Made by a program: the position numbers and the translations under genes | Part shown: piece by piece, positions 1 through 37,473 of the stretch | How the letters are laid out: every line of letters starts with the position of its first letter | How positions within the stretch are numbered: position 1 is the first letter of the stretch | Virus record (IMG/VR): IMGVR_UViG_3300015371_000102 | Location: 1-37,473 of that record | DNA: 37,473 bases | Strand: one strand, 5' to 3' | Origin: a virus | Notes under the pieces: model-generated | Database searches by the model: none | What the model saw: only the letters and a program-made list of their open reading frames with translations | What the model was told of the DNA's origin: nothing

Positions 1-265
1 CCTCGGGTGGCTTAGCGATTTCATTGGGCGTGCTTCCTGATATGACTGGCCCCCATGACCAGCCTGAGCTGGCGAGGTGGTAACGAGGCCAAGCGCCTCG
101 GGTGAACCAGTACATGGTGTCATGCGCAGCCGCCAGATACCGATTGTCTTGCTGTGCGTCTCCTGCCAACGCCAGGGCATGGCGCCCTCCTAACTGCGCG
201 CGGGTGTCGTCTTCGTAGGCCTCTTCGGCCATGTCAGCCCAGCGATCCTCAAGGTCGGCGTTCAT
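1..265 (-). CDS. Hypothetical acidic early protein, partial (runs off the left edge)
   Basis: The frame is open for 88 codons from an ATG at 265 to the window edge. The ATG overlaps the TGA of the upstream gene (ATGA), the usual coupling in this operon. The first 50 residues are acidic and helical in character (MNADLEDRWADMAEEAYEDD), and the region around residues 52-70 is Trp/Tyr-rich. I do not recognise the family. If the window is circular, this frame continues from 37473 and ends at a TGA that overlaps the ATG at 37385, which would restore ATGA coupling to the next gene. Confidence 0.6.
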   Translation of the reverse strand, partial: MNADLEDRWADMAEEAYEDDTRAQLGGRHALALAGDAQQDNRYLAAAHDTMYWFTRGAWPRYHLASSGWSWGPVISGSTPNEIAKPPE

Positions 266-579
266 GCTGCGACCTCAACGCCATCGGCGACGGCAGCAGC
301 GGCGCACCTGTGACACTCGTCCTTGATCGCGTCAAGGTTGAGTTCCTCGGCCGCGTCCTGGTAGGCGCCCCAATAGTCCCAACGCGCCTTGTCGACGGCG
401 TCTTCTTCTTCGGCCGTCTCGGTTGGGTCGGCAATCTGGTCGCCGTTAGCGTCGAACCATTCCCTGCCGTTCTCGTCGTCTTCAATCACGTACTCCTGGC
501 CGTCGATCTCAACAGTCAGCGCCTCAATAAACCGCACTGCGCTTGTTTCGGCCTCTCCCTTGATGGTGATCCTTTTCAC
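262..579 (-). CDS. Hypothetical acidic early protein
   Basis: This encodes 105 residues from a GTG at 579 with a strong GGAGG about 8 nt upstream. The protein is acidic in its middle (residues 35-63 are mostly Asp/Glu) and has a CHRC pair near the C-terminus that could bind metal. It is the first gene of a leftward unit and is translationally coupled to the partial gene downstream. Transcription is expected from the promoter at 618-646, which carries two palindromic operators. No family was recognised. Position and acidity fit a small phage early protein, but that is inference. Confidence 0.7.
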   Translation of the reverse strand: MKRITIKGEAETSAVRFIEALTVEIDGQEYVIEDDENGREWFDANGDQIADPTETAEEEDAVDKARWDYWGAYQDAAEELNLDAIKDECHRCAAAAVADGVEVAA

Positions 580-617
580 GGGTCTTGCCTCCTGCTTGGT
601 AGGTGCTCAATACCTAG

Positions 618-646
618 ATTCTGTCAAACGGCTTTACCGTTGTCAA
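618..646 (-). promoter_or_regulatory. Early leftward promoter
   Basis: Read leftward there is a perfect -35 TTGACA (646-641), a 17-bp spacer and a -10-like CAGAAT (623-618), about 30 nt upstream of the SD of the gene starting at 579. Architecture and spacing are the same as in the promoter at 1149-1177, which supports a real sigma70-type promoter even though the -10 matches only 4 of 6 positions. Confidence 0.6.
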
Positions 647-656
647 CCTACTTGAC
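623..656. promoter_or_regulatory. Paired operator, GTCAA-N5-TTGAC type
   Basis: A perfect palindrome GTCAACCTACTTGAC lies at 642-656. An imperfect one at 623-637 has a TTTAC half-site. Their centres are 19 bp apart. One covers the -35 and the other covers the spacer and the edge of the -10. The same pair with the same spacing recurs at 1154-1187. This position would let a dimeric repressor block RNA polymerase. Confidence 0.6.
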
Positions 657-693
657 TCACGTGTTCAGTATGTGGGACAGGCTGAGGGCATGA

Positions 694-732
694 GAAAACC
701 CCGCTGTCATGATTGGGGGCAGCGGGGTTTTC
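694..732 (-). terminator. Rho-independent-like terminator
   Basis: A perfect 13-bp inverted repeat, GAAAACCCCGCTG (694-706) and CAGCGGGGTTTTC (720-732), has a 13-nt loop. The arms end in A4/T4, so it can act in both directions. It sits 24 nt beyond the stop of the leftward gene 757-1110 and before the next promoter. Confidence 0.8.
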
Positions 733-756
733 AGCGAACCGGGGATGGCTCAGCCT

Positions 757-1110
757 CTAGCGTAAACGCATCACCTCCTCTACGCGCGCAATAGCGGCAG
801 CCGACGCGCTGACCGTGTCAGTAATCACAGCCGGCCGCTCAAGGTCGGAGGGGATGACGTTGAAATAGGTCCGGCCCTCATTGTCGATGCCGGCAACCTC
901 TACATCTCCTTGGCCGATCTTCTTGGCCAGTGCGAGAGCCGCGCGCCATGACAACCATGTGCAGTCGTCGCACGTCAAGGCCTCATCGGGTGCGAAGCGG
1001 AATCGCTCACCCTTGTGCTCGCCGCTGATCACAGTGGCTGTTGCGCTCTCGGGATAGAGGCCGGCCGTCCTGCGGAACCTGACCTTAGTGCGTATCTGTG
1101 CTGTGCTCAT
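757..1110 (-). CDS. Hypothetical early protein
   Basis: This encodes 117 residues starting at the ATG at 1110, with AAAGGAAG 5-6 nt upstream. The sequence is mixed alpha/beta with a CDDC pair near residue 47. The C-terminal third reads like a small compact domain. It is a monocistronic unit: its own operator-controlled promoter lies at 1149-1177 and a strong terminator follows at 694-732. That independent control suggests an early or regulatory role, but no family was recognised. Confidence 0.7.
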   Translation of the reverse strand: MSTAQIRTKVRFRRTAGLYPESATATVISGEHKGERFRFAPDEALTCDDCTWLSWRAALALAKKIGQGDVEVAGIDNEGRTYFNVIPSDLERPAVITDTVSASAAAIARVEEVMRLR

Positions 1111-1117
1111 GCGGGCT

Positions 1118-1131
1118 TCCTTTCGGTAGTG
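1118..1131 (-). promoter_or_regulatory. Conserved leader motif containing the SD (copy 1)
   Basis: Read leftward this is CACTACCGAAAGGA. The 3' end is the Shine-Dalgarno of the gene starting at 1110. The upstream CACTACCG is more conserved than an SD requires and recurs at 1793, 35454 and 37394. Confidence 0.55.
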
Positions 1132-1148
1132 GTGTGCTCAGAACCCTC

Positions 1149-1177
1149 ATTCTGTCAAACCGTTTGACCAGTGTCAA
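1149..1177 (-). promoter_or_regulatory. Early leftward promoter
   Basis: There is a -35 TTGACA (1177-1172), a 17-bp spacer and a -10-like CAGAAT (1154-1149), upstream of the gene starting at 1110. Its layout matches that of 618-646. Confidence 0.6.
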
Positions 1178-1187
1178 GTAGGTTGAC
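1154..1187. promoter_or_regulatory. Paired operator, GTCAA-N5-TTGAC type
   Basis: Two perfect 15-bp palindromes, GTCAAACCGTTTGAC (1154-1168) and GTCAAGTAGGTTGAC (1173-1187), have centres 19 bp apart, just under two helical turns. They cover the spacer and the -35 of the promoter. This is the best pair in the window. Confidence 0.65.
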
Positions 1188-1209
1188 GACAGTGTTGGGA
1201 AGATAGAAA

Positions 1210-1254
1210 CCGCCCACCCCTGAAGCATGCGAACACGCTCCAAGGGGTGGGCGG
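1210..1254 (-). terminator. Hairpin terminator after the membrane protein gene
   Basis: A 12-bp inverted repeat, CCGCCCACCCCT (1210-1221) and AGGGGTGGGCGG (1243-1254), is followed by TTTCTAT in the leftward direction. It lies 21 nt past the stop of the gene 1276-1785. Confidence 0.7.
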
Positions 1255-1275
1255 GAGGGCTAGCGACTCAAGCCT

Positions 1276-1785
1276 CTACGCAGGCTCGCACCACGTGACT
1301 TGCTCGTCGTCATGCTGACGGCCGACCGCCACCACAGCCACCTGGAAGTCCTTTGCAGTGTGCCGATGCTTCAGAGCGAAGCTCACCGTCTGGCCGGGCA
1401 CAATCCGAGCCGACCGGACAGGCCAACCGTCACCCTTCAGCCACACCTGAACGAGACCGCGAGCTCCGAGCGACGTGACCGTGAGCCGACCGCGATACAC
1501 ATCGAACCCGCACGGCGGATCGCCCACCACAGCAGCAGCGACAACCGGCGCCGGCGAAGCCCCATTAGTAAAGCCCCCCTCCGCGAACCCCGCAGCAGCC
1601 AGCCCCACAGTCAACCCGCCCATAGCGAGCCCAACAAAAAAGCCCCTCAGCCCCTGGTACCTGGCCCTACGTACGGGGACAGGGGCAGACCAAGGACGTA
1701 CTAACACGCCTGCACGTACGCCTGCATTGGGCATACGTACGCTCGCATTAGGTGTGAGCCCGGTGCGTGGTGGTGTTGTGCGCAT
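1276..1785 (-). CDS. Single-pass membrane or secreted protein of unknown function
   Basis: This encodes 169 residues from the ATG at 1785; an upstream ATG in the same frame lies before the leader motif and is less likely. Residues 1-45 are Arg/Pro-rich and include a short duplicated PNA-VR segment. One hydrophobic helix follows at about residues 46-68 (GFFVGLAMGGLTVGLAAAGF). The remaining 100 residues have two Cys (PPCGF and TWCEP) that could form a disulfide outside the cell. The topology suggests a type II anchored extracytoplasmic domain. Possible roles include superinfection exclusion, but I do not recognise the family. Confidence 0.7.
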   Translation of the reverse strand: MRTTPPRTGLTPNASVRMPNAGVRAGVLVRPWSAPVPVRRARYQGLRGFFVGLAMGGLTVGLAAAGFAEGGFTNGASPAPVVAAAVVGDPPCGFDVYRGRLTVTSLGARGLVQVWLKGDGWPVRSARIVPGQTVSFALKHRHTAKDFQVAVVAVGRQHDDEQVTWCEPA

Positions 1786-1792
1786 AGTGCGC

Positions 1793-1806
1793 TCTTTTCG
1801 GTAGTG
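1793..1806 (-). promoter_or_regulatory. Conserved leader motif (copy 2)
   Basis: Read leftward this is CACTACCGAAAAGA, 7 nt before the ATG at 1785. It is the same motif as at 1118, with a weaker SD. Confidence 0.5.
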
Positions 1807-1946
1807 ATGTGCCCCCACTGTACCACATACGGGACAGCGTGGCAGGCTGCAGCGGAAGGGGGGTGCCTTGGATCCTCCGCGCGCGTAGAGGGCCGACAGT
1901 TGGGGTACCCATATATTTCTATATTTTCATGATCATTATTTGTGTC

Positions 1947-1964
1947 AGTGTAAGGTGATAACAT
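1947..1964 (-). promoter_or_regulatory. 18-bp TTACACT box (site A)
   Basis: Read leftward this is ATGTTATCACCTTACACT, 17 of 18 identical to the site at 29790. The TACACT could be a -10 firing toward the gene at 1785 with a leader of about 150 nt. It lies in the A+T-rich divergent region 1786-2026, which otherwise holds only the leader motif. Confidence 0.5.
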
Positions 1965-2026
1965 TTTAGAAATTTCGGTAGGGAACCCGCCCACCCGCCC
2001 ACCAGAAATTGGGGGAGTTGTTGATC

Positions 2027-2212
2027 ATGGCAGAGCAGATCAAGTTGAAGCGTAAGTATGTGGTGGGGCAGACGAACGGACGGTACCGTTCCGGCCATAA
2101 CGACAGCGGCGCGGCTCGGAAGAAGAAGCAGGGGGAGACGCAGGTGTCGACTGCGGTGATGGTCCTGCTGCCTAATGGCAAGCTGCGGATGCTCTCATCT
2201 AAGGGAAGTTGA
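2027..2212 (+). CDS. Small basic protein
   Basis: This encodes 61 residues from an ATG at 2027 with GGGGGAG nine nt upstream. A TTG at 2009 in the same frame precedes the SD and is rejected. The protein is Lys/Arg-rich (KLKRKY near the start and ARKKKQ at about residue 30) with a short hydrophobic strand near residues 44-54. It is the first gene of the long rightward operon of tiny genes. Nucleic-acid binding is possible from charge alone. Confidence 0.6.
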   Translation: MAEQIKLKRKYVVGQTNGRYRSGHNDSGAARKKKQGETQVSTAVMVLLPNGKLRMLSSKGS

Positions 2213-2214
2213 TC

Positions 2215-2439
2215 ATGGCTAAGGATGACAACCAGTTTTGGTCTGAGTCTCATCTCAGTTCTGCAAGGGGCTGGTTTGATCGCTTGCATGAGCAGCTCGC
2301 GGACAGTCCTGGAGCTGCTGTTTCGCGTGATAATGCGCGTACGTATCTTCTGGCGTCGATCGCTTACTCGTTGGCTGATATTGCGGGCGAGCTGGAGAAG
2401 TTGAAGCTCACCATCGACGCAGCCTCTTATAGGCGTTGA
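2215..2439 (+). CDS. Small helical protein
   Basis: This encodes 74 residues; AAGGGAAG sits 6 nt before the ATG at 2215. The C-terminal half is a predicted helix with a regular Leu/Ala/Ile pattern (YLLASIAYSLADIAGELEKL). The start lies in the 10-mer TTGATCATGG, which also begins the genes at 2027 and 2442. Its helix pattern resembles that of the next gene, so the two may be distant paralogues. Confidence 0.65.
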   Translation: MAKDDNQFWSESHLSSARGWFDRLHEQLADSPGAAVSRDNARTYLLASIAYSLADIAGELEKLKLTIDAASYRR

Positions 2440-2441
2440 TC

Positions 2442-2660
2442 ATGGTTAGGTCGAATCGGGAGATTGTTGAAGAGAAGCTGCAGACTGCGTCGGTGCTGAA
2501 TCCTGGCGAGCGTGACCTTTTGTTGGTGCGGACGAATCTGCTGATTGTTGATGCGCTCGAGCGGATCCTGGACGAGCTGCGACCCGCTGTGCGGTACGTC
2601 ACTGATCAGGCGGAGCGTGAGGAGTATGAGCGCGCGATGGACCGCGACATGCCGAGATGA
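2442..2660 (+). CDS. Small helical protein, possible paralogue of the preceding gene
   Basis: This encodes 72 residues from the ATG in the third TTGATCATGG. It is highly charged, with a central amphipathic segment (LLVRTNLLIVDALERILDEL) comparable to the one in the preceding protein. The SD is weak, so translation probably depends on coupling to the stop just upstream. Function unknown. Confidence 0.6.
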   Translation: MVRSNREIVEEKLQTASVLNPGERDLLLVRTNLLIVDALERILDELRPAVRYVTDQAEREEYERAMDRDMPR

Positions 2661-2839
2661 TCATTGTGGCGGCGCCGTGGCTGCATTTGATCACGTGGAC
2701 GAACTACGGCGGTTGGGCGTGGCTGCTGATGACACCTCACCGGTTGTTGCGTTCGGGCCGGCTCAAATTGACGATCGATGACGCGCTGGCTTTTTGTTAC
2801 TGCCCAATCGAAGGCGCCGAGGAAGGTGACTGGCGATGA
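2657..2839 (+). CDS. Small Trp-rich protein
   Basis: This encodes 60 residues coupled by ATGA to the upstream gene. The N-terminal 25 residues are hydrophobic and aromatic (four Trp), and a CYC motif lies near residue 48. The hydrophobic start could be a membrane association segment, but it is interrupted by polar residues. No family was recognised. Confidence 0.5.
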   Translation: MIIVAAPWLHLITWTNYGGWAWLLMTPHRLLRSGRLKLTIDDALAFCYCPIEGAEEGDWR

Positions 2840-3015
2840 TTCCGCTGTCCGAGTTCGAGATCCACGCATCCGGCGACATCGTGGGCGATCTGGCGGAGTC
2901 GTGGGTGACGATCGTCCACAAGAGGTGCGGTGCGTCGCTCGGCGAATGGGACATGATCGACCTAGAGGACGCAGTCGAACAAGCCGTCAACCACAAATGC
3001 GAGCCGCAGCGATGA
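2836..3015 (+). CDS. Small hypothetical protein (59 aa)
   Basis: The ATG at 2836 overlaps the previous TGA and the frame ends at 3013-3015, which overlaps the next ATG. The product is acidic and helical (MIPLSEFEIHASGDIVGDLA at the start) with two Cys. Continuous stop/start coupling on both sides is the main evidence. Function unknown. Confidence 0.6.
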   Translation: MIPLSEFEIHASGDIVGDLAESWVTIVHKRCGASLGEWDMIDLEDAVEQAVNHKCEPQR

Positions 3016-3308
3016 TCTGCATCCATCCCGGCTGCACAGCAACCGACACCCGGCTTTACGGCATCGGCTACTCCTGCCCACGGCACACACCCGCGAAATT
3101 GGCCGGTAGGCCGGAACCGGACGAGCTCGTCGACAAAAACCGTGACTATGTGGCGTTACGAAGCTCTAGAGGAACCCCGTGGGTGTTCTCACAAGCCGAT
3201 TCGCGGCTCGTCGATCTGCGGGCTATCGCATCTGGTCGGCGACGGTCGGTGGCGTCGCAGTATCGTGCTGCCCGTTCCGAACTCGCCCAACGGAAGACCC
3301 AACGATGA
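3012..3308 (+). CDS. Small zinc-finger-like protein
   Basis: This encodes 98 residues from the ATG at 3012, coupled to the previous gene. The N-terminus has Cys3, His5, Cys8 and then CPRH at about residues 22-25, a pattern consistent with one zinc site. The remainder is Arg-rich and probably helical. Such Cys/His mini-proteins are common in actinophage early regions; DNA or RNA binding is inferred only. Confidence 0.6.
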   Translation: MICIHPGCTATDTRLYGIGYSCPRHTPAKLAGRPEPDELVDKNRDYVALRSSRGTPWVFSQADSRLVDLRAIASGRRRSVASQYRAARSELAQRKTQR

Positions 3309-3436
3309 AAAACCTGCGCGATGTGATCGTCTCCTACCTCGACGCCTTCTACTCCGGCGTACCGCTCCGACAGGTCCCCGCCTTTGCCGCGTTTCTGCGG
3401 TCGGAGCGGGCCGGCGCGCGCAGGCTCACCGGATGA
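3305..3436 (+). CDS. Small hypothetical protein (43 aa)
   Basis: This encodes 43 residues with ATGA overlaps at both ends. The sequence has an amphipathic N-terminal helix (MKNLRDVIVSYLDAFYSG) and a basic tail. Coupling on both sides and good composition support it despite its size. Confidence 0.5.
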   Translation: MKNLRDVIVSYLDAFYSGVPLRQVPAFAAFLRSERAGARRLTG

Positions 3437-3672
3437 AGCGCACCTGGACCGGCACCGATGCTGAGCTGTACGCCCACGCCGTCACCATCGCAGCCAACCC
3501 AGCAGCCCAAACCCCAGGCGCCCTCAACCACCGACGACCACCCAAGACGGCACCCGCTGAGACGTACGAGAAAGAACCCCTCTGCTACATCTGCGGCAAC
3601 ACCAAATCACGCTGTGAACGCCAACAAGACTGGGAAATTGAACACGGCTACCAAATCCTGGAGGCCAAATGA
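3433..3672 (+). CDS. Small Cys-motif protein
   Basis: This encodes 79 residues coupled by ATGA at both ends. The C-terminal part contains CYICGN followed by RCERQ and an IEHGY segment, giving a likely zinc site of three Cys plus His. The N-terminal 45 residues are Pro/Ala-rich. Function unknown. Confidence 0.6.
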   Translation: MKRTWTGTDAELYAHAVTIAANPAAQTPGALNHRRPPKTAPAETYEKEPLCYICGNTKSRCERQQDWEIEHGYQILEAK

Positions 3673-3854
3673 AACCCAACCTAATATCTGTGCGCTGGTG
3701 GGACGGCTACCTAGAAGAATTCCAGGCAGAAGAAGTCCGCTTCGGATCAGACCTCCTATGGATGCGACTAACCAACGGATCAAATCGCCACATACCTCTC
3801 CGCATGGTCCGCTGGTTCAGCCTCTCCCAAGAAAGCCACAGCACCAGTGTCTGA
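3669..3854 (+). CDS. Small hypothetical protein
   Basis: This encodes 61 residues coupled by ATGA. It is Trp-rich with alternating hydrophobic and polar residues that suggest a small beta fold (ISVRWWDGYLEEFQAEEVRF). No family was recognised. Confidence 0.55.
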   Translation: MKPNLISVRWWDGYLEEFQAEEVRFGSDLLWMRLTNGSNRHIPLRMVRWFSLSQESHSTSV

Positions 3855-3975
3855 GTTCACGGTCACCTGGCTAGTCGTCATAAGCACAGGATTAGCCATA
3901 GCCGCATACCTGCTAATTCTCCGCTGGTTCTATCTCCGCGGCCGCTCAGGAAAGGCCCCATATGCCGACCGTTGA
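3847..3975 (+). CDS. Small single-pass membrane protein (42 aa)
   Basis: A GTG at 3847 starts a 42-residue frame that overlaps the previous stop by 8 nt. Residues 6-26 form a clear transmembrane helix (VTWLVVISTGLAIAAYLLIL), followed by a positive RWFYLRGR stretch, so the C-terminus is predicted to be cytoplasmic. It overlaps the next gene by 14 nt. Function unknown. Confidence 0.5.
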   Translation: MSEFTVTWLVVISTGLAIAAYLLILRWFYLRGRSGKAPYADR

Positions 3976-4162
3976 AGGCCACCAAACCCAATGCCCACAC
4001 TGCCAAGGCAAACTCGACCCCAACCGAACCCACTGCAACGTAGCCAAACAACCCTCATCAACTTGCAACTGGCTGTCCTGCCCCCACTGCCGCTCCAGGG
4101 TTACATTGCAAGGCCGGCACGATCACTTCCAATCCAGGCATCCCCGACCCGCACGTGTTTGA
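3962..4162 (+). CDS. Small zinc-ribbon-like protein
   Basis: This encodes 66 residues from the ATG at 3962 with GGAAAGG 5 nt upstream. Two CPHC pairs, about 30 residues apart (near residues 11 and 40), plus two more Cys between them make a zinc ribbon likely. The C-terminus is His/Arg-rich. Nucleic-acid binding is a reasonable inference from the ribbon, but the target is unknown. Confidence 0.65.
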   Translation: MPTVEGHQTQCPHCQGKLDPNRTHCNVAKQPSSTCNWLSCPHCRSRVTLQGRHDHFQSRHPRPARV

Positions 4163-4316
4163 AACAGCAGAAGACGCAGAAGCCAACGCAACCCCCATCA
4201 CCCCCGAGAGGAAGGCCGCCATCATGAACAAGATCAGCGGCCTACTCAAAAACGTCAACGACGAACCAGGCATGCAGCATGCCGTGGAGGCCGAAAAAGC
4301 AAAGGCGCCTAAATGA
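4155..4316 (+). CDS. Small acidic helical protein (53 aa)
   Basis: A GTG at 4155 overlaps the previous stop and the frame ends at 4316, coupled by ATGA to the next gene. The protein is Glu/Ala/Lys-rich. The alternative start is the ATG at 4221-4226 in the same frame; it has a better SD (GAGAGGAAGG) and would give about 30 residues. Protein-like composition continues upstream of that ATG, so the longer form is preferred. Confidence 0.5.
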   Translation: MFETAEDAEANATPITPERKAAIMNKISGLLKNVNDEPGMQHAVEAEKAKAPK

Positions 4317-4606
4317 AAACGATCGTCAAGTTCGATAAACCCCTCAAACACCTCAACCCCAACCAAGCCTCCAAATGGCGTGCCTGGCTCATCCTCCACG
4401 GCCTCGACCAACTCGGCATCAAAGAAACCAGCGACCTAATCTGCTACATGCACCCGTTCCCGCCCGTGCACATGTGGTGGACCCGCAACATGACCATTTA
4501 CTGGCAGACATACACCGACGAACGGCGTTACGGCGACGGCTTCGCCTCTCTGGCGTGGTTTGATCAGTCGAAACTGGCGGATCGAGTGTTCGTAAGGGGG
4601 ATCTAG
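4313..4606 (+). CDS. Small hypothetical protein
   Basis: This encodes 97 residues coupled by ATGA to the upstream gene. It is rich in Trp, His and Tyr, with a central MHPFPPVHMWW segment. It ends 3 nt before the phosphodiesterase gene, so the two are probably co-transcribed. No family was recognised. Confidence 0.6.
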   Translation: MKTIVKFDKPLKHLNPNQASKWRAWLILHGLDQLGIKETSDLICYMHPFPPVHMWWTRNMTIYWQTYTDERRYGDGFASLAWFDQSKLADRVFVRGI

Positions 4607-4609
4607 GCG

Positions 4610-5485
4610 ATGGACGCCACAAAACCGGGTAGTCGGCGGAAAATATTGGGAATTGTCGCCTTTCTAGCGGTTTTGGCGGCCCTTTTAGCTGGCTCGGTGC
4701 TGTTTTGGACCGAGTTGAAGGCTGACGGGGCGCCGGTCCTGAAGGCCCCGGCGCCCCGTCTCATCGCCGGACACCGCGGCGCGACCCGCGGCGTCGACGA
4801 AAACACGATTCCGGCGTTCTCGTATGCGCTGCCGTACGCCGACGTCCTCGAAATGGATGTGCGGCTCACAAGCGACAAGAAAATGGTGATCATGCACGAT
4901 GCCACTCTTGATCGGACTACAAACTGCGCTGGACGAGTATCTAGCCGAACTCTCGCGTACATCAAGGCGTGTCGGACCCCTCGAGGAAGCCATCCTCCGT
5001 CGCTGCGCCAGTTTCTCGCCTGGGCAGACGCCCAAACCAAAACCGCCGCCCTCCAGCTCGAGCTGAAAGGCGCCTGGACCCAAGACCAAGTCCAAAGATT
5101 CGTCAACGAAGTCGCCTCATATGATCTTGAGGCAGCCGCATCATCATTCTCCACAGCGAATTTGGCGAAGGTTGAACGGGCCAACGACTCGCTGCCCGAC
5201 GAAACCGCCGGCCGGCACCTCGACACGGTGCTCATCGAAGGCGGAGATCCGACGATGCCGCCCTTTCTCATCTGCGACAGCTACGCCGGCTACGCCAACT
5301 CGATCTCCTACCTCAAAAAGACCTACGTCGACGCACTGCAGCAGGTGTGCAACCCGCCCACCTATGCCGCCGTCTACGGGTCGATAGACAGCGACCCCGA
5401 CTACCAGACGGCGTACGACACAACCGCCGACATGTGGATCGTCGAGGACGCCAAAGACGCCCGGAGGTGGCTAAACAGCCGATGA
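4610..5485 (+). CDS. Membrane-anchored glycerophosphodiester phosphodiesterase
   Basis: This encodes 291 residues from the ATG at 4610 with GGGGG upstream. A hydrophobic anchor spans about residues 12-33 after a Lys/Arg-rich start, so the enzyme should face outside the membrane. The GDPD family signature is complete in the first half: HRG (55-57), ENT (64-66), EMD (81-83) and HD (96-97) followed by LDRTT, then LELK at about 150-153. GDPD enzymes hydrolyse glycerophosphodiesters, metal-dependently, to glycerol-3-phosphate plus an alcohol. Total length is near the usual 240-300. In a phage, an outward-facing GDPD could act on glycerol-phosphate wall polymers or lipid-derived diesters; that role is inferred. 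Confidence 0.88.
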   Translation: MDATKPGSRRKILGIVAFLAVLAALLAGSVLFWTELKADGAPVLKAPAPRLIAGHRGATRGVDENTIPAFSYALPYADVLEMDVRLTSDKKMVIMHDATLDRTTNCAGRVSSRTLAYIKACRTPRGSHPPSLRQFLAWADAQTKTAALQLELKGAWTQDQVQRFVNEVASYDLEAAASSFSTANLAKVERANDSLPDETAGRHLDTVLIEGGDPTMPPFLICDSYAGYANSISYLKKTYVDALQQVCNPPTYAAVYGSIDSDPDYQTAYDTTADMWIVEDAKDARRWLNSR

Positions 5486-5646
5486 TCACCCTCGACATGC
5501 TCGACGCCGTGACGCTACGCAAGGCCGCTGCGGTCCTCGAGAGTCGTGCAATAAATCCTCGCCGCCTCTTCCTGCGGGCTACCTGTAGGGCGTTGAGGAA
5601 CATTGCCGAAGAGGTCGAGACGGGAAGGGCCCCGGTGAAGCGATGA
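5482..5646 (+). CDS. Small hypothetical protein (54 aa)
   Basis: This encodes 54 residues with ATGA overlaps at both ends, between the phosphodiesterase and the HNH gene. It is basic and helical, Arg/Ala/Leu-rich. Function unknown. Confidence 0.55.
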   Translation: MITLDMLDAVTLRKAAAVLESRAINPRRLFLRATCRALRNIAEEVETGRAPVKR

Positions 5647-5954
5647 CCTACCTCAGCCCGGAGTACAAGGCCTACATTGCATCAGACGAATGGCAGACGA
5701 TGCGGCAACGGAAATTCCGCCAAGTCGGGAAACGCTGCCAAGACTGCGGCCTAGAACCGGGCACGGGCGTGTGGATGCATGTGCACCACCTCACCTACGA
5801 ACGCCTCGGCCACGAGCTGCTCCGTGATCTCCGCGTGCTGTGTGACGGCCCGATGTCTAGGAACTGTCACGACCGGGCCCATGAGATGAAGCGGCAGGGG
5901 CAGCATTATTCGGGTCGCTCGAGGTCGTGGTGGCGGGAGCTACTGGGGATTTGA
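5643..5954 (+). CDS. HNH endonuclease
   Basis: This encodes 103 residues. CQDC (32-35) and LC...NC (67 and 75) supply the structural zinc Cys, and HVHHLTYERLG (46-56) plus CHDRAH (75-80) make the beta-beta-alpha-metal active site. Length and layout are typical of free-standing phage HNH nucleases. In many siphophages such a gene lies beside the terminase and assists cos cleavage. Here no terminase follows, so it could equally be a selfish or host-directed nuclease. Confidence 0.85.
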   Translation: MTYLSPEYKAYIASDEWQTMRQRKFRQVGKRCQDCGLEPGTGVWMHVHHLTYERLGHELLRDLRVLCDGPMSRNCHDRAHEMKRQGQHYSGRSRSWWRELLGI

Positions 5955-6028
5955 GGTGGCCCCGGCCGACTCGTCGCTTCCCCCGCCGACCGGGACCACG
6001 TTGCGACGTTAGCATCTTTCACACTGTC

Positions 6029-6046
6029 ATGTGACGGCTATACACT
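6029..6046 (+). promoter_or_regulatory. 18-bp TACACT box with leaderless start (site G)
   Basis: ATGTGACGGCTATACACT ends 7 nt before the ATG at 6054. TACACT fits the TANNNT -10, and a TTCACA 17 bp upstream (6018-6023) is a fair -35. The spacing puts the transcription start at or near the A of ATG. Confidence 0.6.
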
Positions 6047-6053
6047 TTTGCGC

Positions 6054-6362
6054 ATGAGCACGTTACCAGGAAGCGCCCGAGCCAGAGTCGAGGACGTCCT
6101 CCGAGCAAATACCTCGCTGTCGCTTGACGTCCGGGGCGATCTTGCTGCGACCATCGTCAACGCCGTATACCCCGAAATAGTCGACGCGGTCCAAATGCGC
6201 GGGGTGCCAGAGCGCTCGATCCTTGCCGTACCGGCCGGAGACGAGGTCATCCCTCTCATTTGGCGTGGCGGACTCCTATGGATCCGGGAGAACGGGACTT
6301 CCCGCACACCCGAATCGGTGATCGAGCACTACGGCCCGCTGACGGTGGTATGGATGCCATGA
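6054..6362 (+). CDS. Hypothetical protein, probable leaderless mRNA
   Basis: This encodes 102 residues from the ATG at 6054. No SD is present, but a -10 TACACT lies 7 nt upstream, so a leaderless transcript is likely. The TTG at 6048 is rejected for that reason. The N-terminal half is helical and the second half looks like a small beta domain (VPAGDEVIPLIWRGGLLWIR). The gap 5955-6053 upstream holds an imperfect inverted repeat (5956-6000). Function unknown. Confidence 0.65.
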   Translation: MSTLPGSARARVEDVLRANTSLSLDVRGDLAATIVNAVYPEIVDAVQMRGVPERSILAVPAGDEVIPLIWRGGLLWIRENGTSRTPESVIEHYGPLTVVWMP

Positions 6363-6508
6363 TCCCCGACTGGCTGATCCTCACCGGCCTCATCGTCCTC
6401 GGCTGCTACATCACCGCCGCAGCATTCGGCATACCCCCCATCGTGCCGCTGATCGGCGTACTCATCGTCATGGTCATCTGCGCCGTCACCATCCCCAAAC
6501 GATCATGA
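6359..6508 (+). CDS. Small two-helix membrane protein
   Basis: This encodes 49 residues coupled by ATGA to both neighbours. Two hydrophobic helices span about residues 5-23 and 26-44, separated by a short Pro-containing turn, with a KRS tail. Size and topology are compatible with a small holin-like or accessory membrane protein, but there is no lysis gene beside it. Confidence 0.6.
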   Translation: MIPDWLILTGLIVLGCYITAAAFGIPPIVPLIGVLIVMVICAVTIPKRS

Positions 6509-6837
6509 CCATCATCTCGTTGATCATCGTTCTCGCCGCCGTCTATGCGGTGATCTTCGCCCACGCGCACGTCCTCCAAATGCGCGAAGTTGCCCGTGAC
6601 CAAGCCGAGGCGCGGGCAACCATCGACAGGCTGCGCGCCGTAACAGGCCCCGTCATCGAACGGCCACCCATCGACGTGTTCACATGGGTCGTCCGCAAAC
6701 AAAACGATGGCCGGGCCGCCGTCCTACCGATGACCAAAGACGGCGTCGAGCATTGGGACCACGCCATCGCCTTCGGTCTCGACTGGTCCGACGCGTGGGA
6801 TCGGCGGAACCGCGAACAAAGAGCAATCGGCAAATGA
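6505..6837 (+). CDS. Membrane-anchored hypothetical protein
   Basis: This encodes 110 residues. An N-terminal transmembrane helix (about 2-20) is followed by an amphipathic helix rich in Arg/Glu/Ala (25-48) and a globular tail with several Trp. Coupled by ATGA on both sides. Function unknown. Confidence 0.6.
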   Translation: MTIISLIIVLAAVYAVIFAHAHVLQMREVARDQAEARATIDRLRAVTGPVIERPPIDVFTWVVRKQNDGRAAVLPMTKDGVEHWDHAIAFGLDWSDAWDRRNREQRAIGK

Positions 6838-7157
6838 GTCAGCGTAAAAAGTCTGCAGTCGAGTTGATCTTGGGCTGCAAAGAGATGGGCTGCCCGTGGG
6901 ATCCCGACGCGCCGATCTTCGAGGTCCAAGACAAGCTAGGCCGCCGACTGTGGATGCGGCGGATCCGCTGCATGCGCTGCGGCTCCACGAAAGTCGAACG
7001 GTTCCACCCGAGGCTGCCGCTTGAGCGCATAGGCTCGATTCGCTATGAGCGGGTGTCCGGCTGGTACGACGCCGACCTGAAGTTCTATTGGAGGCGGGCG
7101 ACTGCTGAGCGTGCGTCACGCGGCATGCTGGCGCTGCCTGCCGTGACATCGGAGTGA
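6834..7157 (+). CDS. Cys-rich hypothetical protein
   Basis: This encodes 107 residues with two Cys clusters, GCKEMGC (14-20) and RCMRCGS (about 45-51), that probably form one zinc site. The rest is Arg/Trp-rich. Coupled by ATGA upstream and GTGA downstream. Likely a small nucleic-acid-binding protein, by inference from charge and Cys spacing. Confidence 0.6.
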   Translation: MSQRKKSAVELILGCKEMGCPWDPDAPIFEVQDKLGRRLWMRRIRCMRCGSTKVERFHPRLPLERIGSIRYERVSGWYDADLKFYWRRATAERASRGMLALPAVTSE

Positions 7158-7357
7158 TTCCGAGGCGGTGGCTCGTGAAGCAAGGCGACGACGTCGCTCA
7201 CACCTTCACGCCCGCAACGTTGGGCAAGGTGACATCACTGTGCGGACTCGCCACGGTTACCGTCCCCGAGGCGCACCTGTGGGCTGAGGCTCAAGGAAAC
7301 CAATGGGTGCGCCGCTGCCGGGACTGCGAAATCGTGGTGGCGTTGGAGACTAGGTGA
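7154..7357 (+). CDS. Small Cys-containing protein, last gene of the operon
   Basis: This encodes 67 residues from a GTG overlapping the previous TGA. It contains Cys30 and a CRDC pair near residue 55, a possible half zinc site. The last 8 nt overlap the 3' end of the convergent structural gene, so the two operons meet tail to tail without a terminator between them. Confidence 0.6.
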   Translation: MIPRRWLVKQGDDVAHTFTPATLGKVTSLCGLATVTVPEAHLWAEAQGNQWVRRCRDCEIVVALETR

Positions 7358-7676
7358 GCTTCAGGGTGAATGCTGGCTCGATGGGTGTCAGTGGCGACGT
7401 GGACAGCTTGTAAAGCCCGAGGAAATCCCCACCGATCTGCGTCGAATCCAACACGGGGCCGTTCACCACATAGCCAGTGTCGAAGCCAACCGTCGAAGCT
7501 GCGACCCAGCCGCCGCTGGTCGGCCGTGAACCGATCCGTACGCACTGCAACTGATATGAGGTGGTCGGCGTCCAGGCGGCGCTCGCCGAATTGTAGGTCT
7601 CCACCAGCAACGGGATGATGTCGACGGACTCCCGCTCCATCTCCCAATGATCGACCGGCGGCCTCTCTTGCGGCAT
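7350..7676 (-). CDS. Putative virion surface or tail protein
   Basis: This encodes 108 residues from the ATG at 7676 with AGGGTGA upstream. The composition is low in charge and rich in Thr, Ser, Gly and Val, with many predicted beta strands, as in phage surface proteins. It is the last gene of the leftward structural block. I assign it to the virion only from composition and neighbours. Confidence 0.55.
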   Translation of the reverse strand: MPQERPPVDHWEMERESVDIIPLLVETYNSASAAWTPTTSYQLQCVRIGSRPTSGGWVAASTVGFDTGYVVNGPVLDSTQIGGDFLGLYKLSTSPLTPIEPAFTLKLT

Positions 7677-7680
7677 GACG

Positions 7681-9318
7681 TCACCCTATTTCTGTGGTTA
7701 TGCGTTGACGGCGATTTCCTGTAGAGACGCGCTGCCGATCTGTTCCCGTCGAGGCGCGTTGCCGGCGGGGGCCCGTTGAGACCCGAGTGATCGCAGTATC
7801 ACCGGTCACAAGATGGCCGGCAGCCGTGATCGTCGCGCCTACCCCGAGAGAGGCTGCGCCGGTCGCCGACATGTTCCCGGCGGCGGTGATTGTGGCGGTG
7901 GTTGTACGGGCCGCTGAGCCTTCCGCACGACCTGCTGCGGTGATGCTGGCCGTGGTCGAGCGGGCACCTGAACCCTGTGCCTGGCCGGCAGCGGTGATGG
8001 CTGCGGTCTCAGCGAGGGATGCTGTGCCGCGCGTCTCCCCACCGGGGGTGATCGTGGCAGTTTCGGTGAGCGCTGCCGCACCCTCTGCGCGGCCCGACGC
8101 TGTGATGGAGGCAGTCTCGGTAAGGGACGCGGAGCCTTCGGCCCGCCCGGCGGCGGTGATGCTGGCGGTCTCGGTCAGCGAGGCGGTGCCGTTGAGGGTG
8201 CCCGGCGGGCTGCCGGCTGCCGTGATCGTCGCAGTCTCAGTGAGTGACGCTGAGCCTTCGGTGCGGTCGGCCGGGGTGATCGTCGCCGACACGTTCAGCG
8301 ACGCCGAGCCCTCAATCCGGCCGGATGCTGTGATCGTGGCCGTCGCCGCCAGAGAGGCCGCACCTTGCGCCTGGCCCGAAGCATTGATCGTTGCCGTCTC
8401 GGAGAGGGACGCCCCACCCTCTGTGCGGTCGGCCGTGGTGATTGCGGCGGTTCCGGTGAGGCTGGCTTGGCCCTCAGTACGCCCGTCCGCGGTGATCGCA
8501 TCCGTGACCGTCAGCGTCGAGTCGCCGGAGAAGGAGCCCGCGTCGGGGGAGGGGAGGGGCGCTATCTGCGGCCGGGGCCACGGCCCGCCAACCTCAGAAG
8601 CCGGGGGCCACTGCTGCAGCGCCTGGATAGGCGGAACGGCGGCCGCTGCGGCGCTGCCCCGGATCTCTATCGCAGCAGCGGTCGCATCCTGCCCGGTCGG
8701 GGCGGAAAGCCCGATCGTCTTGGCGCCAGCCGTCCCGGCGTCAGACCAATAGGCGACATAGACCGTGTACTGAATCGAGTCCCGAAAGTAGGTCAGCTCC
8801 TGGCTGTTCCCGGCGCTCGGGGTGATGCCGTTGACGGTGCGCCACGTCCGGGTTGTGCCATCGGCGGCGTTCCAGTCCGTGAAGATGGCAAGGATGGCCG
8901 AGTTATCGAAGTTGGTGGTGAACGACCAGGACGGGCCGCCGGACAGGTTCGAGGTGGTGGATACGTTCCCGACGCCGTCCGAGCTCCGCCACACTGTCGC
9001 GTTGACGCCGTTAAAGTCGACGCCGCCGCCGGTGATGTTTGAGGTGAATGTGGCGCCGGTGCGGTCGGCGGTCAACGTGGTCGTGCCGGCCGCGGCCTGC
9101 CCGTCAGCGTCGGCCGTGCCAGACGACTCAGTTTTGGTGACCGCCTCCCCCGACGAAATGGAGAGAGTGATCGTCTCGGTGCCGTCCTCGTTCGCCTCAG
9201 CGGCGAGGGCGGCAATAATGTCGCCCAGCAAACCGTTGAACGATGTGGTCGTCTTGGGGGCGGTGGACGAGTTCCAGGCCGATTCGTTCTCGGAGACGAA
9301 TGTGGGAGGCGTCGCCAC
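7681..9318 (-). CDS. Repeat-bearing tail-fibre-like or surface protein
   Basis: This encodes 545 residues from a GTG at 9318. Residues 1-225 form a Ser/Thr/Gly-rich beta domain and a Pro-rich linker spans about 227-262. Residues 266-506 are thirteen imperfect repeats of about 18 residues with core ASLTETATITAAGRAEGS. A basic C-terminus has three to four 9-residue repeats (STG-RRQR type). The regular T-T-I-T pattern suggests a repetitive beta-fold stalk. Low charge and clean repetition are typical of adhesion fibres. Receptor binding is inferred. Confidence 0.75.
   Translation of the reverse strand: MATPPTFVSENESAWNSSTAPKTTTSFNGLLGDIIAALAAEANEDGTETITLSISSGEAVTKTESSGTADADGQAAAGTTTLTADRTGATFTSNITGGGVDFNGVNATVWRSSDGVGNVSTTSNLSGGPSWSFTTNFDNSAILAIFTDWNAADGTTRTWRTVNGITPSAGNSQELTYFRDSIQYTVYVAYWSDAGTAGAKTIGLSAPTGQDATAAAIEIRGSAAAAAVPPIQALQQWPPASEVGGPWPRPQIAPLPSPDAGSFSGDSTLTVTDAITADGRTEGQASLTGTAAITTADRTEGGASLSETATINASGQAQGAASLAATATITASGRIEGSASLNVSATITPADRTEGSASLTETATITAAGSPPGTLNGTASLTETASITAAGRAEGSASLTETASITASGRAEGAAALTETATITPGGETRGTASLAETAAITAAGQAQGSGARSTTASITAAGRAEGSAARTTTATITAAGNMSATGAASLGVGATITAAGHLVTGDTAITRVSTGPRRQRASTGTDRQRVSTGNRRQRITTEIG
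7801..8523 (-). repeat. Coding tandem repeat, about 54 bp unit, thirteen copies
   Basis: The DNA repeats in register with the 18-residue protein unit. Two units carry small length changes: one has extra Ser-Pro-Pro-Gly residues and one has two extra residues. The copies differ at many positions, so the array is old rather than newly amplified. Confidence 0.85.
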
Positions 9319-9320
9319 GG

Positions 9321-9686
9321 TTACGGCTCCGTTGTCAGGACCAGATTGTCAAAATCTCCACGGGTGCTAAACCCATTGCTAGATGCTTGAACGGCGGTCG
9401 CGGTCGCGGTCTGACCCGGACTTAAAATCCATGTTTTCGGCTGGCCGTTGCGGGCGGTCGTGTGGGCGTAATAGGTGACCTGGCCGGTGTTGACAGCCCT
9501 CACCGCCCACCGATTCGCCACCACACCAGTACCGTTCACCAAAGGCCCGTCACACTCAGGCTTCACCGACACCCCATCCCAGCCGTACCGGACGGTGATC
9601 AACACCTCGCCGAAACGTCCGGCAGCCTGCTCCATGGTGTTGAATGCGTCCCCGCGGCTGACGGGGTCGCATGTGCCGGCGGGCAT
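9321..9686 (-). CDS. Putative structural protein
   Basis: This encodes 121 residues from the ATG at 9686, two bases after the upstream stop. The sequence is beta-rich with two Cys in the first half and a C-terminal segment rich in Thr/Ala/Gly. It lies between two surface-like proteins and is probably co-expressed with them. No family was recognised. Confidence 0.6.
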   Translation of the reverse strand: MPAGTCDPVSRGDAFNTMEQAAGRFGEVLITVRYGWDGVSVKPECDGPLVNGTGVVANRWAVRAVNTGQVTYYAHTTARNGQPKTWILSPGQTATATAVQASSNGFSTRGDFDNLVLTTEP

Positions 9687-9688
9687 GG

Positions 9689-10270
9689 CTAGTTGATGCC
9701 AAGCAGCTTCAACTGCTGAACAGTCGTCGTATTAGAGGAGCTTGACGCCGACCAGGTGCCGAAAAGCTCCACATACTGAAGGACGCGCGGATCAAGGGAG
9801 GCAATGGAGCCCGTGAACCCCACCGTCTGCTGTGTTGTGGTCGGGGCGCCGCCGGATGCTACCGAATGGTAGTTAGCCTCGCCGTTGATCTGCAGGGTCA
9901 TCGTCGACGTCGCGAATGCGGTGCAGGTGATCCACGCCTTAACCCAGAACGGCGCCGTCACCGAAGCGGTCGGCGTATAGGCCGTGTTGATCGTGATATT
10001 GCCGGTCGAGGTGGCGACTGTCGGGTTGACGTTGATCGCGTTCGCAAACGTTGCGGCTGCCGTGTTCGCGATCGTGCCGTGCATCTCCAAATACAGGCCG
10101 CGGCCCAAAGGGTTCGGGTTCACGTTGGAGAAGAAGCCGGCCGGGATGGAGGGGATCGGGTTCGTGCCGGCGACGCCGGTGTAGGCGGCGATCGTCGTAT
10201 ACGTGTTCTTAGTGACCGCCGTCGACAGCGAAAACAGCGTCTCGACGACAGTGCCGGTGAAGAAACTCAT
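9689..10270 (-). CDS. Putative tail fibre or surface protein
   Basis: This encodes 193 residues, strongly enriched in Thr, Ala, Asn and Ser with very few charged residues, a composition seen in all-beta jelly-roll virion proteins. It contains motifs such as LYLEMHGTIANT and TMTLQINGEANYHS. It sits in the middle of the leftward structural block. A capsid-decoration or fibre role is possible. Confidence 0.6.
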   Translation of the reverse strand: MSFFTGTVVETLFSLSTAVTKNTYTTIAAYTGVAGTNPIPSIPAGFFSNVNPNPLGRGLYLEMHGTIANTAAATFANAINVNPTVATSTGNITINTAYTPTASVTAPFWVKAWITCTAFATSTMTLQINGEANYHSVASGGAPTTTQQTVGFTGSIASLDPRVLQYVELFGTWSASSSSNTTTVQQLKLLGIN

Positions 10271-10274
10271 GGCT

Positions 10275-10667
10275 TTATGCCGCGATCGGGGTGAGGGCGA
10301 TGGTCAGCGACGTCAGCGCGTACACGTTGGAGGTGTTCCACGCCTGCGAAGCGCTCAACGCACACGAGGCGAGGAAGACGCCCGCCGACACGTTGTCCCA
10401 AAACGACAGGTGCGTCAACGTTTCGGACGTGCCGCCGTTCGTCCACGAACCCGACATCGACGACATGGCTTTCGACCCGGCCGCTGCGGAGCCCCAAGTG
10501 ACGACCTTGCGGACAGTGTCGCCGGCTGCGGCGTTAGAGGTGCCTGCGGATCCGGGGTCCCCGGTGTGGAGCTTGACGTTGAACGAGGCGGGTGCGGTGA
10601 AGGCGGTGCCCGCCAGCATGTCTAACCATTTGTTAGCAAGGTTCGTCGCGGATAGGCCTGCGGTCAT
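10275..10667 (-). CDS. Putative phage tail-associated protein
   Basis: This encodes 130 residues from the ATG at 10667 with GAGGAG upstream. The start TAGLSATNLANKWLDMLAGT, followed by FNVKLHTGDPG, resembles a small protein common near tail fibres of actinophages. I recall the pattern but cannot name a precise family. The rest is beta-rich and low in charge. Its start overlaps the upstream gene by 35 nt. Confidence 0.65.
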   Translation of the reverse strand: MTAGLSATNLANKWLDMLAGTAFTAPASFNVKLHTGDPGSAGTSNAAAGDTVRKVVTWGSAAAGSKAMSSMSGSWTNGGTSETLTHLSFWDNVSAGVFLASCALSASQAWNTSNVYALTSLTIALTPIAA

Positions 10668-10830
10668 TAGCGATCTCCTCTTGATCTGCTAGAGATGCAG
10701 CGATCGCTTGGGCCTGTTCCTCGCTGACGACGATCTCCGACGCAATCGGTTCGTTGGAGATTACGTTCCCATCCTTGTCGTAAAGCACACCCTCGGCGCG
10801 GATGGTGAGCTTGAACAACTGTTGGGACAC
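10633..10830 (-). CDS. Small hypothetical protein, first gene of the leftward structural block
   Basis: This encodes 65 residues from a GTG at 10830. The sequence is acidic with a beta-hairpin-like centre (GVLYDKDGNVISNEPIASEI) and an Ala/Glu helix. A TAAGGT lies 6 nt before the GTG, which fits a leaderless start. It is divergent from the scaffold gene across an 82-nt gap. The 35-nt overlap with the next gene is longer than usual but both frames look protein-like. Confidence 0.55.
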   Translation of the reverse strand: MSQQLFKLTIRAEGVLYDKDGNVISNEPIASEIVVSEEQAQAIAASLADQEEIANDRRPIRDEPC

Positions 10831-10912
10831 GCGGCAACCTTAACGTTTCACCAGCCTCCAGGTGTGTCACGCAGTTAAAGTGTCGGTGCCCAGCCTGCGA
10901 AAGAGGAGACGC

Positions 10913-11458
10913 GTGACCGACCCGGCCCCGGATTTCAATCCGAACATCGACGACGACGAAACCGAGGAGTCCGAGGAAACCTCACCCCCTGAGGGTGAGG
11001 AGCAGCCGCCTGCTAATGATGATCAAAAAGCCAAGCGTGCTTTGGACCGGATGAAGCGGGAACGCGACAAAGCCCGAAAAGATCTTGCTGACCTTCGCAA
11101 AGCACAAAAGGACGGCGACCCGAACGCCGGGGAAGCTGAGCAGCTCAAGCAAACCGTCGAGAAGCTGCAGGCCCAAATCTCCACATCGAATGCGGTTTCA
11201 GCGTTGTTGGAGGCCGGGTTCAACGGCTCCCGCACGCAGGCGGAGAAGCTGCTCCGCACCGTTGATGACCTTTCTGATCACGACACTTTGGTTGACGAGT
11301 TGAAGGTTGACTTCCCCGAAAAGTTCGGCCGGAAAGCGGGCCCGGCAGGCCCGCGGCCACACACCGGCTCCGGCCGACCTGATCAAGATGGCACCCCGAA
11401 GAAGAGTGCGGATTCACGCCACGTCGACAAATTGCTGCAGATGGGCCGCAGAAGCTGA
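10913..11458 (+). CDS. Capsid scaffolding protein
   Basis: This encodes 181 residues from a GTG at 10913 with AGAGGAG upstream. The first 35 residues are Asp/Glu/Pro-rich, followed by a long charged helix (about 37-95, KAKRALDRMKRERDKARKDL) that predicts a coiled coil, and a basic C-terminus. This profile, directly before the capsid gene, is that of a siphophage scaffold. It should line the procapsid and leave during maturation. Assignment is by profile and position, with no sequence signature. Confidence 0.8.
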   Translation: MTDPAPDFNPNIDDDETEESEETSPPEGEEQPPANDDQKAKRALDRMKRERDKARKDLADLRKAQKDGDPNAGEAEQLKQTVEKLQAQISTSNAVSALLEAGFNGSRTQAEKLLRTVDDLSDHDTLVDELKVDFPEKFGRKAGPAGPRPHTGSGRPDQDGTPKKSADSRHVDKLLQMGRRS

Positions 11459-11474
11459 TCCTTGATCTAACATT

Positions 11475-11535
11475 CGTTCCGTAGTCGACGGGCGGAACGC
11501 CGGACTACCACGCGCTGACAGGCGTAACGCCGGGC
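11475..11535 (+). ncRNA. Possible structured RNA element before the capsid gene
   Basis: The 131-nt gap before the capsid gene holds several interleaved inverted repeats. CGTTCCG (11475-11481) pairs with CGGAACG (11493-11499). GTAGTC (11481-11486) pairs with GACTAC (11503-11508). Two small hairpins, GGCGGAACGCC (11491-11501) and GGCGTAACGCC (11521-11531), sit 30 nt apart. The first two stems interleave, so a pseudoknot or switch is possible. Function unknown. Confidence 0.35.
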
Positions 11536-11589
11536 CGAGACACCTTCCTTGTCCAAGGCCCAAATGATCACTCGGGGAGTGAACAGCGC

Positions 11590-12522
11590 GTGTCACGCGA
11601 AACCTTTGAAGACTGGATCCCGATTGAAAACGGCGATACAGCAATCCAGGCCCTCGTCCGCGGCTCGGTCATCGAGCGGCTCGGTCGGCCTGAGCCGATG
11701 GCCTCAGACACCAAGTGGGTACCCCGCTCCGGCACCTTCGCCGTAGCCGGCATCGCCAAGGGCGGCACCTACACCGAAACCTCAGGCGCCAACGACTACG
11801 TCGAACTGATCGCCCGCAAGGCCGGCGGCGCCATCCGCATGGCCGAAGAGGACCTCGGCGGCGACAGCCCAGTCGACATCATTCAGACCAAGAAGAACGA
11901 CGCCTCCCGCAACATGGGCTACTTCTTCGACAACGGCACCATCGGCTGCTCCGGCACTGAGAACGGCACCACGATCCCGTGGACGTCGATCTACAAGGCT
12001 GTCCGCAGCTCCGACACCAACGTGTCCTACACCGCCGACCTGAACTTTGTGTCCGGCTCCGCGACCTACACGAACCTGTCAGCCACCTTGGCGAAGATCG
12101 AAGACTCGATCTGGTTCGACGAAGCTCAAATCTTTGTGGTCGCAAGCCCCGTGTTCAAGCAGCGGTTCCGCGACATCGTCGACAACAACGGCCGGCCGAT
12201 CTTCTTCGACGGCGGCGGCGCCACCCCATCGACCCTGTTCGGCTATCCGGTGAACTTCACCATCGCCTGCCGCGTCTCCGGCACAGCCACCTATGCGCCG
12301 ACCGGCAACCCGCTGCTCGTCTTCGGCAACCGGGATTTGGCGATCAAGGGAATGGCGAAGCTGTCACCGCACATCGCGTCACCGAACCCCGGCTTCGCTA
12401 TTCAGCGGGCCGACTCCGGCATCGGCTTCCTAACCGATGAGGCGTTGATGAAGGCTGCCATGCGGCGCGCGTTCAAGGTTGGCGCAGCCAACGCGTTCTC
12501 GGTGTTCGAGAAGACCAGCTAG
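11590..12522 (+). CDS. Major capsid protein, HK97 fold
   Basis: This encodes 310 residues from a GTG at 11590 with GGGGAG ten nt upstream. Layout fits the HK97-type family: a short N-terminal arm, then beta-rich P-domain segments with an IRMAEEDLGGDS helix start, a FVVASPVFKQRFRDIVDNNG segment, and the LLVFGNRDLAIKGMAKLS and FLTDEALMKAAMRRAFKVG stretches near the C-terminus. There is no obvious protease gene nearby and the N-terminal region is short, so a separate scaffold rather than a fused delta domain is used. Confident from sequence character plus scaffold and connectors on either side. Confidence 0.88.
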   Translation: MSRETFEDWIPIENGDTAIQALVRGSVIERLGRPEPMASDTKWVPRSGTFAVAGIAKGGTYTETSGANDYVELIARKAGGAIRMAEEDLGGDSPVDIIQTKKNDASRNMGYFFDNGTIGCSGTENGTTIPWTSIYKAVRSSDTNVSYTADLNFVSGSATYTNLSATLAKIEDSIWFDEAQIFVVASPVFKQRFRDIVDNNGRPIFFDGGGATPSTLFGYPVNFTIACRVSGTATYAPTGNPLLVFGNRDLAIKGMAKLSPHIASPNPGFAIQRADSGIGFLTDEALMKAAMRRAFKVGAANAFSVFEKTS

Positions 12523-12547
12523 CCGCGGGGAAGAGCTAGCTGGCATT

Positions 12548-12599
12548 GGGGCGGGTCGTTCTGGACGGGTCTACCGGCCAGGTCGGGGGGATCCGCCCC
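12548..12599 (+). terminator. Hairpin after the capsid gene, possible partial terminator
   Basis: GGGGCGG (12548-12554) can pair with CCGCCCC (12593-12599), and a second small stem lies inside (GGGGG/CCCCC around 12585-12600). No T-run follows. Phages often place attenuating hairpins after the capsid gene to adjust downstream levels. Confidence 0.35.
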
Positions 12600-12620
12600 C
12601 TTCAATGAAAGAGGAGCACC

Positions 12621-13091
12621 GTGGCAAAGAAGGATCAAGAGCAGGCGCCGGAAGCCCAGCCTGTAACGGATTGGCAGCCGGACAGCCCGGAGGCCCGCAT
12701 GCAAGGCGTGACCGCTGAGCAGCTGATCGCATCCAAGAACCCCGACCAGAAACGCAGGGACGCCTTCGTCAAGGAGTTCGTGCTGCAAACCAACCGGGTA
12801 GCGCTCGAGGATTTGACGTCTGATGAGTCGCATCTGCGTGGCATGGCGCAACAGGTCATCAACGAGGCCCTCTACAAGGGTTTGCATGCGAAGGCTGAGC
12901 CGAAGCTTGAGGACGTCTCCGTTGTCCATGAGGGTTTGACGACCCAGTCGGTGAAGTTCACATGGTCGGTGAAGGTAATTCCGGCCGTACTGGATCTGGA
13001 TCCGTCGAAGACGGTCGACAAGGTGCAGGACGCCGACGAGCAGGACCACCGCGATCCGGTGGTTTCCCGCGAGGCTAAGCCCGCTGAATAA
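12621..13091 (+). CDS. Hypothetical head-region protein
   Basis: This encodes 156 residues from a GTG at 12621 with GAGGAG upstream. The protein is charged, with an acidic N-terminus and C-terminus and a central beta stretch (TTQSVKFTWSVKVIPAVLDL). It lies between the capsid protein and the first connector, where decoration or head-accessory proteins are found, but no family was recognised. Confidence 0.65.
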   Translation: MAKKDQEQAPEAQPVTDWQPDSPEARMQGVTAEQLIASKNPDQKRRDAFVKEFVLQTNRVALEDLTSDESHLRGMAQQVINEALYKGLHAKAEPKLEDVSVVHEGLTTQSVKFTWSVKVIPAVLDLDPSKTVDKVQDADEQDHRDPVVSREAKPAE

Positions 13092-13096
13092 GGTTC

Positions 13097-13137
13097 CTGG
13101 GGGGGCTTCTACCTTGGGCCGGTGGCCCCCTCCAGGT
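13097..13137 (+). terminator. Hairpin, possible attenuator
   Basis: CCTGGGGGGGC (13097-13107) pairs with GCCCCCTCCAGG (13126-13137) with one bulged T. No T-run follows, so it may shape RNA stability or attenuation rather than terminate fully. Confidence 0.4.
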
Positions 13138-13157
13138 CAGCTTAAGAAGGAGGCGTC

Positions 13158-13592
13158 GTGTGGGCTACAGCGGATGATCTGTTGAGCTATCTGGGCGTCA
13201 CTTTGCAGGATCCCCGCTACCTGACGCTGGCCAACACCGACATCACCGTGTACGCGAACCGCAGCTACGCGGCGTCCGCGGGCATCGGGAACCGTGACCT
13301 TTTGGCGTTGAAGCTGGCCACCTGCTACCAGGCGGCGTGGCTACCGTCCCAGTCGGATGCGTTGACCCGCACGAATGTGGAGTCGTCGACAGCTGATGGT
13401 GAGTCGGTGCGGTTCAAGAGTGACGCCCAGCAGAACCTGGCGCCGTTGGCGCTGCGCGCGCTCAAGAACTTGTCGTGGAAGGGTTCCCGCACCCTGGCGA
13501 TCCGGGATGCGTCGCAGAAGCTGGGCCGGTCCCAAACCCTCGATTTCACCAGCGAGTCCTCTGACGAGAGCTCCGACTGGCGGGCATCATGA
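13158..13592 (+). CDS. Head-to-tail connector (adaptor-type)
   Basis: This encodes 144 residues from a GTG at 13158 with GAAGGAGG upstream. The first 60 residues are helical and begin WATADDLLSYLGV, which is a common start for phage adaptor proteins of the gp6/gp15-like class, followed by a run of helices. Order after the capsid protein matches that class. It would attach the stopper and tail to the portal; no portal gene is in the window. Confidence 0.7.
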   Translation: MWATADDLLSYLGVTLQDPRYLTLANTDITVYANRSYAASAGIGNRDLLALKLATCYQAAWLPSQSDALTRTNVESSTADGESVRFKSDAQQNLAPLALRALKNLSWKGSRTLAIRDASQKLGRSQTLDFTSESSDESSDWRAS

Positions 13593-13619
13593 GTAGACAT
13601 CCCGGCCCGAGGAGTCTGC

Positions 13620-13820
13620 ATGATCAACCCGGATCTGATCAAAAAAGGTGATCAGGTGATACTCGCTTCCTCTAATGGTGTTCAGTCGACGTGGCAGGTT
13701 GCTGAACGGCAGCCGACGCGGCTGCTCGTTGAGGACGGCTGCGGCAGTTTGGAGCAGGTGCCGTTGAGCGGTCGGCGTAGCCGCTTCGTCATCGTCGGCC
13801 ACCAAGCAAGACTCTGCTGA
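13620..13820 (+). CDS. Small hypothetical protein
   Basis: This encodes 66 residues from the ATG at 13620 with AGGAG seven nt upstream. It is predicted to be a small beta barrel (IKKGDQVILASSNGVQSTWQ) with two Cys near residue 41 and the C-terminus. It lies between the connector and the methyltransferase. Function unknown. Confidence 0.6.
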   Translation: MINPDLIKKGDQVILASSNGVQSTWQVAERQPTRLLVEDGCGSLEQVPLSGRRSRFVIVGHQARLC

Positions 13821-13836
13821 TGTTATGGTTATTCAC

Positions 13837-14487
13837 ATGCCGCGGCTCCTAGATCTGTTCTGCGGCGCAGGCGGCGCCGCCATGGGATACCACCGAGCAG
13901 GCTTCGACGTGGTCGGTGTGGACATCAATCCGCAGCCGAACTATCCGTTCGAGTTCCACCAGGCCGACGCCATGACCTACCCGCTCGACGGCTTCGACGC
14001 CGTCTGCGCATCGCCGCCATGCCAGCGATACAGCGGCATGAGCGCCTGCCGACCTGGCCTGTCGGACGATTATCCCGATCTTGTGGAAGCGACTCGAGCT
14101 CGGCTGCAGGCCTCGGGTCTGCCCTGGATCATCGAGAACGTGCCAGGCTCCCCAGTGCTCAAGCACTCCGGCCTGTTCGATTTGCACGGCATCGAACTGT
14201 GCGGGCACATGTTCGGACTGGAGCTCTACCGCCACCGCCACTTCGAGTCCTCCGTGCATCTGTGGCAGCCTGACCATCCCCGTCACCTTGTGCCAGGAGC
14301 CAAGGCCGGGCACTGGCGACCCGGCGAGATCATCTCCGTCTCCGGCAACTGCTCGCCTATCGCCCTGGCAAGATCAGCTATGGGCATTGACTGGATGAAC
14401 AGAAGCGAGCTGTCTGAGGCCATCCCGCCCGCTTACACCGAGTACATCGGGGCCCAGCTTCTTGAGCATATGGCGGTGGCGGCATGA
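13837..14487 (+). CDS. DNA (cytosine-5) methyltransferase, compact
   Basis: This encodes 216 residues from the ATG at 13837; the ATG at 13825 is an alternative. C5-MTase motifs in order: motif I DLFCGAGG (6-13), motif II VVGVDINP (25-32), motif IV ASPPCQRYS with catalytic Cys62, ENVPG (100-104), and motif X-like AIPPAYTEYIG (195-205). Canonical enzymes are 300-400 residues, so the target-recognition region (about 115-165) is very short and specificity cannot be read. It likely methylates phage DNA against host restriction. It is inserted between connector genes and coupled by ATGA to the next, and TATGGT 7 nt before the ATG may be its own -10. Confidence 0.87.
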   Translation: MPRLLDLFCGAGGAAMGYHRAGFDVVGVDINPQPNYPFEFHQADAMTYPLDGFDAVCASPPCQRYSGMSACRPGLSDDYPDLVEATRARLQASGLPWIIENVPGSPVLKHSGLFDLHGIELCGHMFGLELYRHRHFESSVHLWQPDHPRHLVPGAKAGHWRPGEIISVSGNCSPIALARSAMGIDWMNRSELSEAIPPAYTEYIGAQLLEHMAVAA

Positions 14488-14813
14488 TCTCTCGCGCGAC
14501 TGGCCTGTTCACGATCTACCGGGGCACCACCACCAACGACTCCGGCGACGAGATCGACGGCGCCTACATCGCCGCCTCCGGGGTGCCGCTCGCACTGCGT
14601 AACGAAGGCACCGCCAGCGAAGGCCTGAACACCGACACGCCGCGCCAAATCACCAGGCTCGCCGGCCGAGCCACATCGGGCGCGGATCTGCGTGCGCGGG
14701 ACCGGATCAAAGACGAGGCGACTGGCGAATACTTCCAGGTTGATTGGATCGTCGCGCCGCGCAGCAGCACCCGCAATTCTGATCTACAGTTTGGAGCGCA
14801 CAGAGTCTCCTAG
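14484..14813 (+). CDS. Head-to-tail stopper-like protein
   Basis: This encodes 109 residues coupled by ATGA to the methyltransferase. The pattern is beta-rich, with ISRATGLFTIYRGTTTNDSG at the start, RARDRIKDEATGEYFQVDWI in the middle and a Ser/Arg-rich end. Size and order (adaptor, stopper, then gp10-like, terminator, tube) fit the head-completion stopper that closes the head until the tail is added. Confidence 0.65.
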   Translation: MISRATGLFTIYRGTTTNDSGDEIDGAYIAASGVPLALRNEGTASEGLNTDTPRQITRLAGRATSGADLRARDRIKDEATGEYFQVDWIVAPRSSTRNSDLQFGAHRVS

Positions 14814-14872
14814 CGCCCAAGACCCTCGAGAAGAGGGGCAGGACCTCTGCCTTTCACCGAGAAGGTTGGGCG

Positions 14873-15268
14873 ATGGCGTTTGTAGTGATGGATCCTGCTG
14901 CCTACGGGCACATGGATCGTATCTGCGCCAAGCTCGCCGACCATGTGGGCGACGAGGTCCACAACGACGTCTTGCAAGCGGTCGCCCCGCCGATGACCGG
15001 CTATGCGACAGGCGAGCTCGCCGAATCTGTGCACGCGGTGCCTCTCGGCAAGAACCACCAAATTTGGATCGGCACCGATCACTGGAGCTTCGTCGAGTAC
15101 GGCACCAAGCCGCACCTGATTTTGCCGCACGGCAACTATCCGTTGCGTGACCGGGCCCGCGGCAAATACTTCGGTTTCGTGGTGCATCACCCTGGCATGT
15201 CTGAGCAGGCGCCGATGCGGAAGGCGATCCACCAGAAGCGCCGCCTCCCGTACGTGGGTGCGGTGTGA
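14873..15268 (+). CDS. Tail completion protein, HK97 gp10-like
   Basis: This encodes 131 residues from the ATG at 14873 with AGAAGG upstream. A helical N-terminus leads to TGYATGELAESVHAVPLG and then VEYGTKPHLILPHG, the E-Y-G-T plus Pro-rich signature of the HK97 gp10-like family, and MRKAI near the end. The family sits at the head-tail joint or tail end. The 59-nt gap upstream contains a small stem AGAGG/CCTCT near the SD. Confidence 0.75.
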   Translation: MAFVVMDPAAYGHMDRICAKLADHVGDEVHNDVLQAVAPPMTGYATGELAESVHAVPLGKNHQIWIGTDHWSFVEYGTKPHLILPHGNYPLRDRARGKYFGFVVHHPGMSEQAPMRKAIHQKRRLPYVGAV

Positions 15269-15726
15269 CCGGCACGCTGCCGCCGAGCAACGAACAAGTC
15301 GGCGTGAAATGGCTGCAAGGCATCCCCGCCCTAGACGGCCTCGTAGCCACCACAGTGCCCGCCGCGCTGGAGGACTGGGCCGACACCGGCTTCGTCACCG
15401 TAGGCGGCGCAGGCGGCACCCCACACATGTATCTGCCGGTGCAGGGCCCCGTGCTCTCGCTGCACTTTTGGGCGTACGCCGAAAACAGTGCCCGGCCGCC
15501 GTGGGGCAAAGCGTTCGACCTGTACAGCCACGTCCGCCACGACGCCTACGGGGTGCTGGACTACGCCCACATCGGCCGCCTATTGACCGGCTTCCCGGCC
15601 CAGTACACCAATGCGCGCGCGCTCACCGTCAACATTCTCGGCGAACCTGAGCGGCGGCCCGGCGATCCCGGCGACTTCGCCGAATACGTCGCCAACTTCC
15701 ATTTCGACTGGACGCCCGTCCCATGA
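15265..15726 (+). CDS. Tail terminator protein
   Basis: This encodes 153 residues from a GTG coupled to the previous stop (GTGA). The mixed alpha/beta pattern (VKWLQGIPALDGLVATTVP at the start, then LHFWAYAENSARPPWGKAFDL and a C-terminal YVANFHFDWTPV strand) and its position directly before the tail-tube gene match tail terminators, which cap the tube at full length. Confidence 0.72.
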   Translation: MTGTLPPSNEQVGVKWLQGIPALDGLVATTVPAALEDWADTGFVTVGGAGGTPHMYLPVQGPVLSLHFWAYAENSARPPWGKAFDLYSHVRHDAYGVLDYAHIGRLLTGFPAQYTNARALTVNILGEPERRPGDPGDFAEYVANFHFDWTPVP

Positions 15727-15776
15727 CATGTAAAGCGAAACGCCGTTTCCTTTACATGTCCCGACGACATGTAAAG
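15725..15776 (+). repeat. Long hairpin plus a third copy of GACATGTAAAG
   Basis: GACATGTAAAG (15725-15735) pairs with CTTTACATGTC (15750-15760), and the inner GAAAC (15737-15741) and GTTTC (15745-15749) arms extend the stem. A third direct copy lies at 15766-15776. It begins inside the tail terminator stop region and precedes the tube gene. There is no T-run, so it may be an RNA processing or attenuation signal. Confidence 0.6.
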
Positions 15777-15829
15777 AAACCATTCACAAGTTCCGGCCCA
15801 AGATCAACCCCTCGCAGAAAGGATGAGAA

Positions 15830-16411
15830 GTGGCAGTCACTTCCGCCAACCTTGTAGCCGGGCCGGCGACCGTCTACTACGGCAGCTTCGGAGCAACCGA
15901 ACCCGCCGCCTCAGCCGTATCCTCCGTACCCTCCTCCGCGGCCTGGACCGACGTCGGCGGCACCAACGACGGCGTCAAGATCAACATTGATCTGAACTAC
16001 TTCGAGCTTGAGGTTGACCAGATCACCGACGTTGTCGGCTCGCGCTTGGAGAAGCGGGTCGTCACGATCGAAACGAATCTCGCTGAGGCGACGCTGACGA
16101 ACCTGAAGCAGGCGATCAACGGTGGCACCATCACCGCCTCCACCGCCTACCAGACGTTCGACCCGCTGAACGACAGCTCCGCAACGCAGCCGAGCTACTA
16201 CGCGCTGATCGTTGACGGCTGGGCGCCACTCGGCACCGCAGGCGCCTCAGCGTCCGCGCGGCGCCGGTTCATCGCCCGCAAGGTACTGAACGCTGACGCC
16301 GTGGGCATGGAGTACAAGAAGGACGGCCAAACCTTCATCCCGGTGAAGCTGAAGTGCCACTACGTGTCCTCCACCACGGGCCCGTTCGCTATCCACGACC
16401 AGCTCACCTAG
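15830..16411 (+). CDS. Major tail (tube) protein
   Basis: This encodes 193 residues from a GTG at 15830 with AAAGGATGAGAA upstream. The beta-rich sequence with VKINIDLNYFELEVDQITD followed by KRVVTIETNLAEATLTNLKQ is typical of siphophage tube proteins, which form hexameric rings. It is preceded by its terminator and followed by the tail chaperones, the standard order. It has its own strong SD, as expected for a highly expressed product. Confidence 0.82.
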   Translation: MAVTSANLVAGPATVYYGSFGATEPAASAVSSVPSSAAWTDVGGTNDGVKINIDLNYFELEVDQITDVVGSRLEKRVVTIETNLAEATLTNLKQAINGGTITASTAYQTFDPLNDSSATQPSYYALIVDGWAPLGTAGASASARRRFIARKVLNADAVGMEYKKDGQTFIPVKLKCHYVSSTTGPFAIHDQLT

Positions 16412-16431
16412 TAGAAAGACAGGCCCAACAC

Positions 16432-16734
16432 ATGATCGAGATCAGCACCAGCGACCCAGTCTCCAGCGAACGTATCGACGTCTTCTCCATCGACGGCGTC
16501 ACCTACGGAATGCCGAAGGACATCAACGGCCAATTCGCGCTGGAGGTGCTGGAGCAGATACGCAGCGTCGGCACCGAAGGTGTGGTCGCTTGGATGCTGG
16601 AAGAGGCGATCGGCGCCAAAGGTTATCGGGCGCTGCGGAACTGCGAGACGCTGAAAACCGCTGACCTGAAAGCAGTCATCAAGATCGTCTCTGATCATGT
16701 GCTGGGCTCGGTGGAGGAAGTTGCGGGGAAATAA
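16432..16734 (+). CDS. Tail assembly chaperone (short form)
   Basis: This encodes 100 residues from the ATG at 16432. It is small and acidic with two helical segments, and lies between tube and tape-measure genes. Tail chaperones of this type bind the tape measure during assembly and are made in two lengths by frameshifting. The stop TAA at 16732 directly follows GCG GGG AAA (16723-16731), the likely slip site. Confidence 0.8.
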   Translation: MIEISTSDPVSSERIDVFSIDGVTYGMPKDINGQFALEVLEQIRSVGTEGVVAWMLEEAIGAKGYRALRNCETLKTADLKAVIKIVSDHVLGSVEEVAGK

Positions 16735-17009
16735 CAAGCCGGTACGAACAGATCGGTTGGGTTCTTGACTATCAGCAAGATCTACGGGCCGACTTTCGGG
16801 TGTTCTACCGGCTTACTCCCGCAGAAGCGCTCGCGCTGCCCGGCCCTGAATATCTGGGGTTGGCGTACCGGGTCGGCGCGTACGACGGCGTGATGCGGCT
16901 CCGGGCGCAGAGCGAGCAAGAGGAACAGGCCCAAGACAGCAACACGGTCGCCCCCACGCAGGCGGCGATCGAGGCTAGCCCGCTTGCGGGCCTGATTGAT
17001 TGGGGCTGA
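16735..17009 (+). CDS. Tail assembly chaperone C-terminal extension (-1 frameshift)
   Basis: This frame is -1 relative to the chaperone, is open through 16710-17009 and has no ATG near its start (first candidate GTG at 16800, without SD). The sequence after the shift begins RYEQIGWVLDYQQDLRADFR and ends Gln/Glu-rich, as in other gpGT-type extensions. A slip on GGG (16726-16728) by one base keeps perfect pairing with G25-G27. The fused product would be about 190 residues. The exact slip codon is inferred. Confidence 0.72.
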
Positions 17010-17010
17010 G

Positions 17011-19197
17011 GTGGCCGGACTTGGGTTCAAGATCGCTGACGGCTACGTCGAGGTCCATGCCCACTACGACAAGGGTGAGCTGCGGCGGGCGGCGCAGCAG
17101 GCCGCGGACGACAATGATCGGGCATTCGACAAGGAGCGGGAACGTAACGCCCGCTCCGGCCAGTCGCGCGACACGAACCGGCGCATCGGCGGGTTAGCCG
17201 GGGAGCACTTTACGCAAGGCATGCGGGACCAGATCTCCCGCCAGAAAGACAATCCGATCATCCGCGTCGACGATGTGAAGCGTGACGCCTCCAGGCTCGG
17301 CCGGGTCCATGTAGCTGCGTTCGGCCAAGCTGTTGATCAGGATGTGGATCGGCGGCGGAACCTGTTCCAACGCATCGGCGGCAAAATCTCCCGGCACCTG
17401 CGCTCCGGGATGCTGCGTGATGTTGCTACCGCCGGGCCCGCGTTCGGGCAGCGGTTCATTGAGGCCATCACCTTCGGCCAGGCCGACATGCAGAAGATCG
17501 CCACCACTGGCAAGATCAGCAAGGTCTTCGCTGGCCTTGGTACAGCTCTAGGCGCCACCCTAGCGGTCGCCCTAGTGGCCGAAATCGGCAACGCGGTGAC
17601 CGCGTTGCTGCCGCTGGCGCTGGGCGGGGCGCTACTGGCGTTGCCGATCATCAACATTTTCAAGAAGCACTCGGAGGTGAAGAAGGGTCACCGGAAGTGG
17701 GACAACTCCGAGATAGGCAAGGCCATGAAGGACATGCTGCATCAGGCTTCGGTGCTTGGTGACAAGCTGGAGAGGATCTTCGCCCCCGCCTTCACGACCA
17801 TTGTGGCTGGGTTCGGCGCCACCCTGAAGGCGCTGCAGAAGCCTCTCGGTGATCTTGTTTCCGCGCTAACCCCTGCCGCTGTTGATCTTGCTACAGGGTT
17901 TTTTGCGGCCATCCAAACCTTCGTCACCGGCATTGGTCCGTCAATGCCGGGCATTGCTGCCGGGTTCCGGGAGTGGGCTGTGCAGCTACCAGGGATCGCG
18001 GCTGCACTAGCCGGCCTGTTCAATGCGATCTTGGCGAACCCGGATTTGGTAGTGACGTCAATCCGGACCTTCGCTGAGACGCTGCGGCTGATCTCCGGCC
18101 TGGCCGGGGTGCTGATACCTTTCCTCACCCGGCTAGCGAATCTGCTGCATATCGTCGGCAGCGGCTTCAGCCTCGGCGCTCGGGCCGCTGCCGCATTGCA
18201 GCCACTGCTGGCCGCAATGTTCAAGCCCTACAACGGCTGGGATGCATGGTTTAGACCGTTCATGGCGAGGTTCATAGCTTTCTTCAGGGGCGTCCCTGCG
18301 CTCCTGACCAGCGCCGTCGCCGCTATCGGCGCCTGGGGCGACAAGGTCGCAGCCAAAATCCAGGCCGGGCAGAACAGAATCACCGCTGCTGCGAAACGCA
18401 TCGTCACCGCAGTGGTCGACTGGCTGAAGCAGCTCCCCGGCAAAGCAGCTGCAGCGGTGTCGTCGCTGTGGGCGCGGATGAAGGGTGCCTTCGATCATGC
18501 AGCGAGCTCCGGGAAGGCTCGAGCCAAGCAGGCCGTCGACGGGGTAGTCAACTTCTTCAAAACCCTGCCAGGGAAGGCTGCCAGCGCCGTTTCTAGCCTC
18601 TGGTCGCGCATGTCCGGGGCATTCTCCAGGGCGATCTCTCAGGCCCGCTCAGCGGCCACCAGGCTCGTCTCAGGGTTCATCAACGTGCTCCGCACCATCG
18701 TTGCTAAAGCCCGTGCCGCTGTGGCCCGTGTGCCTGCCGCCGTTCGCAGCGTCTTCGCTGGCGCAGGCTCCTGGCTGGTCGGGGCCGGCCGGTCGATCGT
18801 CTCTGGGCTGGCCCGCGGCATCCTCTCCGGGGTTGGCGCTGTGATATCGGCTGCCCGCAGCGTCGCCGCCCGTGCGGTTGCGGCAGCTAAGAGTGCCCTC
18901 AAGATTCATTCGCCGTCGCAGGTGTTCGCTGAGCAGGTTGGTAAGCCGTCCGCGCAGGGCATCGCCAAAGGCATGAAGGACAACTATCCGAAAGAGATGG
19001 GGTTCCTCAGCAAGGGGCTGCCGAGGATGGCGATGGCCGGCGGGCACATTGATCATCGCTCCTACTCGACGTCGTTCTCCCCGAATGTGGTCGTGCATGT
19101 GCAGGCCGGCTTGGAGACGGTCAACAGTGCGGCGAAACGAGCTCTGACGAGGGACATCTTCCTCGCCCTGGAGGCTTACAAGAAGGACTATCTCTGA
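17011..19197 (+). CDS. Tape measure protein
   Basis: This encodes 728 residues from a GTG at 17011; a TTG at 16996 in frame is less likely because it overlaps the chaperone end. A charged helical N-terminus is followed by a hydrophobic stretch (about 170-210), a helical middle with two related segments containing LPGKAA-AVSSLW-RM (about 470-560), and a C-terminal LKIHSPSQVF-QGIAKGMKDN motif common in tape measures. At about 1.5 angstrom per residue it predicts a tail of about 110 nm. It sets tail length and is ejected with DNA. Confidence 0.9.
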   Translation: MAGLGFKIADGYVEVHAHYDKGELRRAAQQAADDNDRAFDKERERNARSGQSRDTNRRIGGLAGEHFTQGMRDQISRQKDNPIIRVDDVKRDASRLGRVHVAAFGQAVDQDVDRRRNLFQRIGGKISRHLRSGMLRDVATAGPAFGQRFIEAITFGQADMQKIATTGKISKVFAGLGTALGATLAVALVAEIGNAVTALLPLALGGALLALPIINIFKKHSEVKKGHRKWDNSEIGKAMKDMLHQASVLGDKLERIFAPAFTTIVAGFGATLKALQKPLGDLVSALTPAAVDLATGFFAAIQTFVTGIGPSMPGIAAGFREWAVQLPGIAAALAGLFNAILANPDLVVTSIRTFAETLRLISGLAGVLIPFLTRLANLLHIVGSGFSLGARAAAALQPLLAAMFKPYNGWDAWFRPFMARFIAFFRGVPALLTSAVAAIGAWGDKVAAKIQAGQNRITAAAKRIVTAVVDWLKQLPGKAAAAVSSLWARMKGAFDHAASSGKARAKQAVDGVVNFFKTLPGKAASAVSSLWSRMSGAFSRAISQARSAATRLVSGFINVLRTIVAKARAAVARVPAAVRSVFAGAGSWLVGAGRSIVSGLARGILSGVGAVISAARSVAARAVAAAKSALKIHSPSQVFAEQVGKPSAQGIAKGMKDNYPKEMGFLSKGLPRMAMAGGHIDHRSYSTSFSPNVVVHVQAGLETVNSAAKRALTRDIFLALEAYKKDYL

Positions 19198-20408
19198 TGC
19201 CCTACACAGACATCACGATCGGCCGCCTGACGCTGCGGGAAACCTTCGAGATGGCCGCCAACATTGCCGCCGGCACCGACACCCGCACCATCGTTTTGAA
19301 CGGGCAGGAATCCTCGCCGCCGTTGACGTTCGCCCAAGTGAAACAACGCCAAGAAGACATCCTCGGCCTGCAGAACCGCCTGGTACCGATCCGCTTCGGC
19401 ACCAAATCTGATCATGACGGCTGGTACACGATCAACGACGTCAACACCAGCGTGGTCGACTACCAAAACAGTGAGGTCCGCACCTTCAATTGGGGCATCA
19501 ACGCTGAGTTCATCGGCCCCGAAAACGCTGTGGATCTGGAGTCCCGGCTCACCGGCATCCAACGGCAAAACGACTTCGGTCTGACCGGCGCCCGCTGGCA
19601 TGCGCCGCCCGCACTGCACGGCGGCTACATGCCGTCAGCAGGTATCGCGTGGGTGGACCGGCCCATCTCCGATGGCGGCAACATCAACGTCTATACCAAC
19701 GTGTCAGCCTCGGCGAACCCCCGGTGGCATGTGGCGCTGTCGGACTACCAGAAGGGCCGCGTGCGCGTCCTGGTCGACAGCGTGGAACGCACCAGCACCG
19801 CCGTGCGGCCCTCCCAGTACGCCTGGGAGCTGAGCAACGGTCTGGTGAAGGTCACCCCTTCCAGCTCGGCCAGCTGGAACATTGAGTTTTGGGACGGCAG
19901 CGCCTGGGAGAGTAAGGCGTGGAACGTGTCAGTCTCCTCCTCCAGCGGCTACGGCTTGTTCGACCAGGGCGTGTCGGTGCTCCGCAACAACTACGAAGCA
20001 GCCACACTTCGGATGCTCGGCGCCGACTACTTCCAGACAAGCCGCGTCTCGATCGACCTGACGCTGCGCCGCGGCGCCAGGTTCGTCGAAGGCCGCCTGT
20101 GGATGCCGAACACCACAAACATCTGGATACAGCGGGCCACCGCGGAAGCGGCCACCGCGCCAGCCTCAAGCGGCTACGTCCGCGCCACCAGCAACGACGC
20201 CAACGGCAACCGCTTCGTTGTCGGCAGCGCCCGATCCTTCACCGCACTAACGGCTCAGGGCGGGTTCACCAAACCCAACACGAATTTCGATTTCTTCATC
20301 GGCTCCGAGGTCGGCGGCTCCGCGGCAGGGACCGGCAACGCGGCGGCTGATCTCGTCTCTCAGTATTTGGCGTCGATGTCCGAGGTCACATTGGCGGCTC
20401 TGCGATGA
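19197..20408 (+). CDS. Minor tail protein (distal tail type)
   Basis: This encodes 403 residues from an ATG that overlaps the tape-measure stop by one base (TGATG). The first 120 residues are beta-rich with PIRFGTKSDHDGWYTINDVN, typical of distal tail proteins following the tape measure. A second beta domain (about 160-390) rich in Ser, Trp and Asn looks like a carbohydrate-binding or jelly-roll module. It likely forms the ring between the tube and tip. Confidence 0.72.
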   Translation: MPYTDITIGRLTLRETFEMAANIAAGTDTRTIVLNGQESSPPLTFAQVKQRQEDILGLQNRLVPIRFGTKSDHDGWYTINDVNTSVVDYQNSEVRTFNWGINAEFIGPENAVDLESRLTGIQRQNDFGLTGARWHAPPALHGGYMPSAGIAWVDRPISDGGNINVYTNVSASANPRWHVALSDYQKGRVRVLVDSVERTSTAVRPSQYAWELSNGLVKVTPSSSASWNIEFWDGSAWESKAWNVSVSSSSGYGLFDQGVSVLRNNYEAATLRMLGADYFQTSRVSIDLTLRRGARFVEGRLWMPNTTNIWIQRATAEAATAPASSGYVRATSNDANGNRFVVGSARSFTALTAQGGFTKPNTNFDFFIGSEVGGSAAGTGNAAADLVSQYLASMSEVTLAALR

Positions 20409-20536
20409 GCGGAATTAGCTGGCGGGCCGCATCCTGCACGAGCATCCCGGTCTCTCTTCTACCGCCCACCGTGCAAATGGACATCCCGGGGCAGCCTAGG
20501 TCTGCCCGCCACTTCAAGTATGAGGCAAACGCATGA
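20405..20536 (+). CDS. Small protein between tail genes (43 aa)
   Basis: This encodes 43 residues with ATGA overlap at both ends (ATG 20405, TGA 20534-20536). The sequence is Ser/Pro-rich with one Cys. Coupling at both ends argues for real translation. It could be a short tail component or just a coupling leader; nothing else can be said. Confidence 0.5.
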   Translation: MSGISWRAASCTSIPVSLLPPTVQMDIPGQPRSARHFKYEANA

Positions 20537-23500
20537 GCGGTGTCACTGAGGTAAAGCAGGCGCCGGGCCGTTGGGATATTGAGCTTATCGGCGGCACGCC
20601 ACGCGACATTATCGACGCTTTGACGCCGTTCGGGCACATAGCTGTTGTGCCGGGCCGCACAGATGTTGCGGCGGTCGGCGACAACTTATTGACCGAAGCC
20701 CGATACGTTGGGGTCTATCGGGGGGGCAAGGTAGCCGGCGAGGACTTCCAACTCACGGGGTCGGGGGTCCCCTTTTGGTTGGGCGATGAAGATGGGAAAG
20801 GTCCCATCGTTGAGACAGTCGCGGCCTCGTCGACTACCTTCGCACAGACAATAGCCCTGGTTCTTCCTCCGGCGATACAGGCCGGGACGATCTACTCCGT
20901 TGCTGGTTCCACTACCCATACTTTCCAGTGGCAGACAGCAAAAAGCGCGCTGAATTGGATCATGGGCGCGTTCGGCACACCGACCGTGCCGGTGTCGTGG
21001 CGGGTCAACGGCGACTGCACATTGGATGCCGGGCCCGATTCCCAGATGTTCAACCTGAACCCGACCGCGATCTTGGTGAAGAAAGATCAAGTTCAGCGAA
21101 CCGGCCGCAGCATGGACGTCGTCGGCATCTCCGGCGATATGCAGCTTGAGGAGATGTACAACGACTACACGACGAAAGTCGTGGTGCTGGGCGCCGGGGA
21201 AGGCGAAGCAACCATCGCCGCCTCGGCGTCGCTGGCCGCCTCCGCTATTCCCTACACGGATATGCACGGCAACAAGGTCGCCTTCACCAGGCTGATTGAT
21301 GATCTTGATCAGGACGGCGAGGCTGTCGCCCCGGCTTTGGCTGCGTCGCTGCTGTCCCGGTTCGACTCGCCGACCTACGGCGCTCAACTGTCATCGGACG
21401 ACTACGACATCCGCGGCGACTTCGCCGTAGGTGATCATGTGGCCGTCTTCGCCCCCGACATCGGGTTCGTCGACTACACCCACGAAATGTTTTATGAGGG
21501 CATCCCGATCAACCCGATGTTCCTGCAGGTGCAGGGCATGACGTGGCCGATCGAGAAGGATTGGACGGTTGCGTTCCGCAGCCAGAGCGGCACCTGGCTG
21601 GACCTGTCGCCCTACTACAAACCAACCTCGGGCCAGACGTTAATCGACGTCGGCGACAATCCGTCCGGTCTGACGTCTCTTGGGTTCGACATTGACCGGG
21701 CCCGGATTGTCGCCGACAGCTCGGTGCCCGCAACCCCTGTGTTTGGAACCTTCTACACCTCACACTATTTGAACTCGGCCGGCGAAACCAGAGGCCAAGT
21801 CCTAGTTACCTGGACGGAGCCGGACAACACCGATGGTTCGACGATCATCGACGGCCACCACTACGAGATCCGCTACCGGCCTAACGTGACCGCGCCGTAC
21901 CCGGCGACATGGGGCGAAGCGGCACAGGACACGTGGTCTGAGCTGTTCACGTGGATGCAGCCCCGCGTGCCGCCGTTCGACAACGACGAATGGCAGGTAA
22001 TCGAAGTTCCGTTCGACCAAGATCAGGTGATGGTCCTCGAGCTGCTGCCCTCAGTCGCCTACGAGTTCCAGATCCGGGCGGTCGATTCAGCAAACCCACC
22101 CAACAGAAGCGCCTGGAGCGCCTCACAGCTCTTCACCGTCGCCAGGGATACATTGCCACCCGCGCAGCCTGCCGCGCCGTCTGTGGCCGCCTCGCGGCTC
22201 GCTCTGCAGATAACTCATACCCTCGGCCGCGGCGACGGCGGCACTTTCAACCTGGACCGTGACACATGGGTGCTAGAGGTCCATGTTTCCGGCGATCCTG
22301 GGTTCTTTCCCGGCGACTCGACGCTCGTCGGCCGGCTGTTCGTCAATGCGGCCTTGGCCTCGGGAGTTCCCGTGGTCGGGACATTCCAGGTAGAGGAGAC
22401 CACCGAACGTTACGTCCGGGTTGTGGCGGTGGATCGTGAGGGCAACCGGAGTAACCCCAGTAACGCGGCAACGGCGACAGCAGACCTCGTAGATGACGCG
22501 CACATCTCCGACCTTACGGTTTCCAAAGTCACCGCCGGCACAATCTCTGCGACCTGGATCAACGCCGGCACCATCGCGACCGCGCTCAGCGGCGAACGGG
22601 TCGAGCTGACCGCGGACGGCCTGCAGGCTTATGACGATGACGGGCTGCTGTCCACGAACCTGTCCGCCACCCCATCGGAGACCGGCCAGTTCATCTCATT
22701 CCACAACGACGGCGACGTGCTGGCCTCGATCAGCGAAGAGGGCGTCGCATCCTTCCAGCGGGTCTACGTCAATGACATGTTTGTCGGCGGCGCCAACATC
22801 CAAGACGGCTATGTGGAGCTGCGGCCCCGCGGCATCGTTTCTTTCGGCACCGCGTCCAGCGACGTCACCGGCAGCGGCGCGGGCGTGGCGAAGGGTTACC
22901 TGGAGATCGCGTTCGACGCCGAGTCTGGCCGTACCTACAAGATCAGCGCGTTCGCGCAGTGCGACTCCACGTCATCGTCGACGTCGGAACGCTACATTTG
23001 GCGGGTTCGTGACGGCGGCACGGCACAGCCGGATCTGACGGATGCGATCTTGTTCTCGATCGCTTTCGGCGCAACGGCGAACTCGGGTCGCAACGACACC
23101 GGCAACCTGATCGGGATCCTCCGTTGCCCCGACGACGTCTCGGTCGGGGTGCACCGGCTGCTGTGGACGTTTGAGGCCACCGAAGGAAACGCGGCGATGC
23201 GCGGCACCGACACCCCCGCCTACTTCTACGTCGAGGATGTCGGCCCGACCGACTTCTACGACAACACCGCCGTCCTGAACGACGGTGCAGGCGGCGTGAC
23301 GCCAGTGGTGAAGACCTACACCACGACGTATCCGTGCACATGGAGCGCCAGCTACGACGGCGACCGGCATCTTGTCGACGTGCCCTATGTGAGGCAGGGC
23401 GATTCGCCGACCTACGGGGACATGGTTGGGCTGTTCGGCTTCTCCTCCCAGATCGCCACCGACATGTCCGGGGCGACGGTGAAGCGGGCCTTGTTCACGG

Positions 23501-23808
23501 CGTACGCGAACTACTGGCACGAGAACTCTGGCGGCACTGCGGTCCTCGGCTGGCACGACTACACCGAAGCGCCTGCCACGGTCGACTTGGGCCGGGTTGA
23601 TGAGGATGAGCAACGCCAAACAGACTGGCCGAAGCCGGGCGCGGTGACGGTGATCTTGAACTCGTCGATGCGGGCCGCATTCCAGTCCGGCGGGGCCCGT
23701 GGGATCGCGGTCGGCCGCGCGCCGAGCGGGTCCGAAACCTACAGCGGCCGGTTCGACGGCATCACGCAGACCTATCCGGCTTCGCTCACCTTGACCTACA
23801 CCAAGTAA
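20533..23808 (+). CDS. Tail tip protein with FN3-like domains
   Basis: This encodes 1091 residues from the ATG at 20533 with GAGG upstream. Residues 1-370 resemble the baseplate/tail-tip (Gp37-like) class of actinophages: [20 protein letters not shown] at the start, then a [21 protein letters not shown] strand region. FN3-like modules span about 395-530 ([35 protein letters not shown]) and 545-660. A linker [14 protein letters not shown] precedes [11 protein letters not shown] at about 700, and the C-terminal 350 residues are a Ser/Thr/Gly beta region. It probably binds the cell surface with the spike. Confidence 0.82.
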
Positions 23809-23816
23809 GGACCGTA

Positions 23817-25643
23817 ATGGCCACTTTCACAAGCCGTCTCAACCTGACGAAGCCGGCATCGTCGGAGAACGTCAGCATCACCACAATCAACAACGACTTC
23901 GACCTAATCGACTCGGGCGTGGGAGCAACGGTCGGCGCATCGTCAAGCCGGCCGGCGAGCGCCTTCTCGGGCCGGCTGTTCTACGAATCCGACACCAGCC
24001 GGTTCAAGATCAACACGGCGTCTTCGGCGTCGACGGCGGCGACATGGGTGAGCCCGCTCGGCGCCGGCCTCCGTACCGTCAACGTCGAAGACAGGGGGAT
24101 GATCCCGACCCTGTCCGATGCGACCACCCAAACCACCAACACCACGATCCTGCAGGCGATAGAGGATGAGCTGAACGCTCTCGGCGGCGGGGTTATTGAG
24201 TTCCCCGTGGCCCGCTGGTATTGCAAGCCGATCCGCACCTACGCCGGCAACGCCCATAAAGGCCCGGCTGGCGCTGTCAACTACGGCCACACCAACACCG
24301 GGAACTCGGCGGTGATCATCCAACCCTCCGGCCTCTCCACCACAACCGTCGCTGCGGTTGTGGTCACTGCGGGCGGCTCCGGCTACGTCTCGGCTCCCAC
24401 CGTGGGCTTCACCGGGGGTGGCGGCTCGGGCGCTGCTGCGACAGCGTGGGTGTCCGGCGGTGCCGTGGTCGGTGTCGTGATCACCAATCCGGGCACCGGC
24501 TACACCTCCGCACCGACGATCGGCTTCACCGGGGGCAGCGGCTCTGGCGCCACGGCAACCTCCGTCGTATCCACGCCCATGTTCTACTCGACCGGCACCG
24601 CCGCCGACCGGGCCACGTTTGAGAACTTGACCCTGATCGGGGACAGCTCAAACACCAACAGCCAAGGCATCGTCTTGCACAACTGGTCGTACGGCAGGGT
24701 TAAGCGTTGCTGGCTGTCCGGGTTCGATCTTGAAGCCGTGTGGCAGATGGACGGCGTCGAGACGCGCATCATCGACAGCTTCCTTTTCGGCATGAAACGG
24801 ACCACCGGGGCCGCGCACCACACTGGAACCCTTCGCATCGGCGGCTCGGATGCCGTTGTCAAAGACAACGAAATCGGCGGCGAACCATCCACCGACCAAA
24901 CGAACCTATGGAACGCAGCCTGCTATATCGAAGACTCCGCCGGCAGGTACACCGACAACGTCTTCGAAGGCGCCGACGAAGGCGTGCGGATCGTCGGCGA
25001 AAACAACCAGTTCAACGGCTGCCGCGCCGACATTAACTACGGCCACGGCTGGCGGTTCGCCCGCGACATTTCAGCGCTCGCCCCGCCATGGAAAAACCAG
25101 CTTGTCAACTGCTGGGGCCACCGCAACGGCCACTATGCGACGAACACCTACGACAATTTCCACATCGACTCCGGCAATAGCATCATCTGGACGCAGATGA
25201 CGAACTGCAAGTCCGGCTATTCATCAGGGGACGGGTGGGCGCACAAGTATGGGCTGAACAATGTGGGCGACGAGATTATGACGCTGGTCGGCTTCCGCGA
25301 CGAAGGGGCCGCGACCTCTTGGATCAATGGCGCCACCTTCATCGACGGCTCGAACTTTGCTGACGGGCTTTACACCCCGGCCAGCGGCACCACTTCGTTG
25401 AATGTGACGAGGCGGAAGTGGGTCAGGACGGGCAACAGTGGCGCGACCACCATCGCGTCGATGACGGGCGGTATCGAAGGTCAGATCGTGCACATCCATG
25501 TGAACGATGCGAACACTTCGTTCAGCAATTCGACGTCGACGGACAACATCACTACTGGCACTGGCGGCACGGTGACCGCGTCTCAGGGTGCGCTTTATAC
25601 GTTCGTCCGGTCCAACAATGTGTGGCGGATGAACCGGCCATGA
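23817..25643 (+). CDS. Tail spike, beta-helix fold
   Basis: This encodes 608 residues from the ATG at 23817. Residues 1-95 look like a virion-attachment domain. [20 protein letters not shown] (111-130) is a usual entry to a right-handed parallel beta-helix, which then spans roughly 255-500 with many Asn/Asp/Gly turns ([22 protein letters not shown]). Residues 178-250 hold two GSGY-type repeats ([16 protein letters not shown] and [15 protein letters not shown]). No catalytic triad is clear, but Asp/His/Glu-rich turns would fit a glycan depolymerase. Likely the host-recognition or capsule-degrading spike. Confidence 0.8.
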
Positions 25644-25650
25644 TCTCGGC

Positions 25651-25725
25651 TTAGCGCCAACGGAGGATCAGCACGAGGATGATCAGCAGGATCAGGATCC
25701 ATTGGATGATCTCAAGGGAGCTCAC
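25651..25725 (-). CDS. Possible 24-residue membrane peptide
   Basis: A GTG at 25725 opens a 24-codon frame that encodes one uninterrupted hydrophobic helix (LEIIQWILILLIILVLILRW). A GGAGG touches the start codon, which is too close for a normal SD. It fills most of the 102-nt gap after the spike gene. Micro-membrane peptides exist, but A+T-poor DNA with repeated GATC could also give this by chance. Confidence 0.25.
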   Translation of the reverse strand: MSSLEIIQWILILLIILVLILRWR

Positions 25726-25745
25726 CCTCCGACGCTAGCGAAAGA

Positions 25746-26165
25746 TCAGTGCGCACCTTCGGTGAACGCGCCGGTAACCTGCAGTTCGCCGAGGGAGAAG
25801 TCGTAATTCTCCTCGTCTTCGGGTTCGGTGAGTGCGCCGCCGTAGAAGACGGACAGGTCCGCGGGTGGTAGCCCGTATTTGCCGGTGGCGATGTCGAAGC
25901 CGGCGAGTTTGTCGGTGACGCCGACAGCGCACAGGTGATGGCAGGGCGGGCCTTTCTTCCAGCGCGCGCACTGGTCGTCTACCGCGGCCTCGAGCTCGGC
26001 TTCGGTGTACATGGAGCCGTCTGGTTTGCGGTCTAGTGGTCCGGCTTTGGCGCGGAAGGTTTTGTCCATGTTGCAGCGGTTTTTGCAGACCACGCAGAGG
26101 CCTTTGCGTTCGGCTTTGCGGGCGACGACGATGACGGCGGGGGTTTCCTCGGGCTTGATACTCAT
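25746..26165 (-). CDS. Cys-rich hypothetical protein, leaderless
   Basis: This encodes 139 residues from the ATG at 26165, chosen because a TACACT -10 lies 7 nt upstream and no SD exists. CVVCKNRC (24-31) and a Cys plus CHHLC near residues 66-79 give a plausible zinc site. The second half is acidic. It is a single-gene unit between two larger blocks. Function unknown. Confidence 0.68.
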   Translation of the reverse strand: MSIKPEETPAVIVVARKAERKGLCVVCKNRCNMDKTFRAKAGPLDRKPDGSMYTEAELEAAVDDQCARWKKGPPCHHLCAVGVTDKLAGFDIATGKYGLPPADLSVFYGGALTEPEDEENYDFSLGELQVTGAFTEGAH

Positions 26166-26172
26166 GGCGAAA

Positions 26173-26190
26173 AGTGTAAACCCACAACAT
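26173..26190 (-). promoter_or_regulatory. 18-bp TTACACT box with leaderless start (site C)
   Basis: Read leftward this is ATGTTGTGGGTTTACACT, 7 nt before the ATG at 26165. It shares 20 identical bases with the copy at 33153 across the box and into the spacer, which argues for a duplicated control element. Confidence 0.65.
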
Positions 26191-26332
26191 GACAGTTCCA
26201 TCGCAGGGTAGGTAACGCTCCGGTCACCGTGTGCCGTAATGCGCGCCGCCTCCATCGACAGCAGGTTTTCTTCCCTAGAATTCAGGGCGAAACCGCTTGT
26301 CAACTGGCCCAAGCTGACCGCCGGGAGTTTTC

Positions 26333-26632
26333 GTGGATCCGCTCAGTTGGGCTGGCTTGCTGTCGCCAGTCGGCTGCGTCATCTTCCTGTTCGTTGCGCT
26401 TGCACGCGGCTGGCTAGTGTCGGCTCGGGAGATGGATCGGCACGAGAAGATCTGGGAGGCTCGGCTAACAGAGGCCCACGAGCGCGAACTGATCTGGCAG
26501 AAGACTGCCGAGACACGCGAGGAGACCAGTCGGGATGCTCTCGATCAACTACGGACAAGGCAGATAGTCGATGAAGCGGTTGTCCAGACGATTGCGGCGA
26601 TCCCGCACGCAGCAGCTCCAGAAGGAGCATGA
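26333..26632 (+). CDS. Membrane-anchored coiled-coil protein (lysis-region candidate)
   Basis: This encodes 99 residues from a GTG at 26333 with GGGAG five nt upstream. One transmembrane helix (about 6-27, LLSPVGCVIFLFVALARGWL) is followed by a charged coiled coil (31-75, EKIWEARLTEAHERELIWQK). Placement after the tail genes, with two further small membrane or coiled-coil genes, suits a lysis or envelope-disruption cassette, but no endolysin follows. A TAGAAT at 26276-26281 is a possible -10. Confidence 0.6.
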   Translation: MDPLSWAGLLSPVGCVIFLFVALARGWLVSAREMDRHEKIWEARLTEAHERELIWQKTAETREETSRDALDQLRTRQIVDEAVVQTIAAIPHAAAPEGA

Positions 26633-26633
26633 G

Positions 26634-26804
26634 GTGGCTGGCGGCACGGACCTGTCGAAAGCTCAGCAGGATCTGCAGCGGGCGCAGCGGGAACGCGCCG
26701 AAGTGTTGGGCATGCGGCCCAAAACCGAGGAGAACGCCCGGCGGGCGCGGTGGCTGCTGGCCGAGAACCATTTCGCAGAGAGGATCAGGGGGAGTTGGAC
26801 ATGA
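26634..26804 (+). CDS. Small coiled-coil protein
   Basis: This encodes 56 residues from a GTG at 26634 with GAAGGAG six nt upstream. It is Arg/Glu/Gln/Ala-rich and helical throughout (LSKAQQDLQRAQRERAEVLG). It begins just after the upstream stop and ends in an ATGA overlap with the next gene. Possibly partners with the anchored coiled-coil protein. Confidence 0.55.
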   Translation: MAGGTDLSKAQQDLQRAQRERAEVLGMRPKTEENARRARWLLAENHFAERIRGSWT

Positions 26805-27118
26805 CCCGCGGCGCCGAGATTTTCGCGCTAGTCATCTACTTCATTGGCGTCGCCGGCAGCGCCGTGTTCGTCGCCGGAAGGCTGGCGTCACGATGGTGGA
26901 AATACCCCGAAGGCATAGCGCTGCTGCTGCAGCATCTAATGCTTGTCGGGTTCGGCGCCTCAGCGGCGTACGCGCTGTGGGTCAGCCAGGACTATCCGGG
27001 CCGGGCCGCGGTCACCATTGTGCTGCTGCTCGGCTTCTCTAGTTCGGTGTGGTGGCTCACTGTTCTGCAGGAGCGGGCGCGTCGAGAAACGCGTCAACAT
27101 GGAAGCCCCGTTATCTGA
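26801..27118 (+). CDS. Three-helix membrane protein (holin candidate)
   Basis: This encodes 105 residues from the ATG at 26801 with GGGGGAG six nt upstream. Hydrophobic helices span about 6-28, 40-61 and 68-88, with a basic C-terminus. Three-helix topology and size fit class I holins, but without an adjacent endolysin this is a candidate only. The last 25 nt overlap the convergent gene 27094-27417. Confidence 0.6.
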   Translation: MTRGAEIFALVIYFIGVAGSAVFVAGRLASRWWKYPEGIALLLQHLMLVGFGASAAYALWVSQDYPGRAAVTIVLLLGFSSSVWWLTVLQERARRETRQHGSPVI

Positions 27119-27417
27119 AGCTCCGGCGGCAGCGGCTGACCAGCCGAGTTAGATCCCTCGATCTCCTCAAGTATCTGGCGGGTCTCTTCGGCCATCTGCT
27201 TATAGGCGTCACGCTCTGACGTGGTGTGGGCAAGGCGCTGCTTCAACGCATCAATCTCAGCGGCATGCTGCCCGATCCGCCAAGCGGCTTTGGCGAGCTC
27301 GTCGGTGAAGTACCGCACCATGTGGTTGACCTGAACGTTCGGATCAACCGGGATCGATTCGGGCTCGCCAAACTCGTCGTCGTCGCTCTCGGGCTGCAGG
27401 ATGTCGTCTTCGTTCAT
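27094..27417 (-). CDS. Acidic coiled-coil protein
   Basis: This encodes 107 residues from the ATG at 27417 (AAAGG nine nt upstream), coupled by ATGA to the glycosyltransferase gene. An acidic N-terminus is followed by a helix with heptad spacing (about 41-88, AAEIDALKQRLAHTTSERDA). It is the last gene of the leftward glycosylation block. Function unknown. Confidence 0.65.
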   Translation of the reverse strand: MNEDDILQPESDDDEFGEPESIPVDPNVQVNHMVRYFTDELAKAAWRIGQHAAEIDALKQRLAHTTSERDAYKQMAEETRQILEEIEGSNSAGQPLPPELQITGLPC

Positions 27418-28277
27418 GCGTTGAGGCCTTTCGCGTGCATGCGGTACCGCTCAAGAATGTCGGTGCCGGACAGAAACGGATGCTGAGTGAAGAACGAATA
27501 GTGCGACACCACAGCATTGCTGATGATCTTGTTCGGGACGCCGAGGGTTCGCGGCGCTATCTCGGTGTGCCAGGACTCCTCTTCGATGATTTGGTCCGGC
27601 TGGATCACCCCCGGCGGATCCAGGGCGGCGTACATGGAGCCGCGGGAAGCGAAGCAGGACACGGAGAACTGCTCCCCCATCGGCAGCTGCCAATCTGTGT
27701 GACCGTACAAGGAATCGACGGTGCCGTTGTCGATATGTGACAACAGCAGCTCGTGCAGCTGGACGGCGAACTTGCCGGAACTCCAGCCTTTCCGGTCCAT
27801 GCAGTACAGCCTCACCTCACCCCACTCGAGCGGGATCCTGCCGTCCCGTTGCAGGAAGTGGGAGCAGATCGCGTTGTTGATGATGATCGGGAACGCGCAC
27901 GCCTGCTCGCCGTGGATGGCGTGCAGCACAAGCCGGGCGATGGCGTCCTCGTGGACGTAGACGATGTCGTCGTCGAAGCGCAGATAGATGGTGTCCGGGT
28001 CGGTCATGTAGCGGCAGAAATAGCCGGTGTTGCGTTGCTTCCGGGGGTGGTGGATCACCCCTTGTGGGCGAGATCTGAGCTTGGCCCACGGCCGTTCCTT
28101 GACAATCCGGTAGGCCCATGCAAGATCCTCGGTCTGGTCGGGGTCCGTGTTGAGACACAGCCATGCTTCGTCGAGGAGGCCGCGGTCATGGTCGCGCTGC
28201 AGGTACTCCAGCAGAATCGAGACGGTGTTAGCCCGTCCGTAGGGCACCCATGCGACGACCATCTTCCCGTCGATCAT
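27414..28277 (-). CDS. Glycosyltransferase, GT-A-like
   Basis: This encodes 287 residues from an ATG coupled to the upstream stop. A nucleotide-binding-like start (VVAWVPYGRANTVSILLEYL) and LRFDDDIVYVHEDAI (about 100-114), a strong DXD-type metal site for nucleotide-sugar binding, support a GT-A fold. A second conserved stretch is WGEVRLYCMDRKGWSSGKF. It neighbours a GT-B enzyme and an epimerase, so the three may build and attach one sugar. The acceptor is unknown: virion protein, DNA or host wall are all possible. Confidence 0.72.
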   Translation of the reverse strand: MIDGKMVVAWVPYGRANTVSILLEYLQRDHDRGLLDEAWLCLNTDPDQTEDLAWAYRIVKERPWAKLRSRPQGVIHHPRKQRNTGYFCRYMTDPDTIYLRFDDDIVYVHEDAIARLVLHAIHGEQACAFPIIINNAICSHFLQRDGRIPLEWGEVRLYCMDRKGWSSGKFAVQLHELLLSHIDNGTVDSLYGHTDWQLPMGEQFSVSCFASRGSMYAALDPPGVIQPDQIIEEESWHTEIAPRTLGVPNKIISNAVVSHYSFFTQHPFLSGTDILERYRMHAKGLNA

Positions 28278-28459
28278 TTCCCGCCGTTCTTTCGGTGCTG
28301 CCCGGCAGCGGCGTGAGCCTCAACACGTCCCTCTAACGCAAGGATCCGCTCGAACAAATCCCGCTGCTTCTCATGCACCTGCTCCAACTCGGTCTGCAAC
28401 TCATCCTCGAGCCCGTCGAGCCGGACTAACTCGGCCCTCATCTCCGCTAGCTCAGACAC
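28274..28459 (-). CDS. Small coiled-coil protein
   Basis: This encodes 61 residues from a GTG at 28459 with GGAGGAA directly upstream; longer in-frame starts overlap the glycosyltransferase far too deeply. It is one long heptad helix (LAEMRAELVRLDGLEDELQT) with a basic tail. Lying between two glycosyltransferases, it could help them associate, but that is speculation. Confidence 0.6.
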   Translation of the reverse strand: MSELAEMRAELVRLDGLEDELQTELEQVHEKQRDLFERILALEGRVEAHAAAGQHRKNGGK

Positions 28460-29517
28460 GCTTCCTCCCACGCCACCCCTAGATAGTCCTGCAAAGTGTT
28501 GTCCGATGCCCGCTCCCGAGCCTCCATGCCCATGCTGCGACGCAGCGCCGCATCCTGAATCAACGCCCCCAAGTATCGGCCCCACTCATGCTGAGCGTTG
28601 TTCCTCACCAAGAACCCGTTGACGCCATGGTCGATCCACTCCCGGTACGGCCGGATCGCCGACGCGATCAACGGGATGCCGAGGAACCCTGCCTCCAACG
28701 CTTTTGTCGGGAACTTCGCCTCCGTGAACAGGGTCGACCGGTACGGCGCCAACAGCACGTCGATGCGGGACAGCTCCCGCAGATAGTCCTCTGGCCGGTG
28801 CAGGAACTCATAAGCCTTGGCGTGGCCTCTCCGCAGCCGGAAGCCGTGCGCGGTGACGAACGAAGCGGGGGCGCCGATGAACTGTATGAACACCCGCCGG
28901 CCGTACCCGTCCTTAGCGGCTTTGTTGATCACGTCTTTGATCATCGGCAGCCATTGCGCCGTGTTTTCGGTGCCTGCCCAGCCGACCGTCAGCAGCTCCG
29001 GGTCGTAGTCCCGGTCGAGGCCGAGGACGTCGGCGCCTAACGCGTTCTCCACGACTTTGATGTTGGGATGCAGGGTCTCTTTGTAGATGTTCTCGGCGAG
29101 CCCTTCGGAGCAGACGGTGACGACGTCGGCAAGCTCGATGGATTCCCGCAGGAACGGCAGGAAGCCGCCCTCCTGTATCGGTTTGCCGTCTTGGATGCCG
29201 TTCACCCACCATTGGTAGGCGGTCCGGTTTTCTTTGTCGATGTGGAAGTAGTCGTCGTCAAGATCAAGTACGAGGCGTTTGCCGTCTTCTTTGAGTTGCC
29301 GCCAGCCGGGCATGGCGCCGGGGTGTGCGACGCGGGAGCCGATGATCACATCGGCTTGGTGAATGTCGGCGAGGTTGCGGGATGCGCCGACCGCGTGTGG
29401 TCTGCCGTACGGGTTGTGTTCTTTGGGGCGGAGCCAGGAGATTGCGCGGGCGGGGAGGAGGGCTCGGTAGTTGGAGGAGCCGTCGTTGCCGGCTGCCCAG
29501 AAACCGAACTTAGGCAC
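28447..29517 (-). CDS. Glycosyltransferase, GT-B (GT4-like)
   Basis: This encodes 356 residues from a GTG overlapping the upstream stop. It has the two-domain layout of GT-B enzymes: an N-terminal domain with RLVLDLDDDYFHID and ADVVTVCSEGLAENI, then a C-terminal donor-binding domain with LLTVGWAGTENTAQWLPMIK and FPTKALEAGFLGIPLIASAI followed by GVNGFLV. The last stretch is the E-x7-E-like donor site of GT4 enzymes. Related phage and actinobacterial enzymes modify surface glycans or virion proteins. Confidence 0.83.
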   Translation of the reverse strand: MPKFGFWAAGNDGSSNYRALLPARAISWLRPKEHNPYGRPHAVGASRNLADIHQADVIIGSRVAHPGAMPGWRQLKEDGKRLVLDLDDDYFHIDKENRTAYQWWVNGIQDGKPIQEGGFLPFLRESIELADVVTVCSEGLAENIYKETLHPNIKVVENALGADVLGLDRDYDPELLTVGWAGTENTAQWLPMIKDVINKAAKDGYGRRVFIQFIGAPASFVTAHGFRLRRGHAKAYEFLHRPEDYLRELSRIDVLLAPYRSTLFTEAKFPTKALEAGFLGIPLIASAIRPYREWIDHGVNGFLVRNNAQHEWGRYLGALIQDAALRRSMGMEARERASDNTLQDYLGVAWEEACLS

Positions 29518-29791
29518 CGACGATGAGGCGTTTGAAGGCGCCGAGGATGCACGAGTTCACGTCCTCCAACGCGAGCCGGTCGCCGTCGCCTTCGTCGCCA
29601 TCGGGGTAGGCCGGGGTTTCGTGGACGATGTCGTCGGCCACGATGATTTGGCCGACCCAGCCGTCTTTCATTTGGACGGCGCGGGTCTCGATCAGCTTCT
29701 TGGCGTCCAGCTCCTGCGGCCTGGAGCCTTTCTCGGCCGGAACGACGAGCCCGGTGTAGCTCCAGGTGGTGCCGGTGACTGTGGTTGCCAT
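29510..29791 (-). CDS. Hypothetical protein of the glycosylation operon
   Basis: This encodes 93 residues from the ATG at 29791 with AAGG seven nt upstream, just after the epimerase stop. The N-terminus is beta-like and the C-terminus helical; the middle (residues 55-75) is Asp/Glu/Gly-rich. The SD region coincides with an 18-bp TTACACT box in the opposite direction. No family was recognised. Confidence 0.6.
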   Translation of the reverse strand: MATTVTGTTWSYTGLVVPAEKGSRPQELDAKKLIETRAVQMKDGWVGQIIVADDIVHETPAYPDGDEGDGDRLALEDVNSCILGAFKRLIVGA

Positions 29792-29807
29792 GTTATGACC
29801 TTACACT
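29790..29807 (+). promoter_or_regulatory. 18-bp TTACACT box, antisense to the operon (site B)
   Basis: ATGTTATGACCTTACACT is read rightward, opposite to the surrounding genes, and differs from site A at one base. It lies exactly at a gene junction. It could be a repressor site that blocks elongation or an antisense promoter. Part of the match overlaps the SD and stop codon of the leftward genes. Confidence 0.4.
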
Positions 29808-30758
29808 TACCGGCGCGGCCTTCAGGTAGCCGGGCAGCCAGTTCTCCTTAAACCAGATGACCGTTGCGGCAATGCCCTTCTCGAACGAAATCAACGTCGA
29901 CGGATTCATGCCGATCTGCTTCAGCGTGTCCGGGTCCACGCTCACCCGATCACCCGGCGTCTCACCCGGCCGCATCGGCACATGCACCACGGGCGGCTGC
30001 TCCGGCCCGCCGAACACCCTGACGGTGTGACGCACCAGATCAGCCACAGCGTTCACCGTCAAAGAGTCCTTTTCGTACGGGCCGACACCAACCGGCTCCG
30101 CCAGCACGTCACCAAGACGTGCGATCTCCAAAGCGTCCGCGAGGGCGCGGGCCACGTCACGTACATACACCATGTCGGAGATCTGCTCGCCGTCGCCGTA
30201 GACCTCGATCGGCTGCCCGAGCAGCGCACGGCACACGAACGCGGGGGTGATCTTGCGGACCTTCGCCGGGCCGAACGGCGGCGCCACCGACTGCCGGGGG
30301 CCGTAGGCGTTGACGCAGCGGACCCGGTTGATCCGTGCGCCGTTGTACAGGTTGAACATTTCGCAGAACCGGCCGACCGTCGACTTCGAGATCGAGTACG
30401 TGTTCGGCATCCAATAGTTGCCGACCTCAATGTTGACGCCGGGGATGTCGTTTTCGTCGCATGTGGCCAGGAAGTTCAGCCCGCCCTCAATGTTGGTGCG
30501 CGCCGCCGGCAGCGGGTTCTTGATCGTCTCTTGGGTGCCGAGGCATGCGGCGAGGTTGATGATGCCGTCGACGTGTTTGCCGAGCTCGGACATGGCGACC
30601 GGATCGGTCACGTCGCCGAGGAACAGCTCCACACCGTCGCGGGCTTCGTTGCTGCGGCGGCGGCGGTCGAAGATGACTGGGGTGTGTCCGCGGTGCAGCA
30701 GTTCATCGACGACATGGCCGCCGATGAATCCGGCGCCGCCGGTTATCCCGATCTTCAC
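29793..30758 (-). CDS. NAD-dependent nucleotide-sugar epimerase/dehydratase
   Basis: This encodes 321 residues, an extended short-chain dehydrogenase. The Rossmann motif TGGAGFIG gives G7-x2-G10-x2-G13, D-V-T-D lies near 49-52, and the catalytic YSISK gives Tyr121 and Lys125. Then comes NAYGPRQ and a substrate domain with VYGDGEQISDMVYVRDVARA, both common in UDP-glucose 4-epimerase-like enzymes. Length matches the family (310-340). It probably makes the sugar donor for the two glycosyltransferases downstream. Which sugar cannot be told. Confidence 0.87.
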   Translation of the reverse strand: MKIGITGGAGFIGGHVVDELLHRGHTPVIFDRRRRSNEARDGVELFLGDVTDPVAMSELGKHVDGIINLAACLGTQETIKNPLPAARTNIEGGLNFLATCDENDIPGVNIEVGNYWMPNTYSISKSTVGRFCEMFNLYNGARINRVRCVNAYGPRQSVAPPFGPAKVRKITPAFVCRALLGQPIEVYGDGEQISDMVYVRDVARALADALEIARLGDVLAEPVGVGPYEKDSLTVNAVADLVRHTVRVFGGPEQPPVVHVPMRPGETPGDRVSVDPDTLKQIGMNPSTLISFEKGIAATVIWFKENWLPGYLKAAPVSVRS

Positions 30759-31163
30759 TCAGCAGGGTTCTTTCTGCGTGTCGTAGACGACGCCATCGGT
30801 GTAGCTATTCGGCGGGTCGCTGTCGTTGGTTTCGCCGCAATGCCAAGGCCCGTAGCCGTGGCCGCGATGCCCGATCCGGTACTTGTCGACGTCGACGCCG
30901 TTGGAGAAGAAGCCGGTGGTGTCCACGTCGGCCCGGACGTCACCGATGGGGATGCCATAGCTGCTGGTTGAAGCATCCTCGCCGGGGGCGAGGTAGAAAT
31001 AAACGTTCGGGAACGGTGCGGAGTACACCTTGATCCACTCGTCGGAGCCGGGGCTGTTGTAGACCCGCACATAGGTCGCCGCAGCAGCGGGCTCGGTGGA
31101 GATCAGCGTGAAACCTGCAGCAATGGCAAGAGAGGCGAGAAGCACCCCGAGACGCTTGAGCAC
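30759..31163 (-). CDS. Secreted small protein
   Basis: This encodes 134 residues from a GTG at 31163. A classical signal peptide (LKRLGVLLASLAIAAGFTLI, then an AAAA cleavage region near residue 29) is followed by a beta-rich domain with two Cys (WHCGE and EPC at the end). TAGAGT lies 7 nt before the GTG, fitting a leaderless transcript and separate control of the glycosylation block. The style resembles actinobacterial secreted proteins, so host origin is possible. Function unknown. Confidence 0.68.
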   Translation of the reverse strand: MLKRLGVLLASLAIAAGFTLISTEPAAAATYVRVYNSPGSDEWIKVYSAPFPNVYFYLAPGEDASTSSYGIPIGDVRADVDTTGFFSNGVDVDKYRIGHRGHGYGPWHCGETNDSDPPNSYTDGVVYDTQKEPC

Positions 31164-31212
31164 GTCGCAGACTCTAACCGGGCGGCAGCCAAGCCGCTGG
31201 GATTGCGACGTT

Positions 31213-32802
31213 TTAGCGAGTCTGTGTCAGATGCAACGGCACATCACCCGGCTTCGCGCCGGGCATAGCGATCGGCCTCCGTTGCGTCCGTGGACGGTGA
31301 TCACGTTGCGGCGGCGCCTCGCCGCGGGTCCGCTCAAAAGCTTCGGGGATCAGCTTCCGCAGATCCCAAATCTCCTCATCGGAAACGAACGAGCCACGCA
31401 GCCGCGGATAACCAGGGCGACGCTTCCAACCGATCGCCTGGTCGCCGTCTTGATCATCATCCTCAGGTTCAGGGATGTGCAAAAGGTGCGGCGCAATGTC
31501 ATACATTTCAACATCATCTTTGTCGAACAGCATGTAGGTCTCCGACTTGTACTCCACCGCCAAACAATCCAATGCGGTGAAGCCGTCCCGCAGCTGCCCG
31601 AGCACGTCCTTGTGGCCCTGCTGAGTGCCGGCAACCAGCGAATGCCCGCACGCCAAACCGATCTGCTGGATCAAAAGCAGGCAGGAGATGATCTCCGCCG
31701 CGGCCTCCCGGTCGTCGTAGGACGGGTTCATCACCGACTTCAGCTCATCAACCACATGCACCGTCCAGCGGCGCTCCTCGGTCAGCACGTCCAGCTTCCG
31801 TTTGATGCCGGAAGCATCGGTGGCTTGGGAGGTTTCGATCGCCATGTTGTCGGCCTGCTCCAGCATCCGGGTCACCTCGTTACGCAGCAGCTTTGCTGAG
31901 TCCCGCAGATTGTCGGAGTACCAGCCGCCGGCCTCGAAGATCGGCCGGCCGGCCTGCAGCTCCATGCCCCGCTTCCAGTCATGCACGCAGTACCGCAGCC
32001 GCTTCGCCTGCACCATCGGCACCGACATGCGAACCACCGGCCAAATCCGTGAGCTTGACTTGCCGGCCCGCGACTTACCGACCACCAACCAATGCCTTTG
32101 CGTCAAATCGATGCCGGCCGGGGAACCGTTCTCATAAATCCCGTACAACATGTTGCGTTGGAACCAGCGGTACCAATCCCCATCCGCCGGAGGCTCCGGG
32201 ATCGGGAACGGCGCCGGGTTCATCGACTTCAACGGATCGTCATGCCACAGCCAAAGATCCACCACGTTGTTGCGGTTCGGATGCGGCACCGCCCGGCAAC
32301 CCAGCACGTTCAGCGTCGACGCGATCTCCTTGCGCTTCCGCACATAATGCTCGACCTTCTGCATCGGCGGCATGATCACCGGCAGCGTGTCGACGTAGAT
32401 CGTGGAGGTGAACTCCGGCAGCTGCACTTTCGGCGGCTTATCCGGGTAGCTCGGATCGGTGTACTTCACCTGCACCTCCCGCCACCGCCGCCAATAACGC
32501 CGGTAGAACCGGAACCGCAGATACCACCACGAAATGAAACCCTGCCGATCCGTGACGAACCATCCCATCAACGCCAGCAACGGCCAGCAAGCCACCAGGA
32601 CGGCCCAGCCCCAGCCGTACGTCACCCCCGCCATCACCACAAGAAAGCCGGTCACCACAGCCAGCAGCCGGTAGATGTTCTTCAGCAGCAGCCACAAGCC
32701 GACGCCGGCAGCCCAAAAAATCATCATCAGCACGTAGCCGATCTGCACCAACGCGTTCTGCGACACCTTCGCATTCAGCCGCCGTTGCACCTGCTCCCGC
32801 AT
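31213..32802 (-). CDS. FtsK/TraB-like membrane DNA translocase
   Basis: This encodes 529 residues from the ATG at 32802; a GTG at 32805 is equally possible. Three transmembrane helices lie at about 17-40, 44-63 and 65-83, followed by a basic RFRFYRRYWRRW stretch. The FtsK/SpoIIIE ATPase domain has Walker A GKSRAGKSS (242-250), HDWKRGMELQ (274-283) and Walker B TVHVVDEL (347-354). No gamma domain is evident. Membrane-bound translocases of this type move double-stranded DNA in Streptomyces conjugation (TraB). In a phage its role could be DNA transfer, genome maintenance or packaging; none is shown by the sequence. Confidence 0.85.
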   Translation of the reverse strand: MREQVQRRLNAKVSQNALVQIGYVLMMIFWAAGVGLWLLLKNIYRLLAVVTGFLVVMAGVTYGWGWAVLVACWPLLALMGWFVTDRQGFISWWYLRFRFYRRYWRRWREVQVKYTDPSYPDKPPKVQLPEFTSTIYVDTLPVIMPPMQKVEHYVRKRKEIASTLNVLGCRAVPHPNRNNVVDLWLWHDDPLKSMNPAPFPIPEPPADGDWYRWFQRNMLYGIYENGSPAGIDLTQRHWLVVGKSRAGKSSSRIWPVVRMSVPMVQAKRLRYCVHDWKRGMELQAGRPIFEAGGWYSDNLRDSAKLLRNEVTRMLEQADNMAIETSQATDASGIKRKLDVLTEERRWTVHVVDELKSVMNPSYDDREAAAEIISCLLLIQQIGLACGHSLVAGTQQGHKDVLGQLRDGFTALDCLAVEYKSETYMLFDKDDVEMYDIAPHLLHIPEPEDDDQDGDQAIGWKRRPGYPRLRGSFVSDEEIWDLRKLIPEAFERTRGEAPPQRDHRPRTQRRPIAMPGAKPGDVPLHLTQTR

Positions 32803-33146
32803 CACCAACCACCCGGCCTGAAACCGTTGTCGTTCGGGTAGGCGTCCTCCTCGTACGGAATCTCAATGCCGGAGTCATCCCACGCCCGAGCCTGCATACC
32901 CAGCAGGGAACCCAACGCGTTCGGCGTCTCAATCGTCGCCGGCACACCCGGCCCCAACCTCGACGGGCCAAACCCCGACGCCTGCAGCTCCGCATCCCGC
33001 TCCGCCCACTGCTGCAGATACGCCTGATTGCTGACCAGCGAAGAATCCCACGCCTCAAAGTCATCCTTGAGCCCGGCGTGCTCATCATCACCGACGCTCA
33101 TCGCAACCCGAAACGCCGTCAAAAACCCGCCAGCCCCATCAACCAT
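32802..33146 (-). CDS. Hypothetical acidic protein upstream of the translocase, leaderless
   Basis: This encodes 114 residues from the ATG at 33146, chosen because TACACT lies 6 nt upstream. It is acidic with a central helix (LKDDFEAWDSSLVSNQAYLQ) and a Gly/Pro-rich second half. It overlaps the translocase start (TGATG), so the two are probably made together and may interact. Confidence 0.65.
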   Translation of the reverse strand: MVDGAGGFLTAFRVAMSVGDDEHAGLKDDFEAWDSSLVSNQAYLQQWAERDAELQASGFGPSRLGPGVPATIETPNALGSLLGMQARAWDDSGIEIPYEEDAYPNDNGFRPGGW

Positions 33147-33152
33147 GCCAAA

Positions 33153-33170
33153 AGTGTAAACCCACAACAC
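33153..33170 (-). promoter_or_regulatory. 18-bp TTACACT box with leaderless start (site D)
   Basis: Read leftward this is GTGTTGTGGGTTTACACT, 6 nt before the ATG at 33146. It is the near-identical partner of site C and drives the translocase pair. The rest of the divergent gap to 33388 is A/C-rich, with short GC-rich stems near 33221-33275. Confidence 0.65.
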
Positions 33171-33324
33171 GACAACCCACCAACACCCCAAACGAAAACG
33201 ACAACCATTACCAACAACGTCCCGCGCAGCGGACCTGGGCGGGCTTTTCGCGCCTTTTTCGTGCGGGGTTTTTCTTGATCAAATGCGCTCTGACTAGGGG
33301 TTATGCGTTAGGTATGTGTTGAAT

Positions 33325-33339
33325 ATACGTCCGGCGTAT
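33325..33339. promoter_or_regulatory. Second palindrome, ATACG-N5-CGTAT
   Basis: A perfect 15-bp inverted repeat with a five-base centre lies 18 bp (centre to centre) upstream of the GTCAA operator of the same promoter. Same geometry, different sequence, so it may bind a second regulator. Confidence 0.4.
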
Positions 33340-33342
33340 CTC

Positions 33343-33357
33343 GTCAAATGGTTTGAC
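33343..33357. promoter_or_regulatory. Operator, GTCAA-N5-TTGAC type
   Basis: GTCAAATGGTTTGAC overlaps five bases of the -35 (33353-33358). It matches the operators at 642, 1154 and 1173, so one regulator could repress both left and right early operons. Confidence 0.65.
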
Positions 33358-33382
33358 AGAACGGCATGAAATGTTGTAGACT
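33353..33382 (+). promoter_or_regulatory. Rightward promoter, probably leaderless
   Basis: There is a perfect TTGACA (33353-33358), an 18-bp spacer and TAGACT (33377-33382). The ATG at 33389 is only 6 nt past the -10, so the transcript likely begins at or next to the start codon; no SD is present. Confidence 0.7.
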
Positions 33383-33388
33383 CATAAC

Positions 33389-33583
33389 ATGAGCACCGCA
33401 CCAAAGACCACAGCCGAGCTACTCGACAGCCTCAAAGAGATCCACAACGCAGCCGTTGACGCATGGAACGGCATGGACGATGAAAACATCGACCGGCAAT
33501 ACCTGCTGCAGGAGCTGTGCCAGCGCGTCTTTGCTATCACCAAGCCCGCGTACGAGGCTGCGATGGAGGAGGCTTCCCGATGA
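33389..33583 (+). CDS. Small hypothetical early protein
   Basis: This encodes 64 residues, helical and acidic (TTAELLDSLKEIHNAAVDAW). It is the first gene of a rightward operon of five small genes controlled by the operator at 33343. Coupled by ATGA to the next. Function unknown. Confidence 0.68.
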   Translation: MSTAPKTTAELLDSLKEIHNAAVDAWNGMDDENIDRQYLLQELCQRVFAITKPAYEAAMEEASR

Positions 33584-33735
33584 GCACCGTGCTTCACGTC
33601 TTCCAGATCGTCAGCCTGATCGTTCTCGCCGTCCTGTTCGTGCCGGCGTTCCTCGACACGGCATGCCCGGTGCGTAAGCGCAATGAGCGGCTGGCGGTGC
33701 GGATGGTCTATGGCCTCAAGGAGCTGCGGCGATGA
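33580..33735 (+). CDS. Small membrane protein (51 aa)
   Basis: This encodes 51 residues, coupled by ATGA on both sides. One transmembrane helix spans about residues 5-25 (LHVFQIVSLIVLAVLFVPAF), followed by a basic cytoplasmic tail. Position in an early operon suggests a host-takeover or exclusion peptide, but that is inference. Confidence 0.6.
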   Translation: MSTVLHVFQIVSLIVLAVLFVPAFLDTACPVRKRNERLAVRMVYGLKELRR

Positions 33736-34001
33736 GCCAGTACTACGTCGTTGCCGTCACGCATGCGTGGGCAAACAGCAGCGGATACGGCTTCGAGACG
33801 ACCCTGCCTTCACGAAACGCATGGGATAGCCGAGATGCTGCGATATCCGAGGGGTTCAGGGTCTGCGGGACTGACGACTTCAACATCGTGAAGATCAGGA
33901 ACGGCAAGGCAATCGCTGTCTACTGGATGAACGAAGACCTCAACGAAGACGCCGCAGTGCTTGAGAAGCTCACCGAGCTAGCGGAAGGACCGCAGCGATG
34001 A
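33732..34001 (+). CDS. Small hypothetical protein
   Basis: This encodes 89 residues coupled by ATGA. It is a mixed alpha/beta sequence with YYVVAVTHAWANSSGYGFET at the start, a VKIRNGKAIAVYWMNEDLNE hairpin and a helical C-terminus. No family was recognised. Confidence 0.65.
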   Translation: MSQYYVVAVTHAWANSSGYGFETTLPSRNAWDSRDAAISEGFRVCGTDDFNIVKIRNGKAIAVYWMNEDLNEDAAVLEKLTELAEGPQR

Positions 34002-34105
34002 GGTGGCCTGAGACGGAGCTGGAGTGGTCGATCGCTGTCGTCGCATGCTGTCTGGGCGTGGTGATCGGCGTCGCGTTCATGCTGCTGGTTGACTTGCTGA
34101 TGTGA
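33998..34105 (+). CDS. Small membrane protein (35 aa)
   Basis: ATG 33998 to TGA 34103-34105, with ATGA before and GTGA after. Residues 10-33 form one transmembrane helix (WSIAVVACCLGVVIGVAFML). The operon therefore encodes two single-pass membrane peptides in five genes. Confidence 0.5.
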   Translation: MRWPETELEWSIAVVACCLGVVIGVAFMLLVDLLM

Positions 34106-34329
34106 GCGAGCCGGCGAGGCTTCACCCGTTGGTCGCTGAAGCGTGGGCGCTGGTTGCTGGCTGTGAGGCGCGGCTCGAGTACTGGGAAGCACTGGCTAAG
34201 TCGTGTCCGGGTGAGGTGCCGGAGGATTTGGCGCAACGCATTGAGTTGGCGGGTTCGGATTTGGCTCACAGGTCGGCGATGCTGGCGCGGTTGCGGGTGA
34301 AGTTGGCTGAGGCTCAAAGCGCCGAATAG
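34102..34329 (+). CDS. Small helical protein, last gene of the operon
   Basis: This encodes 75 residues from a GTG coupled to the previous stop. It is Ala/Leu/Glu-rich and predicted to be fully helical (LVAEAWALVAGCEARLEYWE). It ends 22 nt before the convergent gene 34352-34789, with site E lying between. Function unknown. Confidence 0.62.
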   Translation: MSEPARLHPLVAEAWALVAGCEARLEYWEALAKSCPGEVPEDLAQRIELAGSDLAHRSAMLARLRVKLAEAQSAE

Positions 34330-34334
34330 TTGAA

Positions 34335-34352
34335 ACGTTATAGGTTTACACT
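34335..34352 (+). promoter_or_regulatory. 18-bp TTACACT box between convergent genes (site E)
   Basis: ATAGGTTTACACT forms the 3' part of the box, preceded by ACGTT. No start codon follows at leaderless spacing; transcription from it would be antisense to the Cys-rich gene and run toward the origin-like repeats. A repressor or roadblock role is the alternative. Confidence 0.45.
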
Positions 34353-34789
34353 TATTTCGCCGGTTCCCAATCGTAGCCAGGGCTGACCCAATGGGTTTTG
34401 ATCGGGGTGACGGCTAGCTCGAAATGATGGAGGCCGCCCGCGCACTCCTCAATGTCGCCCTCGTTGAGCCAGGTGCAGATGTTGCAGTCGCTGGGCTTGT
34501 CGTGGCGGTGCTTCTCCATGACGTGAGAGCCGAGGCCGCCTAGAGGTATCTCGACTTCGTGAAAGATGCCCAGGTCGTCTCGCTGTTCGTCCCACTCTTC
34601 GCATTGACAGCTGGGCATCATTCGGCACGCCGCATCGGCGGGTGCGTTGCAGCGCGCCGTCGCGCGAACGATCGGAGTGTCAAAGGTCCAAACAATCTCG
34701 TGGTCAGCCGCCGTCTCGGGAGGCTTCGTTGGATGGACATCGTTTTTCGCTTCGCGCGCGCGGTCTGTGGATAACTTACGAGTCTCCAT
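34352..34789 (-). CDS. Cys/His-rich hypothetical protein
   Basis: This encodes 145 residues from the ATG at 34789. At least seven Cys and several His (CRMMPSCQCEEW, SDCNICTWLN, CAGGLHHFEL) suggest two zinc sites. The N-terminal codons include a perfect DnaA-box sequence. It is the last gene of the leftward replication-region operon, across the repeat region from the winged-helix gene. Function unknown. Confidence 0.65.
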   Translation of the reverse strand: METRKLSTDRAREAKNDVHPTKPPETAADHEIVWTFDTPIVRATARCNAPADAACRMMPSCQCEEWDEQRDDLGIFHEVEIPLGGLGSHVMEKHRHDKPSDCNICTWLNEGDIEECAGGLHHFELAVTPIKTHWVSPGYDWEPAK

Positions 34790-34981
34790 GGTCTTATAAC
34801 CCTTCTCTTAAGTCTGTAGTTCTCTTACTTCCTCTTATAGGGGGTCCTGAGGACCCCGCTACTTGGTCACTCAGAACCCCGCTACTTTTTCTAGCGGGGA
34901 TGTCAGGACCCCGCTGCAGCGGGGATGTCAGGACCCCGCTAACGGATGATGAATCCAGAGTTATCCACAGGGTTATCCACA
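34766..34981. other. Candidate replication origin
   Basis: Three perfect DnaA boxes, TTATCCACA, lie at 34961-34969, 34973-34981 and, inverted, 34766-34774. Between them are an A+T-rich stretch (34792-34840), four copies of GRACCCCGCT (34851, 34874, 34906, 34931), a palindrome CCCCGCTGCAGCGGGG (34909-34924), a hairpin CCCCGCTA/TAGCGGGG (34877-34899) and a perfect 23-bp direct repeat (34893-34915 and 34918-34940). DnaA boxes plus iteron-like repeats and an A+T-rich segment next to a winged-helix gene are the classic parts of an iteron origin. Two boxes lie inside coding sequence, so part of the match could be coincidental. Confidence 0.55.
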
Positions 34982-35358
34982 GGCATGTCAAACCGTCTGG
35001 CAGGCCTCAAAAGACTCCCCAACGTCAACCGGTACTTGCTCGGCCGCTGCCCGGTGCCCCTCTCCAGCCTCTCGATAGCACCCGCTTTGATCAGCCGATT
35101 AATGCTCCGCTGAACCTTCTTCCGCTGCGTCTCCCACGACGCCGACCCATACTCCGGGACCGACCCATCCACACTGATCGTCATGATCAACGGCTCATAG
35201 CCAGCGAAGTACAAACAAGCCGGCGTACCACCTGCGGTGCGCGAATCGGGGTCGATAGCCATCAGCGCCATCCGGTTGATGATCAACCGGTCAACGTGGC
35301 TCGGTAGCAGGGCAAGCCAATAGGGGTGTCCGGCCTGCCAAGCGAGGCTGTAACCCAT
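34939..35358 (-). CDS. Winged-helix DNA-binding protein, possible replication initiator
   Basis: This encodes 139 residues from the ATG at 35358. Residues 22-40 (VDRLIINRMALMAIDPDSRT) and 78-112 (RKKVQRSINRLIKAGAIERL, then RPSKYRLTL) form a winged-helix pattern seen in small phage and plasmid initiators and in DnaD-like proteins. The C-terminal PVDNPVDN is encoded by the two DnaA boxes, so gene and origin overlap. Self-regulation by binding the iterons is plausible. It could instead be a plain transcription factor. Confidence 0.65.
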   Translation of the reverse strand: MGYSLAWQAGHPYWLALLPSHVDRLIINRMALMAIDPDSRTAGGTPACLYFAGYEPLIMTISVDGSVPEYGSASWETQRKKVQRSINRLIKAGAIERLERGTGQRPSKYRLTLGSLLRPARRFDMPVDNPVDNSGFIIR

Positions 35359-35470
35359 AGCTACCCATCAGTCCTTTCAATCCGTCAGGCCGATGCGCTA
35401 CCTTGGAACGCATCGGGTTGCGAGAGCCATTGGCCCAAAAGCAGTGGTCCTTTCTCTTCCGGTAGTGATG
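35359..35470 (-). promoter_or_regulatory. Leader of the winged-helix gene with possible leader peptide and hairpin
   Basis: Read leftward the 112-nt leader starts with the conserved motif and AAAGGA, then a TTG-started 17-codon frame (GQWLSQPDAFQGSASA after the start) that ends at a TGA shortly before the gene. A hairpin GATGCG/CGCATC (35392-35397 with 35409-35414) lies inside it. The arrangement resembles attenuation or translational coupling, but the short frame could be chance. Confidence 0.3.
35454..35467 (-). promoter_or_regulatory. Conserved leader motif (copy 3)
   Basis: Read leftward this is CACTACCGGAAGAG, followed by AAAGGA. Unlike the other copies it is about 100 nt from the annotated start, which is why a short leader frame is suspected. 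Confidence 0.5.
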
Positions 35471-35476
35471 CTCATA

Positions 35477-35503
35477 GCTGCCCCGGCTGGTAACCGGGGC
35501 AGC
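35477..35503 (-). terminator. Hairpin terminator
   Basis: A perfect 10-bp stem, GCTGCCCCGG (35477-35486) with CCGGGGCAGC (35494-35503), has a 7-nt loop, 9 nt beyond the stop of the regulator gene. No T-run follows, so efficiency is uncertain. Confidence 0.55.
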
Positions 35504-35511
35504 AGCATTTC

Positions 35512-36114
35512 CTAGGGCTGCCGCTCCAACACCTTGTTCAGGTGCGAGGTGACGCTGACACTAGCCGGGTCATCGGCGCCGCGCAGTGTTTGCCGATCGA
35601 AAAACACCGCCAGTCTTGGCTTGTCCATCCGGTACAGCCGACGCGCCAACGAAAGCCGATTCTCATAGCCGACGCGGCGTGCGACCACGACAGGATCCCT
35701 CGAGTCGACCATCGCTTTAGCCAGCTCCTGCAGCAGGGTTTCGCGGTTCATGAACACCCGCGAAGGGTCGTCGGTGAACCGGTATTCGTCCCACTCCTCG
35801 CGGGTCAACGGGCCTATCCACTCCAAGATCAGGAACAGCAGGTTCAGGGTGCCGCCGTTGCCGCCGCCCTTCTCGAACATGTAGATCGCCTGCTGATAGA
35901 TCCCGATCTGCTTCGCGGCTTCGACCACGCTCAGGCCACGTTCGGCCCGGATCGACCGGAACACAACCGGCAGACCTTCCAACAGGTCCAACAGCTCAGC
36001 AGCCGTGTCGTTCTTCGGCGTCGGGGCCAGCTTGAGGACGACCTTGTTGGCGCCCATGTGGCGGTAGCAGTCCTCGTGGCCGTACTGGCAAAGATGGGTG
36101 GTAGCGGTGCTCAT
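35512..36114 (-). CDS. Cro/CI-type helix-turn-helix regulator
   Basis: This encodes 200 residues from the ATG at 36114 with AAAGGA six nt upstream. A helix-turn-helix of the XRE class lies at about 52-82 (FRSIRAERGLSVVEAAKQIG then AIYMFEKG). The N-terminus has CQYGHEDCYRH, a possible metal site, and the C-terminal 110 residues are a mixed domain that could dimerise or sense a signal. It is a good candidate for the protein that binds GTCAA-N5-TTGAC, and possibly an immunity repressor. That pairing is inferred. Confidence 0.75.
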   Translation of the reverse strand: MSTATTHLCQYGHEDCYRHMGANKVVLKLAPTPKNDTAAELLDLLEGLPVVFRSIRAERGLSVVEAAKQIGIYQQAIYMFEKGGGNGGTLNLLFLILEWIGPLTREEWDEYRFTDDPSRVFMNRETLLQELAKAMVDSRDPVVVARRVGYENRLSLARRLYRMDKPRLAVFFDRQTLRGADDPASVSVTSHLNKVLERQP

Positions 36115-36127
36115 AGTGGTTCCTTTT

Positions 36128-36355
36128 CTAGGTGGTGTCGGGTGGCTCCTCGAGCCAGGTGAAGATCTTCATGAGCTGGCGGGTGCTCGTATTCTGCCCG
36201 GATTCGATGCGCTCCAAGGTGCTTAGCGTCACCCCGATTTGGCGTGCCGCTGGCCGCATCGACAGGCCGCGGCGTTTCCGTTCGGCGGTGACCTCGTGAG
36301 GCAGGGCCTCGAGGGATCGGCGTGCGATCTCTGCATAGCTGGGTGGCTTACTCAT
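36128..36355 (-). CDS. Small Cro/CI-type helix-turn-helix protein
   Basis: This encodes 75 residues from an ATG overlapping the ERF gene stop (TGATG). It is nearly all HTH: EVTAERKRRGLSMRPAARQI (21-40) then LSTLERIESGQ. Size matches Cro-like or excise-like proteins. It ends 13 nt before the larger regulator, and similar recognition-helix regions suggest the two could compete for related sites. Confidence 0.78.
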   Translation of the reverse strand: MSKPPSYAEIARRSLEALPHEVTAERKRRGLSMRPAARQIGVTLSTLERIESGQNTSTRQLMKIFTWLEEPPDTT

Positions 36356-37149
36356 CAGCCCTCCTCGGGTGGCGGCTCGGCCCTCGGAACCTCGCCGGTC
36401 TCAGGGTTGACGAACATCGGCCCGCCATCCAACATGCTCTGCAGGTTGTCGATCACCTGCCGCGCATCCCGCTTCGTCAAATCCTTCGTCGACGCGAGAT
36501 CCTTCTGCAGCCACCCGCTGAACATGGTCAGCACCTCATCACGCCCCGCCTCAGCCTTGTAGTCGATGCCGAGCTCGCCGAGCATCGCGAAGATCTTGTT
36601 CGACTGATCGTCCGTACGTGGTGCGTTAGGGCCGTACTGGGTGCGCTCCGTGCGCATGTCGGGCTGTTGCTGCGGTCGTCGCTGTTGCGTCTGTTGCGTC
36701 TGTTGCGGCCGTCCAGCACGTTGCGGTTCGGGTGCGCCCTGGGTGTCGGTGTCTTCCTCGGTCACAATCCCGGTTACCGCGCTGAAGCAATACCTACGCG
36801 CGTAGGTGATTGCGATCCCGATCTGCTTGATGTCCACGCTCCGCGGATCGGGCAACGGCCACGAGCCACACCTATCCTCGCCGCTCTCGTGCATCAGTGC
36901 GTACTCCAGGACGAAGCCGCGCTCACCCATAGTGGGTGACGCAGTGAACGACAAACCGTTCTGGGCAAGCAATGGATAAGCCTGCTCGGCGATCGACGCC
37001 AGGTCGGCGTACTTGTACTCGAAGCCGCGCTTCGTTGGGTCCTTCGGGTCGATTCGAGCCTTCTTGTCTTTGTGGATGACTCCGACCGCACCCTGGAATT
37101 TCGATAGGGCCGCAGCCATGTTCGCAGGCACGGTGATCTCTACGCTCAC
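36355..37149 (-). CDS. erf: ERF-family single-strand annealing protein
   Basis: This encodes 264 residues from a GTG coupled to the upstream stop (GTGA). The ERF domain fills about residues 5-140: a VGVIHKDKKARIDPKDPTKR stretch, FEYKYADLASIAEQAYPLLA, then QIGIAITYARRYCFSAVTGI with the usual E-DTD after it. A Gln/Arg-rich linker (about 143-175) leads to a second small helical domain. ERF proteins anneal complementary strands in phage recombination and end repair. No partner exonuclease or SSB is visible here. Confidence 0.9.
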   Translation of the reverse strand: MSVEITVPANMAAALSKFQGAVGVIHKDKKARIDPKDPTKRGFEYKYADLASIAEQAYPLLAQNGLSFTASPTMGERGFVLEYALMHESGEDRCGSWPLPDPRSVDIKQIGIAITYARRYCFSAVTGIVTEEDTDTQGAPEPQRAGRPQQTQQTQQRRPQQQPDMRTERTQYGPNAPRTDDQSNKIFAMLGELGIDYKAEAGRDEVLTMFSGWLQKDLASTKDLTKRDARQVIDNLQSMLDGGPMFVNPETGEVPRAEPPPEEG

Positions 37150-37385
37150 AGCTGTGCCCCTTTCTCCCCGTAGGGAATCGTTTGGTGAAGATCAACATTC
37201 GCGCTGCAGCGTTCACAAAAATTTGGGCCCAGCAGCCCTATGACCGGCTTATGCGGAGTGTGCCGCCACTGCTCGACGCGGGCCTCCGCCTTGTCCTCGT
37301 CCAGCTCTTCCTGGCGCATCTTGGCGTCCCAATCGGCAGCCCAAGCGACGGCCCGGTCGTAGCCGAGATCCCTACTGAACGTCAT
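37146..37385 (-). CDS. Small hypothetical protein
   Basis: This encodes 79 residues from the ATG at 37385 with GAAGGAG seven nt upstream. It is helical and charged in the first half (AVAWAADWDAKMRQEELDED), then has a CERC pair near residue 57. Coupled by GTGA to the ERF gene. Function unknown. Confidence 0.65.
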   Translation of the reverse strand: MTFSRDLGYDRAVAWAADWDAKMRQEELDEDKAEARVEQWRHTPHKPVIGLLGPNFCERCSANVDLHQTIPYGEKGAQL

Positions 37386-37473
37386 CGTCGAACTCCTTCG
37401 GTAGTGCTTGCCTGGCTATGTCTCGGATCCTTCGGCTGATCCCGCGTGCGGGGACGTGGCAGTTTTGCCGCCA
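37372..37473 (-). CDS. Possible C-terminal fragment of an upstream gene (partial)
   Basis: A frame open from the right edge ends at TAG 37374-37372, overlapping the next gene by 14 nt. Its third codon positions are G/C-rich and the end reads ARQALPKEFDDDVQ, which looks protein-like. A competing frame ends at a TGA that overlaps the ATG at 37385 and would match the left-edge gene if the window is circular. With 33 codons neither is certain. Confidence 0.3.
   Translation of the reverse strand, partial: WRQNCHVPARGISRRIRDIARQALPKEFDDDVQ
37394..37406 (-). promoter_or_regulatory. Conserved leader motif (copy 4)
   Basis: Read leftward this is CACTACCGAAGGA, with the SD of the gene starting at 37385 at its end. 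Same motif as at 1118 near the other edge of the window. Confidence 0.5.

Follow-up and report, generated by a model that had tools for sequence, protein, structure and literature searches.

Iteron plasmid origins combine DnaA boxes, iterons, an unwinding element and a winged-helix Rep protein (PMC4980987). In lambdoid phages, the origin lies in or beside the initiator gene (PMC7466680), and a location in or beside the initiator gene has been proposed for the origin of RepA-type mycobacterial prophages (PMC7157519). The Rep protein of the Streptomyces plasmid pWTY27 bound to an inverted repeat (PMC3583192), and TraB of the Streptomyces plasmid pSVH1, as described by Vogelmann et al. (cited in PMC3583192), reads 8-bp repeats via a C-terminal winged-helix domain.

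The locus analyzed here lies in an IMG/VR viral record of class linear, possibly a fragment, whose 37,473 bp are referred to below as the window. Positions 34766-34981 together with the gene at 34939-35358 probably form a theta-type phage replication origin, composed of sites for host DnaA and for a phage initiator, because predicted DnaA sites, a repeat cluster and an easily melted segment occur beside a small gene of the DNA-binding type.

Arrangement of sites around the candidate origin

The features are listed by their window coordinates and strand.
31213-32808, minus, FtsK/SpoIIIE-like protein of 531 aa (PHROG 1358, 1e-5), judged to lie outside the element
34352-34789, minus, Cys/His-rich protein of 145 aa, function not assigned, downstream of the 139-aa gene and in the same direction
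34766-34774, minus, predicted DnaA box, perfect TTATCCACA in opposed orientation, within the 5' end of the downstream ORF 34352-34789
34791-34840, unstranded, A+T-rich tract, candidate DNA unwinding element and leader of the downstream gene
34841-34857, palindrome GGGGTCCT-G-AGGACCCC, adjoining the A+T-rich tract
34850-34860, minus, unit 1, AGCGGGGTCCT, GCGGGG core
34873-34883, minus, unit 2, AGCGGGGTTCT, GCGGGG core
34877-34899, hairpin CCCCGCTA-CTTTTTC-TAGCGGGG, within the strongly folding array
34893-34903, plus, unit 3, AGCGGGGATGT, GCGGGG core
34893-34915 and 34918-34940, 23-bp direct repeat AGCGGGGATGTCAGGACCCCGCT, two exact copies with inverted 7-bp arms in each
34905-34915, minus, unit 4, AGCGGGGTCCT, GCGGGG core
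34918-34928, plus, unit 5, AGCGGGGATGT, GCGGGG core
34930-34940, minus, unit 6, AGCGGGGTCCT, overlapping the stop codon of the 139-aa gene
34939-35358, minus, probable winged-helix DNA-binding protein of 139 aa, candidate replication initiator (sub-threshold matches, low-confidence model)
34961-34969, plus, predicted DnaA box, perfect TTATCCACA, within the 3' end of the 139-aa gene
34973-34981, plus, predicted DnaA box, perfect TTATCCACA, 12 bp from the 34961 box and within the 3' end of the 139-aa gene
35512-36355, two HTH genes near the array
36355-37149, minus, ERF-type single-strand annealing protein (Pfam ERF 2.4e-19, PHROG 155 1.3e-31)

An earlier note on this DNA had reported three perfect boxes flanking an A+T-rich tract and repeats, and this was confirmed. 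The box sequence was found three times in the entire window, each time inside the same 216 bp, and the boxes bracketed both the A+T-rich tract and the cluster of GCGGGG-core units. In dinucleotide shuffles the mean was 0.09 boxes per window, and three boxes in 250 bp were seen in 0 of 300, which excludes a chance origin of the three perfect boxes; such clustering is a trait of theta/iteron-type origins. The region does adjoin the gene beside which the boxes had been placed, but two of them lie inside the 139-aa ORF and the third inside the next ORF. The two plus-strand boxes encode PVDNPVDNS in the 139-aa ORF, its two PVDN motifs being the boxes read in frame. Given the codon usage of the larger ORFs of the window, the chance of PVDNPVDN being written with both boxes perfect was ~2e-4, mainly because CCT (11% of Pro) and GAT (30% of Asp) are disfavoured in the window. 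This use of disfavoured codons argues for selection acting on the boxes at the DNA level.

The repeats form a larger array than had been described. Four copies of GRACCCCGCT do exist, solely at this place in the window (34851, 34874, 34906 and 34931; shuffle mean 0.14), but the array really consists of six 11-bp units with a GCGGGG core in both orientations, four on the minus strand and, in addition, two AGCGGGGATGT units on the plus strand. Among 37 GCGGGG/CCCCGC cores in the window, 6 were located within 100 bp at the array, compared with at most 4 in any of 200 shuffles; repeated sites of a putative initiator type, another trait of theta/iteron-type origins, are present here at a density above that of all 200 shuffles. 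The 23-bp direct repeat of the earlier note proved to be exact. When folded as single-stranded DNA, the array reached -29.7 kcal/mol (z = -4.9), and 0 of 200 shuffles were as low. An adjacent A+T-rich element of the unwinding type, as found in theta/iteron-type origins, is present at 34791-34840, the second least stable 50-bp segment of the contig by nearest-neighbour energy; the tract is also the second most A+T-rich 60 bp of the window.

Adjoining genes and likely host

The 139-aa ORF ends in ...PVDNPVDNSGFIIR, with its stop codon within the last array unit. Its description as a winged-helix gene agreed with weak matches of the protein to AbiEi_4 (0.012), TrmB (0.02) and O-like initiators (0.07-0.08), but all of these were sub-threshold and the structural model was of low confidence. 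The AlphaFold2 single-sequence model had a mean pLDDT of 37 and was left out of the fold search; poor as it is, its long helix (73-92) followed by two strands (95-100 and 109-113) would fit a recognition helix and wing. The protein is likely a winged helix and would most likely be the phage initiator of this origin. No homologues were detected by tblastn in phages and plasmids, nor in viral contigs or in 396 genomes sampled from the phylum of a Nocardia MAG; the sole match in these genomes lay in an unrelated large protein and was rejected.

Recognised phage genes in the window encode capsid, tail-tube, tape-measure and ERF proteins. The ERF-type gene is located upstream of the candidate origin on the same strand and provides a DNA-metabolism context. 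Among the ORFs scanned in the window, no terminase, portal, integrase or par genes were recognised; genes for a helicase loader, a primase or a replicative helicase were likewise not recognised in the window. Its GC skew showed no clear switch and was confounded by gene strand. Genes for a glycosyltransferase and a nucleotide-sugar epimerase (28447-30758) are possibly involved in surface-sugar modification, and glycerophosphodiester phosphodiesterase-like and DNA methyltransferase-like genes were found amid phage genes at 4610-5485 and 13825-14487. The tape-measure protein is similar to those of Streptomyces and Propionibacterium phages, though also to those of Lactobacillus and Lactococcus phages, and relatives of the FtsK-like gene exist in actinobacterial genomes and plasmids. 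Because of these FtsK-like relatives and the tape-measure resemblance, the host is likely an actinobacterium. To our knowledge, few replication origins have been mapped among phages of actinobacteria.

Similar box pairs and repeat arrays in other viral contigs

At least 120 stretches with the 21-mer box pair were found in 2.9 million viral contigs (IMG/VR), and tandem boxes are therefore common in phages. The exact 26-mer, comprising the box pair and its flanks, was present in just 16 contigs of this 2.9-million-contig collection. It was located in the 3' part of a winged-helix gene in 7 of the 16 (L020, L022, L027, L068, L168, L175 and L067), two of which, L022 and L068, are identical at the box-pair locus. 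Six of the seven genes belong to one type, called L020 here, and encode proteins of 114-115 aa ending in PVDNPVDNS plus four residues, while L067 encodes a different protein. The L020 protein matched replication-initiation PHROGs (7.8e-18) and actinophage proteins annotated as 'RepA-like replication initiator' or 'helix-turn-helix'; the L067 protein matched HTH_36 (6.9e-9) and O-like/replication-initiation PHROGs. With a second-pattern scan included, 18 distinct L020-type genes had 1-3 boxes, placed at their 3' end or directly behind it and, where in tandem, mostly 12 or 21 bp apart; these loci were found by searching for boxes, and their box-carrying share is a biased rate. Behind the boxes followed a conserved G+C-rich inverted repeat and then an A+T-rich tract of the kind CTAAGGACTATAAGACTAAAGACTAAAAG. 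No boxes were found near the named relatives of L020 initiators (REQ2, Clawz, AWGoat and Attoomi).

The window matches the L020-type layout, in which the box pair sits within the 3' end of the gene, with G+C-rich inverted repeats behind it and then an A+T-rich tract. Homology between the 139-aa protein and the L020 initiators was undetectable (hhalign probability 2.4% over 26 columns, hmmsearch 1 bit), and the common layout would therefore be either convergent or too old to see. Common descent of the L020 repeat block and the window units is not claimed, since the likeness is weak: 38 of 1000 shuffles matched the block as well as the best place in the window did, and so did further places in the window. 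In bacterial genomes the 26-mer had 7 matches, none recognisably a prophage origin. A DNA-level search with 34700-35450 detected no relatives in plasmids and, in phages, only a 27-bp box match in two Microbacterium phages, Phabia (MW365950.1:338-364, a tandem box pair in the unannotated left end with 26 of 27 bp as in the window) and BabyDotz.

Other arrangements of boxes were also encountered. A viral contig of 35% GC carried twelve perfect TTATCCACA boxes in one orientation within 275 bp (L091:2921-3195), another carried eight (L042) and two carried six each (L100 and L101); these are possibly DnaA-dependent origins or DnaA titration arrays. In two viral contigs of 44% GC (L187:500-750 and L191), GGGGGGCGGGGGGCCTGA and an A+T-rich stretch come after four or five DnaA boxes, outside any long forward ORF, and this locus is probably another phage origin.

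The repeat units were traced separately by scanning viral contigs for pairs of GCGGGGTYCT units separated by 5-30 bp, which returned 30 viral loci, most of them inside ORFs. Six loci (L204, L206, L208, L215, L223 and L226; 68-70% GC) contained 9-12 GCGGGG cores in ~840 bp, and both unit types of the window, GCGGGGTTCT and GCGGGGATG, cluster in these six contigs. The second type, GCGGGGATG, was absent from the scan pattern and occurred in 6/6 clustered loci and 0/24 others. The L208 array is flanked by a DNA polymerase/primase gene (PHROG 19930) on one side and a DEAD-box helicase gene on the other, and a closely similar helicase gene is found beside the array in L204, L206 and L223. No DnaA boxes were detected within 400 bp of the six arrays. 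Arrays were delimited at L204:1890-2195, L206:7911-8223 and L208:4552-4854, with some units ~10-12 bp apart. That both unit types recur at another, different phage replication locus speaks for a function of the GCGGGG repeats in replication. The six arrays are candidate origins for a group of high-GC phages; the contigs may be interrelated and therefore represent few independent cases.

Proposed mechanism, alternatives and known origins

The origin proposed in the earlier note found support in the anatomy, in the DNA-level selection on the boxes and in the same layout beside recognisable initiator genes in independent viral contigs. Starting from the established part of the case, namely the sites, their non-random clustering, the low stability of the tract, the box selection and the recurrence of the layout elsewhere, we infer all protein binding and replication activity as follows. 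Host DnaA would bind all three boxes, the tandem pair at the 3' end of the initiator gene and the opposed one past the A+T-rich tract. The phage initiator, most likely the adjacent 139-aa winged-helix-like protein, would bind the six GCGGGG-core units and bend the DNA, and would probably repress its own operon. The A+T-rich tract at 34791-34840 would then melt, and DnaA and/or the initiator would load host DnaB helicase there. Iteron origins that have DnaA boxes operate in this manner (PMC4980987). The proposed origin might serve lytic growth or a plasmid-like prophage. With a few hundred bases and defined sites, this compact candidate is directly testable and could yield a new shuttle replicon. 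Small winged-helix genes whose 3' end holds two DnaA boxes in tandem provide a simple signature for finding origins in uncultured phages.

A broader reading, which we put forward tentatively and hold to be less probable than not, is that of a recurrent phage module: small winged-helix initiators, unrelated to one another, would each have host DnaA sites written into the 3' coding end of their gene, the boxes dictating the peptide PVDNPVDN, joined here by a GCGGGG array common to phages with different replication genes. If this were true, the GCGGGG array would be a mobile, initiator-independent origin part in phages.

Alternatively, the array could be an operator or leader through which the 139-aa protein or the HTH proteins (35512-36355) regulate the 145-aa gene, with the boxes serving DnaA-controlled transcription or titration instead of an origin. 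DnaA is able to act as a transcription factor, two HTH genes are near the array, and the array is directly upstream of the co-directional 145-aa gene, whose leader is the A+T-rich tract. However, a scan limited to the sigma-70 consensus found no promoter-like site at the array, tandem boxes in the 3' ends of initiator genes recur across unrelated contigs, and boxes combined with an unwinding-type tract are the usual anatomy of an origin. Self-regulation would in any case be compatible with origin function, and we regard the operator as an unlikely explanation.

The repeats had also been suggested to serve the FtsK-like protein, as a loading or recognition array like the clt repeats of TraB by which phage or plasmid DNA is moved. 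Such a gene is indeed present, with relatives 25-34% identical in the genome set drawn around the Nocardia MAG, and clt loci are built from short repeats, both direct and inverted (PMC3583192). The 531-aa protein, however, matched no Pfam family at E 0.1 and showed no detectable FtsK_gamma, wHTH or other C-terminal DNA-reading domain, so that the repeat-reading C-terminal winged-helix domain of TraB has no counterpart in it by Pfam. The array (34850-34940) is separated from the gene (31213-32808) by ~2 kb with other genes between, in contrast to TraB/clt loci, whose repeats adjoin the tra gene or lie inside it, and similar repeats lie beside other viral replication genes, as in L208 between the primase/polymerase and helicase genes. 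Around FtsK-like homologues, neither DnaA boxes nor a relative of the 139-aa gene was found. The suggestion leaves the boxes and the A+T-rich tract of the window unaccounted for. On the sequence evidence, it appears quite improbable. It is very improbable that the inverted repeats act as transcription terminators or RNA structures and that the three boxes are incidental: the strong folding (z -4.9) and a terminator-like GCGGGG hairpin with a T tract elsewhere in the window (691-735, between convergent ORFs) would agree with it, but no terminator-like site was found in the array, a terminator needs neither the direct-repeat register nor two unit types, and chance boxes are excluded (0/300 shuffles). 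The hairpin at 691-735, AAAACCCCGCTG...CAGCGGGGTTTT, is probably a bidirectional terminator, its GCGGGG core being common with the array by chance or otherwise.

The preferred theta-type origin resembles several described systems. With the iteron plasmid origins that have DnaA boxes (P1, F, RK2 and pSC101; PMC4980987), it has in common the boxes, repeated putative initiator sites, an unwinding tract and a putative winged-helix-like gene. Whereas their direct iterons measure 17-22 bp, the window units measure 11 bp, occur in both orientations and are nested in palindromes, and homology to Rep is undetectable in the window. In lambda-type origins, where the O gene has internal iterons and an A+T-rich region (PMC7466680), initiator gene and origin sites likewise overlap and the repeats adjoin the A+T-rich tract; in the window, however, the intragenic sites are DnaA boxes, the repeats start at the stop codon and are unrelated in sequence, and no P-type helicase loader was recognised. 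The RepA-like initiators of actinobacteriophages and extrachromosomal prophages (Miko, Rachaly and Jeeves, PMC7157519; HTH_36-type of REQ2, Clawz and AWGoat) are, as would be the 139-aa protein, phage-encoded HTH initiators, with an origin in or next to the gene proposed for Miko and its relatives. They are longer than the 139-aa protein and not detectably related to it; unlike in the window, no repeated motifs were reported near the repA genes of PMC7157519, and the named HTH_36-type relatives have no DnaA box nearby. The replicon of the Streptomyces theta plasmid pWTY27 (PMC3583192) resembles the locus in its direct repeats of 7-8 bp and inverted repeats beside rep genes, but its units, GTGGGAAC/TTCCCAC, differ from those of the window, as do RepA/RepB from the window genes. 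The L020-type contigs (L020, L022, L168, L175, L178 and others) likewise have a small winged-helix gene, as the 139-aa gene probably is, with an identical or similar box pair (PVDNPVDNS) at its end; behind it come G+C-rich inverted repeats, an A+T-rich tract and another gene. They differ in that they have a single repeat block in place of the six units and lack the opposed third box; in L020, the next gene is HNH-endonuclease/terminase-like. The type of origin is already known, and the details that set this well-supported candidate apart are the boxes in the 3' coding end of small winged-helix genes and the GCGGGG array at different phage replication loci.
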